Part shown: positions 1 through 64,000 of the stretch, in pieces
How the letters are laid out: each line of letters begins with the position of its first letter
Numbering within the stretch: the stretch's first letter is position 1
Source: Thioalkalivibrio sp. ALJT
Lineage (GTDB): Bacteria; Pseudomonadota; Gammaproteobacteria; Ectothiorhodospirales; Ectothiorhodospiraceae
Reading direction: 5' to 3'
DNA length: 64,000 nt
Assembly (NCBI RefSeq): GCF_000381825.1
Contig: NZ_KB907131.1
Span: forward strand, 1 to 64,000
Made by a program: the position numbers and the translations under genes
Notes under the pieces: model-generated
Databases searched by the model: none
Told to the model about the DNA's origin: nothing
Seen by the model: the letters and a program-made list of their open reading frames with translations, nothing else

Positions 1-501
1 GCCAGCCGCTGGGTCTACCTGGAGGTGCGACGGGCCAAGAGCGCCGAAGCCGCGCGCGGCTTTCTGAAGAAGCTTCTCGAGAAAGCGCCATTCCATATCA
101 CCCACCTTGTCACCGACAACGGCAAGGAGTTCACGGATCGATTGGCCGCGACCGGGGAGCGTGAGCCGACCGGGCGTCACCCGTTCGACCGGCTGTGCGC
201 CGAGCACGGGATCGAGCATCGCCTGATCCGGCCCAAGCGGCCCCAGACCAACGGTATGGTCGAGCGCTTCAACGGGCGCATCGCCGACCTGCTGCGGACG
301 CATCACTTCGATTCCGGTCAGCACCTGCACGACGCCCTGCGACACTACCAGCGGCTGTACAACCATCACATCGGGCAGAAGGCGCTTGGGCACCGGACAC
401 CGGTGGAAACCCTCAAGGCCTGGCACCATGAACGCCCCGATTTATTTCGAAAACGTGTATATGACCAGGCGATACCTGACATATATTTCACAGCGTATTA
501 G
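1..501 (+). CDS. IS481-like transposase, C-terminal fragment (cut by window edge)
   Basis: The frame is open from base 1, so the N-terminus lies outside the window. What remains is the second half of a DDE integrase-core (rve) domain: the second Asp in VTDNGKEF (about residues 36-43), then the catalytic Glu in QTNGMVERFNGRI, followed by a typical tail (RTPVETLKAW). The pattern fits IS481/IS3-type transposases that cut and join element ends. The last 20 or so codons are more AT-rich than the rest, and the 3' flank is non-coding. I could not identify a terminal inverted repeat with confidence, so the element's right end is unmarked. Family-level call is firm; exact IS is not known. Confidence 0.85.
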   Translation, partial: ASRWVYLEVRRAKSAEAARGFLKKLLEKAPFHITHLVTDNGKEFTDRLAATGEREPTGRHPFDRLCAEHGIEHRLIRPKRPQTNGMVERFNGRIADLLRTHHFDSGQHLHDALRHYQRLYNHHIGQKALGHRTPVETLKAWHHERPDLFRKRVYDQAIPDIYFTAY

Positions 502-504
502 ACG

Positions 505-535
505 GCGCGCACGGATATTTGTTGAACGTGCGCGC
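505..535. repeat. Perfect 9-bp stem-loop after the transposase
   Basis: GCGCGCACG at 505-513 pairs perfectly with CGTGCGCGC at 527-535 across a 13-nt loop, starting 3 nt after the transposase stop. There is no U-run, so it could be a transcription barrier for the element or part of its end rather than a classical terminator. The rest of 536-760 holds no gene that I can see. Confidence 0.5.
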
Positions 536-760
536 GATATATCCCGGATGAGGCGGCGGCCAGAACGGGCGTGTATTCAGCGGGGTATGGTGCATGCGCG
601 ACGATGGATCCTGGATATGTTGCGGTGTAGACAGGTTTCGTGAGTCGGTAGGTTGGGTGGTCGCCAGCTTGCATGGCAGTTAGCTGGATTCTGGCATGGA
701 CGTTGTGGGTTTGCGAGCCGGTCGGTGGTTGCTCCGATTCGCGGTGTACGCGAGCGCCGT

Positions 761-1867
761 TCAGTCGAGAAAGGCAACGGATTTGACGAGCGCATGGGCA
801 CGAGCGCCGGGCTGGAGACCAAGCCGTTCGGTAGATAACTTCGTCAGTTCCGCCATCAACGTCTGCCCATCGTCCTGCCGGCACACGGCAAGCACGCGTG
901 CGGGGCCGTGGTGCCCGGGCGCCTCATCCAGCGACTCGATGGTGACGGGGATGATATTGAGGATGGAGACGTCCTGGGGCGGAGTCAGGGCGATGGCGAC
1001 GTCGCGGGCGTCGATGCGCAGGCGGGCCGGGCGGCCGGCATCGTTGGTGGCGCCGGGGGTGGACGGTACGCGATAGCGGGCCTCGGGCGGGCCGAAGGGG
1101 TGCAGGCCGTGGGCATCGGCTGGGCCCAGTTCGCCTTGCAGGACGGAGACGGCGCCTTCTTCGCGGAACAGGGGGGAGTCGGCGCGGGCGAGCGCTTCGC
1201 GCAGGGGTTCCAGGCGTTCGAGTTGGCCGTCGTGCATGAAGGCGACGCGGGTGGCGAGGCGTTCGACCTCGTCGGGGGCGTGGGTGACGAGCAGGCTGGG
1301 GATGCCGGTCTCGTCGGACAGGCGGGCTAGGAAGGGCATGATCTCGCGCTTGGTCTGGGTGTCCAGGGCGTTTAGCGGTTCGTCGAGCAGCAGCAGGTCG
1401 GGGCTGGTGAGCAGGGCGCGGCCGAGGGCGACGCGCTGGCGCTGGCCGCCGGAGAGCTGATCGGCGCGGCGCTCCAGCAGGTCGTCGATGCCGAGCAGGC
1501 GGGCGACCTCGTCCAGGTGCAGGCGGCGCAGGGGCTCCGGCGTGCGCTTGTAGCCGTAGAGCAGGTTGCCGCGTACCGACAGGTGCGGCAGCAGGGTGGA
1601 CTCCTGGAACACGAGGCCGACGCGGCGGCGGTGCAGCGGGACGAAGGTCTTGCCGGACTGCCAGGCGGTATCGCGAAAGTGCACCTCGCCGCCGGGCGGC
1701 TGCTCCAGCCCGGCGATGATGCGGAGCAGTGTGGTCTTGCCGCAGCCGGAGCGGCCGAACAGGGCGGTCACGCCTTCCAGCGGGAAGGCGGTGTCCACGT
1801 CCAGCACGAAGCCGGGGCGTTCCAGCCGGGCCTGGATGCGCAGCGTGTCGGGCTGGGGCCGGGTCAC
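761..1867 (-). CDS. modC: Molybdate ABC transporter, ATP-binding protein
   Basis: 368 aa. ATPase that powers molybdate import through ModB. Walker A GRSGCGKTT is at residues 38-46, the ABC signature LSGGQ at 138-142 and Walker B LLLLDEP at 158-164. The last 70 or so residues (from DVSILNIIP) look like the Mop/TOBE molybdate-binding domain usual in ModC. The start is a GTG whose first bases overlap the modB stop (GTGA), so the two are translationally coupled. Reading further upstream in the same frame only gives a shadow of modB. Last gene of the modABC operon. Confidence 0.95.
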   Translation of the reverse strand: MTRPQPDTLRIQARLERPGFVLDVDTAFPLEGVTALFGRSGCGKTTLLRIIAGLEQPPGGEVHFRDTAWQSGKTFVPLHRRRVGLVFQESTLLPHLSVRGNLLYGYKRTPEPLRRLHLDEVARLLGIDDLLERRADQLSGGQRQRVALGRALLTSPDLLLLDEPLNALDTQTKREIMPFLARLSDETGIPSLLVTHAPDEVERLATRVAFMHDGQLERLEPLREALARADSPLFREEGAVSVLQGELGPADAHGLHPFGPPEARYRVPSTPGATNDAGRPARLRIDARDVAIALTPPQDVSILNIIPVTIESLDEAPGHHGPARVLAVCRQDDGQTLMAELTKLSTERLGLQPGARAHALVKSVAFLD

Positions 1868-2556
1868 AGGCGCACCGTGTCGAAGCGGCGGTTGATCGCG
1901 TAGACGATGAACAGCACGGCGAAGGCGAACACCAGCAGCCCGAAGGACAGGCGGTGGGCGGAGTCGAAGTCCATCGCCTCGGCGTGGTCGTAGATCAGGA
2001 TGGACAGCACCTGGGTCTCGCCGGGGATCGCGCCGCCCAGCATCAGGATCACGCCGAACTCGCCGAGGGTGTGGGCGAACGCGAGCGTGGCGGCGACGAT
2101 GAAGCCGCCGCGGGTCATCGGCAGGATCACGGTCAAGAAGCGGTCGATGCGCCCGGCGCCCAGCGAGCCGGCGATCTCCACCGGGCGTCGGCCGAGGTTG
2201 GCGAAGGCCTGTTGCAACGGCTGCACCGCGAACGGCAGGGAGTAGATCACCGAGCCGATCAGGATGCCCTGAAAGGTAAAGGCCAGGTGGTTCAGGCCCC
2301 AGCTCTCCAGCGTGCTGCCGACCGGCCCGGCCGGGCCGAGCAGGACCAATAGATAGAAGCCGAGCACGGTGGGCGGCAGCACCAGCGGCAGGGCGACGAG
2401 GGCCTGCACCGCGGTGCGCACGCCGGGGGAGCCGCGCCCGTTGGCCAGCCACCAGGCGATCGGCGTGGCGATGACCAGCAGGATCAGCGTGGTGTAGAGC
2501 GCGAGCTTGAGGGTGACCTCGATCGCCATCCAGTCCGTGGGGCTCAGGTCCAGCAT
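1864..2556 (-). CDS. modB: Molybdate ABC transporter, permease
   Basis: 230 aa, the usual ModB length. Inner-membrane permease with several hydrophobic helices and the EAA-like loop region (EIAGSLGAGRIDRFLTVILPMTRGG) that contacts the ATPase. The chosen ATG lies 4 nt after the modA stop, with a GGGAG ribosome-binding site inside the end of modA. A longer frame to 2622 only translates the end of modA out of frame. It overlaps modC by 4 nt. Confidence 0.95.
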   Translation of the reverse strand: MLDLSPTDWMAIEVTLKLALYTTLILLVIATPIAWWLANGRGSPGVRTAVQALVALPLVLPPTVLGFYLLVLLGPAGPVGSTLESWGLNHLAFTFQGILIGSVIYSLPFAVQPLQQAFANLGRRPVEIAGSLGAGRIDRFLTVILPMTRGGFIVAATLAFAHTLGEFGVILMLGGAIPGETQVLSILIYDHAEAMDFDSAHRLSFGLLVFAFAVLFIVYAINRRFDTVRL

Positions 2557-2560
2557 TGCG

Positions 2561-3319
2561 TTATTCGCTCCCGGGCATCTCGAAGCCGTAGCGGCGCATG
2601 ATCTCGCGCGCGTTGTCGCCATTCATGTACTCGGCGAAGCGGTGCGCGGTGTCGTTGTCCGCGCCGCGGCGGGTGATCACGAAGCCCTGGGTCAGCGGTT
2701 CGTGCAGCGCGTCGTCGATCAGGTAGTGCGGGTGCTCGGCCAGATCGGGAAACTCGGCCAGCGACAGGGCGATGATGCCGATGTCCGCGCCGCCGGCCTG
2801 CACCATGCGCGCGGTCTGGGCGATGTTGTCGCCGTTGACGATCTTGGGCTGCAGTTCGTCCCAGACGCCGGCGGCCTTCAGCGCCTCCATCGCGCGCACG
2901 CCGTAGGGGGCGTGCGTGGGCGAGGCGATGGCCACGCGGCGGATGTCGTCGCGCGTCAGGTCTTCCAGCGTCCGCTCGGAGGCATCCATGCGGTTGCTCC
3001 ACAGCACGATCCGGCCGATGGCGTAGACCTCCGGCTCGGTGACCGCGTGCCCCTCGGCGTGCAGTGTCTGCGGGTAGGCGATGTCGGCGGAGAAGAAGAG
3101 GTCGTAGGGCGCGCCGTTCAGGATCTGCGTGGTCATGCGCCCGGAGGAGCCGTAGGTCACGCGCACGCGGTCATCCGGATAGGCCTCGCGGTAGGCGTCC
3201 AGGATCTCGTCCAGGGCAAAGCGCAGGTCGGAGGCGGCGGCGATGGTCAGCGGGCCATTGGCGGCGGCCGGGCCGGGCAGCAGGAGGAGCAGGGTCAGGA
3301 GGAGGGCGCGCAGGTGCAT
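2561..3319 (-). CDS. modA: Molybdate ABC transporter, periplasmic binding protein
   Basis: 252 aa. A leucine-rich signal peptide (about residues 1-20, ending PAAA) precedes the mature protein, which begins NGPLTIAAASDL, the typical ModA start. The later GSSGRMTTQI and the GADIGIIALS segment also fit type-2 periplasmic molybdate-binding proteins. It delivers molybdate to ModB. First gene of modABC; the 248-nt upstream gap holds a ModE box. No strong Shine-Dalgarno is visible before the ATG. Confidence 0.93.
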   Translation of the reverse strand: MHLRALLLTLLLLLPGPAAANGPLTIAAASDLRFALDEILDAYREAYPDDRVRVTYGSSGRMTTQILNGAPYDLFFSADIAYPQTLHAEGHAVTEPEVYAIGRIVLWSNRMDASERTLEDLTRDDIRRVAIASPTHAPYGVRAMEALKAAGVWDELQPKIVNGDNIAQTARMVQAGGADIGIIALSLAEFPDLAEHPHYLIDDALHEPLTQGFVITRRGADNDTAHRFAEYMNGDNAREIMRRYGFEMPGSE

Positions 3320-3372
3320 GTTGTGGGGGCTTACCGGTGGTTGGGTCCAGGTGGGTTCGGGTGGTTCTATTT

Positions 3373-3462
3373 GCGATTACTCGCTGCGCTCGCCCTTCGG
3401 GCCGGCCTGCGGCCGTTCAACGCAGCTTCGCTGCTTTCGTGCTGCGTCGCGCGGTTCCTCGC
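3373..3462. repeat. GC-rich cluster of small TTCG/TTC hairpins in the modA leader
   Basis: This stretch contains back-to-back short hairpins, for example CCCTTCGGG and GCAGCTTCGCTGC, between the ModE box and modA. Such clusters resemble dispersed intergenic repeats of high-GC bacteria. It would be transcribed in the modA leader; no known riboswitch consensus is evident. Nature unproven. Confidence 0.35.
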
Positions 3463-3491
3463 AGTGACGGTGAGGTTGGGGATATGCGGTT

Positions 3492-3515
3492 CGTTATATT
3501 TCAGTTTGCATATCG
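3492..3515 (-). promoter_or_regulatory. ModE-binding site (operator)
   Basis: CGTTATATT at 3492-3500, a 6-nt spacer, and TGCATATCG at 3507-3515 form an imperfect palindrome. As I recall the E. coli modA operator, the left half is identical, the spacing is the same and the right half is close (TACATAACG). It lies between modE and modA, about 170 bp before the modA start, so ModE-type repression of modABC under molybdate excess is expected. Confidence 0.75.
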
Positions 3516-3567
3516 GCTGGCGCAATGATGCGGGGCCGGGGGAGGGCCGTCAAGGTTCGGGCGCTGG

Positions 3568-3954
3568 TTACGGCTTGTGGTCGTCGGCGAGGAAGTCGGC
3601 GAAGGCGTGCAGTTCGTCGCGCAGGGCCTCGCAGGCCTTGCGTTCCATGTCGCGGTATCGCGTCAGCACGGTCTCGCCGAAGTCGGTGATCTGCGCGCCG
3701 CCCCCGCCGGAGCCGCCCTTGGCGGTGGCGATCACGGGTTCGCGGAAGCTCTGGTTCATGGTCTCGACCAGGTCCCAGGCGCGGCGATAGGACATGCCGA
3801 CATGGCGGGCCGCCGCGGAGATCGAGCCCTGGTCACGGATGGCCTCCATCAACATGGCCTTGCCCGGGCCCATCGCGGTGACCTCGCCCAGCAGGACGCG
3901 CAGACGCGGGGCCTGTGTTGGGTCCTTGTGGTCGTCGGAATGGTGGGTGCTCAT
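3568..3954 (-). CDS. modE: ModE-like transcriptional regulator, DNA-binding domain only
   Basis: 128 aa. It matches the N-terminal LysR-type winged helix of ModE: GPGKAMLMEAIRDQGSISAAARHVGMSYRRAWDLVETMN at about residues 29-67, then a glycine-rich wing. E. coli ModE is roughly twice as long because it carries two molybdate-binding TOBE domains; these are absent here, so how it senses molybdate is unclear. It lies immediately upstream of modABC in the same direction, with a ModE box between them. Function as the modABC regulator is inferred from family and context. Confidence 0.88.
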   Translation of the reverse strand: MSTHHSDDHKDPTQAPRLRVLLGEVTAMGPGKAMLMEAIRDQGSISAAARHVGMSYRRAWDLVETMNQSFREPVIATAKGGSGGGGAQITDFGETVLTRYRDMERKACEALRDELHAFADFLADDHKP

Positions 3955-4021
3955 GGGCAGGGCGGCTTGGGGTGTGTTGATACGGGTAAGGGCGTGTGAT
4001 GACGAATGATACCCCTGAACT

Positions 4022-4090
4022 GTAGGAGGCCAGCCCTCTGGCCGATGGGGTGCTGGATCGGCCCTATCGGCCAGGGGGCTGGCCTCCTAC
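4022..4090. repeat. Long palindrome (25-bp arms, 24 of 25 paired) downstream of acs
   Basis: GTAGGAGGCC... at 4022-4046 and ...GGCCTCCTAC at 4066-4090 are inverted copies differing at one base, separated by 19 nt. It sits between the acs stop and modE, so on the minus strand it could end acs transcription. The GTAGGAG...CTCCTAC border is typical of dispersed palindromic intergenic repeats in gammaproteobacteria. Confidence 0.7.
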
Positions 4091-4130
4091 GGGAACAACA
4101 GGGCCGGGGTGCGATACCCCGGCCTCCGGT

Positions 4131-6089
<1,959 letters not shown>

Positions 6090-6189
6090 CAGGGCCTCCG
6101 GAAAGGTTTTGCGGATGCGGTTGAAAGGGGGCGGTACGGCCCCCGTTGGTGGGTGCGAGGATAGCACGCGAATGGCTGGCTGGCGGCGC

Positions 6190-6927
6190 TCACCAAAGCC
6201 ACGCGGGACGGAACAGCACACGCCCGAGCGGCAGCTTGCCGTCCGGCGATTGCCGGCTGAGCAGGGCGGCGAACAGCTCGCCCGCGGCGATGGCGTCGAA
6301 CAGCGCGTCGTGCGCGCGGTAGGCCGGCAGGTTGTAGCGCGCGCGCAGGGTGTGCAGGCGTAGCCCGTGGGCGGGGATCGGCTGGCCGGCGCGGCGCAGG
6401 GCCGTCTCCGCCAGGCGCAGGGTGTCCACGATGGGCAGCGGCGGGCGCACGCCGTACAGCCGCTGGCAGGCCTGTTCCAGGAAGCCTATCTCCAGCGCCG
6501 CGTGGTGCGCCACCATGACGCGTCCGGCGAGTGCGCGGAACAGGGCCTCCAGCGCGGCATCCAGGGCCATGCCGCTGGCGGCGCGCTGGTCGGTAATGCG
6601 GTGAATGACTGCGCTGGCCTCCGGCACCGGTCCCTCGGCGCGCACCAGGCGCTGATCGGCGGTGGCCAGGTCGATGCAGGCGCCGTCCATGGCCACCCAG
6701 CCGATGCTGAGGATGCGGTCGTGCTCCGGGTCCAGCCCGGTGGTCTCCAGGTCCACGGCCAGGAAGCGGCTGTGGGCGATGGCCTGCCCGGCGGCGGGCA
6801 GCGGGGCTGCCAGGGCCTCGCGCAGCGAGCCGGGGGGGCAATGCCGTGCGGCATGGCGGCGGCGCCGACAGAAGCGCCAGTGACCCGGGGGGCGTCGCCA
6901 GTCGGCGTGAACCAGCGAGCAGACCAT
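6190..6927 (-). CDS. DnaQ-like 3'-5' exonuclease (Pol III epsilon-type)
   Basis: 245 aa. A single DEDDh exonuclease domain: Exo [11 protein letters not shown] (about residues 58-67), Exo II around [12 protein letters not shown], and Exo [14 protein letters not shown]. About 50 basic residues precede the domain. It resembles PolC/DnaQ-type exonucleases found next to CBS/DUF294 genes and acetate permeases, not the replicative epsilon subunit itself. It starts 16 nt after the DUF294 gene stop and likely shares its transcript. Substrate and biological role in this cluster are unknown. Confidence 0.85.
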
Positions 6928-6943
6928 CAGCGCGCTGCTACCA

Positions 6944-8791
6944 TCATCCGTGCACCCGTTCGGCGTTGGCCAGGGCGGACTTGCGCGTATCGCTGACCAG
7001 GCGGAACGCGGTCTTCAGGTGGTTGCGTTCCAGGGTAGACAGCTCGGCCGGGTCGAGGGCGTTGTCCGGTGCCTGGCCGTTGCGGATCTGCGCGGCCTGG
7101 TGGCGGGCGCGCAGGCCGGCGATGTACAGCCAGGCATCGACCAGGTTGGCGGCCGTGGTGTCGTGGATCACGCCGGCCCGGGCGGCGGCGTGCAGGCGCT
7201 CCACGGTACCGCGGGCCTCGCTGCCTGCGTTCAGGGCGAACACGCGGGCCATGGCGACCAGCGGCAGCAGGCCGCGCATCTTCAGGTCCAGGGTGTCGGC
7301 GTGTTCGCCGCTGGCTTCCAGTACGAACTGGCGGAAGAAGCCCAGCGGGGCGGGCAGGTCGCGGGCCTGATCGGCGAGGGCGGACAGCAGGGCCTCGTGG
7401 CGCTGGCCGGTGGCCAGGGCCTGCTGGCGCAGGGGTTCAAACAGCTCGGCATCGCCGTGGATCACGCGCAGGTCGAGGTAGTGGCTGGCCAGCATCGCGT
7501 CGCGCGGGGCCGGGTGGTGCAGCACGCGCTCGAACTCCTGTGCCCAGTCCGCTGCGCAACGGCGCCAGTCGCGGTGGCTGGGATCGACCGCGCCCGGGCA
7601 GGCGCGGATGCCGCAGGCGTCCAGCCCGTTACGCACCTGCTGCGCGAGCGGTTCGAACCAGGCGTCGGCTGCGGGCGGCGCGTCATCGGCGATGATCAGA
7701 GCGGTGTCCTGGTCGGTGAATACCGTTTGCTCGTGGCGGCCCTGGCTGCCGCTGGCCAGCCAGGCAAATGCGCAGGGGGCATTGCCGTGGTCGCGCTGGT
7801 ACAGCTCGATCAGACGCTGAGTCAGGGTGTCGATCACGGTGGTGAGCGTCTGCGCGATCTGCACGGCATCGGCGCCGGTGTCCACCAGCTGGACCTGCAG
7901 TCGGGGCAGGGCCTGCATGATCCCCTGCAGGGCGGGCAGGTCGTCGGCCCGGCGCAGGTCGCGCACCAGGTACACGGCGCTGGTGCCCTGGTGACGGATC
8001 AGGTCGGTGCTGGAGAGGATGCCGGTCAGGCCCCCGTCGTGCTCCTGCACCACCGGCAGGTGGTGGATGTCGTGCCGCGCCATCCGCAGCAGGGCCTCGA
8101 ATGCGGGCGTCTGGCCGGTCACGGTGGTCAGCGGCGTGGCCATGTACTCGGCCACTGGCCGTTGCGGGTCCTGATCGCGGGCCAGGGCGCGGCGCAGGTC
8201 GGTATCGGTGAGGATGCCGGCCGGTTCCAGTGGCCGTTCCGGGGGGTGCAGCAGCAGGGCCGCGATGTCGGCCCGGTCCATCAGCTGTGCCGCCTCGCGC
8301 AGGCTCAGGGTTGTCAGACCGCATACCGGGTCGGGTGTCATCAGCGCGCGGACCGGGGTGGTCAGCAGGCCCCGGGTGTTGTCACCGGCCGCGCCATGGA
8401 GAAGTGCCAGGGGGCGCGGGGCGTCGTCGGCCAGGAATGTGGCAATGGCACCATCCTGAGCCGACAGTGCTTCGGCGCGCTCCAGCGGCAGGTGGTAGAC
8501 CAGGCTGTCCTCGGTGACCGGGCCGAGCCGGTGCTTCGGCGCTGCGGGTACATGGAACGTATCGCCTTCGCCGAGGCGGTCCTGCAGGGTGTCGCTGGCG
8601 TCGCGGATCTCGATGCTGCCGGTGCGCAGGATCCACAGCCCGGCCTCGGCCGCGGGCGGGAAGTCGCTGCCGGCACGCAGGTAGCGCAGGGTCAGCCGGC
8701 GCACGAGGGCACCGCGGCTTGCGGCCGGAAGGGTCGCCAGATCGGGGCACTGGTCGAGGAATTCGCGGATCTCTTCGAGTTCGCCGTTCAT
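6944..8791 (-). CDS. cNMP-binding/CBS/DUF294 putative nucleotidyltransferase (copy 1)
   Basis: 615 aa. Order of domains: a cyclic-nucleotide-binding-like barrel (about 1-130), two CBS repeats (from VRALMTPDPVCGL and VAEYMATPLTTV), a DUF294 GlnD-like nucleotidyltransferase core (FAWLASGSQGRHEQTVFTDQDTALI, with the GSxGR and DQD signature), and a helical DUF294 C-terminal domain. Such proteins are thought to be signalling nucleotidyltransferases; the target is unknown. I chose the ATG at 8791; a TTG 14 codons upstream is possible. A second, diverged copy lies at 11101-12972 on the other side of the symporter pair. Confidence 0.88.
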   Translation of the reverse strand: MNGELEEIREFLDQCPDLATLPAASRGALVRRLTLRYLRAGSDFPPAAEAGLWILRTGSIEIRDASDTLQDRLGEGDTFHVPAAPKHRLGPVTEDSLVYHLPLERAEALSAQDGAIATFLADDAPRPLALLHGAAGDNTRGLLTTPVRALMTPDPVCGLTTLSLREAAQLMDRADIAALLLHPPERPLEPAGILTDTDLRRALARDQDPQRPVAEYMATPLTTVTGQTPAFEALLRMARHDIHHLPVVQEHDGGLTGILSSTDLIRHQGTSAVYLVRDLRRADDLPALQGIMQALPRLQVQLVDTGADAVQIAQTLTTVIDTLTQRLIELYQRDHGNAPCAFAWLASGSQGRHEQTVFTDQDTALIIADDAPPAADAWFEPLAQQVRNGLDACGIRACPGAVDPSHRDWRRCAADWAQEFERVLHHPAPRDAMLASHYLDLRVIHGDAELFEPLRQQALATGQRHEALLSALADQARDLPAPLGFFRQFVLEASGEHADTLDLKMRGLLPLVAMARVFALNAGSEARGTVERLHAAARAGVIHDTTAANLVDAWLYIAGLRARHQAAQIRNGQAPDNALDPAELSTLERNHLKTAFRLVSDTRKSALANAERVHG

Positions 8792-8893
8792 CTGCGAGTC
8801 CGTGCGGGGCGGGTTGGCCGGGGCAACCGGCAATCGACCCGGGGCAGGTCGATTGCCGCTTGGCCCGTGATGATGGGGCCGATATCAGGGAAA

Positions 8894-8914
8894 CGGCCCG
8901 GGAAACCCGGGCCG
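8894..8914 (-). terminator. Perfect hairpin between symporter and DUF294 gene
   Basis: CGGCCCGGG (8894-8902), AAA loop and CCCGGGCCG (8906-8914) form a perfect 9-bp stem. Read on the minus strand it is followed by TTTCCC, so it can end the symporter transcript; on the plus strand it is followed by ATCCTTTCG. Confidence 0.6.
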
Positions 8915-8963
8915 ATCCTTTCGTTTGTCGTGTGAACGGACCATCCAGTCATGACAGGGGTGA

Positions 8964-8997
8964 CCCCGTCATGCCGGTCATACCGGGCATGACGGGG
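8964..8997 (-). terminator. Second stem-loop after the symporter gene
   Basis: CCCCGTCATGCCGG and CCGGGCATGACGGGG are inverted with one bulged G and a 5-nt loop, 8 nt beyond the symporter stop. With the hairpin at 8894 it makes a double barrier that separates the symporter genes from the downstream DUF294-exonuclease-acs genes. A weak U-run only, so termination is inferred. Confidence 0.5.
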
Positions 8998-9004
8998 CCC
9001 TCCA

Positions 9005-10774
9005 TCAGGCTTCCGAGCGCGGTACGCGCACGCTCTCCACCAGGTCCTGGATGTCCTTCGGCGGCTCGGCGGTGAACTTCATCACGATGTAGGCGGTGAT
9101 GAAGTTGAAGACCGCGCCGATCGCGCCGAAGCCGGTCGGGTTCACGCCCAGCAGCCAGCCGTCCGGGTTGTCCGGGAGCATGGCGGTGCCGGAGAAGAAG
9201 AACCAGCCCTTGTACGTGAAAATGTACAGCAGGGTGGTCAACAGACCGACCAGCATGCCGGCGATCGCGCCTTCCTTGTTCATCTTCTTCATGAAGATGC
9301 CCATCATCAGGGTCGGGAACAGCGAGGCCGCGGCCAGACCGAAGGCCAGTGCCACCACCTCGGCCGCGAAGCCGGGTGGATTAAGCCCCAGATACCCCGC
9401 GAACAGGATGGCGACCGCCATGGCGATACGTCCTGCCATCAGCTCGTTCTTCTCGCTGATCCTGGGCATGAATACGCCCTTCAGCAAGTCGTGCGAGATG
9501 GCCGACGATATGGCGAGAAGGAGTCCCGCCGCGGTCGACAGTGCGGCGGCGATACCGCCCGCTGCCACCAGTGCGATCACCCAGCTTGGCAGACCGGCGA
9601 TCTCGGGGTTGGCCAGCACCATGATGTCGCGGTCGAGGGTCACGATCTCGGAGCCTTCCCAGCCGTATTCCTCTTCCGCCATCGCGGCGAACTCTTCGTT
9701 GGCGTCGTTGTAGTACTGGATCACGCCGTCTTCGTTCTTGTCCTCGAACGCCAGCAGACCGGTCTGTTCCCAGCGCTCCATCCAGGCTGGCTTGTCCGCG
9801 TGGGCCAGGTGGCCTTCCTCGGTACCGATTTCGCCCGGATGCACGGTGTTGACCAGGTTCCAGATGGCCATCGCACCCACCGCCGGGGCGGTGGTGTAGA
9901 GCAGGCCGATGAAGACCAGCGCCCAGCCGGCGGACTTGCGGGCATCCCGCACGCGCGGAACGGTGAAGAAGCGGATGATGACGTGCGGCAGGCCCGCGGT
10001 ACCGATCATCAGCGCCAGGGTCAGCAGGAACATGTTGAGCATGCTCATGCCGCCCACTGCGGTGTAGGCATGGAAGCCCAGTTCGACCATGGTCTTGTCC
10101 AGCGCCTCCAGCAGGTAGGTGTCTTCGCCCTGCAGGGTGGAACCCAGGCCCAGCTGCGGGATCGGGTTGCCGGTAAGGGTGATGGCAATGAAGATCGCCG
10201 GCACTGTGTAGGCGAAGATCATGATCACGTACTGCGCGATCTGGGTGTAGGTAATGCCCTTCATCCCGCCGAGCACGGCGTAGATGAACACCACCGCCAT
10301 CCCGGCGATCAGGCCGGTGGCCAGCGGCACTTCCAGGATGTTGGAGAAGGCGATCCCGACCCCGCGCATCTGCCCGATCACGTAGGTGACGGACATCACG
10401 ATCAGGGAGATCACCGCGATGATGCGCGCGGCCTTCGAGTAGAAGCGGTCCCCGATGAATTCCGGCACCGTGAACTTGCCGAACTTGCGCAGGTACGGGG
10501 CCAGCAGCAGCGCCATCAGCACGTAGCCGCCGGTCCAGCCCATCAGGTAGGCGCCCCCGGTGAAGCCGAGGAAGGCGATCAGGCCGGCCATGGAGATGAA
10601 CGACGCAGCGGACATCCAGTCGGCGGCGGTGGCCATGCCGTTGGCGATCGGGTTGATGCCGCGCCCGGCGACGTAGAACTCGCTGGTGGAACCGGCGCGC
10701 GCCCAGATGGCGATGCCGATGTACAGGGCGAAGGTCGCCCCGACCACGAGCAGGCTTAGAGTCTGTTGATCCAT
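9005..10774 (-). CDS. actP: Sodium:solute symporter large subunit, probable acetate permease (ActP/VC_2705 type)
   Basis: 589 aa with about 13 membrane helices, SSS family (TVPEFIGDRFYSKAARIIAVISL; ADWMSAASFISMAGLIA). A hydrophilic insert at about residues 314-392 contains DKNEDGVI, which resembles a calcium-binding EF-hand loop; this insert and the adjacent DUF4212 gene mark the VC_2705-like subfamily of two-part symporters rather than the E. coli ActP form. Linkage with acs suggests acetate or another short carboxylate as substrate. ATG has a GAGGAG ribosome site lying over the end of the upstream small gene. Confidence 0.9.
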   Translation of the reverse strand: MDQQTLSLLVVGATFALYIGIAIWARAGSTSEFYVAGRGINPIANGMATAADWMSAASFISMAGLIAFLGFTGGAYLMGWTGGYVLMALLLAPYLRKFGKFTVPEFIGDRFYSKAARIIAVISLIVMSVTYVIGQMRGVGIAFSNILEVPLATGLIAGMAVVFIYAVLGGMKGITYTQIAQYVIMIFAYTVPAIFIAITLTGNPIPQLGLGSTLQGEDTYLLEALDKTMVELGFHAYTAVGGMSMLNMFLLTLALMIGTAGLPHVIIRFFTVPRVRDARKSAGWALVFIGLLYTTAPAVGAMAIWNLVNTVHPGEIGTEEGHLAHADKPAWMERWEQTGLLAFEDKNEDGVIQYYNDANEEFAAMAEEEYGWEGSEIVTLDRDIMVLANPEIAGLPSWVIALVAAGGIAAALSTAAGLLLAISSAISHDLLKGVFMPRISEKNELMAGRIAMAVAILFAGYLGLNPPGFAAEVVALAFGLAAASLFPTLMMGIFMKKMNKEGAIAGMLVGLLTTLLYIFTYKGWFFFSGTAMLPDNPDGWLLGVNPTGFGAIGAVFNFITAYIVMKFTAEPPKDIQDLVESVRVPRSEA

Positions 10775-10781
10775 GACAGGC

Positions 10782-11045
10782 TTACTCCTCGTGGACGTTG
10801 AACTTGCGATCCAGCACGTTCATGCGCCAGGCATAAACGAAGATCAGGATGATGAAGGTGTAGATCGACCCCTGCTGCGCGAACCAGAAGCCCAGCGGGT
10901 AGCCCCCCAGCTGGATCGCGTTCAGGGGCTGGGCGACCAGGATGCCCAGCACGAACGACACCAGGAACCAGATGGCCAGACAGATGCCCAGCAGACGCAG
11001 GTGCGCCCGCCAGTACGCCTGCCGGCTCAGGTCTTCTTGTGACAT
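10782..11045 (-). CDS. DUF4212 small membrane subunit of sodium:solute symporter
   Basis: 87 aa. N-terminal amphipathic segment, then two membrane helices (ICLAIWFLVSFVLGILVAQ and SIYTFIILIFVYAWRM), ending in a charged tail. Matches the small subunit that accompanies VC_2705-type symporters and is analogous to E. coli YjcH. ATG at 11045 has GAGGAG upstream; the longer open frame is unsupported. Stop codon is 7 nt before the large-subunit start, so they are cotranscribed. Confidence 0.92.
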   Translation of the reverse strand: MSQEDLSRQAYWRAHLRLLGICLAIWFLVSFVLGILVAQPLNAIQLGGYPLGFWFAQQGSIYTFIILIFVYAWRMNVLDRKFNVHEE

Positions 11046-11100
11046 GGTGATGCTCCTCTCGTAAGGTTTTGTTGTTGCCGTGACTCGTCGGTGCGATTGG

Positions 11101-12972
11101 TCACAGCTGGTACTGCACCGCGAGCTGCCCCTGCAGCTTGCGGGCCTGCCGGAAGGACTCCTTGAGTACCCGGGCCTCCAGGGCACCCAGCGCTTCCGGC
11201 CGGATTCGGTTGTCGTCGTCGCGCCCCTCGCGCAGGGCCTTCTGCTGGGCACGCAGGCGCAGCATCTGCAGGTAACGCAGGGCGGCGTGGTAGTCCTGGG
11301 CGTCGCCGGGGCGCATGACCTCGGCCGCGACGGCCTGTTCCAGGCGCTCGTGGCTGCGCGTGGCCGGCAGTTCGGCGGCCAGTGCGATCACCCGGGCGCC
11401 GTCCACGAACGGGGTCAGTCCCTGCTTCTTGATGTCGATGCCATTGGCGCCGCTCTTGATCTCGCCGAACAGCCCCAGCGGCGGCCGGAACTGCTGCTGG
11501 TTGGCGGCCATCTGGCGCCGGAAGCGGCTGTTGAAGGCGGTCTGCTGCAGCAGGCGGGTGCGCAGCGCCTCCACCGGGCCGGCATCACCATGCAGCGCAC
11601 GCAGATCAAAGAAGATGGTGCTTTTGAGCAGGTGCTCCGGGGTGCCCTGTTCGACCCAGCGGGTGAAGCGCCGGTCCCACTCCGGGCCGCTCAGGCAGCA
11701 CTCCGGGTTGCCCGCCATGATGTTGCCGGGGCACAGCGTGAAGCCGCACTCGGCCAGGGCCTCGTTCACGGCGCGGGCATAGGGCAGCAGGCGCTCGCGG
11801 ATGGCATCGGCATCGCTCGCCGCGGCGTCGAACAGGATGCCGTTGTCCTGGTCGGTGATCAGGGCCTGTTCCTCGCGCGCCTGGGAGCCGAAGGCCAGCC
11901 AGGTGAATGTGATGCCGTCGATGGCGTGTTGCGGGCGCAGCAGGGCCAGTACGCGACGGGTCGCGTGTTCGTTCAGTCGGGTGATCAGCCGCAGTACCTG
12001 ATCGGCCTCCGCGCCCTGGCTGACCACCGCTTCGATCAGGCGCGGCACCTGGCGCAGGTGTTCGGCGATCGCGGTGACCGAGTCGGCACGCTGGATTTCG
12101 CGTACCAGGCCGTCCAGAGTCAGCGGCTGGCTGGTCAGCAGGTCGCGTTCACCGAGCACGCCGACCAGGCGGCCGGCGCGAACCACGCACAGGTGGGTCA
12201 TGCCGTGTTCGGTCATCGCCTCGATGCCCTCGAAGCCGGGGGCGCTTTCCTCCAGCGCGACCGGGTCGGGCGTCATGACCGCGTGCAGCGGGGTATCCAG
12301 GTCGACGTCGGCCAGGGCAACGCGCGCGAGCAGATCGTGGAGGGTGAAGATGCCGACCGGGTGTTGTTCGGCGTCCGTGGCCACGATGGAGCCCACGCGT
12401 TCGTCGCGCATGGTGGTCAGGACCGCCCGCAGCGGGGTGTCCGGGCGGCAGGTGATCGGGTCGCGTGTGATGCGCAGGGCCAGCGGGGTGTTCAGCTGGC
12501 CGGCGCCGGAGTCGCGGGCGGCCAGCGTGTCCATGCCCTGTTGCAGGCGGTCCAGCAGGTTGGCGAGGCGACGGGTGCAGAAGTCGTTGAAGACGCGCGA
12601 GCGGCCGCGCAGACGGTCGAAGTCCTCGAGGCTGAGTTCCAGACAGACGGTGTCTTCGGCGGCGCGATGGACGGTGTGGACCGCGCGCCGCCCGAGCAGG
12701 GCGCCGATCGGGAAGCATTCTCCGGGGATCAGCTCCCAGGCCTTGCCGGAGAGCTGTTCGTCCTCGCTCGGGGTCTCACCGCGGATGCGGCCCTGGCGGA
12801 TGATGTGAAAGCGCTGCGCCGGGCCGGCCTCGGGGTCGGTGATGCGGGCCCCGCGGGGGTAGAAGCGGCTCTCCAGACGCGGGATCAGGAAGTCCAGCGC
12901 ATCCGCCTCGATCTGGTCGAACGGCGCATGGGTGGCCAGGAACTCGCGGGTGCTGTCGAGCGCATCGGACAT
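11101..12972 (-). CDS. cNMP-binding/CBS/DUF294 putative nucleotidyltransferase (copy 2)
   Basis: 623 aa. Same architecture as the protein at 6944-8791: an N-terminal cyclic-nucleotide-binding-like domain (FYPRGARITDPEAGPAQRFHIIRQGRIRGE), two CBS repeats (starting near ITRDPITCRPDTPL and HAVMTPDPVALEES), the DUF294 core (FTWLAFGSQAREEQALITDQDNGIL) and the DUF294 C-terminal helical domain. First gene upstream of the symporter pair (55-nt gap). The ATG at 12972 is preceded by AGGGGA; the frame further upstream is not supported. Likely senses nucleotides and controls acetate transport or use, but this is inference. Confidence 0.9.
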   Translation of the reverse strand: MSDALDSTREFLATHAPFDQIEADALDFLIPRLESRFYPRGARITDPEAGPAQRFHIIRQGRIRGETPSEDEQLSGKAWELIPGECFPIGALLGRRAVHTVHRAAEDTVCLELSLEDFDRLRGRSRVFNDFCTRRLANLLDRLQQGMDTLAARDSGAGQLNTPLALRITRDPITCRPDTPLRAVLTTMRDERVGSIVATDAEQHPVGIFTLHDLLARVALADVDLDTPLHAVMTPDPVALEESAPGFEGIEAMTEHGMTHLCVVRAGRLVGVLGERDLLTSQPLTLDGLVREIQRADSVTAIAEHLRQVPRLIEAVVSQGAEADQVLRLITRLNEHATRRVLALLRPQHAIDGITFTWLAFGSQAREEQALITDQDNGILFDAAASDADAIRERLLPYARAVNEALAECGFTLCPGNIMAGNPECCLSGPEWDRRFTRWVEQGTPEHLLKSTIFFDLRALHGDAGPVEALRTRLLQQTAFNSRFRRQMAANQQQFRPPLGLFGEIKSGANGIDIKKQGLTPFVDGARVIALAAELPATRSHERLEQAVAAEVMRPGDAQDYHAALRYLQMLRLRAQQKALREGRDDDNRIRPEALGALEARVLKESFRQARKLQGQLAVQYQL

Positions 12973-13047
12973 GGCTTGGGTGGTATCCCCTGGGTGATGG
13001 AGGTCACGATTCGGGGTGCGTTTGCAAGCGGTGTGCCAATCTTTAAG

Positions 13048-13065
13048 GTGCCTGGAATCAGGCAC
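13048..13065. repeat. 7-bp stem, 4-nt loop hairpin in the leader of the DUF294 gene
   Basis: GTGCCTG GAAT CAGGCAC. It lies about 75 nt upstream of the DUF294 start on the minus strand; together with the nearby GTTACG repeats (13091-13117) it could be a regulator site or a transcript structure. No match to a known operator is claimed. Confidence 0.35.
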
Positions 13066-13125
13066 TTGTGGGGATGTCGGGGAGTGCGGTGTTACGTTGC
13101 GTAACGGGGTGTTACGCAAAGAAAC

Positions 13126-13150
13126 GGCCCCCGGCGGGGCGCCGGGGGCC
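13126..13150 (-). terminator. Intrinsic terminator of the disulfide reductase gene
   Basis: GGCCCCCGGC (13126-13135) and GCCGGGGGCC (13141-13150) form a perfect 10-bp stem with a 5-nt loop. On the minus strand it lies just beyond the reductase stop at 13173 and is followed by GTTTCTTTG. Confidence 0.8.
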
Positions 13151-13172
13151 GGGGTGGGACGTCAGGTCGGGT

Positions 13173-14567
13173 TCAGGCGGCCCGGGCCAGGCCTTCCTGG
13201 CGACCCGGCCGCGATTGCTTCAGGGTGACCAGCTCCTCGGCGCTGGTCGGGTGCAGCGGGATGGTCAGGTCGAAGTCGCGCTTGGTCGCGCCCATGCGCA
13301 CCGCGACCGCAAAGCCCTGCAGCATCTCGTCTACGTTCGGTCCGATCATGTGGATGCCGACGATCTTTTCGTCGTCCCCGGCGCAGACCAGCTTCATTGC
13401 CACGGGCGGCAGCTCGCCCTCGGCGAAGGCACGATCCAGGCCACCGAACTCGGTCTCGTAGATGCGCACCGAGTCGCCGTGCTTCTCCACTGCCTGCGGT
13501 TCGGTCAGCCCGACCATGCCGGCGGTGGGATGGGTGAAGGACACGGTCGGGATCTGGTCGTAGTCCACCGGCACCGGGTTCGTCTCCGGTGCGTACCAGT
13601 GATCGGCCAGGCGGCGGCCGGCTGCGATCGCCACCGGGGTCAGCGGGCCCTTGCCGATGATGTCGCCCAGTGCATAGAGGCCCTCGACATTGGTGGTCTG
13701 CCACTCGTCGACCGGGATGATGCCGCCCCGGGCGATCTCCACGCCGGCCTCTTCCAGGCCCATGTCGGCCGTGGCGGGCTTGCGGCCCACCGCCCACAGC
13801 ACCTTCTGATAGGGGCCCAGTTCCTGTCCGCCTTCCAGCTTCACGGTTACGGCCCCCGGTTTGCCACTCAGGCCGGCCACCTTCACGCCCAGGTGGCGGT
13901 CGATGCCCTGGTGTTCCATGTGGCGCTCCAGGGTGTGGGAGATCAACGGGTCGAACATCTCCAGCACACGCTCTTCCATCGCGACGACGTCGGTTTCTAC
14001 GCCCATGGAGCGGAGCATCCCGGCCATCTCCAGGCCGATGTAGCCGGCCCCGATCACGGCAATGGATTCCGGCAGGTCGGTCCATTCGAAGAAGTCATCG
14101 GAGGTGGCGCCCAGCTCGGCCCCTTCCAGCGGCGGCACGATCGGGGCGCCGCCCATCGCCAGCACAATGCGGTCGGCGCTGTATTCGGTGCCGCTGTCGC
14201 TGACTACCCGGCCCTTGCCGGCGAGGCGGGCGCGTTCCGGGATGTGGGTCACGCCCAGCTTGTCCAGGTACCCGGCCCAGAATTCGTTCAGGCTGCTCAG
14301 CATCGCCTGGCGGCGCTCGGCCAGATCGCCGTAGCGGATGCCGCGGACCTCGATATCCACGGCAAACTCGCCGGCCAGGCGGGCGTGGCTCAGATGCTCG
14401 GCCGCGTACCAGGTGAGCTTCTTGGGCACGCAGCCTTCATTGACGCAGGTCCCGCCCAGCGGCTTGGCATCGAACACGGCGACGCGCGCGCCGTGCGGGG
14501 CGGCACGTTCGGCCACGGCCAGGCCGCCGCTGCCGCCGCCAATCACGATGATGTCGTAGTGTTCCAT
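13173..14567 (-). CDS. garB: Glutathione / glutathione-amide disulfide reductase
   Basis: 464 aa flavoprotein of the pyridine nucleotide-disulfide oxidoreductase family. FAD motif GGGSGG at 10-15, redox-active C41-VNEG-C46, nucleotide fold GAGYIG at 173-178, and the C-terminal His439/Glu444 pair (HPTSAEE). Compared with E. coli Gor, the two arginines that bind the NADPH 2'-phosphate are replaced (segment AMEERVLE, 196-203), and the third glycine of GxGxxG is present; both favour NADH. It lies next to a peroxiredoxin-glutaredoxin fusion, the arrangement described for garA-garB of purple sulfur bacteria. Plain gor is the alternative name. Confidence 0.88.
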   Translation of the reverse strand: MEHYDIIVIGGGSGGLAVAERAAPHGARVAVFDAKPLGGTCVNEGCVPKKLTWYAAEHLSHARLAGEFAVDIEVRGIRYGDLAERRQAMLSSLNEFWAGYLDKLGVTHIPERARLAGKGRVVSDSGTEYSADRIVLAMGGAPIVPPLEGAELGATSDDFFEWTDLPESIAVIGAGYIGLEMAGMLRSMGVETDVVAMEERVLEMFDPLISHTLERHMEHQGIDRHLGVKVAGLSGKPGAVTVKLEGGQELGPYQKVLWAVGRKPATADMGLEEAGVEIARGGIIPVDEWQTTNVEGLYALGDIIGKGPLTPVAIAAGRRLADHWYAPETNPVPVDYDQIPTVSFTHPTAGMVGLTEPQAVEKHGDSVRIYETEFGGLDRAFAEGELPPVAMKLVCAGDDEKIVGIHMIGPNVDEMLQGFAVAVRMGATKRDFDLTIPLHPTSAEELVTLKQSRPGRQEGLARAA

Positions 14568-14637
14568 GTCGGTTCCTCGAAGGGTTCAGTGAAAGTGTTA
14601 CATGATGACCGCATTGCGCGCGGTCAACAGGCGTCTG

Positions 14638-14685
14638 CCATTCGTGTCCGGACGTCCGGTTGTGCCGGCATCCGGACACGAATGG
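14638..14685. repeat. 15-bp perfect inverted repeat between garA and garB
   Basis: CCATTCGTGTCCGGA at 14638-14652 is the exact reverse complement of 14671-14685; the 18-nt loop contains a further CCGG/CCGG stem. Located in the 182-nt gap between the two redox genes, it could stop or stabilise the garA transcript. Confidence 0.65.
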
Positions 14686-14710
14686 CCACCCGGGTCTCGG
14701 GTGACCACCG

Positions 14711-14735
14711 GGGGCGGGTCACAAGGACCCGCCCC
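14711..14735 (-). terminator. Strong hairpin just after garA
   Basis: GGGGCGGGTC, loop ACAAG, GACCCGCCCC: perfect 10-bp stem starting 14 nt beyond the garA stop on the minus strand. No clear U-run follows, so it may attenuate rather than fully terminate, leaving garB partly cotranscribed. Confidence 0.55.
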
Positions 14736-14749
14736 GGCGGGCGACGCGG

Positions 14750-15499
14750 TTACGCCGCCTTCTGCTCGCGGGAGATCCACTCCTGCAGATCTTCCGAGCC
14801 GCCGATGCGGTGGCCGCCCACGAACACCTGCGGGACGGTCATCGCGCCGGTGGCGGCGCGCAGGCTGCGCAGGCTGGCGTCGCGGCCCAGGATGATCTCT
14901 TCGTAATCCAGACCGGCGTTCGCCAGCATCTCCTTGGCGCTGGCGCAGTACGGGCAGCCCGGCTTGGTGAAGACGACCACGTCTTCGGGGCAGGCCGCAT
15001 CCGGCGCGACGTGGGCGAGCATGGTGTCGGCGTCGGAGACCACGAAGGGGTCGCCCGGCTCGTCCGGCTCGATGAACTGTTTCTCGATCACGCCGTCGCG
15101 TACCAGCATGGAGTAGCGCCAGGAGCGGTGGCCGAAGCCGAGGTCGCTCTTGTCGACCAGCATGCCCATCTGCTCGGTGAACTCGCCGTTGCCGTCCGCG
15201 ATGAAGGTCACGCGGTCGGCCTGCTGGTCGGCCTGCCAGGCCTCCATGACGAAGCCGTCATTGACCGAGATGCAGACGACCTCGTCGATACCGTGCTCCT
15301 TGAGCACCGGCGCCAGTTCGTTGTAGCGCGGCACGTGGGCGGACGAGCAGGTCGGGGTGAAGGCCCCCGGCAGGGCGAACACGACCACGTTGCGGCCGTT
15401 GAACAGATCGGCCGAGCGCACGTCGTGCCAGTCGTTGTCCTTGCGGCAGCGGAAGGTGACTTCCGGGACGCGCTGGCCTTCGCGATTTTCCAGTTCCAT
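14750..15499 (-). CDS. garA: Peroxiredoxin-glutaredoxin fusion (GarA/hybrid Prx5 type)
   Basis: 249 aa. N-terminal Prx5-type peroxiredoxin with peroxidatic Cys51 in PGAFTPTC, then, from about residue 172, a glutaredoxin domain with CPYC at 182-185 and TVPQVFVGG. The Grx domain recycles the peroxidase with glutathione or glutathione amide, so one chain reduces peroxides directly. Such fusions occur in Haemophilus, Vibrio and purple sulfur bacteria. The neighbouring reductase would regenerate the thiol. The ATG is preceded by AAGGAGAAC. A possible OxyR site lies 120-160 nt upstream. Confidence 0.95.
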
Positions 15500-15619
15500 T
15501 CGATGTTCTCCTTAAGAAGTTGTGATCAAGCAGTGTATTTACGAGAGAGAAGTCTTGTTCGGGCGGGGGTGATTCCCGACCACGAGACTCAAGATAAAGG
15601 CCTTCCCTTGATTGATCCA

Positions 15620-15656
15620 GTTTTTGTTTTCTATTTGGTCGTTAGCTTCTGCCTAT
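15620..15656 (-). promoter_or_regulatory. Possible OxyR-binding site upstream of garA
   Basis: On the minus strand ATAG-N7-CTAA-N7-ATAG is seen with the exact spacing of the OxyR consensus ATAG-N7-CTAT-N7-ATAG-N7-CTAT; the fourth element (AAAC) is poor. It sits in an AT-rich island upstream of a peroxide-reducing enzyme, a classic OxyR target. Three of four elements fit, so this is a candidate only. Confidence 0.4.
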
Positions 15657-15863
15657 GACCGGCCACTGTCCCGCACGCGCAGAAGATTCTGTCCCGAATC
15701 CGGCAGGCTCGCGGGCGCCCGGGAGCCATTTTTTCGTCCGGCGCCGCGTAACACGGGTCGCCCCGTACACGAATCGGTGTGTCCCTCGGGTTGACGCGTT
15801 CGCCGGAAATGCGGAAGCTTGCGGCCCGGATTCGGCAACAGCCCGAATCGCGGACCGCGTTAT

Positions 15864-15979
<116 letters not shown>

Positions 15980-16053
15980 TATATCCCTGCGACCCAGTTT
16001 CTGCGGTGACCTCCGCGTCCGGGGTCGCGGCAGACTCGATCGACGGGGGATGC

Positions 16054-17886
16054 ATGAGTCACCAGGTTCTGGCCCGCAAGTGGCGTCCCGCGCGCTTTGA
16101 GGACCTGGTCGGGCAGCCGCATGTGGTGCGCGCGCTGTCGAATGCCCTGAGCGGCGATCGTCTGCATCACGCCTATCTGTTTTCCGGCACGCGCGGGGTC
16201 GGCAAGACCACGCTGGCGCGCATCCTCGCCCGCTGTCTGAACTGCGAGACCGGGGTGACTCCCACGCCCTGCGGTGAATGTCGTTCCTGTGTCGAGATTG
16301 CCGAAGGCCGGCATCTGGACCTGATCGAGGTGGATGCCGCCTCGCGCACCCGGGTGGACGACACCCGCGAGCTGCTGGACAACGTGTCCTACGCGCCCAC
16401 CACTGGCCGCTTCAAGGTGTACCTGATCGACGAGGTACACATGCTCTCCGAGAAGAGCTTCAACGCCCTGTTGAAGACGCTGGAAGAGCCGCCGGAGCAT
16501 GTGAAGTTCCTGCTTGCGACCACGGATCCGCAGAAGCTGCCGGTCACCGTCCTGTCGCGCTGTCTGCAGTTCAACCTGAAGCCAATGCCGCCGGCCATGA
16601 TTGCCGAGCACCTGACGCGGGTGCTCGCGGCCGAAGGGGTGGAGGCGGAGCCGGGCGCCCTGCTGCGTCTGGGCGAGGCAGCGGAGGGCTCCATGCGTGA
16701 CGCACTGAGCCTGACCGACCAGGCCATTGCCTACGGTGGCACGCATCTGAGCGAGGCTGACGCCTGTGACATGCTCGGGTTGCTGCCGCGTACCCGCCTG
16801 GCCGGTTTGCTGGATGCGGTGTTCGCCGGCGATGGACGCGGCCTGTTGCAGGGCTTGTCGGAACTGGACACGCTGGGACCGGACTGGTCGCGGCTGTTGG
16901 ACGAGCTGGCCGCGCTGGTGCATCAGGTCGCGGTGCGGCAGGTGGCAGGTGGTGCCCCGGAGACCGGCGAGGAGGCCGCGGCCTGGGCGCATGCGGTGGC
17001 CGATCGGGTTGACCCGGAGACGGTCCAGCTGGCCTACCAGATCCTGGTTCACGGGGTCCGCGATCTGCCGTATGCACCGGATGCGCGCATGGGGGTGGAG
17101 ATGACCCTGTTGCGCCTGCTGGCGTTTCGTCCGGAGCCGGCACCGGCGGCAGGCGCGGACGGCCGGTCGCCGCGCGCGGACACGCGTGCGACGCATGACT
17201 CTGCGCCTGCGCCTGCCCCGGCGGCGTCGCGGCCCCTGGCGACCGCGGCGCCGCCTTCGGCACCCGTTGCCGCCGACCCCGTGCCGGACCCGGGTCTCGA
17301 TGCCGGCGCGTCCCCGGATTCGACCCCTGCCGCGGACCCGGCCCCTGTTGCCGCTCCGCCCCGGGAGTCGGGTGCGGTGCGGGAGCCCGGCATGGCAGCG
17401 GATACGGCAGCGGGGCGCACACCGGATGACGCCGCGGCTGCGCCGGAGGCAGGCGAGGCCTTTGACTGGAACCGTTTTGCCCTCGGCCTGCCCGCGGGCA
17501 CGGTGCGCGAACTCGCCAAGCACGCGGAACTGCGCCAGCATGACGCCGAGCGCGTGGTCCTGGCGCTGGCGCCGGGTACGCCCTGTACCGATCGCGCCAG
17601 GACGCGCCTGAAGGAGGCACTGGAGCAGGCTCTGGGGCACCCGTTGCGTCTGGAGATTGTCGACCGGTCCGGGTTGTCTGACACGACGCCGGCGGCCCGG
17701 CTCGCAGCAGCCTCGGCCCGGCGTCAGGCGGGTGCCGAGGCGAGCATGCGCGAGGATCCGGTCGTACAGGCCCTGGGGCAGGAATTCGGGGCCGAGCTGG
17801 GCGCGGTCCGTATTCGAGAGGGCCGGGCGGGTGCTACGGCGGACGGCGATGTGCCCCCAGCGGCGCTTCAGGGAAACGCCGATTGA
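16054..17886 (+). CDS. dnaX: DNA polymerase III subunit tau (gamma/tau)
   Basis: 610 aa clamp-loader ATPase. Walker A GTRGVGKTT at 45-53, zinc cysteines C64, C73, C76, C79 (also C61), Walker B LIDEVHML, sensor 1 ATTDPQKLP and the arginine-finger segment LSRCLQF. A proline/alanine-rich linker (about 370-465) joins to the tau C-terminal region that binds polymerase and helicase. The ATG at 16054 with GGGGGA upstream starts with MSHQVLARKWRP, as in homologues; the open frame upstream covers ffs and is not coding. No A-rich slippery run like that of E. coli dnaX is seen, so a frameshifted gamma form is not evident. Confidence 0.96.
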   Translation: MSHQVLARKWRPARFEDLVGQPHVVRALSNALSGDRLHHAYLFSGTRGVGKTTLARILARCLNCETGVTPTPCGECRSCVEIAEGRHLDLIEVDAASRTRVDDTRELLDNVSYAPTTGRFKVYLIDEVHMLSEKSFNALLKTLEEPPEHVKFLLATTDPQKLPVTVLSRCLQFNLKPMPPAMIAEHLTRVLAAEGVEAEPGALLRLGEAAEGSMRDALSLTDQAIAYGGTHLSEADACDMLGLLPRTRLAGLLDAVFAGDGRGLLQGLSELDTLGPDWSRLLDELAALVHQVAVRQVAGGAPETGEEAAAWAHAVADRVDPETVQLAYQILVHGVRDLPYAPDARMGVEMTLLRLLAFRPEPAPAAGADGRSPRADTRATHDSAPAPAPAASRPLATAAPPSAPVAADPVPDPGLDAGASPDSTPAADPAPVAAPPRESGAVREPGMAADTAAGRTPDDAAAAPEAGEAFDWNRFALGLPAGTVRELAKHAELRQHDAERVVLALAPGTPCTDRARTRLKEALEQALGHPLRLEIVDRSGLSDTTPAARLAAASARRQAGAEASMREDPVVQALGQEFGAELGAVRIREGRAGATADGDVPPAALQGNAD

Positions 17887-17991
17887 TGTACGGGTTCGGG
17901 TTGCGCGTGCTGCAGCAGCATGCGGCAGGGCGTTTCCCCGGGAACTGAATCACAACCCCTGCGCGCAGGTGCAGGACAGGAGAGCGAAATC

Positions 17992-18318
17992 ATGATGAAA
18001 GGTGGTATGGGTGGCCTGATGAAACAGGCCCAGAAGATGCAGGAAGACATGCAGAAGGTGCAGTCGGAACTGGCCGAGATGGAGATCGAGGGTCAGTCCG
18101 GTGGCGGCCTGGTCAGCGTGGTGATGACCGGCAAGTATGCGGTGCGCCGGGTCAAGATTGACCCCAGCCTGTTCGAAGACGATCGCGACATGATCGAGGA
18201 TTTGGTCGCGGCCGCGATCAACGATGCGGTGCAGAAGGTGGAATCCACCACCCAGGAACGCATGGGGAGCCTGACCGAAGGGCTGGGTCTGCCGGCCGGC
18301 ATGAAGCTGCCGTTCTGA
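17992..18318 (+). CDS. ybaB: YbaB/EbfC nucleoid-associated protein
   Basis: 108 aa. Starts [34 protein letters not shown], the typical YbaB helix, followed by the [20 protein letters not shown] strand region. Binds DNA as a dimer; role in nucleoid structure or recombination not settled for the family. ATG at 17992 is preceded by AGGAGAGC. Between dnaX and recR, the conserved order. Confidence 0.96.
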
Positions 18319-18340
18319 CCCGAACGGCAGGGTTGCCCTG

Positions 18341-18931
18341 ATGGATGCGGAACTGGACGAGCTGGTCCAGGCATTGCGCTGCCTGCCTGGTGTAGGCGCG
18401 AAATCTGCGCGGCGCATGGCGTTGCATCTGCTGGAGCGTGATCGCGAGGGCGCCCGGCGGCTGGCGCGGGCCATGGACGAGGCGGTGGCCCGTATCGGTC
18501 ACTGCTCGGTGTGCCGCACCCTGACCTCGGCGGAGATTTGCAGCCGCTGTGCCGATCCCGAGCGCGATCCGCGTGTGATCTGCGTGGTGGAAAGCCCGGG
18601 GGATGTCCTCGCCATCGAGGCCGCCACGGACTTCGGAGGGCGCTTCCATGTGTTGCTTGGGCGGCTCTCGCCCCTGGACGGCATCGGGCCGGAAGCGCTC
18701 GGGCTGGATCGGCTCGAGGCGCGTCTCCGGTCGGAGGGGGTGGAGGAGCTGATCCTGGCCACCAACACCTCGGTCGAGGGTGAGGTCACGGCCCATTACC
18801 TGGCGGAGATGGCGGCACGTCACGGGGTGCGCACCACGCGCATTGCTCAGGGTATCCCCAGCGGGGGCGAGCTGGAATACATTGATGCGGGTACGTTGGC
18901 GCACGCCCTGTCGGGGCGGCGCGAGTATTGA
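18341..18931 (+). CDS. recR: Recombination mediator RecR
   Basis: 196 aa. Helix-hairpin-helix [20 protein letters not shown] (about 12-31), zinc finger C55-x2-C58-x8-C67-x2-C70, and a Toprim domain ([15 protein letters not shown], then the [13 protein letters not shown] segment). Acts with RecF/RecO to load RecA on gapped DNA. Follows ybaB by 22 nt in the dnaX-ybaB-recR operon. Confidence 0.97.
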
Positions 18932-18964
18932 TACCGGGTAATCGCAAGCGGCGAGGATGACGGC

Positions 18965-19309
18965 ATGACCGACTGTATATTCTGCAAGATCGTGGCGGGA
19001 GAGATCCCGGCCCGGATTGTGTTCGAGGACGATGCTGTACTGGCGTTCGAGGATCTTAACCCGCAGGCGCCCACGCACGTGCTGGTGATCCCGAAAAAGC
19101 ACATCGCAACGTTGAACGACCTGAGCCCGGAAGATGCGCCGGTCATCGGGGCCATGACCCGCGCTGCAGCTGCGATTGCGCGCGAGCGTGGATTTGCGGA
19201 AGACGGTTATCGCACGGTGATGAACTGTAATCAGGGCGGCGGCCAGACGGTTTATCACATCCATATGCATGTGCTGGCGGGGCGCGCGTTGAGCTGGCCG
19301 CCGGGTTAG
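18965..19309 (+). CDS. hinT: HIT-family purine nucleoside phosphoramidase (HinT-like)
   Basis: 114 aa. Starts CIFCKIVAGEIPA, and the histidine triad HIHMHV is near the C-terminus, as in HinT. Hydrolyses adenosine phosphoramidates and similar AMP conjugates. Last gene before a palindromic repeat element whose first bases include the stop codon TAG (TAGGAGGCTG). Confidence 0.93.
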   Translation: MTDCIFCKIVAGEIPARIVFEDDAVLAFEDLNPQAPTHVLVIPKKHIATLNDLSPEDAPVIGAMTRAAAAIARERGFAEDGYRTVMNCNQGGGQTVYHIHMHVLAGRALSWPPG

Positions 19310-19477
19310 GAGGCTGTCGGGTTGAGGACGGATCTGCTGCGCGTGGGCAGGAGAGCGGGCCCTTTTCCTGCCCTGTCTCGTTACATAGCCCTGCTATGCG
19401 CCTCGAGAGACCGAAAAAAGGCCTCGCTCTCCCGCCACGCTCGCGACGATCGCCTGAATCCGACAGGCTTCCAGGAG
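19308..19477 (+). repeat. MITE-like palindromic element, copy 1
   Basis: About 170 bp with inverted ends (AGGAGGCTGTCGGGTT left; AATCCGACAGGCTTCC right) and an internal imperfect palindrome (GGAGAGCGGGCCCTTTTC ... GAAAAAAGGCCTCGCTCTCC). A second copy in the opposite orientation is at 54984-55148 and a partial one at 46378-46430. No open reading frame. Lies immediately after hinT and may terminate its transcript. Confidence 0.75.
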
Positions 19478-19545
19478 CCCGTCAAAGCGAGATGATTGCC
19501 ACAAATGTGGTGGTGCGGGTGTCTTCTCTCGGCTCGCTTAAAGCG

Positions 19546-19551
19546 TATAAT
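19546..19551 (+). promoter_or_regulatory. Candidate sigma-70 -10 box (TATAAT) for the outer-membrane protein gene
   Basis: A perfect TATAAT at 19546-19551 in an AT-richer patch; the -35 region is poor. A transcript from about 19558 would have a 130-nt leader with several possible stems (GGGGGAAACCGG; GCATGTTCCATGC). I could not match the leader to a known riboswitch. Confidence 0.4.
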
Positions 19552-19692
19552 GGACCTATAGTCACGGGGGAAACCGGCGATCAGGGCTCGCATGTTCCAT
19601 GCAACAGCCAGTCCGGCCAAACCCGAAGGCTCCGAGAGAAAACGGATACAAGGACCAGCGGTGTGACGCGACTTCGTTCGACAGGTGCAGCC

Positions 19693-20454
19693 ATGCAACG
19701 GCTGCGGGTGAAGGGCCCGCAGCCGTCGCGTGTGCCTGTGCCTGTGGTCGGGTCGCTGGCGGTACTGCTGATTGCGGGACTCGCACTGGGCGCAGGCTCG
19801 GCCTCGGCCGGGGAGCGCTATTCCCTGTTGGCGGGGCCACAATCCGGGGGTGTGCCGGAGGTGGCAGGGCTGCGTGACAGTCGTGGTGTGGCCGAACGCG
19901 AGTCCCGGTCGCGTTACCACCTCTCGGTGCGCAGCACGCAGGGTCGCTCGGCGCTGGACCAGATCGACACCGGCTTCGGCAGTCCGCGCCTGTTCGAGGC
20001 CGTCGGCGGTTACCGGCAGGAAATCGGGGGTGGCTTTGGCTACGGGCTGAACCTCGGGTTGGGCGCGGAAACCCGCTCGGACTGGAATGATCTCGGTCCG
20101 ACCAGCGAAACCACGGCCTACTTTACCGATTTCAGCTTCGGCCCCACTTTTGCCTCCGGTCGTTTTGAAAGTCAGTTTCGCGTGGGCCTGCGCCAGCCGC
20201 TGTCTGGCGAGGCAGACGGACTGAGTTTCGGTCACGGCGATCGTGCCCGCGACACGGCCCGGTCCATGGGCTACCTGAGTCTGGACGGGCGCCTGCGCCT
20301 GCAAAACCAGTCCGAGCTTTCCTTGAGCCTCTACTACGACGACTACTCCCTGAATGTCGCCGATGACTGGTTGGCGGACCGTCTGGAGTTCGAAGGGGCC
20401 AGCCGCGATCAGGTCTTGTCCGTGATCGGCCTGGAGATGGGCCTGACCTTCTGA
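19693..20454 (+). CDS. Predicted outer-membrane beta-barrel protein, hypothetical
   Basis: 253 aa. Signal peptide: basic start (MQRLRVKGPQPSR), hydrophobic core PVVGSLAVLLIAGLALGAG, cleavage after SASA. The mature chain shows alternating polar/hydrophobic strands (GGGFGYGLNLGLGAE, TAYFTDFSFGPTFASG, FESQFRVGLRQPL, YLSLDGRLRLQNQSELSLSLYYDDYS) and ends in Phe (LEMGLTF), as expected for an outer-membrane barrel. I do not recognise the family. ATG at 19693 gives the best signal peptide; a GTG at 19663 is possible. Monocistronic, with a TATAAT upstream. Confidence 0.75.
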   Translation: MQRLRVKGPQPSRVPVPVVGSLAVLLIAGLALGAGSASAGERYSLLAGPQSGGVPEVAGLRDSRGVAERESRSRYHLSVRSTQGRSALDQIDTGFGSPRLFEAVGGYRQEIGGGFGYGLNLGLGAETRSDWNDLGPTSETTAYFTDFSFGPTFASGRFESQFRVGLRQPLSGEADGLSFGHGDRARDTARSMGYLSLDGRLRLQNQSELSLSLYYDDYSLNVADDWLADRLEFEGASRDQVLSVIGLEMGLTF

Positions 20455-20605
20455 TTCCGCAGGCCTTTGCCGCGGAACCTCGCTGCTTCCAGCATTTCCG
20501 TGACGCCGGCTGCAGGTGCGCCGGTGGCCTTTCCGTGTGTGCCGGCTCCCTGCTAAACGCTCTGGATGCCTCCGCCGGGTCGTCGGGACGGGCGGCAACC
20601 GGGTG

Positions 20606-21502
20606 TTATCCGCGGGCGCGGGTCTGGACGGGGATCTCGGTGGCGAGTTCGTGCCAGGCCTGCAGGCGCTCCGCGGGAAGTTCGCCGGCGTCGATGGCGG
20701 CGCGAACCGCACAGCCCGGTTCGGTCTGGTGGCGACAGTCGCGGAAGCGGCAGGCCACGGCCCGTTCCGCGATGTCCGGGAAGCCGCGCTCCAGGGTGTC
20801 CATGGACGGGATCTCCGGCGTGAAGTCACGCACGCCGGGCGAGTCGATCCAGGCACCCCCGTTGGCCAGTGGATACCACTGTGCGGTGATTGTGGTATGG
20901 CGGCCCTCGCCGGAGGCAGCGAGGTCCCCGGTGGCCGGCGCTATGGCGTCGGCGATCCCGTATTGATCGAGCAGGGCGGCCACCAGCGAGGACTTCCCGA
21001 CGCCGGACTGACCGACCAGGATGTTGGTGTGCCCGGCCGCAGCCGCCGCCAGTTCGTCCAGCCCGTATCCGGTCCTGGCGGAGACGTACAGCGGGTCGAG
21101 ATCCAGTTCGCGATAGGCGGCCAGCCAGTCGGGGGGCTCGGCGGAGCCGGTATCCTGCTTGTTCACCAGCAGGCGCGGGCGCGCGGGGAGGTTCAGGACT
21201 GCGACCAGAAAGCGGTCGATGAGGTTACGCGACGGGGCGGGTTCCGGCGCGATCACGATCCATACGCAGTCAATGTTGGCGGCAATCACCTTGCGCCGTC
21301 CGAACCCGTCGCGCCGGACCAGGATGTTGTCGCGGTCGAGCTGGCGCGCGACCTCTTCGCCTGTTGTGTCCAGTTCCACGCGGTCGCCACAGGCGATGTC
21401 GCGGAAGCGCCGGTGCAGCCGCAGGCGTCGCGGTGGCTGGTGCTCCAACGCGATGTCGGCCATCTGGTTGTGGCGGGCGAAGACCCGGGCGACCCGGCTC
21501 AA
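20606..21502 (-). CDS. rsgA: Ribosome small subunit biogenesis GTPase RsgA
   Basis: 298 aa. Circularly permuted GTPase: G4-type LLVNKQD (111-117) precedes the P-loop GQSGVGKSS (164-172) and DSPGVRDF; a C-terminal zinc knuckle has CRFRDCRHQTEPGC. Helps mature the 30S subunit. The start is most likely TTG at 21502 with CGGAG upstream, giving MSRVARVFARHN; the first ATG, 13 codons later, would cut into the OB domain. It follows phhB by 21 nt. Confidence 0.93.
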   Translation of the reverse strand: MSRVARVFARHNQMADIALEHQPPRRLRLHRRFRDIACGDRVELDTTGEEVARQLDRDNILVRRDGFGRRKVIAANIDCVWIVIAPEPAPSRNLIDRFLVAVLNLPARPRLLVNKQDTGSAEPPDWLAAYRELDLDPLYVSARTGYGLDELAAAAAGHTNILVGQSGVGKSSLVAALLDQYGIADAIAPATGDLAASGEGRHTTITAQWYPLANGGAWIDSPGVRDFTPEIPSMDTLERGFPDIAERAVACRFRDCRHQTEPGCAVRAAIDAGELPAERLQAWHELATEIPVQTRARG

Positions 21503-21523
21503 GCCGGGGCTCCGGGGCAGGGG

Positions 21524-21859
21524 TTACTCGAACAGGGCATCAATACGCGCGGCGCAGATGAAGTCGTTATCGCTGAGACCGCCGATGGCATGGGTGGAGA
21601 ATTCGACTGCGCATCGGTTATAGCCCACCGCCAGGTCGGGGTGGTGGTCTTCGGTGTGTGCAATCCAGGCGACCGCGTTCACGAATGCCATGGTTTCGTG
21701 GTAGTTCTTGAACTTGAAGCAGCGCTGGATGCTTCTGCCGGCTTCGTCGAGGCCCCAGCCAGCGGCAAGCTGACCAAGGGCGCGCTCGGCGTCGGCCCGC
21801 GGCATTGGGTCGGTGAAGCCCTCGCAGGACTGACAGTGGCGAGTCTTGAAGTCACTCAT
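21524..21859 (-). CDS. phhB: 4a-hydroxytetrahydrobiopterin dehydratase (PCD/DCoH)
   Basis: 111 aa. Carries the family signature with NAVAWIAHTEDHHPDLAVGYN (PCD histidines) and the FKFKNYHETMAFVNAVA segment. It dehydrates 4a-carbinolamine pterin; in bacteria without phenylalanine hydroxylase it may serve molybdopterin or general pterin recycling. The ATG overlaps the cytochrome gene stop by 8 nt, so they are translationally coupled. Preceded by GGAGT. Confidence 0.93.
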   Translation of the reverse strand: MSDFKTRHCQSCEGFTDPMPRADAERALGQLAAGWGLDEAGRSIQRCFKFKNYHETMAFVNAVAWIAHTEDHHPDLAVGYNRCAVEFSTHAIGGLSDNDFICAARIDALFE

Positions 21860-22172
21860 CGAACTGATAGTACTCCGCGTTGAGATAGGTGACCACGGCA
21901 TCCACCTCGTCGTCGAACCAGTTGGTTCCGAGATTGACATTGCAGTTGTTTACCTGCGCGACGAGTTCGGGATGCGAGCCGACCATGCGGTTATCGCGGG
22001 TGTACAGCCCGGAGCCGTCGCCCCCGACCATGTCGGCATGGCAACTGATGCAGTTGTCGGCGTGCAGTTGCTGTCCTGCGCGAATATCGTCGGCCAGCGC
22101 GGCCTGGGCGCCGGTCAGGCTCAGGACCAGCGCGGCGGTGCTGGCGGTAATGGGTGCTTGGGTGCGTCGCAT
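21852..22172 (-). CDS. Small periplasmic mono-haem cytochrome c
   Basis: 106 aa. Signal peptide (MRRTQAPITASTAALVLSLTGAQAALA), then haem motif C41-IS-C44-H45; Met63 in NRMVGSHPEL is a likely axial ligand. Reads as a cytochrome c class I or short cytochrome c5-like electron carrier, with an unusual acidic C-terminus (TYLNAEYYQFDE). Start has a strong AAAGGAGGGA. First gene of a cytochrome-phhB-rsgA transcript. Partner enzyme unknown. Confidence 0.9.
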   Translation of the reverse strand: MRRTQAPITASTAALVLSLTGAQAALADDIRAGQQLHADNCISCHADMVGGDGSGLYTRDNRMVGSHPELVAQVNNCNVNLGTNWFDDEVDAVVTYLNAEYYQFDE

Positions 22173-22297
22173 CGTTCCCTCCTTTTGGCGGGGGTTGAGA
22201 TCCGGGACACAGGTCCCGGAGTCATGATGATAGACTCCCGCCGCAGATGAAAGGTCCGGGCCAGTGCGCGAGGACCGGTGCCGAAGGAGTAGATTGC

Positions 22298-22861
22298 ATG
22301 GCCGTGAACGCCGAAAACCTGATCTGGATCGACCTCGAGATGACCGGTCTGGAACCACAGACCGATCGCATTCTGGAGGTGGCGACCATCGTTACCGACA
22401 AGCACCTGAATATCCTCGCGGAAGGCCCGGTAGTGGCGGTTTACCAGCCAGCCGAGGTGCTGGAGGGCATGGACGCCTGGAATCAGCGCACCCACGGGAA
22501 CTCGGGGCTGATCGAGCGCGTGCGCAACAGTGCGGTGGAAATCCGTGATGCGGAACGGGCTACGCTGGAATTCCTGGCGCAGTACGTGCCCAAAGGGGCA
22601 TCGCCGATGTGCGGCAATTCGATTTGCCAGGATCGGCGTTTCATGGCACGTCTGATGCCCGAGCTGGAGCAATACTTTCACTACCGCAACCTGGATGTCT
22701 CCACATTGAAGGAGCTGGCACGGCGCTGGGCCCCGGATGTGATTGCGCAGCTGCGCAAGAATGCCTCGCATCAGGCGCTGCAGGATATTCGTGATTCCAT
22801 TGATGAGCTGCGCCTGTATCGCGAGCGCTTTATCCAGCTGCCGCCAGCCTCCCAGAACTGA
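22298..22861 (+). CDS. orn: Oligoribonuclease
   Basis: 187 aa. DEDDh 3'-5' exoribonuclease that degrades 2-5-mer RNA and pGp[26 protein letters not shown] at the N-terminus, later [12 protein letters not shown] and the final [14 protein letters not shown] with His and Asp. ATG at 22298 is preceded by GAAGGAGTAG. Divergent from the cytochrome operon. pGpG turnover links it to the c-di-GMP enzymes elsewhere in the window. Confidence 0.97.
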
Positions 22862-22925
22862 GCCGGTTCTCGGGCACCCGCCAGTGCCCGCACTCGACTT
22901 TCGACCCTCCTTCGTTCGCCGTTGG

Positions 22926-23099
22926 GTGTCCCGCGTGGCATTGATTTGCGCCTGCCTGCTGGTGGTAGGACCTGCCACAGCAGCGCAGGCGGTGGACCGT
23001 GGGCATGCCAGGCCCCCGATGCCTAAGCACGCCAGGCCACAACAAGGCAGGCGGCGGACCGAGGGCACCACGAAGCCCGCGTGCCGGTCGAGCGGCTAG
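22926..23099 (+). CDS. Possible small secreted peptide, uncertain
   Basis: 57 aa from a GTG. The first 22 residues (MSRVALICACLLVVGPATAAQA) look like a signal peptide, followed by a basic, proline-rich tail (VDRGHARPPMPKHARPQQGRR). No ribosome-binding site of note, no family recognised, and the 3' end overlaps the nadC stop region on the other strand. It may be chance coding; kept because the signal peptide is well formed. Confidence 0.25.
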   Translation: MSRVALICACLLVVGPATAAQAVDRGHARPPMPKHARPQQGRRRTEGTTKPACRSSG

Positions 23100-24004
23100 T
23101 CCAGGCGCAGGGAGTAGTCGACCGCGTGCAGATGTTTGGTCAGCGCACCCACGGAGATGTAATCCACGCCCGTGGCCGCCACCTGCACCAGGGTCTCCGG
23201 AGTGATGCCCCCGGATGCCTCGGAGACGGCCTGCCCGCGGATACGCCGCACCGCTTCGATCAGGTCCTCCCGCGCGAGTTCGTCGAGCATGATCACGTCG
23301 GCGCCGGCCGCCAGGGCCTGGTCCACCTCGTCCAGGGTTTCGGTTTCCACCTCGATCCAGCGCCCGGCGCCCAGCTCGCGGGCGCGTGCGACGGCCGCGG
23401 CGATGGAGCCGCAGGCGGCGATGTGGTTTTCCTTGATCAGGACTGCATCCCACAGCGCCAGGCGGTGGTTGTAGCCGCCGCCGCAACGCACTGCGTATTT
23501 CTGCCCGTGGCGCAGCCCCGGGAGGGTCTTGCGGGTGTCCAGGATGCGGCTCTCGGTGCCCTCCAGACGAGCGACCCAGCGCGCGGTTTCGCTGGCGGTT
23601 CCGGACAGAGTCTGAAGCAGGTTCAGGGCCGCCCGTTCGGCGGCCAGGACGGCTCGGGCCGGCCCCTCGAGGGTCGCGATCACCCGGGGTTCGCCTTCCA
23701 CGGTTACCCGGGCGCCCTCGGGTACCTGCCAGTCGATGCGGGTCTCCGGCGCTAGGCGGGTGAACACGCGTTCGAACCACGCCTGGCCGCAGACGATCGT
23801 GGGCTCTTTGAGCAGCAGCGTGGCGCGCGCGACGCGCTCGGCCGGGACCAGGGCGGCGGTGAGGTCGCCGTCCAGACCGTTGGGGCCCAGGTCCTCCGCG
23901 AGGGCGGTCTCGACCTCGCGCACGAGCATGGCGGCATCGGGCCGCGCCGGGCCCTGGGCGAACGGGTCGCTGAGGCTGTCTGCGACAGGGGCTTTATCCG
24001 TCAT
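23096..24004 (-). CDS. nadC: Nicotinate-nucleotide pyrophosphorylase (quinolinate phosphoribosyltransferase)
   Basis: 302 aa. NAD biosynthesis: quinolinate + PRPP to nicotinate mononucleotide. Seen: EDLGPNGLDGDLTAALVP, LLQTLSGTASETARWV, ILDTRKTLPGLRHGQKYAVRCGGG and HRLALWDAVLIKENH, all typical NadC segments; ends SVGALTKHLHAVDYSLRLD. Start ATG overlaps the upstream symporter stop by 11 nt. Confidence 0.97.
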   Translation of the reverse strand: MTDKAPVADSLSDPFAQGPARPDAAMLVREVETALAEDLGPNGLDGDLTAALVPAERVARATLLLKEPTIVCGQAWFERVFTRLAPETRIDWQVPEGARVTVEGEPRVIATLEGPARAVLAAERAALNLLQTLSGTASETARWVARLEGTESRILDTRKTLPGLRHGQKYAVRCGGGYNHRLALWDAVLIKENHIAACGSIAAAVARARELGAGRWIEVETETLDEVDQALAAGADVIMLDELAREDLIEAVRRIRGQAVSEASGGITPETLVQVAATGVDYISVGALTKHLHAVDYSLRLD

Positions 24005-25385
24005 GACGATCCGGTATCGGGCGCCGCTGCACGTAGTCGTCGCGCAGCTTCTTCACCAGGCCGGCGAGCAGGATCAGCGCGATCAGGTTGGGCGCGGCCA
24101 TCAGGATGTTGGCGATGTCGGAGAAGTTCCAGACCACGCCCAGCGGGATGGTGGCGCCGATCACGATCAGGATCACGAACACGATGCGGTAGGGCATGAC
24201 GGCACCCTCGCCGAACAGGAAGTAGGCCGAACGGTCGCCGTAGTAGGACCAGGCAATCATGGTGGAGAAGGCGAACAGCATCAGGCTGATGCCCACCAGC
24301 ATGGCGCCGAACGGACCCAGCGTGGAGCTGAATGCGGTGGCGGTCAGCGAAGCGCCGACCACGTCGTCGGCACGGTCGATGTAGGCGCCGGTCACGACAA
24401 TGGCCAGCCCGGTGAGGGTGCAGACCACGATGGTGTCGATGAACGGCTCCAGCATGGCCACCGAGCCTTCGCGCGGCGGATCGCCGTTCTTGGCCGCGGC
24501 GTGGGCCATGGCGGAGGAACCCAGGCCCGCCTCGTTGGAGAACATGCCGCGCGCGACGCCGTACTGGATGGCGAGCCCAATGGCGCCGCCGCCGGCGGCC
24601 CACGGGTTCAGGGCCAGGTTCAGGATGGTGGCGACCGCGGCCGGGACGGCCTCGATATTGGCGACGATCACCACAAACGCACCGAGCATGTACACCACGG
24701 CCATGAACGGAACGATGGCCGAGGCGATCATCGCGATGCGTTTGACCCCGCCGATAATCACCAGCGCGACGAGTACGGCCATGGTCAGGCCGATGATCAG
24801 CGCCATCCAGCCCATGATGTCGTCATCGGCGCGCAGGTCCGGCACGATGAAGGTCAGGCCGTCGACCACCGAGTTGGCCTGCACCATGTTGCCGATGCCG
24901 AACGAGGCGATCAGCGTGAAGGCGGCGAACAGGATCGCCATCTTCTTCATGTTCAGCCCGTGCAGCAGCGTGAACATCGGGCCGCCGGCGATGCTGCCGT
25001 CCGGGGCGATCTCGCGGTAGCGCACGGCCAGGGTGGTCTCGGCAAACTTGGTGGCCATGCCGAAAAAGGCGGTTACCCACATCCAGAACAGGGCGCCGGG
25101 GCCGCCGAGCGCGATGGCCGTGGCCACGCCGGCGATGTTCCCGGTGCCGATCGTGCCCGAAAGGGCGGTCGACAGCGCCTGGAACGGCGAGATCTGGCCG
25201 TTGCCGCCACTGCGGCCGTCGGTGCCGCGCAGCGCGCGCCAGCCCTCGCGGAATGCGACGACCTGCACCAGGCCGAGACGAATGGTGAGGTAGAGCCCCG
25301 TGCCCAGTAGCAGGATCAGCGTGATGGGGTTGCCCCAGAGCAGGCCGGCGGTGTCGCCGAGGAACTGGTCGATGGTGTCGAGCAT
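23994..25385 (-). CDS. Alanine/glycine:cation symporter family protein (AGCS)
   Basis: 463 aa, about 11 membrane helices. Family signatures: ALSTALSGTIGTGNIAGVATAIALGGPGALFWMW and GGPMFTLLHG, plus FSNEAGLGSSAMAHAAA. Imports alanine, glycine or related amino acids with sodium or protons at the inner membrane. Overlaps nadC. Linkage to a glycine-rich metabolism nearby (gcv operon at 26.9 kb) makes glycine a plausible substrate, but specificity cannot be read. Confidence 0.93.
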   Translation of the reverse strand: MLDTIDQFLGDTAGLLWGNPITLILLLGTGLYLTIRLGLVQVVAFREGWRALRGTDGRSGGNGQISPFQALSTALSGTIGTGNIAGVATAIALGGPGALFWMWVTAFFGMATKFAETTLAVRYREIAPDGSIAGGPMFTLLHGLNMKKMAILFAAFTLIASFGIGNMVQANSVVDGLTFIVPDLRADDDIMGWMALIIGLTMAVLVALVIIGGVKRIAMIASAIVPFMAVVYMLGAFVVIVANIEAVPAAVATILNLALNPWAAGGGAIGLAIQYGVARGMFSNEAGLGSSAMAHAAAKNGDPPREGSVAMLEPFIDTIVVCTLTGLAIVVTGAYIDRADDVVGASLTATAFSSTLGPFGAMLVGISLMLFAFSTMIAWSYYGDRSAYFLFGEGAVMPYRIVFVILIVIGATIPLGVVWNFSDIANILMAAPNLIALILLAGLVKKLRDDYVQRRPIPDRHDG

Positions 25386-25555
25386 CGCAGGGTCCTTGTC
25401 GTCCGGGTTAGGTTGCAGCGGCGCTGGTGGAAAACTCTACCGCGCGCAGCCGGCGTTTACGATAGGTTCGGGCGAACGCGGCGATAGTGCACGTCTGTGG
25501 ATTGTGGGGGGCTCACGTGGCTCAATAAGCATGGATTGACCATCAAGGACGACAC

Positions 25556-26476
25556 ATGAGCCAGCCTTCACCCTCCGTGAACGAGCACGATCACGGCAAG
25601 CCGGTACCCCGGATCTTTCTGATTGGCTCATTGGTTGTCCTGGCCGTGTTTATCTGGCTGGTCAGTCTGTTGTGGCCTTTGCTCGAGGGGCGTCTGACAG
25701 GGCTGAGCACCTTGCAGATCGGTGTGCTGGCCAGCCTGGTGGCGGGTCTGATGACCGCCGTCGGTGCGCTCCCGATCTTCTTCCTGCGCCGGATCAGCCA
25801 GTCGGTGGAGGACGCGATGATGGGCTTCGGGGCCGGGGTTATGCTGTCCGCCACTGCCTTCGAACTGGTACTGCCTTCGGTGGAGCAGGCCGAGGCGCAG
25901 TACGGTGGTGTTGGCATGGCGATCCTGGTGCTGTCGGTGGGCATGGCGCTCGGGGGCGGCGCACTGCTCGCCTTGCACAAATGCGTGCCGCACGAGCATT
26001 TCCATATCGGCCCGCAGAGCGGGGCCGACCCGGCGAAGATCCGGCGGGTGTGGCTGTTCATCTTTGCGATCGCCCTGCACAACCTCCCGGAGGGGCTGGC
26101 GGTCGGGGTGGGCTTCGGCGGCGAGGAGGTCTCCGATGGCGTGACGCTGGCGATCGCGATCGGTCTGCAGAACATGCCCGAGGGGCTGGTGGTGGCGATC
26201 GCGCTGCTGTCGCTGGGCTACAGCAAGTGGGCTGCCTTCGGCGTGACGCTGCTGACCGGGCTGGTACAGCCGATCGGCGGGTTGATCGGGGCGGGCGCGA
26301 TCACGCTGATGGAGTTTCTGCTGCCCTGGGGACTGGCGTTCGCGGCGGGGGCGATGTTGTTCGTGATCAGCCACGAGATTATCCCGGAGTCGCACCGAAA
26401 GGGGCACGAGGCTCAGGCGACCGTGGGTGTGCTGGTCGGGTTCGTGGCGCTGATTGCGATCGATCTGGCGTTGTAG
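25556..26476 (+). CDS. ZIP family metal transporter
   Basis: 306 aa, eight predicted helices. Both metal-site helices are present: ALHNLPEGLAVGVGFG and IGLQNMPEGLVVAIAL. A short His-rich N-terminus and a KCVPHEHFHIG loop may bind metal. Gene starts 170 bp from, and divergently to, the AGCS gene. Substrate zinc, iron or manganese; the ZnuABC system at 36-38 kb is separate. Confidence 0.92.
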   Translation: MSQPSPSVNEHDHGKPVPRIFLIGSLVVLAVFIWLVSLLWPLLEGRLTGLSTLQIGVLASLVAGLMTAVGALPIFFLRRISQSVEDAMMGFGAGVMLSATAFELVLPSVEQAEAQYGGVGMAILVLSVGMALGGGALLALHKCVPHEHFHIGPQSGADPAKIRRVWLFIFAIALHNLPEGLAVGVGFGGEEVSDGVTLAIAIGLQNMPEGLVVAIALLSLGYSKWAAFGVTLLTGLVQPIGGLIGAGAITLMEFLLPWGLAFAAGAMLFVISHEIIPESHRKGHEAQATVGVLVGFVALIAIDLAL

Positions 26477-26528
26477 AGCGGCAGGCTGGCAAACCGGTGG
26501 CGGAAAGGCGGCGCCGTTGGTCCGGGCT

Positions 26529-26557
26529 TTCGCTCGGGAGATATTTTGGTCTACAAT
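26529..26557 (+). promoter_or_regulatory. Candidate promoter of the glycine riboswitch/gcv operon
   Basis: TACAAT at 26552-26557 as -10 box with TTCGCT 17 nt upstream as a weak -35. Placed about 35-40 nt before the first aptamer. Confidence 0.4.
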
Positions 26558-26594
26558 TAGTTTCGTCTGCGGGAGGCTGACAGCGCCCGCACAC

Positions 26595-26800
26595 CGTTCT
26601 GGAAGAGTTCTGCAATCGCGAGTGCGATGAGCAGACGCCGAAGGCGCAACACCCGCCCGGAATCGCTCAGGCTACCGGACCGGAACGGTGCAGAAGACAC
26701 ACTCTGGAGAGCGGCCGGCGACGGCCCACCGAAGGGGGCGGCCCTGCAGCGGATAATCGCTGGCACGGCGCAAACTCTCAGGTTTCAGGACAGAGGGGCG
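26595..26800 (+). promoter_or_regulatory. Tandem glycine riboswitch (two aptamers)
   Basis: Two successive aptamers show the family landmarks: aptamer 1 (about 26595-26692) GGAAGAG, GCCGAAGGCGCAA, and CTCAGG; aptamer 2 (about 26699-26800) GGAGAGC, ACCGAAGGGGGC, then AAACTCTCAGG...GGACAGAGGGG. The leader precedes gcvT and the terminator at 26795-26835. Glycine binding by tandem aptamers switches gcv genes on; here anti-termination is expected. Confidence 0.93.
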
Positions 26801-26835
26801 GCCAGCAGATGATCCCTGCTGGCCGCCCCTTTTTT
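26795..26835 (+). terminator. Expression-platform terminator of the glycine riboswitch
   Basis: GGGGCGGCCAGCAG (26795-26808) pairs perfectly with CTGCTGGCCGCCCC (26816-26829), 7-nt loop, followed by TTTTTT. Its 5' arm overlaps the end of aptamer 2 (CAGAGGGG), so ligand binding can prevent its formation. Confidence 0.9.
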
Positions 26836-26919
26836 ATGCCCGGCGCCGGGGCCGGGACTCGCGGTTCCACTGGCACGGCCGGGGGGCCGACCACGATACG
26901 GACGCAAGGCGGGACCACC

Positions 26920-28023
26920 ATGACGACGTTGAAGACAACTCCTCTCCATGCCGCGCATCAGCGCGCGGGGGCCAAGCTGGTCGACTTTGCTGGCTGGGAA
27001 ATGCCCTTGCATTACGGCTCCCAGATGGAGGAGCACAAGATGGTGCGCGCTGGGGCCGGTATGTTCGATGTTTCGCACATGCAGGTTGTCGATATCCACG
27101 GTCCCCGGGCGCAGGCCTTTCTGCGTTACCTGTTGGCCAACGATGTCGCCAAGCTGAAGACCGAGGGGCGTGCCCTGTACAGCTGCATGCTGAATGCGGA
27201 CGGCGGCGTGATCGACGACCTGATCATCTACTGGACCGGCGGCACGAATTACCGCGCCGTGGTCAACGCCGCGACTGCCGAGGGCGATATTGCCCACATG
27301 CAGCAGGTCGCGAAGGACTTCGACGTGCACGTCGAGCCGCGCCCGGAGTTCGCGCTGATCGCGATCCAGGGACCGCAGGCGGTGGAGAAGACCCTGCCGC
27401 TGCTGCCGGAGGACCTGCGTGGCGCCGGGGATCTCAAGCCGTTCTCTGCGGTCTGGAATGACACCTGGTTCGTCGCCCGCACCGGCTACACCGGCGAGGA
27501 CGGCTTCGAGGTGATGCTGCCGGCGGAGCAGGCCGAAGGCTTCTGGGAACAGCTGAAGACCGCCGGCGTGAACCCCATTGGCCTGGGTGCGCGGGACACC
27601 CTGCGGCTGGAGGCCGGCATGAACCTCTACGGCACGGACATGGACGACCGGACCAATCCGCTGACCGCGAATCTCGGCTGGACCATCGCCCTGAAGGATG
27701 CCGAGCGTGACTTCATCGGCCGCAGGGCCATTGAGCAGTGGAAGGCCGAGGGTGTGCCGGAGCGCATGGTCGGGCTGGTACTGGAGGGTCGTGGCGTGCT
27801 GCGTGGCGGCACCCGGATCGAGACCCCGGTCGGTGATGGCGTGGTCACCTCTGGCAGTTTCTCGCCGAGCCTGGGCGTATCCATTGCGTTCGCGCGCATC
27901 CCGGCTGCGGTGGACGCCGCGGAACTGCAGGCCGATATTCGCGGTCGCAAGCTGCCGGTGCGAGTGGTCAAGCCCGTGTTCGTGCGTAACGGCGAGCCGC
28001 AGGTCGAACTGCCGAAAAACTGA
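26920..28023 (+). CDS. gcvT: Glycine cleavage system T protein (aminomethyltransferase)
   Basis: 367 aa. Transfers the methylene of lipoyl-bound aminomethyl to tetrahydrofolate, releasing ammonia. Begins [32 protein letters not shown]; includes [22 protein letters not shown] and [19 protein letters not shown] at 26920 has GGCGGGA upstream. First gene after the riboswitch; about 75 nt to gcvH. Confidence 0.97.
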
Positions 28024-28097
28024 ATCGAGGACTGCCTCATGCTGCCTGTGGCGGACTACACTGCGCAGGCGGGATCCAAACGAAAAAGGAAGACGTC

Positions 28098-28490
28098 ATG
28101 AGCGAAGCACCGAAGGACCTGAAGTACACCAAGAGCCACGAGTGGGTGCGCAGCGAGGCCGATGGCAGCGTGACCGTGGGTATTACCGATCACGCGCAGG
28201 AACTGCTGGGCGATCTGGTGTTCGTCGAGGCCCCGGAAACGGGCAGCAGCCTCGAGGCCGGTTCGGCCTGTGCGACCGTGGAATCGGTCAAGGCTGCCTC
28301 GGATATCTATGCGCCGATTTCCGGCGAGGTGACCGAGATCAACGAAGAGCTGGCCGACAGCCCGGAGAAGGTCAACGAGTCGCCCTTTGAGGACGGCTGG
28401 CTGTTCAAGGTGAAGCCCTCCGATGCCGGCGAGCTGGACGCCCTGATGGACGCGGATGCCTATGCCGCGCACGTCGAGGCCGAATCCTGA
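28098..28490 (+). CDS. gcvH: Glycine cleavage system H protein (lipoyl carrier)
   Basis: 130 aa. Lipoyl site at Lys65 in [15 protein letters not shown]. Shuttles the aminomethyl group between P, T and L proteins. ATG with GGAAGACGTC upstream. Followed 84 nt later by gcvPA. Confidence 0.98.
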
Positions 28491-28574
28491 GCGTAGCTGT
28501 GCATCATCGGTCCCGGCCGCGTCCGGCTGGGACCCAACCGAAGTTCGCCGCAATCGGCGAAAGCGAGACCTGAC

Positions 28575-29927
28575 ATGCCGTTTATCCCGCATACCGAAGA
28601 AGACATCCGCGCCATGCTCGACCGCATCGGTGCCGAATCCGTCGAGGACCTGTTCGACGAGATCCCCGCCGATCTGCGTTCGCCGCCGCTCACGGGGATC
28701 CCGGAGGGCGAGAACGAGATGGGGATCACCCGCCTGATGCAGGAGCGGGCGGCGAAGGACGGCATGGCATCGAATTTCATCGGGGCCGGTGCCTACGAGC
28801 ATCATATCCCGGCCGCCGTGTGGCAGATCGCCACCCGTGGCGAGTTCTACAGCGCCTACACGCCGTACCAGGCGGAGGCGAGCCAGGGCACGCTGCAGCT
28901 GATCTACGAATACCAGACCATGATCAGCCGCCTGACCGGGATGGAGGTCTCCAACGCCTCCCTCTATGACGGCGCCTCTGCCCTGGCCGAGGCCGTGCTG
29001 ATGGCGGTTCGGGTGAACCGCCGCTCCAAGTCCAAGCGCGTGTTGCTGCCGGGCGCGCTGCATCCGGACTATCGCAAGGTGGTCAGGACGCTGATCGGCA
29101 ACCAGGGCATCGAGCTGGTGGAGCTGCCGTTCGACGAGACCACCGGCCAGACCCCGGTGGATGCCCTGGCGCCGTATGCCGACGAGGACGTCACCGCTAT
29201 GGTGATCAGCCAGCCGAATTTCTTCGGCATCCTCGAAGACGTCGACGCCCTGACCGGCTGGGCCGAGGAACGCGGCATCCCGGTGATCGCCGTGGTGAAC
29301 CCGGTCTCGCTGGCGCTGCTGAAGCCTCCGGGCGAGTGGGGCACCAACGGCGTGGATATCGTCGTCGGTGAAGGGCAGCCGCTGGGCGCGCCACTGTCCT
29401 CCGGCGGGCCGTACTTCGGCTTCATGACCACGTTGAAGAAGCACATCCGGCAGATGCCGGGGCGCATCGTCGGTCGTGCCGAGGACGCCGATGGCAAGCC
29501 CGGCTTTGTACTGACCCTGCAGGCGCGCGAGCAGCATATCCGCCGCTCCAAGGCGACCTCGAACATCTGCACCAACCAGGGCCTGGTGGTCACCGCCGCG
29601 ACGATTCACATGTCGTTGCTGGGTGACGAGGGCCTGACCCGCGTGGCCGAGGCCTGCTATGCCAACACTCATGCACTGGTGGAAAAGCTGGCGGCCAAGG
29701 GCATCAAGCCGCGGTTTACCGGCGAATACTTCCACGAGGTCGCGCTGGACTTCGGCGGAGATGCCGCCAACCGCGTGCAGACGATGGCCGACGCCGGTGT
29801 GCTCGCAGGCTTCGAACTGGGCCGCGACTATGCGCAGCTGGATGGCTGCGTACTGGCCTGCGCCACCGAGACCAAGACCGAATCCGACCTCGAGCAGTAC
29901 GTGACCACGTGGGAGCAGGCCGCCTGA
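28575..29927 (+). CDS. gcvPA: Glycine dehydrogenase (decarboxylating) subunit 1
   Basis: 450 aa. N-terminal half of the P protein, encoded separately from the C-terminal half (two-subunit form). Typical features: [44 protein letters not shown] and [18 protein letters not shown]. Makes with GcvPB the PLP enzyme that decarboxylates glycine. The partner is separated from it by tpx. Confidence 0.97.
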
Positions 29928-29989
29928 GGCGGTTCGATTCCCCGTGTCAACGACACCACGCGCCATACACACAACGCCGGGAGGCAACC

Positions 29990-30517
29990 ATGGCCGAAAT
30001 CAAGCTGCAAGGTAACCCGATCAACACCAACGGCGACCTGCCGCATGTGGGCTCGCCGGCCCCGGACTTCAAGCTGACCAATAAGGATCTGCAGGATGTC
30101 TCGCTCGCCGACTTCGGCGACAAGCGCAAGCTGATCTCCATCGTGCCCAGCCTGGACACGCCGGTCTGTGCCGATTCCACCAAGAAGTTCAACGAGATGG
30201 TGGCCAGCCGTCCGGACCTCGAGATCCTGATCGTCTCCGCCGACCTACCGTTCGCGATGAGCCGCTTCTGCGCCGCCGAGAACCTCGAGCGCGTGACCGT
30301 GCTGTCGATGATGCGCGACCGCAATTTCGCCAAGGACTACGGCGTGCTGATCCAGGACGGCCCGCTGGCCGGGATCACCGCCCGCGGCGTGGTCGTGCTG
30401 GATACTGACAACCTGGTGATGCATGCCGAGTTGGTTTCCGAGATCGGCGACGAACCGGACTACGACGCCGCGTTCGCGGCCCTGGATGACCGGGCTAACC
30501 TGAGCCCCACCCAGTAA
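29990..30517 (+). CDS. tpx: Thiol peroxidase (atypical 2-Cys, Tpx)
   Basis: 175 aa. Peroxidatic Cys60 in VPSLDTPVC and resolving Cys94 in SRFCAAENL, as in E. coli Tpx. Reduces H2O2 and lipid hydroperoxides with thioredoxin. ATG has GGGAGGC upstream. It is inserted in the gcv operon between gcvPA (62 nt) and gcvPB (82 nt), so it is probably under glycine riboswitch control as well. Confidence 0.96.
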
Positions 30518-30599
30518 CCGGCGCGGAGAACCACTGCGCCGCCGGCGGCCGGGCCAGAGCTCGGCCGTCGTCACCCGAATACGCAAGCGAGAAACCGCT

Positions 30600-32105
30600 A
30601 TGAGCACCACAGACGCCCATCTGATCTTCGAACGTTCCCGTGCCGGCCGCTCGGCTGTCGCCCAGGCACCGCGCGACCACGCCGCGACCCGCATCCCCGC
30701 GAATCTGCAGCGCAAGTCCGCGCCGGGGTTGCCGGCGGCTTCGGAGCTGGACGTGGTGCGCCACTACACGCGCTTGTCGCAGAAAAACTTCTCCATCGAC
30801 ACCGAGTTCTATCCGCTGGGCTCGTGCACGATGAAGTACAACCCGCGCGCCTGTAACAGTCTGGCGATGCTGCCCGGCTTCCTGAACCGGCATCCGCACG
30901 CCCCCGCCAGCCACAGCCAGGGCTTCCTGCACACTATGTTCGAGCTGCAGGAGATGCTGAAGGAAGTCACGGGCATGAAGGCCGTGTCGCTGGCGCCGAT
31001 GGCCGGTGCGCAGGGCGAGTTCACTGGCGTGGCGATGATCCGCGCCTACCACGACGCCCGCGGCGATACCGAGCGCCGCGAGATCATCGTCCCGGACGCC
31101 GCCCACGGTACCAACCCGGCCACCGCGATCATGTGCGGCTACGAGGTGCGCGAGATCCCCACCGACGCGAGCGGCGACGTGAACATCGAGGCGCTGAAGG
31201 AGGCCGTGGGCCCGCAGACCGCCGGGATCATGCTGACCAACCCGTCCACCGTGGGCGTGTTCGAGCGCCGCATCTCCGAGATCGCGAAAATCGTGCACGA
31301 CGCCGGCGGCCTGCTGTACTACGACGGCGCCAACCTGAACGCGATCCTGGGCAAGGTGCGCCCGGGCGACATGGGCTTCGACGTAATCCACATGAACCTG
31401 CACAAGACCTTCTCCACGCCGCATGGCGGGGGCGGTCCGGGTTCCGGTGCGGTGGGTGTGGGCGAGCGTCTGCTGCCGCATCTGCCGGTGCCGCACGTGA
31501 TCGAGGACGGCGCCGAGGGCTATCGCTTCGCGACCGAGGCGGACTACCCGGAGACCATCGGTCGGCTGGCCGCGTTTGCCGGCAACGCCGGGGTGCTGCT
31601 GCGCGCCTATGTATACATGCGCATGCTGGGACGCGAAGGCATGCAGCGCGTGTCCGAATTCGCCACGCTGAACGCGAACTACCTGGCGCGCGAGCTGGAA
31701 CGGGCCGGTTTCGATCTGGCCTATCCCGAGCGTCGGGCGACCCACGAGTTCATCGTCACGCTGAAGAAGCAGGCGAAGTCGACGGGCCTGACGGCAGGTG
31801 ATGTCGCCAAGCGCCTGCTGGACCATGGCTACCACGCCCCGACTACCTATTTCCCGCTGCTGGTGCCGGAGTGTCTGCTGGTCGAGCCCACCGAGACCGA
31901 GTCGAAAGAGACGCTGGACGGTTTCGTCGCAGCGATGGCGGCGATCCTGGAAGAGGCCGGCCGCGATATCGACACCATCAAGGCTGCGCCGCATCACCTG
32001 CCGAACCGCCGCTTCAACGAGGTCGCCGCCGCCAAGGCCCTGAATGTGGTGTTCGAGGCCCCCGCCGAGGCGGATACGCTGGCCCGCACCGGCACCAGCG
32101 GTTAG
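30600..32105 (+). CDS. gcvPB: Glycine dehydrogenase (decarboxylating) subunit 2
   Basis: 501 aa. Carries the PLP lysine K269 in [17 protein letters not shown]; other marks are [13 protein letters not shown] and [11 protein letters not shown]. Pairs with GcvPA. Ends the operon; a terminator follows 57 nt downstream. No lpdA (L protein) lies nearby. Confidence 0.97.
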
Positions 32106-32162
32106 GACGTCCCATGCGGCAGGGCGGCCTCTTCCGGTTTGCCCGCAAGGTCCTGTTGTCAG

Positions 32163-32195
32163 CGCCCCCGATGTTTCGGGGGCGTTCTGCGTTTA
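32163..32195 (+). terminator. Terminator of the gcv operon
   Basis: CGCCCCCGA (32163-32171), loop TGTT, TCGGGGGCG (32176-32184), then TTCTGCGTTT. Perfect 9-bp stem. Confidence 0.8.
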
Positions 32196-32334
32196 CGGGG
32201 GCGGCCTCGGCCGGTCGGCGATGCCCGTCAGCGGGCGGGTACGCCGCAGCGGCGTGGGTTTGTCGCCGTGAACGCGTGCGGCCTGCATACTTGGGGAATT
32301 CGCATCGGCAGGTATTTTCTCGGACGATATCCGC

Positions 32335-35079
32335 ATGAGCTTGTTTGACCGTATACCGGTGGGGCTTGCGCTACTGGACCCGCACGATGCCCGCATCGTG
32401 CGGGGTAATCCTCGCCTGGCAGCGTGGCTTGGCTGTGCGCCGGAGGCGCTGACCGGACTGGCGCCGGAACAGTGGCTTGCAGGCGATGTGGAGCCCCTGC
32501 AGGCTGCACTCGTCCAGGTGCAGCCGCGTACCGTATTCGGTCTGCGGCTGCTGCCACAGGATGCGCAGGGCGAGCCCCGGGCCGTCCAACTGGAGGTTGC
32601 GCCCGGTACGGGCCAGGAGGAAGCGGCAGTGGTGACCGTGCAGCCATTGCCGGATACAGCAGCAGCGGCCGATGCGGTATACGCACAGACCTTTACCCGC
32701 AACACGGCACCCAAATTGTTGGTCGATCCGGACGACGGGGCGATCGTCGATGCCAACCCGGCGGCGGCCGACCTGTATGGATATTCGACCGCTGCGTTGC
32801 GGCGCATGTCGATCCAGGAGATCAATACCCTGACACCCGAGGAGGTCAAGGCCGAGATGGCCCTTGCGGCCTCGGAGAATCGGCGCTTCTTCCGCTTCCG
32901 CCACCGCATCCGGAACGGCGAGATCCTGGAGGTGGAGGTGTATTCGGGGCCGGTGGAGCTGGGTGGTCGCACCTATCTGTATTCCATCATCCACGATGTG
33001 AGCGCAGCCCGGCGCTATGAACACGAGCTGGAGTACTACAGCGAGCTGGTTCGCAACCTGCCGGTAGGCGTGTACCGCAGTGGGGCAGGACCGGATGGCC
33101 ATCTCCGGCGCCTGAATCCGGCGATGCTGACGCTGTTCGAGGCAGATGCCGAAGAACGGTTGCGGGCCCTGCCGGTGCGCCAGTTGTATGTGGACCCGGC
33201 CGCGTACGAGGATCTGAGCCGGGAGCTCGATCAGCGGGGAAGGGTCGCGGGCCGGGAAGTGACGCTGCGCAGCCTCCGCGGGCGGGTATTCCGGGCACGG
33301 GTCAGTGCGCACCGGATGCAGGATGCCGAGGGCCGCATGGTGCATGACGGGATGATCGAGGACATCACCGAGGCCCATGCGGGCGAACTGCTCCGGTCGC
33401 GCATGCTGGGGGCACTGGCCGAGGGCGTGTTCGGGATCGACCGGGAGGGCCGCTATACCTTTATGAACCCGGCGGCCTGCCGCCTGCTGGGGTTTTCCAG
33501 TGAGGCCGAGGCCCTGGGGCTGAACTCGCACACCGCCTCTCACCATACCCGTGTGGATGGTACGCCATACCCGGCCGAGGACTGCCCGATCCATCGCGTA
33601 CTGGCCACCGGCGAGTCGCTGAGGGCCTGGAATGACCATTTCTGGCGTGCCGATGGAGCTCCGGTCCCGGTACGGGTATATGCGGCCCCGGTCGAAGACC
33701 TGGAGGGAAACGTGGACGGCGCGGTGGTGTCGTTCCAGGACCTGGGACTGCACGCCGAGCGCGAACGCCGACTGACCCGGGCTGCCGGTCAGCTTCCAGG
33801 TGCGATCTACGAATTCCGGCGATACCCGGATGGCCGCATGGTCTTCCCGCTGGTCACGGCCGGGATCCAGCGGGTGTTCGGGATGACGCCGGACGAGGCC
33901 CGCGAGCATCCCGAACAGGTACTGGAACGGGTCCACCCCGACGATCGGGCCCGGCTCGATGCCAGTAACGAGCACTCTTCTCGTACCCTGGCCCCCTGGC
34001 AGTTGCGCCTGCGGGTCTGTCATCCGACACGCGGGACGCTCTGGATCGAGGGGCGGGCTACACCGGAGCGACGTGGTGATGGCAGCGTCGTCTGGTACGG
34101 GGTGATAGTGGATATCACCGACCAGGTGCAGATGGAGGCCTCCCTGCGTGAGAGCGAGACACGGTTCCGCCAGCTCGCTGGGAGCGTCAACGAGGTGTTC
34201 TGGTTGCGCGACGAGTGCGCGATTCTGTATGTGAATCCGGCCTACGAAGCGGTCTGGGGCCGCAGCCGGGAGGCGCTGTATGCGGATCCGGGCGCGATGC
34301 TCGAGGCGGTCGATCCGGAGGACCGCCAGCAGGTCGAGGCGATCTTTATGGGCAGTGCCTTGAAACGGGGATCGACCGACGTCACCTTCCGCATCCATCG
34401 GCCGGACGGCGAGTTGCGCTGGATCCAGGCGCATTGTTATCCGGTTGAGGATGCGGAGGGGGAAACCACGCGGGTCGCGGGCACGGCGGTGGATGTGACC
34501 GAACTGAAACAGACCCAGCTCGAACTCGAACAAAGCAATGCGGCACTGGCATCCGCGGCGCTGTACGATCGTCTGACCGGGATTGCCAATCGACGCTATT
34601 TCGAGGAATTGCTGGAACGCGAGATGCGCCGGGTGGATCGCAGTGGCGGCTCGTTTGCGCTGGTGATGTTCGACCTCGACCATTTCAAGCGCGTGAATGA
34701 CAGCTTCGGGCATGACGTGGGTGACGAGGTCCTGAAGGATGTGACGGACCGGGTGGCATCGCGTCTGCGCGACTCCGATGTGCTGGGCCGCTGGGGCGGA
34801 GAGGAGTTCATGGTGCTGTTGCCGGCCGCCGATCTGGACAGTGGCGCAACCGTCGCGGAGACTCTGCGGGAACGGGTCGCAGGGACGCCTTGCGCCGCAG
34901 TGGGCACGGTGACCATCAGTCTGGGTGTGGCCGAGTATCTCCCCGGCGAGCCGCGCAAGCAGCTTTTGCGCCGCGTGGACCAGGCCCTTTATCGCGCCAA
35001 GAACGCGGGCCGCAATCGGGTCGAGGTGGACCGGGTCGAGGTGGACCGGGTCGAGGTCGATCAGGCGAGCGGGGGATAA
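32335..35079 (+). CDS. Multi-PAS diguanylate cyclase
   Basis: 914 aa, soluble (no clear membrane helix). Several PAS/PAC units in tandem (roughly 5-75, 120-220, 235-345, 355-470, 485-600, 605-725), then a GGDEF domain. The active site is GGEEF at 821-825, preceded by DLDHFKRVNDSFGHDVGD; the inhibitory I-site RxxD (RDSD) lies five residues before it. Makes c-di-GMP from two GTP. The C-terminus ends in three copies of VEVDR/Q, encoded by a 15-bp tandem repeat. Start ATG at 32335; no strong ribosome site. Signal sensed unknown. Confidence 0.93.
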   Translation: MSLFDRIPVGLALLDPHDARIVRGNPRLAAWLGCAPEALTGLAPEQWLAGDVEPLQAALVQVQPRTVFGLRLLPQDAQGEPRAVQLEVAPGTGQEEAAVVTVQPLPDTAAAADAVYAQTFTRNTAPKLLVDPDDGAIVDANPAAADLYGYSTAALRRMSIQEINTLTPEEVKAEMALAASENRRFFRFRHRIRNGEILEVEVYSGPVELGGRTYLYSIIHDVSAARRYEHELEYYSELVRNLPVGVYRSGAGPDGHLRRLNPAMLTLFEADAEERLRALPVRQLYVDPAAYEDLSRELDQRGRVAGREVTLRSLRGRVFRARVSAHRMQDAEGRMVHDGMIEDITEAHAGELLRSRMLGALAEGVFGIDREGRYTFMNPAACRLLGFSSEAEALGLNSHTASHHTRVDGTPYPAEDCPIHRVLATGESLRAWNDHFWRADGAPVPVRVYAAPVEDLEGNVDGAVVSFQDLGLHAERERRLTRAAGQLPGAIYEFRRYPDGRMVFPLVTAGIQRVFGMTPDEAREHPEQVLERVHPDDRARLDASNEHSSRTLAPWQLRLRVCHPTRGTLWIEGRATPERRGDGSVVWYGVIVDITDQVQMEASLRESETRFRQLAGSVNEVFWLRDECAILYVNPAYEAVWGRSREALYADPGAMLEAVDPEDRQQVEAIFMGSALKRGSTDVTFRIHRPDGELRWIQAHCYPVEDAEGETTRVAGTAVDVTELKQTQLELEQSNAALASAALYDRLTGIANRRYFEELLEREMRRVDRSGGSFALVMFDLDHFKRVNDSFGHDVGDEVLKDVTDRVASRLRDSDVLGRWGGEEFMVLLPAADLDSGATVAETLRERVAGTPCAAVGTVTISLGVAEYLPGEPRKQLLRRVDQALYRAKNAGRNRVEVDRVEVDRVEVDQASGG
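35023..35065 (+). repeat. 15-bp coding tandem repeat (VEVDR x3)
   Basis: Three near-identical units of GTCGAGGTGGACCGG at the 3' end of the diguanylate cyclase gene; the third differs (GTCGAGGTCGATCAG). Copy number could vary between strains without changing the frame. Confidence 0.7.
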
Positions 35080-35165
35080 CCGTAGCGAGGGATCGCTCGG
35101 CGTCCTGACGGGCGTAATGATCCGAACGATTCCAACCGGTGCGATCCGGTTGCAAGGACAGAGCC

Positions 35166-35525
35166 ATGGCGGCGAGCGGCAATACCGGATTCGTGCGAAT
35201 CGCGCGCGCCCTGGTGTATTCCTGGCGCGGCCTGCGTGCGGCGTTTCGGCACGAGGCCGCGTTTCGTCAGGAACTGGCACTGGCGGCGGTACTGCTGCCG
35301 CTGGCGTTCTGGCTGGGGCAGGACGGCGTGGAGCGGGCACTACTGGTCGCCAGCGTACTACTGGTCCTGGTGGTGGAACTGCTGAACTCCGCGGTAGAGG
35401 CGGCGATCGACCGCTTTGGTGATGACCCTCACCCGTTGTCGGCGCGGGCCAAGGACATGGCCTCGGCTGCGGTACTGGTCAGTCTCCTGCTGGCGGCGCT
35501 GGTCTGGGGGCTGGTCCTGCTGTGA
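35166..35525 (+). CDS. dgkA: Diacylglycerol kinase
   Basis: 119 aa, three membrane helices. Family signature ELLNSAVEAAIDRFGDD, and N-terminal amphipathic helix with RALVYSWRGLRAAFRHEAAFRQE. Phosphorylates diacylglycerol to phosphatidate with ATP at the inner membrane. ATG at 35166 with AAGGACAG upstream; the frame extended to 35139 lacks support. Confidence 0.95.
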   Translation: MAASGNTGFVRIARALVYSWRGLRAAFRHEAAFRQELALAAVLLPLAFWLGQDGVERALLVASVLLVLVVELLNSAVEAAIDRFGDDPHPLSARAKDMASAAVLVSLLLAALVWGLVLL

Positions 35526-35697
35526 TCGCCGGGCCGAATCCCTTGCCCATTCAGCTTGCCGTCCCCGGACACCGTAAGATCCGTCCTGGCGGCGAAGCCC
35601 CCGCCCCCGGTGGGTTGGGTACGCGGCGGGGTGTTCGCCTGCGCGCAGGCCCCTGCAGGGGCGGGGCAGTCCCAAGCCGGGCCTTGCTTGACTCCGG

Positions 35698-35832
35698 ATG
35701 CCGATCTTCCCCCGCGGTGGCGGGGCATCCTGGCCGTCGTGCAGCGGAGAGCCGGGATGCCCGGCGTCGGTTGTGCCCCAGGGCCCGAAGTCCCGGATGA
35801 CCGCTGCGCGGCTTCCGGGGTGATGGGTGTTG
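35698..35832 (+). repeat. Dispersed intergenic repeat, copy A (non-coding gap 35526-35846)
   Basis: The 321-nt gap after dgkA holds no credible gene. It contains GAGAGCCGGGATGCC and, at 35791-35810, TCCCGGATGACCGCTGCGCG, which recurs with two changes at 50810-50829. A further palindrome AGGCCCCTGCAGGGGC lies near 35648. Likely a REP/ERIC-like dispersed element. Confidence 0.5.
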
Positions 35833-35846
35833 GTGTCGCAGGGCGG

Positions 35847-36887
35847 TCAGGGTGTTTGGGGTGCCATGCAGTCGGTGAAGCCGTCGGCCATGGCCTGCAT
35901 CAGCTCGAACCAGGCGTTCGGGCCGGGTTCCAGGTCCGTGCCGATGGGGTCGAGCATACCCAGGCGGGTCCCGGTGCCTTCGGCCACGGTCTCGGCGAGT
36001 GCGGGCCGGAACTGCGGTTCGGTAAACAGGCAGACGACGTCGTCATCGGCGGCACGTTCGCGCAGCTCGCTGATGCGCCGTGCGCCGGGGCTGCGCGAGG
36101 GATCGATGCTGATCGAGCCGGCCGCATTCAGGCCATAGTGCTGCTCGAAATACTGGTAGGCATCGTGGAACACGATGAACGCTTCTTCGCGTGCTGGGGC
36201 GAGTTGCTCCGCCAGGCGCCCATCCAGTTCGTCGATGCGTTCGACCAGGGTATCGCGGTTGGCTGCCACGGTCTCGGCGTGGTCCGGGGCCCATTCCATC
36301 AGCCGATCGGCGAGTTGCCGGATGGTGGCGCGCATCAGTGCCGGCGAGAGCCAGATATGGGCATCGTAATCGCCGTGATGGTGGTCGTGCCCGTGGTCGT
36401 GCCCGTGGTCATGCCCGTGGTCATGCCCGTGGTCGTGCCCGTGGCCATGATGCCGGTCGTCGTGGCTGTGGCCGTGATCACCGTGTCCATGGTGGTGATG
36501 CTCCCAGACGCCCCCTTCGCGAGTGGGCTTCAGATCCAGGTCCAGGTCGTCCATCAGGCTGACGAGATCACGGTTTCCGGCACTGCGCAGCGGGCGTTCC
36601 AGGAAGGTTTCGAGGTCCGGCCCGACCCAGACGACCATGTCCGCATTCTGCAGGCGACGAGCCTCGGACGGGCGCATGGCATACCCGTGTGGCGAAGCGG
36701 TCGCAGGGATCAGCAGCTCTACTTCGAAGGCGCCTTCGCCCAGGGCGGAGACGATGCTGTGAATCGGTAGAATGGTTGCGACAATGCGCGGCTTGTCTGC
36801 CGCAACAGCCGCTCCCGGTAGCAGGAGGCACAGAATGACCAGCAGGTGGAGCAGCATCGCAGTGCTGAACGAGGGGCGAGGGTGCAT
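35847..36887 (-). CDS. znuA: Zinc ABC transporter, periplasmic binding protein
   Basis: 346 aa. Signal peptide (STAMLLHLLVILCLLLPGAAVAA). Cluster A-I metal-binding fold; His42 and neighbours, and a long His/Asp/Gly loop at about 130-171 (HHHHGHGDHGH... repeated GHDH) typical of zinc binders. The loop is coded by 12-bp tandem repeats near 36385-36450. ATG at 36887 has CTGGAGAC upstream. Divergent from znuCB, 54 nt apart, with a Zur-like box between. Confidence 0.95.
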   Translation of the reverse strand: MHPRPSFSTAMLLHLLVILCLLLPGAAVAADKPRIVATILPIHSIVSALGEGAFEVELLIPATASPHGYAMRPSEARRLQNADMVVWVGPDLETFLERPLRSAGNRDLVSLMDDLDLDLKPTREGGVWEHHHHGHGDHGHSHDDRHHGHGHDHGHDHGHDHGHDHGHDHHHGDYDAHIWLSPALMRATIRQLADRLMEWAPDHAETVAANRDTLVERIDELDGRLAEQLAPAREEAFIVFHDAYQYFEQHYGLNAAGSISIDPSRSPGARRISELRERAADDDVVCLFTEPQFRPALAETVAEGTGTRLGMLDPIGTDLEPGPNAWFELMQAMADGFTDCMAPQTP

Positions 36888-36920
36888 GACAGGGTCTCCA
36901 GCGGGTCTGATCGTAATCAC

Positions 36921-36941
36921 GAAACGTTATAGTATATCGAA
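36921..36941. promoter_or_regulatory. Zur-like operator between znuA and znuC
   Basis: GAAACGTTATAGTATATCG resembles the Zur consensus GAAATGTTATANTATAAC; the left half and centre fit, the right half is weak. The 54-nt gap must hold both divergent promoters, so one site can repress both under zinc excess. Confidence 0.6.
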
Positions 36942-37796
36942 ATGAGCCAGGGAAGCCATGCCTCTTCGTCCGTGCCGGAATCGGACCCCAGCCCGCTCCT
37001 CGATGCCCGTGAGGTCTCGCTGGAGCGCGGGGACAAGCGGATACTCGATCACGTATCGGTGCAGATCCTGCCGGCCGAGGTGGCGGTGGTCATCGGCCCC
37101 AATGGGGCGGGCAAGACCTCGCTGTTGCGCGTGCTGCTGGGGCTGTGGCAGCCGACGCAGGGCCAGGTCAAGCGCCGGCGCGGGCTGCGCATTGGGTACA
37201 TGCCGCAACGCCTGCAGATCGAGCCGGTACTGCCGCTGTCGGTGCGCCGGTTCCTGACACTGCGTCAGCGTGCACCAAGGGCCAGGCTGCTCGCGCACCT
37301 GGAGCGGGTAGGGGTCCCGCACCTGCTGGACAAGCCGGTGCAGTCGCTGTCCGGGGGCGAGATGCAGCGGGTGCTGCTGGCGCGGGCCCTGCTCAATCGG
37401 CCCAATCTGCTGGTGCTGGACGAGCCGGCGCAGGGTGTCGATATTGTCGGGCAGGGCGAGGTCTTTCGCCTGATCGACGACATCCGGTGCGAGACGGGCT
37501 GCGGGGTGCTGATGGTCTCGCACGATCTGCATCTGGTGATGGCGGGGGCGGATGCCGTGATCTGTCTGAACCAGCATGTCTGCTGCAGGGGGCGGCCGGA
37601 GGAAGTCTCGCGCCATCCGGAATACCAGCGTCTGTTTCCGACCGCGGATGTGCGGGGGATCGGCGTTTACAAGCATGACCACAACCATGTCCACGATCTG
37701 CATGGTGAGGTGCGCGGGCTGGACGACAACGGCAGCGGTGAGTCGCAAGGTAGCGGACACTGCGATCATCACCGACGGGGATTGCCAAAACGATGA
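36942..37796 (+). CDS. znuC: Zinc ABC transporter, ATP-binding protein
   Basis: 284 aa. Walker A GPNGAGKTS, signature LSGGEMQRV, Walker B NLLVLDEPAQGVD and H-loop MVSHDLH. The C-terminal tail is His-rich (VYKHDHNHVHDLHG ... HCDHHRR), as in ZnuC, and may bind zinc. Overlaps znuB by 4 nt (ATGA). Confidence 0.95.
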   Translation: MSQGSHASSSVPESDPSPLLDAREVSLERGDKRILDHVSVQILPAEVAVVIGPNGAGKTSLLRVLLGLWQPTQGQVKRRRGLRIGYMPQRLQIEPVLPLSVRRFLTLRQRAPRARLLAHLERVGVPHLLDKPVQSLSGGEMQRVLLARALLNRPNLLVLDEPAQGVDIVGQGEVFRLIDDIRCETGCGVLMVSHDLHLVMAGADAVICLNQHVCCRGRPEEVSRHPEYQRLFPTADVRGIGVYKHDHNHVHDLHGEVRGLDDNGSGESQGSGHCDHHRRGLPKR

Positions 37797-38614
37797 TTGA
37801 AGCCTGGCTGGACGACTTCCTGTTCCGGGCGGTGCTGGCGGGCCTGATGGTGGCGGTCGTCGCCGGGCCGTTGGGTGCGTTCGTGGTCTGGCGACGCATG
37901 GCCTATTTCGGTGACACGATCTCGCACTCCGCGCTGCTGGGCGTGGCGCTGGGCTTTTTGCTGGGTCTGAACCTCAATTTGATGGTGACCATCGTCTGCG
38001 TCGCTATCGCGATGCTGCTGGTGATTCTCCAGCGCCGTCAGGAGCTGGCGTCGGACACGCTGCTCGGGATCCTGGCGCACAGCGCGCTGTCGCTGGGGAT
38101 TGTGGCGGTGGCCTTTATCGAGGGGCTGCGGGTGGACCTGATGGCCTATCTGTTTGGTGACATCCTGGCGGTGGGGACGTCTGACCTGGTGGCGATCGCA
38201 ATCGGCGGGGCGGTGGCACTGTTGTTGCTGGTGCTGCTGTGGCGTCCGCTGCTGGCGCTGACGGTGCACGAGGAACTGGCCCAGGTGGAGGGGGTACCGG
38301 TGGTGCTGGTGCGGCTGGGCCTGATGCTGCTGATCGCGCTGGTGATCGCGGCGGCGATGCAGGTGGTGGGCGTGCTGCTGATTACCGCGTTGATGATCAT
38401 CCCGGCGGCCAGTGCCCGGCGCTTTGCCTCCACCCCCGAGCAGATGGCCATTCTGGCGGCGGTGGTCGGTATGCTGGCGGTGGGCGCCGGGTTGTGGGGA
38501 TCGTTGCTCTTCGACACCCCGACCGGCCCGACCATCGTGGTCGCGGCGATGCTGGGTTTTATCCTGGTGCATCTGTTTCCCGGCCGCCTGATCCCTCGCT
38601 TCGGTGACCGCTGA
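37793..38614 (+). CDS. znuB: Zinc ABC transporter, permease
   Basis: 273 aa, about eight helices; ABC-3 family: RRMAYFGDTISHSALLGVALG near the N-terminus and QVVGVLLITALMIIPAASAR. Start codon overlaps the znuC stop. Imports zinc delivered by ZnuA. Confidence 0.95.
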   Translation: MIEAWLDDFLFRAVLAGLMVAVVAGPLGAFVVWRRMAYFGDTISHSALLGVALGFLLGLNLNLMVTIVCVAIAMLLVILQRRQELASDTLLGILAHSALSLGIVAVAFIEGLRVDLMAYLFGDILAVGTSDLVAIAIGGAVALLLLVLLWRPLLALTVHEELAQVEGVPVVLVRLGLMLLIALVIAAAMQVVGVLLITALMIIPAASARRFASTPEQMAILAAVVGMLAVGAGLWGSLLFDTPTGPTIVVAAMLGFILVHLFPGRLIPRFGDR

Positions 38615-38791
38615 ACCGCCTTGTTCACCACAAAGACCCGCAGAAAAGCCGGGGCAAGGCCGGAAGCTGCAACAGGAAGAAAGGCAGTCTGGAAGAACTC
38701 TGCATCGGGACTGTGCCGTTGGCGCAGGTCCGTGCGCGTCGGAGCGTCCGTATTTACATCATTCTTCCAGTTCTTTCATCTTCCCTTTAAC

Positions 38792-38810
38792 GCCCTTGAG
38801 CGGGCTTTTT
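38792..38810 (+). terminator. Probable terminator after znuB
   Basis: GCCC (38792-38795), 6-nt loop, GGGC (38802-38805), TTTTT. Short stem; upstream, 38660-38790 shows an imperfect inverted repeat around GGAAGAA and TTCTTCC. Otherwise the 226-nt gap holds no gene. Confidence 0.45.
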
Positions 38811-38840
38811 GGTATCTGATCAAAGGGTTCTGGAGAGTGA

Positions 38841-39338
38841 TCAGCGGGGGCGGCGTTCGAGGCGTTCGAAGGTGAAGGGGCAGGCGTGGCGGTCGTCGGC
38901 CGTGTGGTGTTCGGACCAGACGACGTCCCAGTCCTCGGGGTTGATCGCGGGGAAGAAGGTATCTCCGGCGTGGCACTCGTGCACGCGGGTCAGGTGCAGC
39001 ACGTCGGCGTGTGGCAACGCCTCCGCGAACAGGCCGGCACCTCCGATCACGAAGGCCGGGCCCGTGTTGATGGTCGTCAGGGCCGCGTCCAGGTTGCGAT
39101 ATACCTCCACGCCGTCTGCCCGCCAGTCCGGCTGGCGGGTCAGCACGAGGTTGCGGCGCCCGGGCAGAGGGCGACCGATGGATTCAAACGTTCGCCGTCC
39201 CATGATCATCGGATGCCCGGCGGTGATGCGCTTGAAGTGCTGCAGGTCGGCGGGCAGGTGCCAGGGCAGGTCGTTGTCGCGACCAATCACGTGCTCGGGA
39301 TCGAGCGCGACCATCAGGTGGATCTCGGGCTGGGGCAT
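38841..39338 (-). CDS. folA: Dihydrofolate reductase
   Basis: 165 aa. Starts with HLMVALDPEHVIGRDNDLPWHLPADLQHFKRITAGHP, the classical active-site loop; GRRTFESIGRPLPGRRNLVLTR and FVIGGAGLFAEAL follow. Regenerates tetrahydrofolate after ThyA. Follows thyA by 17 nt. Confidence 0.97.
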   Translation of the reverse strand: MPQPEIHLMVALDPEHVIGRDNDLPWHLPADLQHFKRITAGHPMIMGRRTFESIGRPLPGRRNLVLTRQPDWRADGVEVYRNLDAALTTINTGPAFVIGGAGLFAEALPHADVLHLTRVHECHAGDTFFPAINPEDWDVVWSEHHTADDRHACPFTFERLERRPR

Positions 39339-39355
39339 GCGGGCTCCGGGCTGGA

Positions 39356-40174
39356 TCAGATCGCGATGGGGGCCTTGATCGGCGGGTGGGACTGGTAGTC
39401 GCGGACCTCGATATCGTCGAAGGTGAAGGCGAACAGGTCGGTCACGTCCGGGTTCAGGTGCAGGGTGGGCAGTGGCAGGGGCTCGCGCCCGAGGAGCTCT
39501 GCAACCTGTCCCTCGTGATTGCGGTAAAGATGGGCGTCGCCAAAGGTGTGCACGAAGTCGCCCGGCTTGAGGCCCGTCACCTGCGCCAGCATGTGGGTCA
39601 GCAGGGCGTAGCTGGCAATGTTGAACGGTACCCCGAGGAATACATCGGCGCTGCGTTGATAGAGCTGGCAGGACAGCCGCCCATCGGCCACGTAGAACTG
39701 GAACAGGGTGTGGCAGGGCGCCAGGGCCATGCGCCCGGCCGCGGCGTTGGCCTGCGGCGAGACGGACTCGTCCGGCAGGTCCGCCACGTTCCAGGCGCTG
39801 ATGACATGGCGTCGGGAATAGGGCCGGTTTTTCAGATTGTCGATCAGCTCGGCGAGCTGGTCATGCCCGGCCCAGTTGCGCCATTGCGCACCGTAGATCG
39901 GGCCCAGGTCACCGTCCTCGGTCGCCCATTCATCCCAGATGCGGACCTTGTGGTCGCGCAGGTAGCGGATATTGGTGTCGCCGGCGATGAACCACAGCAG
40001 CTCATGGATCACTGCGCGCAGGTGGGTGCGCTTGGTGGTGACCAGCGGAAAGCCCTCTGCCAGATCGAAGCGCATCTGGTAGCCGAACACCGAGCGGGTC
40101 CCGGTGCCGGTGCGGTCCGGACGATCGGTGCCGTGGTCGCGGATGTGCCGCACCAGATCGAGGTATTGCTGCAT
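39356..40174 (-). CDS. thyA: Thymidylate synthase
   Basis: 272 aa. Catalytic Cys154 in [35 protein letters not shown] and [10 protein letters not shown] are also present. Somewhat longer than the 264-residue E. coli enzyme because of a short insert ([15 protein letters not shown]). Makes dTMP with methylene-THF. Between lgt (1-nt gap) and folA. Confidence 0.98.
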
Positions 40175-40175
40175 C

Positions 40176-40991
40176 TCAGTTGCTCTCCGCGGCGGGACGG
40201 GCTGTGGGCAGCGGGTTGCGTCGCGACCAGATGAGCAGGGCCACGCCGAACAGGATCACCGGCAGGCTCAGGACCTGGCCCATGGTCAGCCAGTCGAAGG
40301 CGAGGTAGCCGATGTGTGCGTCGGGCACGCGGAAGAACTCGACCGCGAAGCGGAAGCTGCCGTACAGCGTCAGGAACAGCCCGGAGATCAGTCCGGTGCG
40401 GCGCGGCTGGCGCGAGACGATCCACAGCACCACGAACAGCACCAGCCCCTCGAGAAAGGCCTGGTACAGCTGCGATGGGTGGCGCGGGATGTAGTCCGCG
40501 GCCGGGAAGACCATGGCCCAGGGCAGGTCGGTGGGCTTGCCCCAGAGCTCGCCGTTGATCCAGTTGCCGATGCGGCCGGCCCCGAGGCCGATCGGGATCA
40601 GCGGGGCGACAAAATCGGTCAGGCGGAAGAACGGCAGGCCGATCTTGCGGGCATACAGCCAGCAGGTGACCAGCACCCCGGCGAGCCCGCCATGGAAGGC
40701 CATGCCGCCCTCCCAGACGCGGAACAGGCTGAGCGGATCGGCCAGCGTGGCATCCAGGTTGTAGAACAGGGCATAGCCGAGCCGGCCACCGACCACGACC
40801 CCGACCACACCCCAGAACAGGAGATCGCCAACCTGCCAGGGGTGCAACGGGTCCCAGTCGCGGGTGCGGGTTCGCCACACGCCCAGGGCCCAGAAGGCGA
40901 CGAAGCCGACCAGATACATCAGGCCGTACCAGTACAGGGTCAGCGGACCGATGGACAGGGCGACCGGGTCGATAAACGGGTGCGTGGGCAT
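40176..40991 (-). CDS. lgt: Prolipoprotein diacylglyceryl transferase
   Basis: 271 aa, seven helices. Signature [17 protein letters not shown] and MAFHGGL; transfers diacylglyceryl from phosphatidylglycerol to the lipobox Cys of lipoproteins at the inner membrane. The ATG at 40991 is chosen; a GTG ten codons earlier is possible. Heads the lgt-thyA-folA operon. Confidence 0.96.
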
Positions 40992-41148
40992 GGGCGCTTG
41001 CGGAAGGAATACCGGCTGCACATGCTACCCGTACGGGACGATCCGTGCACCTTGTTGGCCCGCTCCGGACGCCGCGTCAGGGGAAATACCGAATAACGTA
41101 CGTACTCGCTTGCGTACGGTATTCCGTGTGTCCCCAAGGAGTCTTGCA

Positions 41149-43182
41149 ATGAATCGACTGGCCGGAGCGAGCAGCCCCTATTTGCTGCAGCACGCCGACA
41201 ATCCCGTGGACTGGTACCCCTGGGGTGAGGAGGCCCTGGAGCATGCCCGGGCCGAGGGCAAGCCGATCCTGCTGTCGATCGGCTACTCCGCTTGCCACTG
41301 GTGCCACGTGATGGCGCACGAGTCCTTCGAGGACCCGGACACCGCTGCCGTGATGAACGCGCGCTTCGTGAACATCAAGGTGGACCGCGAGGAACGCCCG
41401 GACCTCGACCGCATCTACCAGAACGCGCATATGCTGCTGTCACAGCGCCCCGGTGGCTGGCCGCTGACGGTCTTCCTCACGCCCGACCAGGTGCCGTTTT
41501 TTGCCGGGACCTACTTCCCGAGCACACCGCGTCACGGCCTGCCGTCGTTCGTGGACCTGATGAACCGGGTAGCGGATTTCCTGGCGGAACACCCGGACGA
41601 GATCCGGCGTCAGAACGACTCGCTGCAACAGGCGCTGGGGCGGATCTACCGCCCCGCCGGGGGCGCGGTCCCGGCGCTGAGCGTGATCGACAAGGGGCGC
41701 GCGGAACTGGCGTCGACCTTCGATGAGCAGTTCGGTGGCTTCGGGGATGCCCCCAAGTTTCCGCACCCCGCCTCGCTCGAATGGCTGGCTTGGCATGCGG
41801 CCCGGCACGATGATGCCGAGGCGGGCCGCATGCTTGCGCGAACCCTGGATGCCATGGCGGCCGGCGGGATCTTCGATCAGGCCGGGGGTGGCTTCTGCCG
41901 CTACTCGGTGGATGCCCGCTGGATGATCCCGCACTTCGAGAAGATGCTCTATGACAATGGCCCGCTGCTGGGGCTCTACGCCGAGCGCGCGGCCACCGGC
42001 GACGCCCGCGCGCGGCGGGTAGTGGAACAGACCGTCGCCTGGCTGGAGCGCGAGCTGCGCGACGCCTCCGGGGCCTTCTTTTCCAGCCTGGATGCGGACT
42101 CGGAAGGCGAGGAAGGGCGTTTCTACGTCTGGGACCCGGAGACCGTGGAATCCTTGTTGCCGGAGGAAGAATGGGCTGTCGCCAGCCGGGTCTGGGGGCT
42201 TAATGGCCCGGCCAATTTCGAGGGCCGCTGGCATCTGCACGAGGTGGCACCGCCGGCGACCGTTGCCGATGCGCTGGGCATCGACGAGGCAGAGGCGATC
42301 CAGCGCCTGGATCATGCCCGCGACCGCCTGCTGGCGGCGCGTGCGGACCGGGTGCGGCCGCACCGGGACGAAAAGATCCTCGGCGCGTGGAATGCCTTGA
42401 TGATCACCGGGCTGGCGCGGGCCGCGCGGGCCCTGGAGCGCCCGGAATGGCTGGCACTTGCCCGCGCGGCGATGGCGGCCGTGCGGGCGCGGTTGTGGCG
42501 CGACGGACGCCTGTATGCCAGCGTGCGTGAGGGGGCGACCGGTGCCATGCCGCGCGCCTATCTCGACGACCACGCCCTGTTGCTGGAGGCTACGCTGGCG
42601 TTGCTGGAGACCGAATGGGACAGCGACCTGATGACCTGGGCGGGCACGCTGGCCGAGACCCTGCTGGCGGACTTCGAGGATCGCGAGCACGGCGGGTTCT
42701 TCTTTACCGCGCGGGATCACGAGGCCCTGATCCAGCGGCCGAAGGTTTACGCCGACGATGCGATGGCCGCCGGCAACGGTGTGGCCGCCCAGGCCCTGCA
42801 GAAGCTCGGGTACCTGTTGTCCGAACCGCGTTATCTGGAGGCCGCCGAGCGCACGCTGGCGAATGCCGGCCCGATGATCGAGCAGGCCCCGGTCGGCCAC
42901 ATGAGCCTGTTGACGGCGCTGGACATCCACCATGGTCCGCCGCCCCTCGTTGTGCTGCGCGGGACGGCGGATGACCTGTCCGGGTGGCAGCGCCGCCTGC
43001 GGGGGCAGGCGGCGCCGGTCTGGAGCTTTGCGATCCCCGCCGATGCCCCCGGCCTGCCCGTTGCACTGGCGGAGAAGACCGCTCCGGAGACGGGGGTACG
43101 GGCCTATCTCTGCCGCGGCCTGCAATGCGCGGCGCCGGTGACCGATCCCGCTGCGCTGGACAGCGCCCTCGCAGCGGCTTGA
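41149..43182 (+). CDS. DUF255 thioredoxin-fold / YyaL (SSP411) family protein
   Basis: 677 aa. N-terminal thioredoxin-like DUF255 domain with C49-HW-C52 ([13 protein letters not shown]) and [13 protein letters not shown], then an (alpha/alpha)6 barrel like N-acylglucosamine epimerases ([34 protein letters not shown]). Family members have been linked to redox or dialdehyde metabolism but function is unsettled. Strong AAGGAGTC ribosome site. Divergent from lgt. Confidence 0.9.
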
Positions 43183-43458
43183 AACGCCCGCTCGTGCACC
43201 CGCGAGCGAAGCGACGGGTCATGCCGAAGTCTCCCGACAATGTGGTTGGCCATGGATGGATTGCTGCCCCCTGCGGCAATGGACCCGGGGTAAACCGTGA
43301 GGGGCCTGATGCACCGGGCCTGTCTGGTAGCCGGTTGGGCCTCCCGGGTCTTTGTCATCAGGATCGGTCGTCAATATCGTCGCGGCCCAGGATCCCGGCC
43401 CGGGCGAAACCCCGACAGGCGCCTGGAACGAGGCCTGTTGACTACTGGACGAACCGTA

Positions 43459-44733
43459 TCAGGGTTTCTGCGCGATCATGGCTACCACCTGGTCTCGGCC
43501 TTGCTCCTTGGCGCGGTATAGGGCCTGGTCGGCGGAATGGATCAGTTCCATGATGCCGGTCTGCTTCGGCCTGGGCCGGTGTTGAGCCGTGGCACCGATG
43601 CTGACGGTGAGCCGCCCGGCATCTGCGGTTGTGTGGGGCAAATCGAGACCGCTGATCGCTGTTCTGATTCGTTCGGCGACTGTGCGAGCGCCCTCCAGGT
43701 CGGTCGCCGGCAAAATGCAGGCGAACTCTTCACCACCGTAGCGTGCCACCAGATCGGTGGTACGTGGCACCGCACTCGATATTGCCTCCGCCACGGCTTT
43801 CAAGACGTCGTCGCCGGCCAGGTGACCGTAGTGATCGTTGTAGCGTTTGAAAAAATCGATGTCGAGCAGGAGCAGCCCGATAGAGCCGCCACTGCGAACG
43901 GTCTGGTTCCACACCCGCTCCAGAGTCCCGTCGAAGCGGCGGCGGTTAGCCACGCCCGTGAGGCCATCGATCGAGGAAAGGCGCTGCAGCTCTTCCTGGG
44001 CGCGCTTGCGTTCCGTGATGTCCCGAACCACAGCTTGCAGCAATTGCTGGCCATCCATGTTCATGGGGGTGAGCAACACTTCCGCCGTGAAGATCTCGCC
44101 GTCCATCCGGCGGTGTTGCCACTCGAACAGGTCGCTGCCCAGGTCGAGGGCGCGGCGTATATGTTGATCGGCCAGTGTGCGGGAGTCGGTCCCGCCAGGC
44201 TGGACGGGGGGCGACAGCTCGGCGGGATGTTTCGTGATGAATTCATCCCGACTGGCGCAGCCGAACATCGCAAGCGTTGCCGGGTTGCAGTCGAGAAAGC
44301 GGGATTTATCCAGCAACATGACCGCGTCGGAGGTGGCCTCGAAGAGCGTGCGATGCTTCGCTTCCGAACGCTTTAACTCCATTTCCGACTGCAGGCGGGC
44401 AAAGGCGCCGGCGATAATTTCGGCCACAAGTTTGAGCGTACGGAGCTGCGCATCGGTCCATTCCCGCTGGTGCGCCACCATGTCGTAACCGAGGAAGCCG
44501 TAGATCCGCCGATTGCTGATCAATGGCAGGCAGAGCAGCGACTGGATCTCCTGACGCTCGAGTTCCACCCGTTCCTTGCGGTTCTCGGGGAGGGCGGTGA
44601 TATCGGGCAGATGGACGGTCTCGCCCTGCAGGATCTGTTCCGTGACCCACGCGTGGTCGTCGACCTGTACTGACTGCAGCGTGTCGCGTTGGGGCGTGAC
44701 GCCCTTCTCACACCACTCGTGAGTGTTGCTCAT
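43459..44733 (-). CDS. Diguanylate cyclase, C-terminal half of a frameshifted gene (partial GAF-PAS-GGDEF)
   Basis: 424 aa. Begins in the middle of a GAF domain (MSNTHEWCEKGVTPQRD), followed by a PAS domain (about 125-245) and a GGDEF domain with DIDFFKRYNDHYGHLAGDD, I-site RTTD and active site GGEEF. Open sequence in this frame continues upstream of the ATG as RTGSFFGADRSYLFRFNHDRTT in-frame, which completes the GAF domain and is missing from the upstream gene. One base inserted at about 44800 would join both. The ATG overlaps the upstream stop (ATGA), so reinitiation could still make this half. Confidence 0.85.
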   Translation of the reverse strand: MSNTHEWCEKGVTPQRDTLQSVQVDDHAWVTEQILQGETVHLPDITALPENRKERVELERQEIQSLLCLPLISNRRIYGFLGYDMVAHQREWTDAQLRTLKLVAEIIAGAFARLQSEMELKRSEAKHRTLFEATSDAVMLLDKSRFLDCNPATLAMFGCASRDEFITKHPAELSPPVQPGGTDSRTLADQHIRRALDLGSDLFEWQHRRMDGEIFTAEVLLTPMNMDGQQLLQAVVRDITERKRAQEELQRLSSIDGLTGVANRRRFDGTLERVWNQTVRSGGSIGLLLLDIDFFKRYNDHYGHLAGDDVLKAVAEAISSAVPRTTDLVARYGGEEFACILPATDLEGARTVAERIRTAISGLDLPHTTADAGRLTVSIGATAQHRPRPKQTGIMELIHSADQALYRAKEQGRDQVVAMIAQKP

Positions 44734-46340
44734 GGTGGTCCGGTCATGGTTGAAACGAAAGAGGTAGCTTCGATCGGCCCCGAAGAACGAGCCGGTACGC
44801 CCAGCGCTCGATCGATGGCATTGTCTGTCTCCTCTCCGAACAGATTGACCATTTCGGCAGAGATCTCGGCGACCATCGACTGCAGCCGGGCCTGGTTCTG
44901 GCGGATTTTCTCTGTCCGGCGTCGGGCCAGGGCGCTCGCGATGATCTCGGCCACCACCTGTAGCAGACGGATCTCTGTCTCGTTCCAGAGCTGCGTGGTG
45001 TGGACCAGGTCCAGACCGTAGAAGCCAATTGCATGACCGTCGGTCGACAGGGGCAGCATCAACAGCGAACGGATCGACTGGGTACGGAACTCGGCCAGTT
45101 CATTGGCCGCCTTTGGTGGCAGCGTCTCCACGTCGGGGATGTGCAGGGGCTCCTGCCGACGAATGTAGTCGGTACACCAGGAGTACGTTTCCAGTGGCAC
45201 CTGGCGGATGCGATCGGATTGTGGTGCCACGCCCGGGGCGCACCACTCATGCGTGTTGTCCATGAACCGCTCGTCGTCCGAAAACCGGAAGATGTAGGTG
45301 CGGTCCGCTTCGAAGAAGTGTCCGATTCGTTCCAGCGCCCGGTGGATGGCGCCGTCCGCCTCTTCGATCGGGGTGTTGACAAAGTCGGTCGAGATGGTGG
45401 CCACCAGATCCTGGAAGGCGGTCTGCCGGCGGCTCTCGGTGATGTCATAAACGAAACCGTCGAGATAGGCCAGGTTGCCGTCGCGATCGAAAATGGGTTG
45501 GCCCTTTTCATGCACCCAGCGAACTTCGCCATCCCGATGAAAAATCCGGTACTCGATGTCCCAGCCTTTTCCCTGGGCCACGCTGGTGTGGATGCTCTCA
45601 CCCACGAAACCGGTATCCTCCGGATGGACCAGGCTGTCGAGGGTTCGTACCGCGTTCTTGATAAAGTCCCGGGCCGGATAGCCGGTCACGAGTTCCGCGC
45701 CTTCACTCACATAGAGCGCGGTCCAGTGTTCATCGAACTTGCAGTGGTAGGAAAGGCCGGGGATGTTTTCCGTCAGCGTCCGGAACTGATCGCGCGCTTC
45801 CTTTATTCCTTCCTCGGCCTGCTTGTGTTCGATCGCCAGGCTGGCGATCTCCGCGGCCACCAGGATCCTTTCGATGTCGGAGTCGTCCGGGCAACGCGGA
45901 TAGGCGTGGTAAATGGCAAAGGTGCCGATCACCGCTTTGCTAGAGGAGAATATCGGTTGTGCCCAGCATGCTCGGAGGCCAGCCTTTCGGGCCAGGTCCC
46001 GGAATGGTTCCCAGTTGGGATGGGTCTGGATGTCTTCCACCATGACCCGCTGCCCGCTATGGGCGGCTTCACCGCAGGAACCGACCCCGGGGCCGATCGC
46101 CAAACCGTGAACGGCCCGATTGTAGAACTCCGGCATGCTCGGCGCGGAGCCATGCAGCAGATGTTCGCCATCCCGGTCGAGGATGAGCACGGAACAAAAA
46201 GAGTCCGGGTTTTCCGCCTCGATCCACTCGACGATCAGATCCAGGATGCTTTGCAGGGGCTTGCCGGTGGCCAGGGCGGTCAGTACCCGGTTCCGGTGTT
46301 GTTCCCTGTTGAGCAAGAACTGACTGGAAAAGGTAGCCAT
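44730..46340 (-). CDS. GAF-PAS-GAF sensor, N-terminal half of the frameshifted diguanylate cyclase
   Basis: 536 aa. GAF domain (about 15-180, with SVLILDRDGEHLLHGSAPSM), PAS/PAC (about 190-310, FHRDGEVRWVHEKGQPIF), a second GAF (about 325-490, RALERIGHFFEADRTYIFRF ... DNTHEWCAPGV), and the beginning of a third GAF that ends abruptly in an unrelated tail after DNAIDRALG. The third GAF should read RALERTGSFFGADRSYLF; that sequence exists one frame over. ATG at 46340 chosen; a GTG at 46412 is possible. Alone it has no output domain. Confidence 0.85.
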   Translation of the reverse strand: MATFSSQFLLNREQHRNRVLTALATGKPLQSILDLIVEWIEAENPDSFCSVLILDRDGEHLLHGSAPSMPEFYNRAVHGLAIGPGVGSCGEAAHSGQRVMVEDIQTHPNWEPFRDLARKAGLRACWAQPIFSSSKAVIGTFAIYHAYPRCPDDSDIERILVAAEIASLAIEHKQAEEGIKEARDQFRTLTENIPGLSYHCKFDEHWTALYVSEGAELVTGYPARDFIKNAVRTLDSLVHPEDTGFVGESIHTSVAQGKGWDIEYRIFHRDGEVRWVHEKGQPIFDRDGNLAYLDGFVYDITESRRQTAFQDLVATISTDFVNTPIEEADGAIHRALERIGHFFEADRTYIFRFSDDERFMDNTHEWCAPGVAPQSDRIRQVPLETYSWCTDYIRRQEPLHIPDVETLPPKAANELAEFRTQSIRSLLMLPLSTDGHAIGFYGLDLVHTTQLWNETEIRLLQVVAEIIASALARRRTEKIRQNQARLQSMVAEISAEMVNLFGEETDNAIDRALGVPARSSGPIEATSFVSTMTGPP

Positions 46341-46377
46341 CGATTGGTCGATCTTTCGCAAGTCGGGCCGGTACCTG

Positions 46378-46430
46378 GAGCCTGTCGGGGAGGGGCGATC
46401 GCGCGCGAGCACGGGGCAATGGAGCGGCCC
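46378..46430 (-). repeat. Partial copy of the MITE-like element; otherwise empty gap 46341-46810
   Basis: GGAGCCTGTCGGG, GGGCGATCG, CGAGC and GGGGCA follow the same order as in the copy at 54984, but the second arm is missing. The remaining gap up to 46810 shows no convincing gene, only a weak frame at 46542-46814. Confidence 0.4.
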
Positions 46431-46810
46431 CGAATCCCCCCCGGGGGTTCAGGTCATCGAATCAGTAGCGTATCCGCATTCTGGCCATTCTGAAAAAAAG
46501 ATGCAGCCAGGGGGGCCATTGGGACCGTTGGGGCCGTTTCAATGGGTGCCATCCTGTTCCAGGTCGGGAACGAAGCCGCATTTGATGACGACGATCTGGA
46601 AGTGCATCGGCTCGTTCAGGGCGGAAGTGAACCGGTAGAGTCCCGCTTGTTGGCGAAGTGGACTGCGCCAGGCATCTCGACGCAAGCGGTTCCTCTTCGC
46701 TCCCGGGTCTCAGAAGGCGTATCCGCTTCGCCGCCGTGCCGGTTGCACCCGGTGAGAGAGATACGGTATCAACAGAATCGATTCACATCACTGCAAAAGG
46801 GAATGTTCGA

Positions 46811-47224
46811 ATGAGCGAGAAGAAGCTGATGGATTTCGTCGCCGAGGCGCGCAAGAACGTGAAGGAGATCGCCCCGGCGGATCTCGCCGAGAAGATGGAG
46901 GCGGGCGAGGACTGGCTGGTGGTCGACGTACGCGAACCCTACGAGTTCGAAAAGATGCACGCGCCGAATTCCATCCTCGTCCCGCGCGGCCTGCTGGAGG
47001 GCGCGGCCGACCCCAACACTCCGCACCGCATCGACGCGCTGGTGAACGCCCGCGAGAAGCCGGTGGCCGTGATGTGCGCGACCGGCGGTCGCGCTGCGAT
47101 GTCCGTGCAGCGGCTGCAGGAAATGGGCTTCACCAACGTGGTGAACATCGCCGGCGGCATCAAGGGCTGGGAAGGCGAGGATCTGCCGGTAGAATCCGGC
47201 GCCTACGCTGGCAAGCTGCCGTAG
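46811..47224 (+). CDS. Rhodanese-domain sulfurtransferase
   Basis: 137 aa, single rhodanese domain: VVDVREPYEFEKMHAPNSILVPRG and active-site Cys89 in CATGGRAA, then NIAGGIKGWEGEDLPVES. Transfers sulfane sulfur, for example from thiosulfate to cyanide or to a carrier. No signal peptide, so cytoplasmic. ATG with AAAAGGGA upstream. Sulfur-oxidising lifestyle would fit, but is not shown here. Confidence 0.92.
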   Translation: MSEKKLMDFVAEARKNVKEIAPADLAEKMEAGEDWLVVDVREPYEFEKMHAPNSILVPRGLLEGAADPNTPHRIDALVNAREKPVAVMCATGGRAAMSVQRLQEMGFTNVVNIAGGIKGWEGEDLPVESGAYAGKLP

Positions 47225-47381
47225 CGCGGCCTCGCGGGGCGGGGGCGGGTGCCTCCGCCCCCAACGCCACCCTCCGCGGGTGGGCGTCCGACGGCGGGTT
47301 CATCCCGCCGTCATCGTTTCTACACGGTATGGTCAAGCGCGCGGCGTAGTCTCCGGGGCAGTTCAACCGGAGGTCGTCACC

Positions 47382-48197
47382 ATGACCACACCGCCTCGCT
47401 CCCTTTCCGTGTCCTCCACGGATGCCGAAGCCGCCTATCGCGTCCACCTGGCCTCCAGCCCCGCAGATCTGGAAGCCGCACAGCGCCTGCGCCACGAGGT
47501 CTTCGTCGGCGAGATGGGGGCTGCGCTGCCGGACACAGGCTCGGGGCTGGACTGCGATCCACTGGACCCCTTCTGCCACCACCTGCTGGTGCGTGAGCGC
47601 GGCAGTGGCGACGTGGTCGCCTGCACCCGCATCCTGACGGAGGAAAGCGCCGCTGCGGCTGGCGGCTTCTACTCGCTGTCCGAATTCGAACTGGGCCCGC
47701 TGATGAATCTGCCCGGGCGAACCCTGGAGGTCGGGCGGACCTGCGTGCGCACGGGCCATCGGCAGGGTGCCGCGATCAACGCGTTGTGGACCGGCCTGGC
47801 GCAGTTCATGACTACGCATCGGTGCGATTATTTGATGGGCTGCGCGAGTCTGCCGCTTAGCGAACAAACGCCGGCCCAGCTGGCCTGGCTGCGGTTGTTC
47901 CACCGTGCCCCGTCGCGCCTGCGGGTGAGGCCGCGTCGACCGCTGCCCAATGCCCTGACGATCTTCCACGGAACCCCGAGCCGCAGCGGCCTGCCGCCCC
48001 TGCTCAAGGCCTATATGCGCCTGGGCGCGCGGATCTGCGGTGACGCCTGTCATGACCCCGACTTCAATGTCGCGGATGTCCTGGTCCTGCTGGATGTGCG
48101 TGCCATGCCGGATCGTTACCATCGGCACTTCCTGGGCGCTGCGGCGCCCGCAAGTGGAGGGTCGGAACATGGTCGGGAATCTGCGGGCGCTGGGTAG
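47382..48197 (+). CDS. olsB: Ornithine-acyl-ACP N-acyltransferase-like GNAT protein (OlsB-like)
   Basis: 271 aa. GNAT/hemolysin-type acyltransferase with LEAAQRLRHEVFVGEMG, CHHLLVRE, ARTCVR-like EVGRTCVRTGHRQGAAINALWTGLAQFM. In ornithine-lipid synthesis OlsB makes lyso-ornithine lipid from ornithine and 3-hydroxyacyl-ACP. Strong CGGAGG start. Its 3' end overlaps the next acyltransferase by 29 nt, the typical olsBA order. Function inferred from family and pairing. Confidence 0.8.
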   Translation: MTTPPRSLSVSSTDAEAAYRVHLASSPADLEAAQRLRHEVFVGEMGAALPDTGSGLDCDPLDPFCHHLLVRERGSGDVVACTRILTEESAAAAGGFYSLSEFELGPLMNLPGRTLEVGRTCVRTGHRQGAAINALWTGLAQFMTTHRCDYLMGCASLPLSEQTPAQLAWLRLFHRAPSRLRVRPRRPLPNALTIFHGTPSRSGLPPLLKAYMRLGARICGDACHDPDFNVADVLVLLDVRAMPDRYHRHFLGAAAPASGGSEHGRESAGAG

Positions 48198-48945
48198 GCT
48201 GATGCGCATACTGCTTCACATGCTGGCAGGGGTCTGGCTGACCTGGCGCATGACGCGCCGCGGCGATGACTTCGCGCAGCGCAGCCGCATCCGGCGGGCC
48301 TGGTACGACCGTGCATTGTGGATTGCCGGGGTTCGTTTCCGCGTCCATGGCTGCGTGCCCGAGCGTCCTTCGCTGGTGGTGGCCAACCATGTTTCCTGGC
48401 TGGACATCCCGCTGATCGGCGCCGCCGTCGATCCGTGTTTCCTGTCCAAGGCCGAGATCGCCCGCTGGCCGGTGATCGGATGGCTGGCCCGGCATCACGA
48501 CACCCGCTTCATCGAGCGCGGGGGCCATCAGGCTGCCGCCCTTGTGGAGGCCATGCGCGAGGGCCTGGAGGAAGGGCGCCACTTCGTGGTGTTTCCGGAG
48601 GGTACGACCAGCCGCGGTGAATACGTGCGCCGCTTCCATCCGCGTCTGTTTGCAGCAGTGGCCGGCAGCGAGCATCCGGTGCAGCCGGTGGCGCTGGCCT
48701 ACGAACGTCCGGCGCAGGGTCCGGTCCCGGTGTCCTATGCCGGCGGGGATCACCTGATCGCGAATGCCTGGCGGCTGCTGGCTCGGCGCGAGACCCGGGT
48801 GGAGCTGCACTTCCTGCCGGCGCTGGAGACCGCCCGCACCGATCGGCGGGCACTGGCCGATGGCGCCCGCGAGGCGATCGTCGCGGCCCTGGGCCTCCCG
48901 CTAGAGCCACCGCCCAGCGAGCGGCGAACGCCGCTCGCCTCGTAA
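48169..48945 (+). CDS. olsA: 1-acyl-glycerol-3-phosphate/lyso-ornithine-lipid acyltransferase (OlsA-like)
   Basis: 258 aa. PlsC family: N-terminal hydrophobic helix, NHVSWLDIPLIG (NHx4D box), RFIERGGHQAA, and VVFPEGTTSRGE. In an olsBA pair it adds the second acyl chain to lyso-ornithine lipid; alternatively a housekeeping PlsC. ATG at 48169 has GTGGAGGG upstream and lies inside the end of the upstream gene. Confidence 0.85.
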   Translation: MVGNLRALGRLMRILLHMLAGVWLTWRMTRRGDDFAQRSRIRRAWYDRALWIAGVRFRVHGCVPERPSLVVANHVSWLDIPLIGAAVDPCFLSKAEIARWPVIGWLARHHDTRFIERGGHQAAALVEAMREGLEEGRHFVVFPEGTTSRGEYVRRFHPRLFAAVAGSEHPVQPVALAYERPAQGPVPVSYAGGDHLIANAWRLLARRETRVELHFLPALETARTDRRALADGAREAIVAALGLPLEPPPSERRTPLAS

Positions 48946-48970
48946 GGAGCAACGGGGAGGGATCAGCACG

Positions 48971-50206
48971 ATGGATGTAACCGTTACCGATTCGCAACGT
49001 CGCTCTTCCTCCCCGAATCTTCTCGAGCTGGCGCTGGTCACCGAGACCTGGCCGCCAGAGGTGAACGGCGTGGCGCATACCCTGGCGCGGCTGGTGGAGG
49101 GAATGCGCGCGCGTGGGCATCACGTGCAGCTGCTGCGACCGCGTCGAGCGGGCGAGGTCCGGGCGCCGGGCGCGGACGTGGCATCGGACGCGGAGGCGGT
49201 CGTATTGCCCGGTATCCCGCTGCCCGGATACGAGGGCCTGCGCATGGGGCTGCCCGCTGCGCGCCGCCTGACCCGGTTGTGGCAGGCGCGGCGCCCGGAT
49301 GCGGTCTACATCGCTACGGAGGGACCGCTCGGTCACTCGGCGCTGAGGGTGGCGCGACGGCTCGGTATTCCGGTCGCCTCCGGTTTTCATACCCAGTTTG
49401 ACGGCTACGCCGCGTACTACGGCGTTGGTTGGCTGACCCCCATCGTGCGCGCGCTGCTGCGCCGCTTCCACAATCGCTGCGCGGTCACACTCGCGCCCAC
49501 GCAGGCCCTGGCGGACGAGCTGGCCGGGCAGGGGTTCGAACGGGTGGCGGTGATGGCCCGCGGGGTTGATACCCGTCGTTTCGCGCCGCAGTGGCGTTCC
49601 GTCGCGCTCCGCCAGCAGTGGGGTGTGGATGAAACCGCCCCGGTCGTGCTGTACGTCGGGCGGCTGGCGTCGGAGAAGAATCTGCCGCTGGCCTTTGCCG
49701 CATTCCGGGCGCTGCAGCAACGTGTACCCGCGGCACGGCTGGTGCTGGTTGGCGATGGCCCGGCGCGCGCTGCGCTGGAACGAGAACACCCCGATGCGCT
49801 GTTTGCCGGTCAGCAGGTTGGCGCGGACCTGGCCGGCTACTACGCCAGCGCCGACCTGTTCCTGTTTCCGTCCAGTTCCGAGACCTTCGGCAATGTGGTG
49901 ATCGAGGCGCTGGCCAGCGGCTTGCCGGTGCTTGCATTCGATACTGCGGCGGCGCACCAGTATGTGATCAGTGGGGTCCATGGTGCCCGCGTGCCGTTTA
50001 CCGGCGATACCGCCGTGGACGCAGCGGCGTTTGTTGCCGCGGCGGCGGCCCTGGGGGATGACCCGCCGGGCTGGGTCGAGATGGGTGGACACGCCCGCAG
50101 TCGTGCCCGGGGGCTGGACTGGGCACAAGTGGTGGGTCAGTTCGAGGACATCTGCCAGCAGATCATTGAGGAGACGCGCGATGCGAGTGCTGCAATGGAT
50201 GGATGA
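48971..50206 (+). CDS. GT4 family glycosyltransferase
   Basis: 411 aa GT-B fold. N-terminal ALVTETWPPEVNGVAHTLARLVEGMRARGHHVQLLRPR; C-terminal nucleotide-sugar site with VVLYVGRLASEKNLPLAF, YYASADLFLFPSSSETFGNVVIEALASGLPVLAF (EX7E motif). Similar to MgtA/dimannosyl and monoglycosyl-diacylglycerol transferases. Its stop overlaps the next gene by 26 nt. Acceptor, perhaps a lipid, is inferred from neighbours. Confidence 0.88.
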   Translation: MDVTVTDSQRRSSSPNLLELALVTETWPPEVNGVAHTLARLVEGMRARGHHVQLLRPRRAGEVRAPGADVASDAEAVVLPGIPLPGYEGLRMGLPAARRLTRLWQARRPDAVYIATEGPLGHSALRVARRLGIPVASGFHTQFDGYAAYYGVGWLTPIVRALLRRFHNRCAVTLAPTQALADELAGQGFERVAVMARGVDTRRFAPQWRSVALRQQWGVDETAPVVLYVGRLASEKNLPLAFAAFRALQQRVPAARLVLVGDGPARAALEREHPDALFAGQQVGADLAGYYASADLFLFPSSSETFGNVVIEALASGLPVLAFDTAAAHQYVISGVHGARVPFTGDTAVDAAAFVAAAAALGDDPPGWVEMGGHARSRARGLDWAQVVGQFEDICQQIIEETRDASAAMDG

Positions 50207-50711
50207 GCTGGAGCTGGCGGCTTGTCAGCGCTTCAATCACTACAACCGGCGGCGTTTCGTCAGTCGTTTCTTCGGGGCGGTGAGTCGTCTGGGTGACGGC
50301 GTGTTGTGGTACCTGCTGATGCTGGCGCTGCCGCTGATCCACGGGCCGCAGGCGGCCTGGGTCAGCCTGCAGATGGTGATGGTAGGCCTGCTGGCATTGC
50401 CGGCGTACAAGTCGTTGAAACGACGGACCAGCCGGCGTCGGCCCTGCCATCGGGATCGGCCCTTTGCGCGCACGGTGGCTCCCCTGGACGAATTCAGCTT
50501 CCCGTCCGGCCACACCATGCACGCCGTAGGGTTTACGGTGGTTCTGGTGGCGTGGTTCCCGATCTGGGCCTGGCTGGTGGTGCCGTTCGCCGCGCTGGTG
50601 GCCGCCTCGCGGCTTGTGCTGGCGCTGCACTATCCCAGTGACGTCGCCATGGGCGCGCTGATCGGGGCATCCATGGCCGGCGCGGTGCTCTGGCTCGTCG
50701 GGTTGTTCTAG
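50181..50711 (+). CDS. PAP2-family membrane phosphatase
   Basis: 176 aa. Three-part motif present: KRRTSRRRP, FPSGHTMHAVGF and SRLVLALHYPSDVAMG. Hydrophobic helices around. Dephosphorylates phosphatidic acid, undecaprenyl-PP or similar. ATG at 50181 with GAGGAG. Last gene of the olsBA-GT-PAP2 set; diacylglycerol made here could feed the glycosyltransferase (inference). Confidence 0.92.
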   Translation: MRVLQWMDELELAACQRFNHYNRRRFVSRFFGAVSRLGDGVLWYLLMLALPLIHGPQAAWVSLQMVMVGLLALPAYKSLKRRTSRRRPCHRDRPFARTVAPLDEFSFPSGHTMHAVGFTVVLVAWFPIWAWLVVPFAALVAASRLVLALHYPSDVAMGALIGASMAGAVLWLVGLF

Positions 50712-50722
50712 GGAAACACCTC

Positions 50723-50832
50723 TCGTCATCCCGGCCGTAGCGCAACGAAGAGCCGGGATCCCGCGCGCCGCGAATGCCCCATCGCCCGGATCTGCCCCGG
50801 CGTTGGAGATCCCGGATAACCGCTGCACGCCC
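50723..50832 (+). repeat. Dispersed intergenic repeat, copy B
   Basis: CGTCATCCCGG, GAAGAGCCGGGATCC and TCCCGGATAACCGCTGCACG (50810-50829). The last matches copy A at 35791-35810 with two changes. Sits between PAP2 and the convergent hypothetical gene. Confidence 0.5.
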
Positions 50833-50901
50833 CCCGGATGGCGGGCGCGGATGCTGTGTGGTACCCGGGATGACCACGGGCACCACGTGGCCGGGTGGGG
50901 G

Positions 50902-51231
50902 TCAGCCGCGCGAGGCGAGGGCTTCTTCGTTGTAGGCGGCGTCGATGGTGACGATGGTCTTTTCCACCAGGCGGAAGCCTTCCACCGGGGCGTCGTCTCC
51001 CATGTACTTCAGGCGGGTCGGGCCGATGGCCTTGACGGCCTCGGCGCGTTCCAGGGTGGTGTCCGGGCTGTCGGCGCCGGCCCCGTCCATCAGCGCGACC
51101 AGGACCTCGGCCGCGATGGGGTTGCGGTGTTCGCCGCTGCGCGCCTTTTCCAGCGACGCGGCAGGGTCGCCGTCCAGGAACACGCCGTCCATGTGTTCAT
51201 CCAGGTACTGCAGCAGTTCGCTTAGCGTCAT
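50902..51231 (-). CDS. Hypothetical protein
   Basis: 109 aa, acidic (MTLSELLQYLDEHMDGVFLDGDPAASLEKARSGEHRN...). No signal peptide, no known domain. ATG at 51231 has a good GGGAGG ribosome site. It starts 76 nt downstream of the serine-glyoxylate aminotransferase stop in the same direction, so it may be a small partner. Function unknown. Confidence 0.75.
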   Translation of the reverse strand: MTLSELLQYLDEHMDGVFLDGDPAASLEKARSGEHRNPIAAEVLVALMDGAGADSPDTTLERAEAVKAIGPTRLKYMGDDAPVEGFRLVEKTIVTIDAAYNEEALASRG

Positions 51232-51306
51232 GATGCGCCTCCCGTTGGGTCTCGAGTGGCCGCCAGCGCGCACGGGCGCGGCGGCGGCCGGTGATCGATG
51301 GGTTCT

Positions 51307-52491
51307 TCAGCTCTGCTGCGCGTAGGCGGCCCGGGCGGCGGGCATCGCGCGGCCGGGGGTGACGGCCCCCATGTCGGCCAGCACGGCCTCCAGCGCGGAC
51401 AGGCACAGCAGGACGTTCTTCTCGTTGGCGCCGTAGCCCATCAGGCCGATGCGCCAGACCTTGCCGGCGTACGGACCGAGGCCCGCGCCGATCTCGAGGC
51501 CGTAGCGCTCCAGTAGCTGGCTGCGCACCGCGGCCTCGTCCACGCCCTCGGGCACGTGCACCGCATTGAGCTGCGGCAGGCGATGCTCGGCATCCACCAG
51601 GAAGCTCAGGCCCATGGCCTCGAGGCCGGCGCGCAGGGCGTCGTGGTGGCGGCAGTGACGCGACCAGCTGTTCTCCAGGCCTTCCTCGGCGAGGATCACC
51701 AGCGATTCGTGCAGGGCGTACAGGGCGTTGATCGGGGCGGTGTGGTGGTAGGCGCGCTTGCCGCCGCCACCCCAGTAGCCCATGACCAGGTTCAGGTCGA
51801 GGAACCAGCTCTGGACCTTGTGGCTGCGCGCCTGGATGCGTTCCACTGCGCGCTCGCTGAAGCTGACCGGCGACAGGCCCGGGGTGCAGGACAGGCACTT
51901 CTGCGAGCCGGAATAGATCGCATCCACGCCCCAGTCATCGACGTACAGCGGGCTGCCGCCGAGACCAGTCACCGAGTCGACGATCGTCAGGCAGTCATGT
52001 TCGCGCGCCAGGCGGCACAGGGTCTCGACGTCCGAACGCGCGCCGGTGGAGGTCTCGGCGTGCACGAAGGCGAGGATCTTCGCATCCGGGTTGCCCTTCA
52101 GCGCGTCCTCGACCTTCTGCGGGGAGACCGGGTCGCCCCAGTCGTCCTCGACCACCACGGCGGTGCCGCCGCAGCGTTCGACGTTCTCCTTCATCCGGGT
52201 ACCGAACACGCCGTTGATGCAGACGATCACCTTGTCGCCCGGCTCGACCAGATTCACGAAGCAGGTCTCCATGCCGGCGGAACCGGGGGCGGAGACCGGC
52301 AGGGTCAGGGCGTTATTGGTCTGGAAGGCGTACTGCAGCAAGCCCTTCATCTCCTCCATCATGCCGACGAAGACCGGGTCCAGATGGCCGATGATCGGTC
52401 GACTCATTGCGTTCAGCACGCGCGGGTTCACGTCGGAGGGGCCGGGGCCCATCAGGGTGCGCTGCGGGGGGAGAAAGGATTTTGCCTGCAT
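51307..52491 (-). CDS. Serine-glyoxylate aminotransferase (alanine-glyoxylate aminotransferase family)
   Basis: 394 aa, class V aminotransferase fold type I. LMGPGPSDVNPRVLNAMS at the N-terminus; PLP lysine K198 in GSQKCLSCTPGLSPVSFSERA. Transfers an amino group from serine or alanine to glyoxylate, forming glycine. Just downstream of glcF (64-nt gap); fits a glycolate to glyoxylate to glycine salvage. The frame extended to 53127 is a shadow of glcF. No strong ribosome site. Confidence 0.92.
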   Translation of the reverse strand: MQAKSFLPPQRTLMGPGPSDVNPRVLNAMSRPIIGHLDPVFVGMMEEMKGLLQYAFQTNNALTLPVSAPGSAGMETCFVNLVEPGDKVIVCINGVFGTRMKENVERCGGTAVVVEDDWGDPVSPQKVEDALKGNPDAKILAFVHAETSTGARSDVETLCRLAREHDCLTIVDSVTGLGGSPLYVDDWGVDAIYSGSQKCLSCTPGLSPVSFSERAVERIQARSHKVQSWFLDLNLVMGYWGGGGKRAYHHTAPINALYALHESLVILAEEGLENSWSRHCRHHDALRAGLEAMGLSFLVDAEHRLPQLNAVHVPEGVDEAAVRSQLLERYGLEIGAGLGPYAGKVWRIGLMGYGANEKNVLLCLSALEAVLADMGAVTPGRAMPAARAAYAQQS

Positions 52492-52555
52492 GGATGCGTC
52501 TACCGGATTGGAAAAGGGGGAATCTAGATCGCCGCCGGGGCGCGGGCAAGCGCCC

Positions 52556-53821
52556 CTACGCACCGGCGGGAGTTGCGGGGCAGTGACGCTCGAGGAGCGT
52601 GAGCCAGTGCTCGACCGGGGTATCGGTGCCGCTTTGCAGATGCGTCTGGCAGCCGATGTTGGCGGTGACGATGCGCGCGGGGCCGCCCGCCTCGAGGTTG
52701 TCCAGCTTGCGCTGGCGCAAGCGCCCGGCCATGTCGGGCTGCAGGATGGAGTAGGTGCCGGCGGAGCCGCAGCACAGGTGCGACTCGGTGACCGGTACCA
52801 GATTGAAGCCGGCAGCCTGCAGCAGGGGTTCCATGCGCCCCGCCAGGCCCTGCCCGTGTTGCAGGGTGCAGGGCGCGTGCCAGGCAATCGGGGGGTGGTC
52901 GGCCGGTGCACGGATGCCGAGTGCGCGGATGGCCTCGGTATCGAAGAGCTCGACCGGGTCGCGCACGCATTCGGCCAGCCGGGCCGCGCGTTCGGCGTAC
53001 GCCGGGTCGTCGGCCAGGATGTGCCCGTAGTCGCGCAGGAGCACGCCGCAGCCGCTGGCGGTGCTGACGACCGCGTCCACCCCGCGCTCCAGGACCGGCT
53101 GCCAGGCGTCGAGGTTGGCGCGGACACGCGCGCGGGTCCGGTCCTCGAAGGCCAGATGATGTTCCACCGCGCCGCAGCAGCGGGCCTCCCCGGCCTCTAC
53201 CACCTCGACGCCGCGGCGTGCCAGCAGCCGGCGCAGTGCGGCGTTGATGCGGGCGTCAATGGTGTCATGCACGCAGCCGCTCAGCAGCAGGACCCGGCCA
53301 TGCTCGAAGCCGGCTGCCGTGACGGCAGTGGTGGGACGCGTGTGGCCCCCGGGGGTCTGGGCGGCCGGCACGCGTCGCTTGAGTGTGGTCGGCAGGACCG
53401 GGCGCGCGAGGCGCCCCAGCCCCAGGGCCAGGCGGAAGGGCCAGCGTGCCGGCAGGGCCCGGACCAGCAGGCCACGCAACAGGCGCTCGCGCCAGGGACG
53501 TTCGAGATCGCGTTCCACCACCTCGCGGCCCACCGCGACCAGGTGGTTGTAATCCACCCCGGAGGGGCAGGTGGTCATGCAGTTGAGGCAGGTCAGGCAG
53601 CGGTCCAGGTGGGTGCGGGTGGTGGTGTTGGCCGTGCCGCTCTCCAGGACCTCCTTGATCTGGTAGATCCGGCCACGCGGACCGTCCAGCTCGTCGCCCT
53701 GTTCCTGGTAGGTCGGGCAGGTGGCGTTGCAGAAGCCACAATGGACGCAGGCGCGCAGCGCATCTTCGGCGATGCGCGCCGCGGGATCATGCTCGAAGCG
53801 GGGGTGCAGGCGGGTTTCCAT
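52556..53821 (-). CDS. glcF: Glycolate oxidase, iron-sulfur subunit
   Basis: 421 aa. Two [4Fe-4S] motifs: CVHCGFCNATCPTY and CLTCLNCMTTCPSG; C-terminal CCG repeats (GEARCCGAVEHH, HLCCGSAGTYSI). Passes electrons from the flavin subunits to quinone. Start 4 nt after the glcE stop. With glcE it lacks glcD here. Confidence 0.95.
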   Translation of the reverse strand: METRLHPRFEHDPAARIAEDALRACVHCGFCNATCPTYQEQGDELDGPRGRIYQIKEVLESGTANTTTRTHLDRCLTCLNCMTTCPSGVDYNHLVAVGREVVERDLERPWRERLLRGLLVRALPARWPFRLALGLGRLARPVLPTTLKRRVPAAQTPGGHTRPTTAVTAAGFEHGRVLLLSGCVHDTIDARINAALRRLLARRGVEVVEAGEARCCGAVEHHLAFEDRTRARVRANLDAWQPVLERGVDAVVSTASGCGVLLRDYGHILADDPAYAERAARLAECVRDPVELFDTEAIRALGIRAPADHPPIAWHAPCTLQHGQGLAGRMEPLLQAAGFNLVPVTESHLCCGSAGTYSILQPDMAGRLRQRKLDNLEAGGPARIVTANIGCQTHLQSGTDTPVEHWLTLLERHCPATPAGA

Positions 53822-53825
53822 GGTG

Positions 53826-54947
53826 TCAGTCCGGCTCCGGGGTCGCCCGGGTGGTACGCGGGTGGGGGGCGATCAGCGGAGCGAAGAATACCCCGTCCGG
53901 GTCCAGGGCCGCGCGGACCTCGCCCTCCAGCCGTGCCTGGGGCGCGGGGCGTGGGTGCAGCCAGGCGGCCCCGTCCGGGTCACCGGACCATAGCCGGGCG
54001 TGACCGCCTGCCGCCTCCACCGCCGGGCGAAGGGTGTCGGGGGCGATGGTGGATCGCAGCCAGCGCTCGCCGCCGCCCCAGTTGAGCAGCCACTCGCCGG
54101 GCAGGTCCAGGGGCGGGGTTGCCGGTGGCAGGCTCAGGCGCCACAGGCGTTCGTTGCCGCTGACGGGTCGGGTCAGGAAGGGCAGGTGGCGGTCGCGCAG
54201 CTGCATCCAGAAGGCAGGGCCCTCGTCATCGGTCTCGGCGCCGAGGCGTTCGGCGGCCTCCTGTACGGCCTCCTCGCCGCCGCCCAGGCGTATGCGCATG
54301 ACGCCATCGGCCCAGGCCAGGCCCGAGAAGGGCAGGGCAGTGCGGCCCCAGTCGCGGGCCTGCTCGATGAAGGCTGCGGCGCTGGCCTCGCGCCGCAGCC
54401 AGGCCTGGCAGGCGGGGGCGGGCAGCAGCTTGAAGCTGATCTCCAGCAGCATGCCCAGCCCGCCCAGACTGCCGGCCATCAGGCGCGAGACATCGAAGCC
54501 GGCGACGTTTTTCATGACCTCGCCGCCGAAGCGCAGGGTCTCGCCGCGGCCATTCAGGATCCGGGTGCCAAGGACGGCATCACGCAGACTGGCTGTCCAC
54601 GGGCGGCGCGCGCCGGACAGGCCCAGTGCCACCATGCCGCCCACCGTACTCGACGGCGTCGGCATCGCGGGTTCGAATGGCAGCATCATGCCGCTTTCTT
54701 CCAGCGCGGCCTGCAGCTCCATGACCGGCGTGCCGGTGCGCACGCTCACTACCAGTTCGCTGGGTGCGAGGTTGACGATGCCATGGTGTCCGCTGGCCTC
54801 CAGCGGGTAGACGTCCGCTGCGAAGCCCTCCGGAAAGGCGAGCGCACGCTGGCTCCCGCTGCCCGTAATGGCCAGGCGATGTCCGGTGGCGCTGGCCGAG
54901 CGGATGCGCTCGGCCAGCATGGCGGTCTGGTCGATTCCGGTTTTCAT
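53826..54947 (-). CDS. glcE: Glycolate oxidase, FAD-binding subunit
   Basis: 373 aa. FAD_binding_4 domain: LAPSELVVSVRTGTPVMELQAALEESG, TVGGMVALGLSG, then RILNGRGETLRFGGEVMKNVAGFDVSRLMAGSLGGLG. The typical GlcE short form. ATG at 54947 has AGGAA. Upstream is a palindromic repeat and the TRAP transporter, where glcD is commonly expected; no glcD is present within this window. Confidence 0.92.
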   Translation of the reverse strand: MKTGIDQTAMLAERIRSASATGHRLAITGSGSQRALAFPEGFAADVYPLEASGHHGIVNLAPSELVVSVRTGTPVMELQAALEESGMMLPFEPAMPTPSSTVGGMVALGLSGARRPWTASLRDAVLGTRILNGRGETLRFGGEVMKNVAGFDVSRLMAGSLGGLGMLLEISFKLLPAPACQAWLRREASAAAFIEQARDWGRTALPFSGLAWADGVMRIRLGGGEEAVQEAAERLGAETDDEGPAFWMQLRDRHLPFLTRPVSGNERLWRLSLPPATPPLDLPGEWLLNWGGGERWLRSTIAPDTLRPAVEAAGGHARLWSGDPDGAAWLHPRPAPQARLEGEVRAALDPDGVFFAPLIAPHPRTTRATPEPD

Positions 54948-54983
54948 CGAGTTTTCCTGGACACCATGGCTGCTAATCCTCCA

Positions 54984-55148
54984 GGAGCCTGTCGGGTTTG
55001 GGCGATCGTCGCGAGCGTGGGGCAGGAGAGCGGGGCCCTTTTTCGGTCTCTCGAAGCGCATAGTGGGGCTGTGTGACGAGAGAGAGCGGAAAAAGGGACC
55101 ACTCTCCCGTACGCATGGTCGATCTGGCCCAAATCCTACAGTCTCCTA
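54984..55148 (-). repeat. MITE-like palindromic element, copy 2
   Basis: About 165 bp, inverted relative to copy 1. Ends AGGAGCCTGTCGGGTTTGGG and the reverse complement AGGAGACTGTAGGATTTGGG; interior arms GGAGAGCGGGGCCCTTTTT and AAAAAGGGACCACTCTCC. Its outer end includes the stop codon TAG of the TRAP permease. No coding capacity. Confidence 0.75.
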
Positions 55149-57929
55149 GGCCGAGAGTGCCGGGGCAGTGGCGGTCGGGCCGCCGCCCGGTGGTGTTGTG
55201 CGCCGGCGCTGGTTCCAGGCGACGAGGAGCCCGAGACCCAGTGCGGGGAGATAGAACCAGTAGGGGCTCGGGCGCTCCGTGGGGACCAGCACGCCGGTGA
55301 TGACCCAGCCACCCTCCAGGCCGACCCGGCCGGCCGGGCTGCCGAAGGCAACCGTCTGGATCTGCGCCTCCTGGCCGTCCGGGTCGAGGCGCACGTCCAG
55401 CCCGGCGGCGGCCAGGCGCTCGCGCGGTGCCAGCCCGGGATCGCCCAGCGGGAACATCACGCTGCGCGTGATCTCGCGGCCCTCGAGGTCGATACCGGTG
55501 GCCTCCAGGCGCAGGGAGTCACGGTCCGGGATGGTCCGGACAACCTCGAACAGGTTCTCCGGCGGCTGGTGCTGGTGGGGTGGCACGAGGCGGTCCATCA
55601 GCACCGTGGGTACCAGCAGCACGAAGGCGACCACCATCAGCAGGGCGGACTCCCAGTAGCGACTGCGGGTCAGGAACCAGCCCTGGGTGGCGGCGGTGAA
55701 TGCCAGTATCCCGGCCAGAGAGCCGAGGAACACCAGAGCGAGCTGGAACACGTTGTCCACCCCGATCAGCAGCAGCTGACTGTTAAAGATGAAGAAGAAC
55801 GGCAGCGCGATGGTGCGCAGACTGTAGGCGAAGGCCTGCAGTCCGGTGCGGATCGGGTCGGCCTTCGCCACCGCCGCGCCGGCGAACGAGGCCAGGCCGA
55901 CCGGGGGCGTCACGTCCGCCATGATGCCGAAATAGAACACGAACAGATGTGCGGCAATCAGCGGGATCAGGATGTCGTTCTGTGCGCCCAGCTCCACGAT
56001 CACCGGGGCCATCAGGGTTGCGACTACGATGTAATTGGCCGTTGTCGGCAGCCCCAGGCCCAGCACCAGGCTGATCAGCGCGGTTAGCAGCAACACCAGC
56101 AGCAGGTTGCCCCCGGACAGGGTGTCGACCAGATCGGTCAGCACCAGCCCGACGCCGGTCATCGCGACGGTGCCAACGATGATCCCGGCCGCGGCGGTGG
56201 CCAGGCCGATGCCGATCATGTTGCGGGCCCCGGTCTCGAACCCCTGGAACAGCTCCCAGACGCCGACCCAGGCCGCCTGCAGCAGGCGACCGCGGCGCTG
56301 GAACAGCGCAACCAGCGGACGCTGGGTGAGGACGATGAAAATCATGAAGGCCACCGCCCAGAAGGCGGAAAGGCCGGGCGACAGGCGTTCCACGACCAGG
56401 GCCCAGACCAGGACCACCAGCGGCAGTACATAGTGCAGCCCGCCGAGCACCGTGGGCAGCACGCGTGGCAGCGGGCGCGCCGGGTCCAGTGGCTCCGGTT
56501 CCGGCTCGTTCGCGGCCACCCGGAGCAGGGCCAGGTAGGCGGTGAACAGCAGGCCGGCGATGATCCAGGCGGCGGCGTCGCCGGCCAGGTCCTTGATCCA
56601 GCCCAGCCCCCAGTACACGGCGGCGGCCAGGATGATCAGGCTGGAGACGGTGATCCCGAAGCTGATCAGGCGCCCACGCCAGGTGGTCACGGTGGCGCGC
56701 TTCAGCCCCTCCATGCCGTTCTTGCAGGCCTCCAGATGCACGATGTAGATCAGCGCGATGTAGGCGATCAGGGCCGGCAGGATCGCGTGCTTGAGCACTT
56801 CCACATAGGGAATGCCGACGTACTCGACCATCAGGAACGCGGCCGCACCCATCACCGGCGGCATCAGCTGGCCATTGACCGAACTGGCGACCTCTACTGC
56901 GCCCGCCTTGTGCGGGGCGAACCCGACACGTTTCATCAGCGGCACGGTAAAGGTGCCGGTGGTGACTACGTTGGCGATGGACGAGCCGGAGACGACCCCG
57001 GTCATGCCCGAGGCCATCACCGCGGCCTTGGCCGGGCCGCCGCGCAGGTGGCCGAGCAGGGAGAAGGCCACGCGGATGAAGTAGTCGCCGGCGCCGGCGC
57101 GTTCCAGCAGCGCGCCGAACAGCACGAACAGGAACACGAAGCTGGTGGAGACCCCCAGGGCGATCCCGAATACGCCTTCGTTGGACAGCCACTGCTGCGC
57201 CATGGCGCGCGGGTAGCTGGCGCCGCGGTGGGCGATCAGGTCCGGCACCAACGGCCCGGCAAAGGTGTAGAACAGGAAGATCGCGGCGATGATGGTCAGC
57301 GCCGGGCCGAGCACGCGGCGGGTCGCCTCCAGCAGCAGGATCAGGCCGATCCCGGCCATGACCAGGTCGAGCTCGGTGGGCGCGCCGGGGCGTGCGGCCA
57401 GTGCCTCGTGAAACAGATACAGGTATAACGCGCTGAACGCCGCGACTGCGGCAAATACCCAGTCGCCCAGCGGCACGCGATGGACCGGGTCATGGCCGCG
57501 CAGCAGCGGCCATGCCACGGCCACCAGGGCGACCCCCAGCGCCAGGTAGACTTCGGCCAGGCGTTCCAGTCCCAGGAACTGCCACAGGCCCAGCGCGATC
57601 AGGCCCAGCCCGCCTCCGGCGTAGAGGATGCCAAGGGTGTAGTGCCAGCCCTTGCCGCGGGCGGTCGGCCGCAGCGCAGGAAACAGCAGATAGCCGAGGA
57701 AGATCGCAAACGCCAGGTGGATCGAACGAGCCTCGGTCTCGGAGACGACGAAGAAGTCGATCCGGTCGGCAAGTGGCGCGGCGATCCAGATCTGGAACAG
57801 CGACCAGGCGACTGCGGTCAGCCAGATCAGGCTGCGGGTGGCGCGGCCCGGGTGGCGGCTTCCGGTCTCGAGTTCCTCGGTGGCGCCGTTCGTATCCGGT
57901 TGCCCCGGCTGGCTCGGGTTAGCGTTCAT
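55146..57929 (-). CDS. TRAP transporter fused 4TM/12TM permease with DUF3394 C-terminus (TAXI type)
   Basis: 927 aa, about 18 or more helices. DctQ- and DctM-like parts fused; signature stretches RVGFAPHKAGAVEVASSVNGQLMPPVMGAAAFLM and LGLGLPTTANYIVVATLMAPV. Residues from about 745 on are a soluble region (ENLFEVVRTIPDRDSLRLEATGIDLEGRE) of the DUF3394 kind, then a final helix. Imports an unknown carboxylate driven by sodium. Start overlaps the TAXI receptor gene stop by 11 nt. Confidence 0.93.
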   Translation of the reverse strand: MNANPSQPGQPDTNGATEELETGSRHPGRATRSLIWLTAVAWSLFQIWIAAPLADRIDFFVVSETEARSIHLAFAIFLGYLLFPALRPTARGKGWHYTLGILYAGGGLGLIALGLWQFLGLERLAEVYLALGVALVAVAWPLLRGHDPVHRVPLGDWVFAAVAAFSALYLYLFHEALAARPGAPTELDLVMAGIGLILLLEATRRVLGPALTIIAAIFLFYTFAGPLVPDLIAHRGASYPRAMAQQWLSNEGVFGIALGVSTSFVFLFVLFGALLERAGAGDYFIRVAFSLLGHLRGGPAKAAVMASGMTGVVSGSSIANVVTTGTFTVPLMKRVGFAPHKAGAVEVASSVNGQLMPPVMGAAAFLMVEYVGIPYVEVLKHAILPALIAYIALIYIVHLEACKNGMEGLKRATVTTWRGRLISFGITVSSLIILAAAVYWGLGWIKDLAGDAAAWIIAGLLFTAYLALLRVAANEPEPEPLDPARPLPRVLPTVLGGLHYVLPLVVLVWALVVERLSPGLSAFWAVAFMIFIVLTQRPLVALFQRRGRLLQAAWVGVWELFQGFETGARNMIGIGLATAAAGIIVGTVAMTGVGLVLTDLVDTLSGGNLLLVLLLTALISLVLGLGLPTTANYIVVATLMAPVIVELGAQNDILIPLIAAHLFVFYFGIMADVTPPVGLASFAGAAVAKADPIRTGLQAFAYSLRTIALPFFFIFNSQLLLIGVDNVFQLALVFLGSLAGILAFTAATQGWFLTRSRYWESALLMVVAFVLLVPTVLMDRLVPPHQHQPPENLFEVVRTIPDRDSLRLEATGIDLEGREITRSVMFPLGDPGLAPRERLAAAGLDVRLDPDGQEAQIQTVAFGSPAGRVGLEGGWVITGVLVPTERPSPYWFYLPALGLGLLVAWNQRRRTTPPGGGPTATAPALSA

Positions 57930-58923
57930 TGATCAGCCCTGCCTCGCGGAAGTAGCGTCGGGCCCCGGGGTGCATCGGTGCCGACAGGCCTTCGTCCACC
58001 ATGCCCCTGCGTTCGAGACCGTCGAAGGCGGGGTGCAGGCTGCGGAAGGTCTCGAAGTTTTCGAATACCGCGCGGGTGAGCTCGTAGGCGGCGGTGTTCG
58101 AGGTGCGGTTGGAGGTCACGACCGTGGCGCCTACGCCATAGGTGTGAATGGCCTCGTCCTGACCGGGGTAGGTCCCGGCCGGGATTACGGCCGTCAGGTA
58201 GTACGGGGTGGCTTCGATCAGGGCCTCCACCGCTGCGCCTTCGATGGATACCAGACGGGCATCGCAGGTGGCGATAGGCTCCTGAATCGCGGCCGAGGGG
58301 TGGCCGACGGAGAACACGAAGGCGTCGATGCGGTTGTCGCAAAGCGCCTGGGACTGCTCGCGCGAGGGCAGTTCGGACACGCGGCGGAAGGTGTCGCGGT
58401 CCCAGCCCAGCGTCTCCATCAGGTGCTCCATCAGCGTGCGCTGGCCGGAACCGGGATTGCCGATATTGACGCGCTTGCCCGGCAGGTCATCCAGGCCTGC
58501 GATGTCCGTGTCCGGGCGCACCACCAGGGTCAGGGGTTCCGGGTGCAGGCTGAACATCGCGCGCAGGTGCGGGGCCGCACCGAAGTCCTCGAAACGACCG
58601 CTCCCGTGGTAGGCGTGGTACTGCAGGTCGGACTGGGCCACGCCGAAGTCCATGTCGCCGGAGCGCACCATGTTCAGGTTGAAGACCGAGCCGCCGGTGC
58701 TCTCTGCGGTGCAGCGCATGCCGTGTTCGGCACGGCGCGTGTTGAACAGCCGGCACAGGTGCTGCCCGGCCGGGTAGTAGACCCCGGTGACCCCGCCGGT
58801 TCCGATATTGATGAAGCGCGACTCTGCCGCCAGCGCGGGGGCCGCCAGCGCAAGCCCCAGGCCAAGCAGGCCGCTGAGCAGGCGGCGGCGTACGGAACAG
58901 CGGCGGTCGGGATGTGCTCGCAT
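57919..58923 (-). CDS. TAXI family TRAP solute receptor
   Basis: 334 aa. Signal peptide after basic RRRLLSGLLGLGLALAAPALA; mature domain starts SRFINIGTGGVTGVYYPAGQHLCRL, with LGKRVNIGNPGSGQR-like GKRVNIGNPGSGQRTLME. Binds the substrate in the periplasm for the fused permease. ATG at 58923 with CCGGAGAAGG. Substrate unknown (glutamate, dicarboxylate and others in the family). Confidence 0.94.
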   Translation of the reverse strand: MRAHPDRRCSVRRRLLSGLLGLGLALAAPALAAESRFINIGTGGVTGVYYPAGQHLCRLFNTRRAEHGMRCTAESTGGSVFNLNMVRSGDMDFGVAQSDLQYHAYHGSGRFEDFGAAPHLRAMFSLHPEPLTLVVRPDTDIAGLDDLPGKRVNIGNPGSGQRTLMEHLMETLGWDRDTFRRVSELPSREQSQALCDNRIDAFVFSVGHPSAAIQEPIATCDARLVSIEGAAVEALIEATPYYLTAVIPAGTYPGQDEAIHTYGVGATVVTSNRTSNTAAYELTRAVFENFETFRSLHPAFDGLERRGMVDEGLSAPMHPGARRYFREAGLINER

Positions 58924-59041
58924 GCCTTCTCCGGGGAACGGGGGAACCGGAAGTTTAGGGAAACATGATTCAATGTACAGCGTATGGCGTCCATGATTGC
59001 CGGCGCGTAGTGTGAGGGACCCTTTTCCGGAGGCCCCGACC

Positions 59042-59857
59042 ATGTGGCTGCAGACCCGCTGCGACTTCGAGTTCGAGATCGCCGTGCCCACGCCATTCGT
59101 GCTGATGCTGCGCCCGCGCAGTGGCCCGTTGCAGTGGATTGCGAGCGAGGAATACCGCCTGGTGCCCCATGCGCCGGTATCCGAGTTCGTGGATGTCTAC
59201 GGCAATCTCTGCCAGCGCGTGATCGCGCCACCGGGTCCGTTCTCGATTCATACCGCGGCGGAGGTGAAGACGGCCGACGCCCTTGATCGGGCCCCGGGCG
59301 CCCCGTTCGTGGAGGTGCAGTCGCTGCCTGACGCGACCCTGGGCTATCTCCTGCCGAGTCGTTACTGCGAGTCCGATCGCTTCAACCGGATGGCCTGCGA
59401 GATCACCGCTGGTCAGGCGCTTGGTTACGATCAGGTGGCGGCGATCGAGCAGTGGTTGCGGGAGCGTATCCAGTACATTCCCGGCAGCAGCGACATTCCC
59501 ATCTCTGCGGTGGAGGTCAACCAGCGCGGGAAGGGGGTGTGCCGCGACCTGGCGCATCTTGGCATCGCGCTCTGCCGCAGCCTCAGCATCCCGGCCCGCA
59601 TGGTCGTCGGTTACCTGCATGGCCTGGAGCCAATGGACATGCATGCCTGGTTCGAGGCCTTTGTCGGCGGGCGCTGGTACAGCTTCGATGCGACCCAGGC
59701 CGAGCTGCGCGGCGGCTACGTGGTGGTGGGCTACGGGCGCGATGCGGCAGATGTGGCGATCTACACCCAGTTTGGCCTGCCGGTGTTTCCCATCCGGCAC
59801 GAGGTCGATGTGCACCGGATCACGCCGCCGGGTCCGCGTCCGGCCGGCGTCGATTGA
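59042..59857 (+). CDS. Transglutaminase-like family protein
   Basis: 271 aa. N-terminal beta-domain ([20 protein letters not shown]) and transglutaminase core: Cys in [29 protein letters not shown], His in [22 protein letters not shown], with Asp. Cytoplasmic (no signal). Predicted cysteine peptidase or amidase; substrate unknown. GGAGG before ATG 59042. Divergent from the TAXI gene. Confidence 0.9.
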
Positions 59858-60312
59858 TGCGCATGTCGCGGGATGGTGACCACCGGGCTTGAACGGCCTT
59901 GAGCTTGGCGGACGCTCGTTGCGAATCAGGTTTCCCGGTGGCCTGCGGGGGCTTCGCCCGGTTTCCTGTGTGGCCCGGGATCGCGCCGTAAACGTACTGA
60001 TTTCAGAGGTTGAATCCGGCGTCGAAGCGGCGGCCGCCGGGAGCCCGGCCTGAAAAGAGGGGCGCAATGGCGTATGCTGTGCGGCCTTTTCGACGGCTGC
60101 GTCCCGGAGAGGACGCGGGTCCAGTCGCACCTCCGCGCGGGGATCGAGTTCCCGATCTGGCGTCCTGGGTGTGTCGGTCCGGCCTGGCTGCCTGACAGCG
60201 GCAGTGCCCGGACCGCCAGCCGCGCCGCGCGCGGACGCGCGACTGCATCTGTGCTTCCCGATGGCTGGCGCGCCGAAAATCCAGTATTCAAGGCTTTGAA
60301 CGGGAGATCCGT
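59858..60312 (+). other. Long GC-rich leader upstream of glyA, no gene seen
   Basis: 455 nt without a convincing frame. From about 60065 on it contains several possible stems (GCGTCCCGGAGAGGACGC; CGGGGATCGAGTTCCCGATC). I could not match a known folate, ZTP or other riboswitch, so only an unexplained long leader is stated. A CGGGAGAT ribosome site precedes glyA. Confidence 0.3.
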
Positions 60313-61572
60313 ATGTTTTCGATCGACATGAGTATCCACGGTTACGACGACGAACTCTGGGGTGCCATCAGCAAGGAGGCCCAGCGCCAGGAAGAGCACA
60401 TCGAGCTGATTGCCTCCGAGAATTACACCAGCCCGCGCGTGATGGAGGCCCAGGGCTCCGTCCTGACCAACAAGTACGCCGAGGGCTATCCGGGCAAGCG
60501 CTACTATGGTGGCTGCGAGTACGTGGATATCGTCGAACAGCTTGCGATCGACCGTCTCAAGGCGCTCTACGGCGCCGACTACGCGAACGTGCAGCCGCAT
60601 TCCGGCTCGCAGGCGAACGCAGCCGTGTACATGGCCCTGCTGCAGCCGCATGACACCGTGCTCGGCATGAGCCTGGACGCCGGTGGCCACCTGACCCACG
60701 GTGCCAAGCCGAACTTCTCCGGCAAGATCTACAACGCGGTGCAGTACGGCATCACCGACGAGGGCCTGATCGACTACGACGAGGTCCAGCGCCTGGCCAC
60801 CGAGCACCAGCCGAAGATGATCGTCGCCGGCTTCTCCGCTTATTCGCGTGTGGTCGACTGGAAGCGCTTCCGCGAGATCGCCGATTCCGTGGGCGCCTAC
60901 CTGATGGTGGACATGGCCCACGTCTCCGGCCTGATCGCCGCCGGCGAGTACCCGAACCCGATCGACTACGCCCACGTGGTCACCTCGACCACGCACAAGT
61001 CCCTGCGCGGGCCGCGTGGCGGCTTCATCATCACCAAGGGCCAGCCGGAGCTGAACAAGAAGTTCCAGTCGCTGATCTTCCCGGGCACCCAGGGCGGCCC
61101 GCTGATGCACGTGATCGCCGGCAAGGCGGTGGCGTTCAAGGAGGCCCTGGAGCCGGAATTCAAGACCTACCAGAAGCAGGTGATCGCCAACGCCCGCGCA
61201 ATGGCCGAGGTCCTGGTCGAACGCGGCTACGACATCGTCTCCGGTGGCACCGACAACCACCTGTTCCTGCTGAGCCTGGTGTCCAAGGGCATGACCGGCA
61301 AGGCCGCGGACGCCGCCCTGGGCCGCGCCAACATCACGGTCAACAAGAACGCCGTGCCGAATGACCCGCAGTCCCCGTTTGTCACCTCCGGCATTCGCAT
61401 CGGCACCGCCGCGCTGACCACCCGTGGCTTCACCGAGGCCGAGTCGCGCGAGCTGGCCGGCTGGATCGCCGACGTGCTGGATGACCACGAGAACGAGCAG
61501 GTGATCGACGCGACCCGCGACAAGGTCGTCGAGATCTGCCGCCGCTTCCCGGTCTACGGCGCCGTCGAATAA
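60313..61572 (+). CDS. glyA: Serine hydroxymethyltransferase
   Basis: 419 aa. PLP lysine K229 in [36 protein letters not shown] and [19 protein letters not shown] are typical. Converts serine and THF to glycine and methylene-THF. Ribosome site GGGAGAT. Followed 22 nt later by nrdR, a common gamma order glyA-nrdR-ribD. Confidence 0.98.
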
Positions 61573-61594
61573 CGCGGCATAGCGGCGGCCCGCC

Positions 61595-62164
61595 ATGCGC
61601 TGCCCGGCCTGTGGCGCTCAGGAGACCCGCGTGGTCGACTCGCGGGTGGCCGGTCCCGAGCAGGAGCAGATTCGGCGTCGGCGTGAATGCCGCGCCTGCG
61701 GGGCACGCTTTACTACCTTCGAGCGGGCGGAGTTCAGCCTGCCGCGGGTGGTCAAGCGCTCCGGCGAGCGCGTCGCGTTCGACGAGGACAAGCTGCGCAG
61801 CGGGCTGCGCCGGGCCCTGCACAAGCGCCCGGTGAAGACGGAAGATGTCGAACGCGTGATCGACGACATCAAGCGCCAGCTTTCCGCCCTTACGGCCCCC
61901 GAGGTGAAGTCCGACCGTATCGGCGAGATGGTGCTGGCGGCCCTGCACGGGCTCGACCACGTGGCCTACATTCGGTTTGCCTCCATCTATCTCAGCTTCG
62001 CCAGCGTGCAGTCCTTCCGCGAGGCTATCGAGCGCCTGGAAGAGGACCTGAGCCCGGAAATGCGCCGGTCGCAGTTGCGCCTGATTGACGAAGAGGCGGC
62101 TGACGCGGCCGCGGATCGGGAGCTGACCGGGACCGGGCATGATGCGCAGGAGGAGGGTGCGTAA
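61595..62164 (+). CDS. nrdR: Transcriptional regulator NrdR
   Basis: 189 aa. Zinc ribbon C3-x2-C6 ... C32-x2-C35, then ATP-cone (LPRVVKRSGERVAFDEDKLRSGLRRALHKRPV). Represses ribonucleotide reductase genes. Longer than the usual 150 or so residues because of a C-terminal acidic tail (about 30 residues). Stop overlaps ribD start by 1 nt. Confidence 0.97.
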   Translation: MRCPACGAQETRVVDSRVAGPEQEQIRRRRECRACGARFTTFERAEFSLPRVVKRSGERVAFDEDKLRSGLRRALHKRPVKTEDVERVIDDIKRQLSALTAPEVKSDRIGEMVLAALHGLDHVAYIRFASIYLSFASVQSFREAIERLEEDLSPEMRRSQLRLIDEEAADAAADRELTGTGHDAQEEGA

Positions 62165-63351
62165 TGGACACGCCGACCACGGAGCAGGCCACTCTCGACC
62201 GGCATTACATGGCGCGGGCACTGGGGCTGGCGGACTACGGCCGTTTCAGCACGGACCCGAACCCGCGTGTGGGCTGCGTACTGGTGCGTGACGGGCGCGA
62301 GGTGGGTGCCGGACTGCACTGGTTGGCGGGTGCCCCGCATGCCGAGGTGAACGCCCTGACGGCCGCTGGCGCCGCTGCTCGCGGCGCGACGGCCTATGTC
62401 ACGCTGGAACCCTGCAGCCATCATGGACGGACCCCGCCTTGCACCGGGGAGCTGATCCGGGCGGGCGTGGCGCGGGTGGTGATCGCCATGCAGGACCCGA
62501 ACCCGCGGGTCTGTGGCGGCGGCATCGCGGCACTGCGCGAGGCGGGTATCGAGGTGACTACCGGGGTCCTCGAAGAGGCGGCACGGGCCCTGAATCCGGG
62601 CTTTGTCCGGCGTATGGAACACGGGCGACCCTGGGTGCGCGTGAAGCTCGCGGCCAGTCTGGACGGGCGCACCGCGATGGCCTCCGGCGATTCGAGATGG
62701 ATCACCGGCGAGGCGGCGCGGCGTGACGTGCAGCTTTGGCGTGCCCGCGCCGGTGCAATCCTGACCGGCAGCGGTACCGTGGTCACCGACGACCCGCGCC
62801 TGAACGTGCGTCTGCAGCCCGGCGCACTGGCGGCCCAGGCGGGTTTTCCCGAACTCCCTGAGGTACGCGACCTGTCGTCACGGCAACCGCTGCGCGTGAT
62901 TCTGGATGCGCGTCTGCGCACGCCGCCGTCGGCGCAGATCCTGCGAACCGGACCGGTGTGGGTGCTTACCGCGCCCGGGATGGCGCAGACCCCGGCGGCG
63001 GACGCCCTGCGCGAGCGCGGGGCCGAGGTGCGCCCGGTGCCGCTGGCGCAGGGCAGGAGCGAGGGAGGTCTGGATCCGGGCACGGTACTGCAGGAGCTGG
63101 GGCGCGCGGAGATCAATGAGCTCCATGTCGAATCCGGTCCGGGCCTGGCCGGGGCCCTGGCGCGCGGTGGCTGGGTGGACGAGTGGCTGATCTATCAGGC
63201 GCCCCTGCTGCTGGGCTCGAATGCCCGTCCGCTGGTGGAATGGCCGCTGGCGCATATGGATGAACGCGCCGAACTGGAGATCCTCGAGAGCCGCTGGGTC
63301 GGCGACAGCCTGCGCCTGCGCGCCCGCCCGCGCCCCTGCCCGCGCCCCTGA
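62164..63351 (+). CDS. ribD: Bifunctional diaminohydroxyphosphoribosylaminopyrimidine deaminase / reductase
   Basis: 395 aa. Zinc deaminase site HAEVNAL and PCSHHGRTPPC in the N-terminal half; C-terminal reductase domain VRVKLAASLDGRTAMASGDSRWITG. Second and third steps of riboflavin synthesis. The protein ends with a repetitive RARPRPCPRP tail. Confidence 0.96.
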   Translation: MDTPTTEQATLDRHYMARALGLADYGRFSTDPNPRVGCVLVRDGREVGAGLHWLAGAPHAEVNALTAAGAAARGATAYVTLEPCSHHGRTPPCTGELIRAGVARVVIAMQDPNPRVCGGGIAALREAGIEVTTGVLEEAARALNPGFVRRMEHGRPWVRVKLAASLDGRTAMASGDSRWITGEAARRDVQLWRARAGAILTGSGTVVTDDPRLNVRLQPGALAAQAGFPELPEVRDLSSRQPLRVILDARLRTPPSAQILRTGPVWVLTAPGMAQTPAADALRERGAEVRPVPLAQGRSEGGLDPGTVLQELGRAEINELHVESGPGLAGALARGGWVDEWLIYQAPLLLGSNARPLVEWPLAHMDERAELEILESRWVGDSLRLRARPRPCPRP

Positions 63352-63682
63352 GCGCCAGTTTCACGGTGCAGAAGGTCCGGGACGGTTTCACCGGAAGAGG
63401 GGCGGGTGGAAGGCCGGTTGGGTTGGAAAGGGCGCGCGCAATGGCTGTGCTGGGGCCGACCCCCACCATTCGTTTTGGTCCTTCACCGTAATGTCCCTGC
63501 CAGTCTTCCTGCCTTCCTGTGAATCGTCCCGGACGCCTCTGCGTATGCTGCGCGTTGAACCGGAGGCTTTCGGGAAGAACCGGGTAAAAGGCCGGGGCGT
63601 GGTGCGAAACCACCAGGGTTTCCCTATGATGGGCGCCTTTTCGCACCTCGTACCGGGGTTGCGCACCAAGAAAGCAAGGCCC
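63352..63682 (+). other. 331-nt gap between ribD and riboflavin synthase, no gene seen
   Basis: No credible frame and no FMN-riboswitch (RFN) landmarks. A hairpin-like GGTGCG/CGCACC pair and AAGCAAGG (ribosome site) stand near the end. Probably an independent promoter region for the synthase gene. Confidence 0.35.
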
Positions 63683-64000
63683 ATGTTTACCGGAATCATC
63701 GAGACCCTTGGCAGCCTGGATCGCCTGACCCCCAGCGGCGGTGATGTGCGCCTGCACGTGAATGCCCCCGGGATGGATCTGTCGGACACGCGCCTGGGCG
63801 ACTCCATCGCGGTCAACGGCGTGTGCCTGACCGTGACCGATCTGACGGATACGGGGTTTGCCGCGGACGTCTCGCGCGAGTCCCTGAACGTGACCACGCT
63901 GGGCGGGCTGGGGCCGGGCGACCGGGTCAATCTGGAGCGGGCCCTGGCGCTGGGCGACCGCCTCGGTGGCCACATGGTCTCGGGCCACGTAGATGGTGTG
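63683..64000 (+). CDS. ribE: Riboflavin synthase, alpha subunit, N-terminal part (cut by window edge)
   Basis: 106 codons up to the window end. Begins MFTGIIETLGSLDRLTPSGG, includes GDSIAVNGVCLTVTDL and GDRLGGHMVSGHVDGV, the first lumazine-binding domain and linker of riboflavin synthase. Converts 6,7-dimethyl-8-ribityllumazine to riboflavin. ATG preceded by AAGCAAGG. Confidence 0.95.
   Translation, partial: MFTGIIETLGSLDRLTPSGGDVRLHVNAPGMDLSDTRLGDSIAVNGVCLTVTDLTDTGFAADVSRESLNVTTLGGLGPGDRVNLERALALGDRLGGHMVSGHVDGV

Follow-up and report, generated by a model that had tools for sequence, protein, structure and literature searches.

The closest described counterpart of the locus analysed here is the glutathione amide reductase GarB of Marichromatium (Chromatium) gracile, the gene for which presumably adjoins one for a peroxiredoxin-glutaredoxin (Prx-Grx) fusion. 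The M. gracile reductase takes NADH and glutathione amide disulfide as substrates (PMC6336425), and GarA and GarB of A. vinosum carry neighbouring gene numbers (PMC4213376). Passages of PMC6336425 also describe a perthiol of glutathione amide in purple sulfur bacteria, more of which is found under phototrophic growth. On the substrate side, PMC8877833 states that Glu21 of the reductase repels ordinary glutathione and may be taken as an indicator of glutathione amide; the residue was present in the Chromatiaceae and Ectothiorhodospiraceae covered there, save for strains without the gene. That work included two genomes of Thioalkalivibrio and assigns the genus to the Ectothiorhodospiraceae, so that a prediction for Thioalkalivibrio has arguably been published already. 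By title, it was the only relevant work on Glu21 of glutathione reductase among the matches listed, and none of the matches listed in our literature search reported measurements of a thiol or an enzyme from Thioalkalivibrio.

Members of Thioalkalivibrio are described as chemolithoautotrophic sulfur oxidizers from soda lakes (PMC6620896, PMC6382920). Here we compare with these systems a gene pair in a 64,000-nucleotide stretch of Thioalkalivibrio sp. ALJT DNA (contig NZ_KB907131.1, positions 1 to 64,000; the window). Unless a contig is named, coordinates refer to the window, in which all features described lie on the minus strand.

Results

The reductase gene, garB (13173..14567), opens with an ATG start codon in the list of open reading frames and encodes an FAD-dependent disulfide reductase of 464 residues. 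Its G+C content by codon position (0.71/0.45/0.88) has the bias of a real gene, from which a long antisense frame differs, and a Shine-Dalgarno-like sequence precedes the start codons of both garB and its upstream neighbour garA. A PDB search with the garB protein returned GarB first (2r9z, 486 bits), followed by the NAD form of E. coli Gor (1ges, 389 bits) and Gor itself (1ger, 388 bits). The structure used is an AlphaFold model with a mean pLDDT of 84.5, falling below 50 at residues 437-445, which include the catalytic histidine, and at 452-464. With this model, Foldseek placed 2rab/2r9z first (ranks 1-4), and in VIA-align 2 the same entries were nearest (Z 48.6 and 48.4; next 47.1). Of two curated glutathione-disulfide reductase models, the product scores 498.6 against NF004776, above its cut-off of 480, and 479.1 against TIGR01421, below its cut-off of 556.15. 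It is the sole close relative of glutathione reductase in the genome, the completeness of which is rated at 100%; three further matches share 24-31% identity. Among 22 loci found, the 12 closest belong to Thioalkalivibrio (84-94% identity) and the remaining ten share 27-49%. An earlier sequence-only reading had proposed a disulfide reductase at this site and named GarB as the matching known enzyme. Both proposals hold: the frame encodes a flavoprotein disulfide reductase without the NADPH arginines, GarB ranks first by sequence and by fold, and the two fall in one clade.

The partner gene, garA (14750..15499), lies upstream of garB in the same orientation, has a gene-like codon bias as well and encodes a Prx-Grx fusion of 249 residues. 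Profiles PF08534 and PF00462 both match, and TIGR02190 scores 115.8 bits (cut-off 99.3). Relative to the Haemophilus fusion HI0572 (1nm3), the domain order is the same and the match is full-length (359 bits across 238 residues), so that the fusion proposed in the earlier reading is borne out as Redoxin and glutaredoxin domains in one chain. We found no feature separating amide users from glutathione users among Prx-Grx fusions, in a comparison made with 1nm3. Adjacent garA was present at 23 of the 24 Thioalkalivibrio loci read, the remaining one being cut by a contig end. Besides garA and garB, no gene family occurred around more than 8 of 28 garAB neighbourhoods (27 loci and the window), although the ORF picker of this survey itself failed on garA or garB at some loci; by eye, the commonest other neighbour was a LysR-like regulator. 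The likeness to a garA-garB pair noted earlier thus stands, with garA directly upstream of a GarB-clade reductase. As judged from sequence, the product of 13173-14567 is a divergent GarB orthologue alongside its GarA partner.

The genes are separated by 182 bases (14568-14749) that contain a perfect 16-bp hairpin (14637..14686). The gap folds far better than shuffled versions of itself (z -7.2). In an alignment of T. versutus-group loci the hairpin is intact in 13 of 13, with 208/208 cells paired; five pairs are altered on both sides and none on one side only. Since the hairpin contains no G-U steps, these data suggest that what is conserved is a palindrome in the DNA no less than a hairpin in the RNA. 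The more distant Thioalkalivibrio loci (L056-L059, L061, L062) have other sequences in the gap. Rfam gave no match at E 0.1 across 12900-15700, and a REP-like repeat was rejected, the stem sequence being absent among perfect stems of at least 14 bp in 156 kb of the organism's own sequence. A terminator-like hairpin (13125..13151) directly follows the garB stop codon. Only this placement favours reading it as a terminator, as such sites are expected by chance (two overlapping sites found in 13000-15800 vs 1.8 expected).

The dinucleotide pocket of the garB product differs from that of Gor at positions changed in the engineered NAD form. In alignments to 1ger and 1ges, with codons checked, the segment Met197-Glu-Glu-Arg-Val-Leu-Glu203 (13959..13979) covers Gor Arg198 to Arg204, with Met197 and Glu203 at the two arginine positions; the NADPH pocket of Gor is absent. 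The dinucleotide motif GAGYIGLE (14028..14051; codons checked) has Gly178 in place of Gor Ala179. The fold and catalytic residues are those of Gor and of 1ges, the sequence of which carries Ala179Gly and Arg198Met; Gly178 and Met197 correspond to these two engineered changes, whereas Glu198, Glu199 and Glu203 differ from 1ges at other engineered sites. All four cofactor claims of the earlier reading (loss of the arginines, Gly for Ala, the parallel with the engineered enzyme and an NADH-type pocket) agree with these alignments, the last being further supported by the GarB-like acidic residues. Chance is not an issue for the pocket residues, as Met and Glu occupy both arginine positions in 15/15 T. 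versutus-group rows. M. gracile GarB (2r9z/2rab), about 51% identical, has the same fold, redox cysteine pair, Glu at position 21 and FW helix and likewise no NADPH arginines, but reads Leu-Glu-Asp where the Thioalkalivibrio pocket reads Met-Glu-Glu.

We placed the enzyme in a reductase tree built from 157 frames read at 157 of 159 loci (129 unique sequences); four rows were removed and GarB and Gor added, giving 127 rows. Columns covering the dinucleotide pocket, the helix and position 21 did not enter the tree, which is a quick one, unrooted and without bootstraps. One branch (SH-aLRT 99) parts a GarB clade of 40 rows, made up of 22 from Thioalkalivibrio and 18 others including M. gracile, from 87 Gor-type rows. 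The garB product falls in the same clade as M. gracile GarB. Its Phe96-Trp97 codons (14277..14282) belong to the FW helix, where Gor has Ser-Tyr; the Trp marks the GarB clade in this sample and maps to a single change on the clade's branch (SH-aLRT 99). A Prx-Grx fusion lies within 400 bases of 38/40 GarB-clade rows vs 3/87 Gor-type rows, where adjacency for the two reference rows (GarB and Gor) was assigned from literature and background information rather than from loci. The GarB-clade rows without an adjacent fusion are L060, at a contig end, and L118, with full flanks. An NADH-like pocket, defined as position 198 not Arg or Lys, or position 199 acidic, occurs in 38/40 GarB-clade rows vs 5/87 Gor-type rows; under a strict rule using position 198 alone, the counts are 35/40 vs 3/87. 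Three Gor-type rows, L123, L160 and L167, both adjoin a Prx-Grx fusion and are among the five that have lost the pocket, Arg198 being absent from all three. This hints, from few independent pairs, that coupling to garA and use of NADH may have become linked more than once, also outside the GarB clade.

In 25/25 Thioalkalivibrio genomes, a match resembling GarB was present at roughly 70% identity or above. Among 17 other members of the same family, 14 had a match of only 44-50%, and no glutathione reductase match at 1e-70 was obtained in the other three (G005, G006 and G011, the last rated 81% complete). PMC8877833 mentions Ectothiorhodospira strains in which the reductase gene was not found. 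Within the GarB clade, Thioalkalivibrio forms a long branch (1.05 changes per column, SH-aLRT 100). The redox disulfide loop Cys41-Val-Asn-Glu-Gly-Cys46 (14430..14447; aligned, codons checked) contains Glu44, which stands between the redox cysteines in 24/24 Thioalkalivibrio sequences (Gln in one) vs 0/105 others. Thr52 replaces Met with the same distribution (24/24 vs 0/105), and Pro437, two residues ahead of His439, is found in 22/22 vs 2/105. These three residues stand on the Thioalkalivibrio side of the comparison with M. gracile GarB, as does a chemolithotrophic host. Given the long branch and the active-site changes of its own, the function of the Thioalkalivibrio enzymes may have shifted.

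A marker that the earlier reading had not mentioned is Glu20 (14508..14510; codons checked), aligned with GarB Glu21, the published substrate-side marker; E. coli Gor has Asn. We take the human counterparts to be Arg37 at this position and Tyr114 for the helix Trp. Glu21 is present in 37/40 GarB-clade rows, with Lys in three, and also in 49/87 Gor-type rows, where Arg198 is mostly retained. In other genera of the same family (L065-L070, L165), 7/7 reductases read are Gor-type enzymes that share Glu21 with the garB product but have Arg198, a WY helix and no adjacent garA. Because Glu21 occurs in so many Gor-type enzymes, the cofactor switch and the amide marker are, on the alignment, separate traits that part cleanly on the tree. 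From the family mates with Glu21 and Arg198 but no garA it follows that an NADH pocket alone would not imply glutathione amide, nor the amide marker NADH. The earlier proposal of glutathione amide use, drawn from the NADH pocket, therefore holds in part: Glu20 is present, but the step from cofactor to amide is not tight. For a specialist, the new elements would be this separation and the company that the marker keeps with sulfur oxidation in the sample.

That company was seen in 80 genomes (of 97 intended), chosen by similarity to the garB product. soxB above its curated cut-off was found in 47/53 Glu21 genomes vs 3/27 without Glu21 (Fisher 8e-12), or, counted by 56 families, in 32/36 vs 2/20. 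Within the GarB clade it occurs in 15/16 Glu21 genomes and in none of three Lys21 genomes, which sit on two branches; these Lys21 enzymes (L127, L130, L133) come from genomes that have RuBisCO. In the garB host itself, two soxB matches exceed the cut-off (G000 C4:78469 and C2:240210). A second sample comprised 29 loci, of which four came from genomes in the earlier set, and no Glu21 was found in 28. On well-supported branches only two contrasts for soxB are independent (on average 1.7 concordant, 0 discordant); with unsupported branches included, our own greedy pairing script gave eight contrasts (on average 5.5 concordant, 0 discordant; sign test 0.03). With so few independent contrasts, much of the correlation is shared ancestry. 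As the hypothesis was formed post hoc and the genomes were picked by similarity to the garB product, we regard the association as a lead. Autotrophy was rejected as the correlate: RuBisCO counts are strong (51/53 Glu21 genomes vs 8/27, one fragment counted as present), but only 2.5/8 tree contrasts were concordant, and soxB did better.

We also looked for the means to make the amide, and the glutathione amide synthetase gene suggested by the earlier reading did not materialize, in that no candidate held up in the genome. We know of no such synthetase that could serve as a search query. The genes gshA (C3:212536; PF04262) and gshB (C1:181481) both match ordinary families. The PF08886 GshA profile had no match in the genome, with an uninformative control, and PF03738, representing a ligation like that of glutathionylspermidine synthase, had none either, with a control positive in two genomes. 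PF00733 (AsnB-type) gave eight genome matches. Four are full-length: an XrtA/PEP-CTERM amidotransferase, an N-acetylglutaminylglutamine amidotransferase and two general enzymes (L006, L008). L006, of 672 residues, was rejected as the amide synthetase, having no association with GarB across the 66 genomes in which it was profiled. Close orthologues, at 68% or above, occur in 22/22 genomes of family f1 (there at 74% identity or above), two of which gave no reductase match at 1e-70, and outside f1 in 4/17 GarB-clade genomes vs 4/27 without GarB (one in two pieces). By eye, this asparagine-synthase-like gene (L006:742-2760; G000 C1:420114-422129) follows carbamoyltransferase-like, sodium-solute-symporter-like and hydrolase-like genes, and L008 lies amid glycosyltransferase-like frames.

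Discussion

Our comparison suggests that the garB product very probably prefers NADH. In favour of an enzyme using NADPH, or both cofactors, despite the lost arginines is Arg200, still nearby in the pocket sequence; however, GarB, described as NADH-using, has a matching Arg (VALEDR), and Glu198 and Glu199 are acidic like the Glu-Asp of GarB, so we consider this reading highly improbable. Somewhat less improbable, yet still unlikely, is that the Thioalkalivibrio branch has become a persulfide (perthiol) reductase, freeing sulfide from the persulfide of glutathione or glutathione amide in a sulfur oxidizer. The case for it is built mainly on the substitutions confined largely to the genus that lie close to the active site in the sequence (Glu/Gln44, Thr52, Pro437), together with the long branch, the two soxB genes over the cut-off and the glutathione amide perthiol known from purple sulfur bacteria (PMC6336425). 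Against it, the garA gene kept beside garB in 23/24 genus loci fits peroxide defence.

Whether the NADH-linked reductase serves glutathione amide is, in our estimation, an evenly balanced matter. The enzyme may instead be a glutathione reductase that uses NADH in a cell with only glutathione, its Glu20 inherited and not diagnostic, a reading that we hold to be a serious if less probable one. In vitro, ordinary glutathione is recycled by the enzyme of A. vinosum using NADH (PMC4560021). Its T. tepidum counterpart, called a glutathione amide reductase, has served for cofactor recycling in an ordinary-glutathione cascade, in passages that mention NADH in the glossary only (PMC12951573). Both enzymes are GarB-type by their literature name and lie outside our tree sample. 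Passages of PMC4213376 report glutathione, and no detected glutathione amide, in A. vinosum, where the reductase is named GarB. The ordinary gshA and gshB families and the spread of Glu21 among Gor-type enzymes point the same way. Opposed to these are the repulsion of glutathione ascribed to a Glu at the glycine-carboxylate site (PMC8877833) and the statement, from Bartsch 1996 as told in PMC6336425, that glutathione amide is the main thiol of A. vinosum. The replacement of Glu21 by Lys on two GarB-clade branches, in three genomes without soxB, hints in addition that the charge is under selection.

Taken as a whole, the account towards which we lean is that garA-garB forms a thiol-peroxidase system in Thioalkalivibrio that works with NADH and glutathione amide. 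GarB would pass hydride from NADH via FAD to the Cys41-Cys46 disulfide and then reduce the disulfide of the main small thiol of the cell, taken to be glutathione amide because the glycine-carboxylate pocket carries Glu. The reduced thiol would restore GarA, with its Prx domain clearing peroxides and its Grx domain resolving mixed disulfides. More tentatively, and with rather low expectation, an acidic residue 21 might mark small-thiol chemistry, involving amidated glutathione or its persulfide, across sulfur-oxidizing Gammaproteobacteria and not only in purple sulfur bacteria; it would then have originated independently of the switch to NADH, a trait that instead accompanies the GarB clade with its coupled garA.

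If the amide is the natural substrate, the range of this thiol takes in chemolithotrophs of soda lakes as well as purple phototrophs, and our survey of the residue flags many more sulfur oxidizers for a simple thiol assay. If the substrate is ordinary glutathione, the published rule that Glu21 denotes glutathione amide fails. Either outcome would show how far a single residue predicts the redox thiol of a cell.
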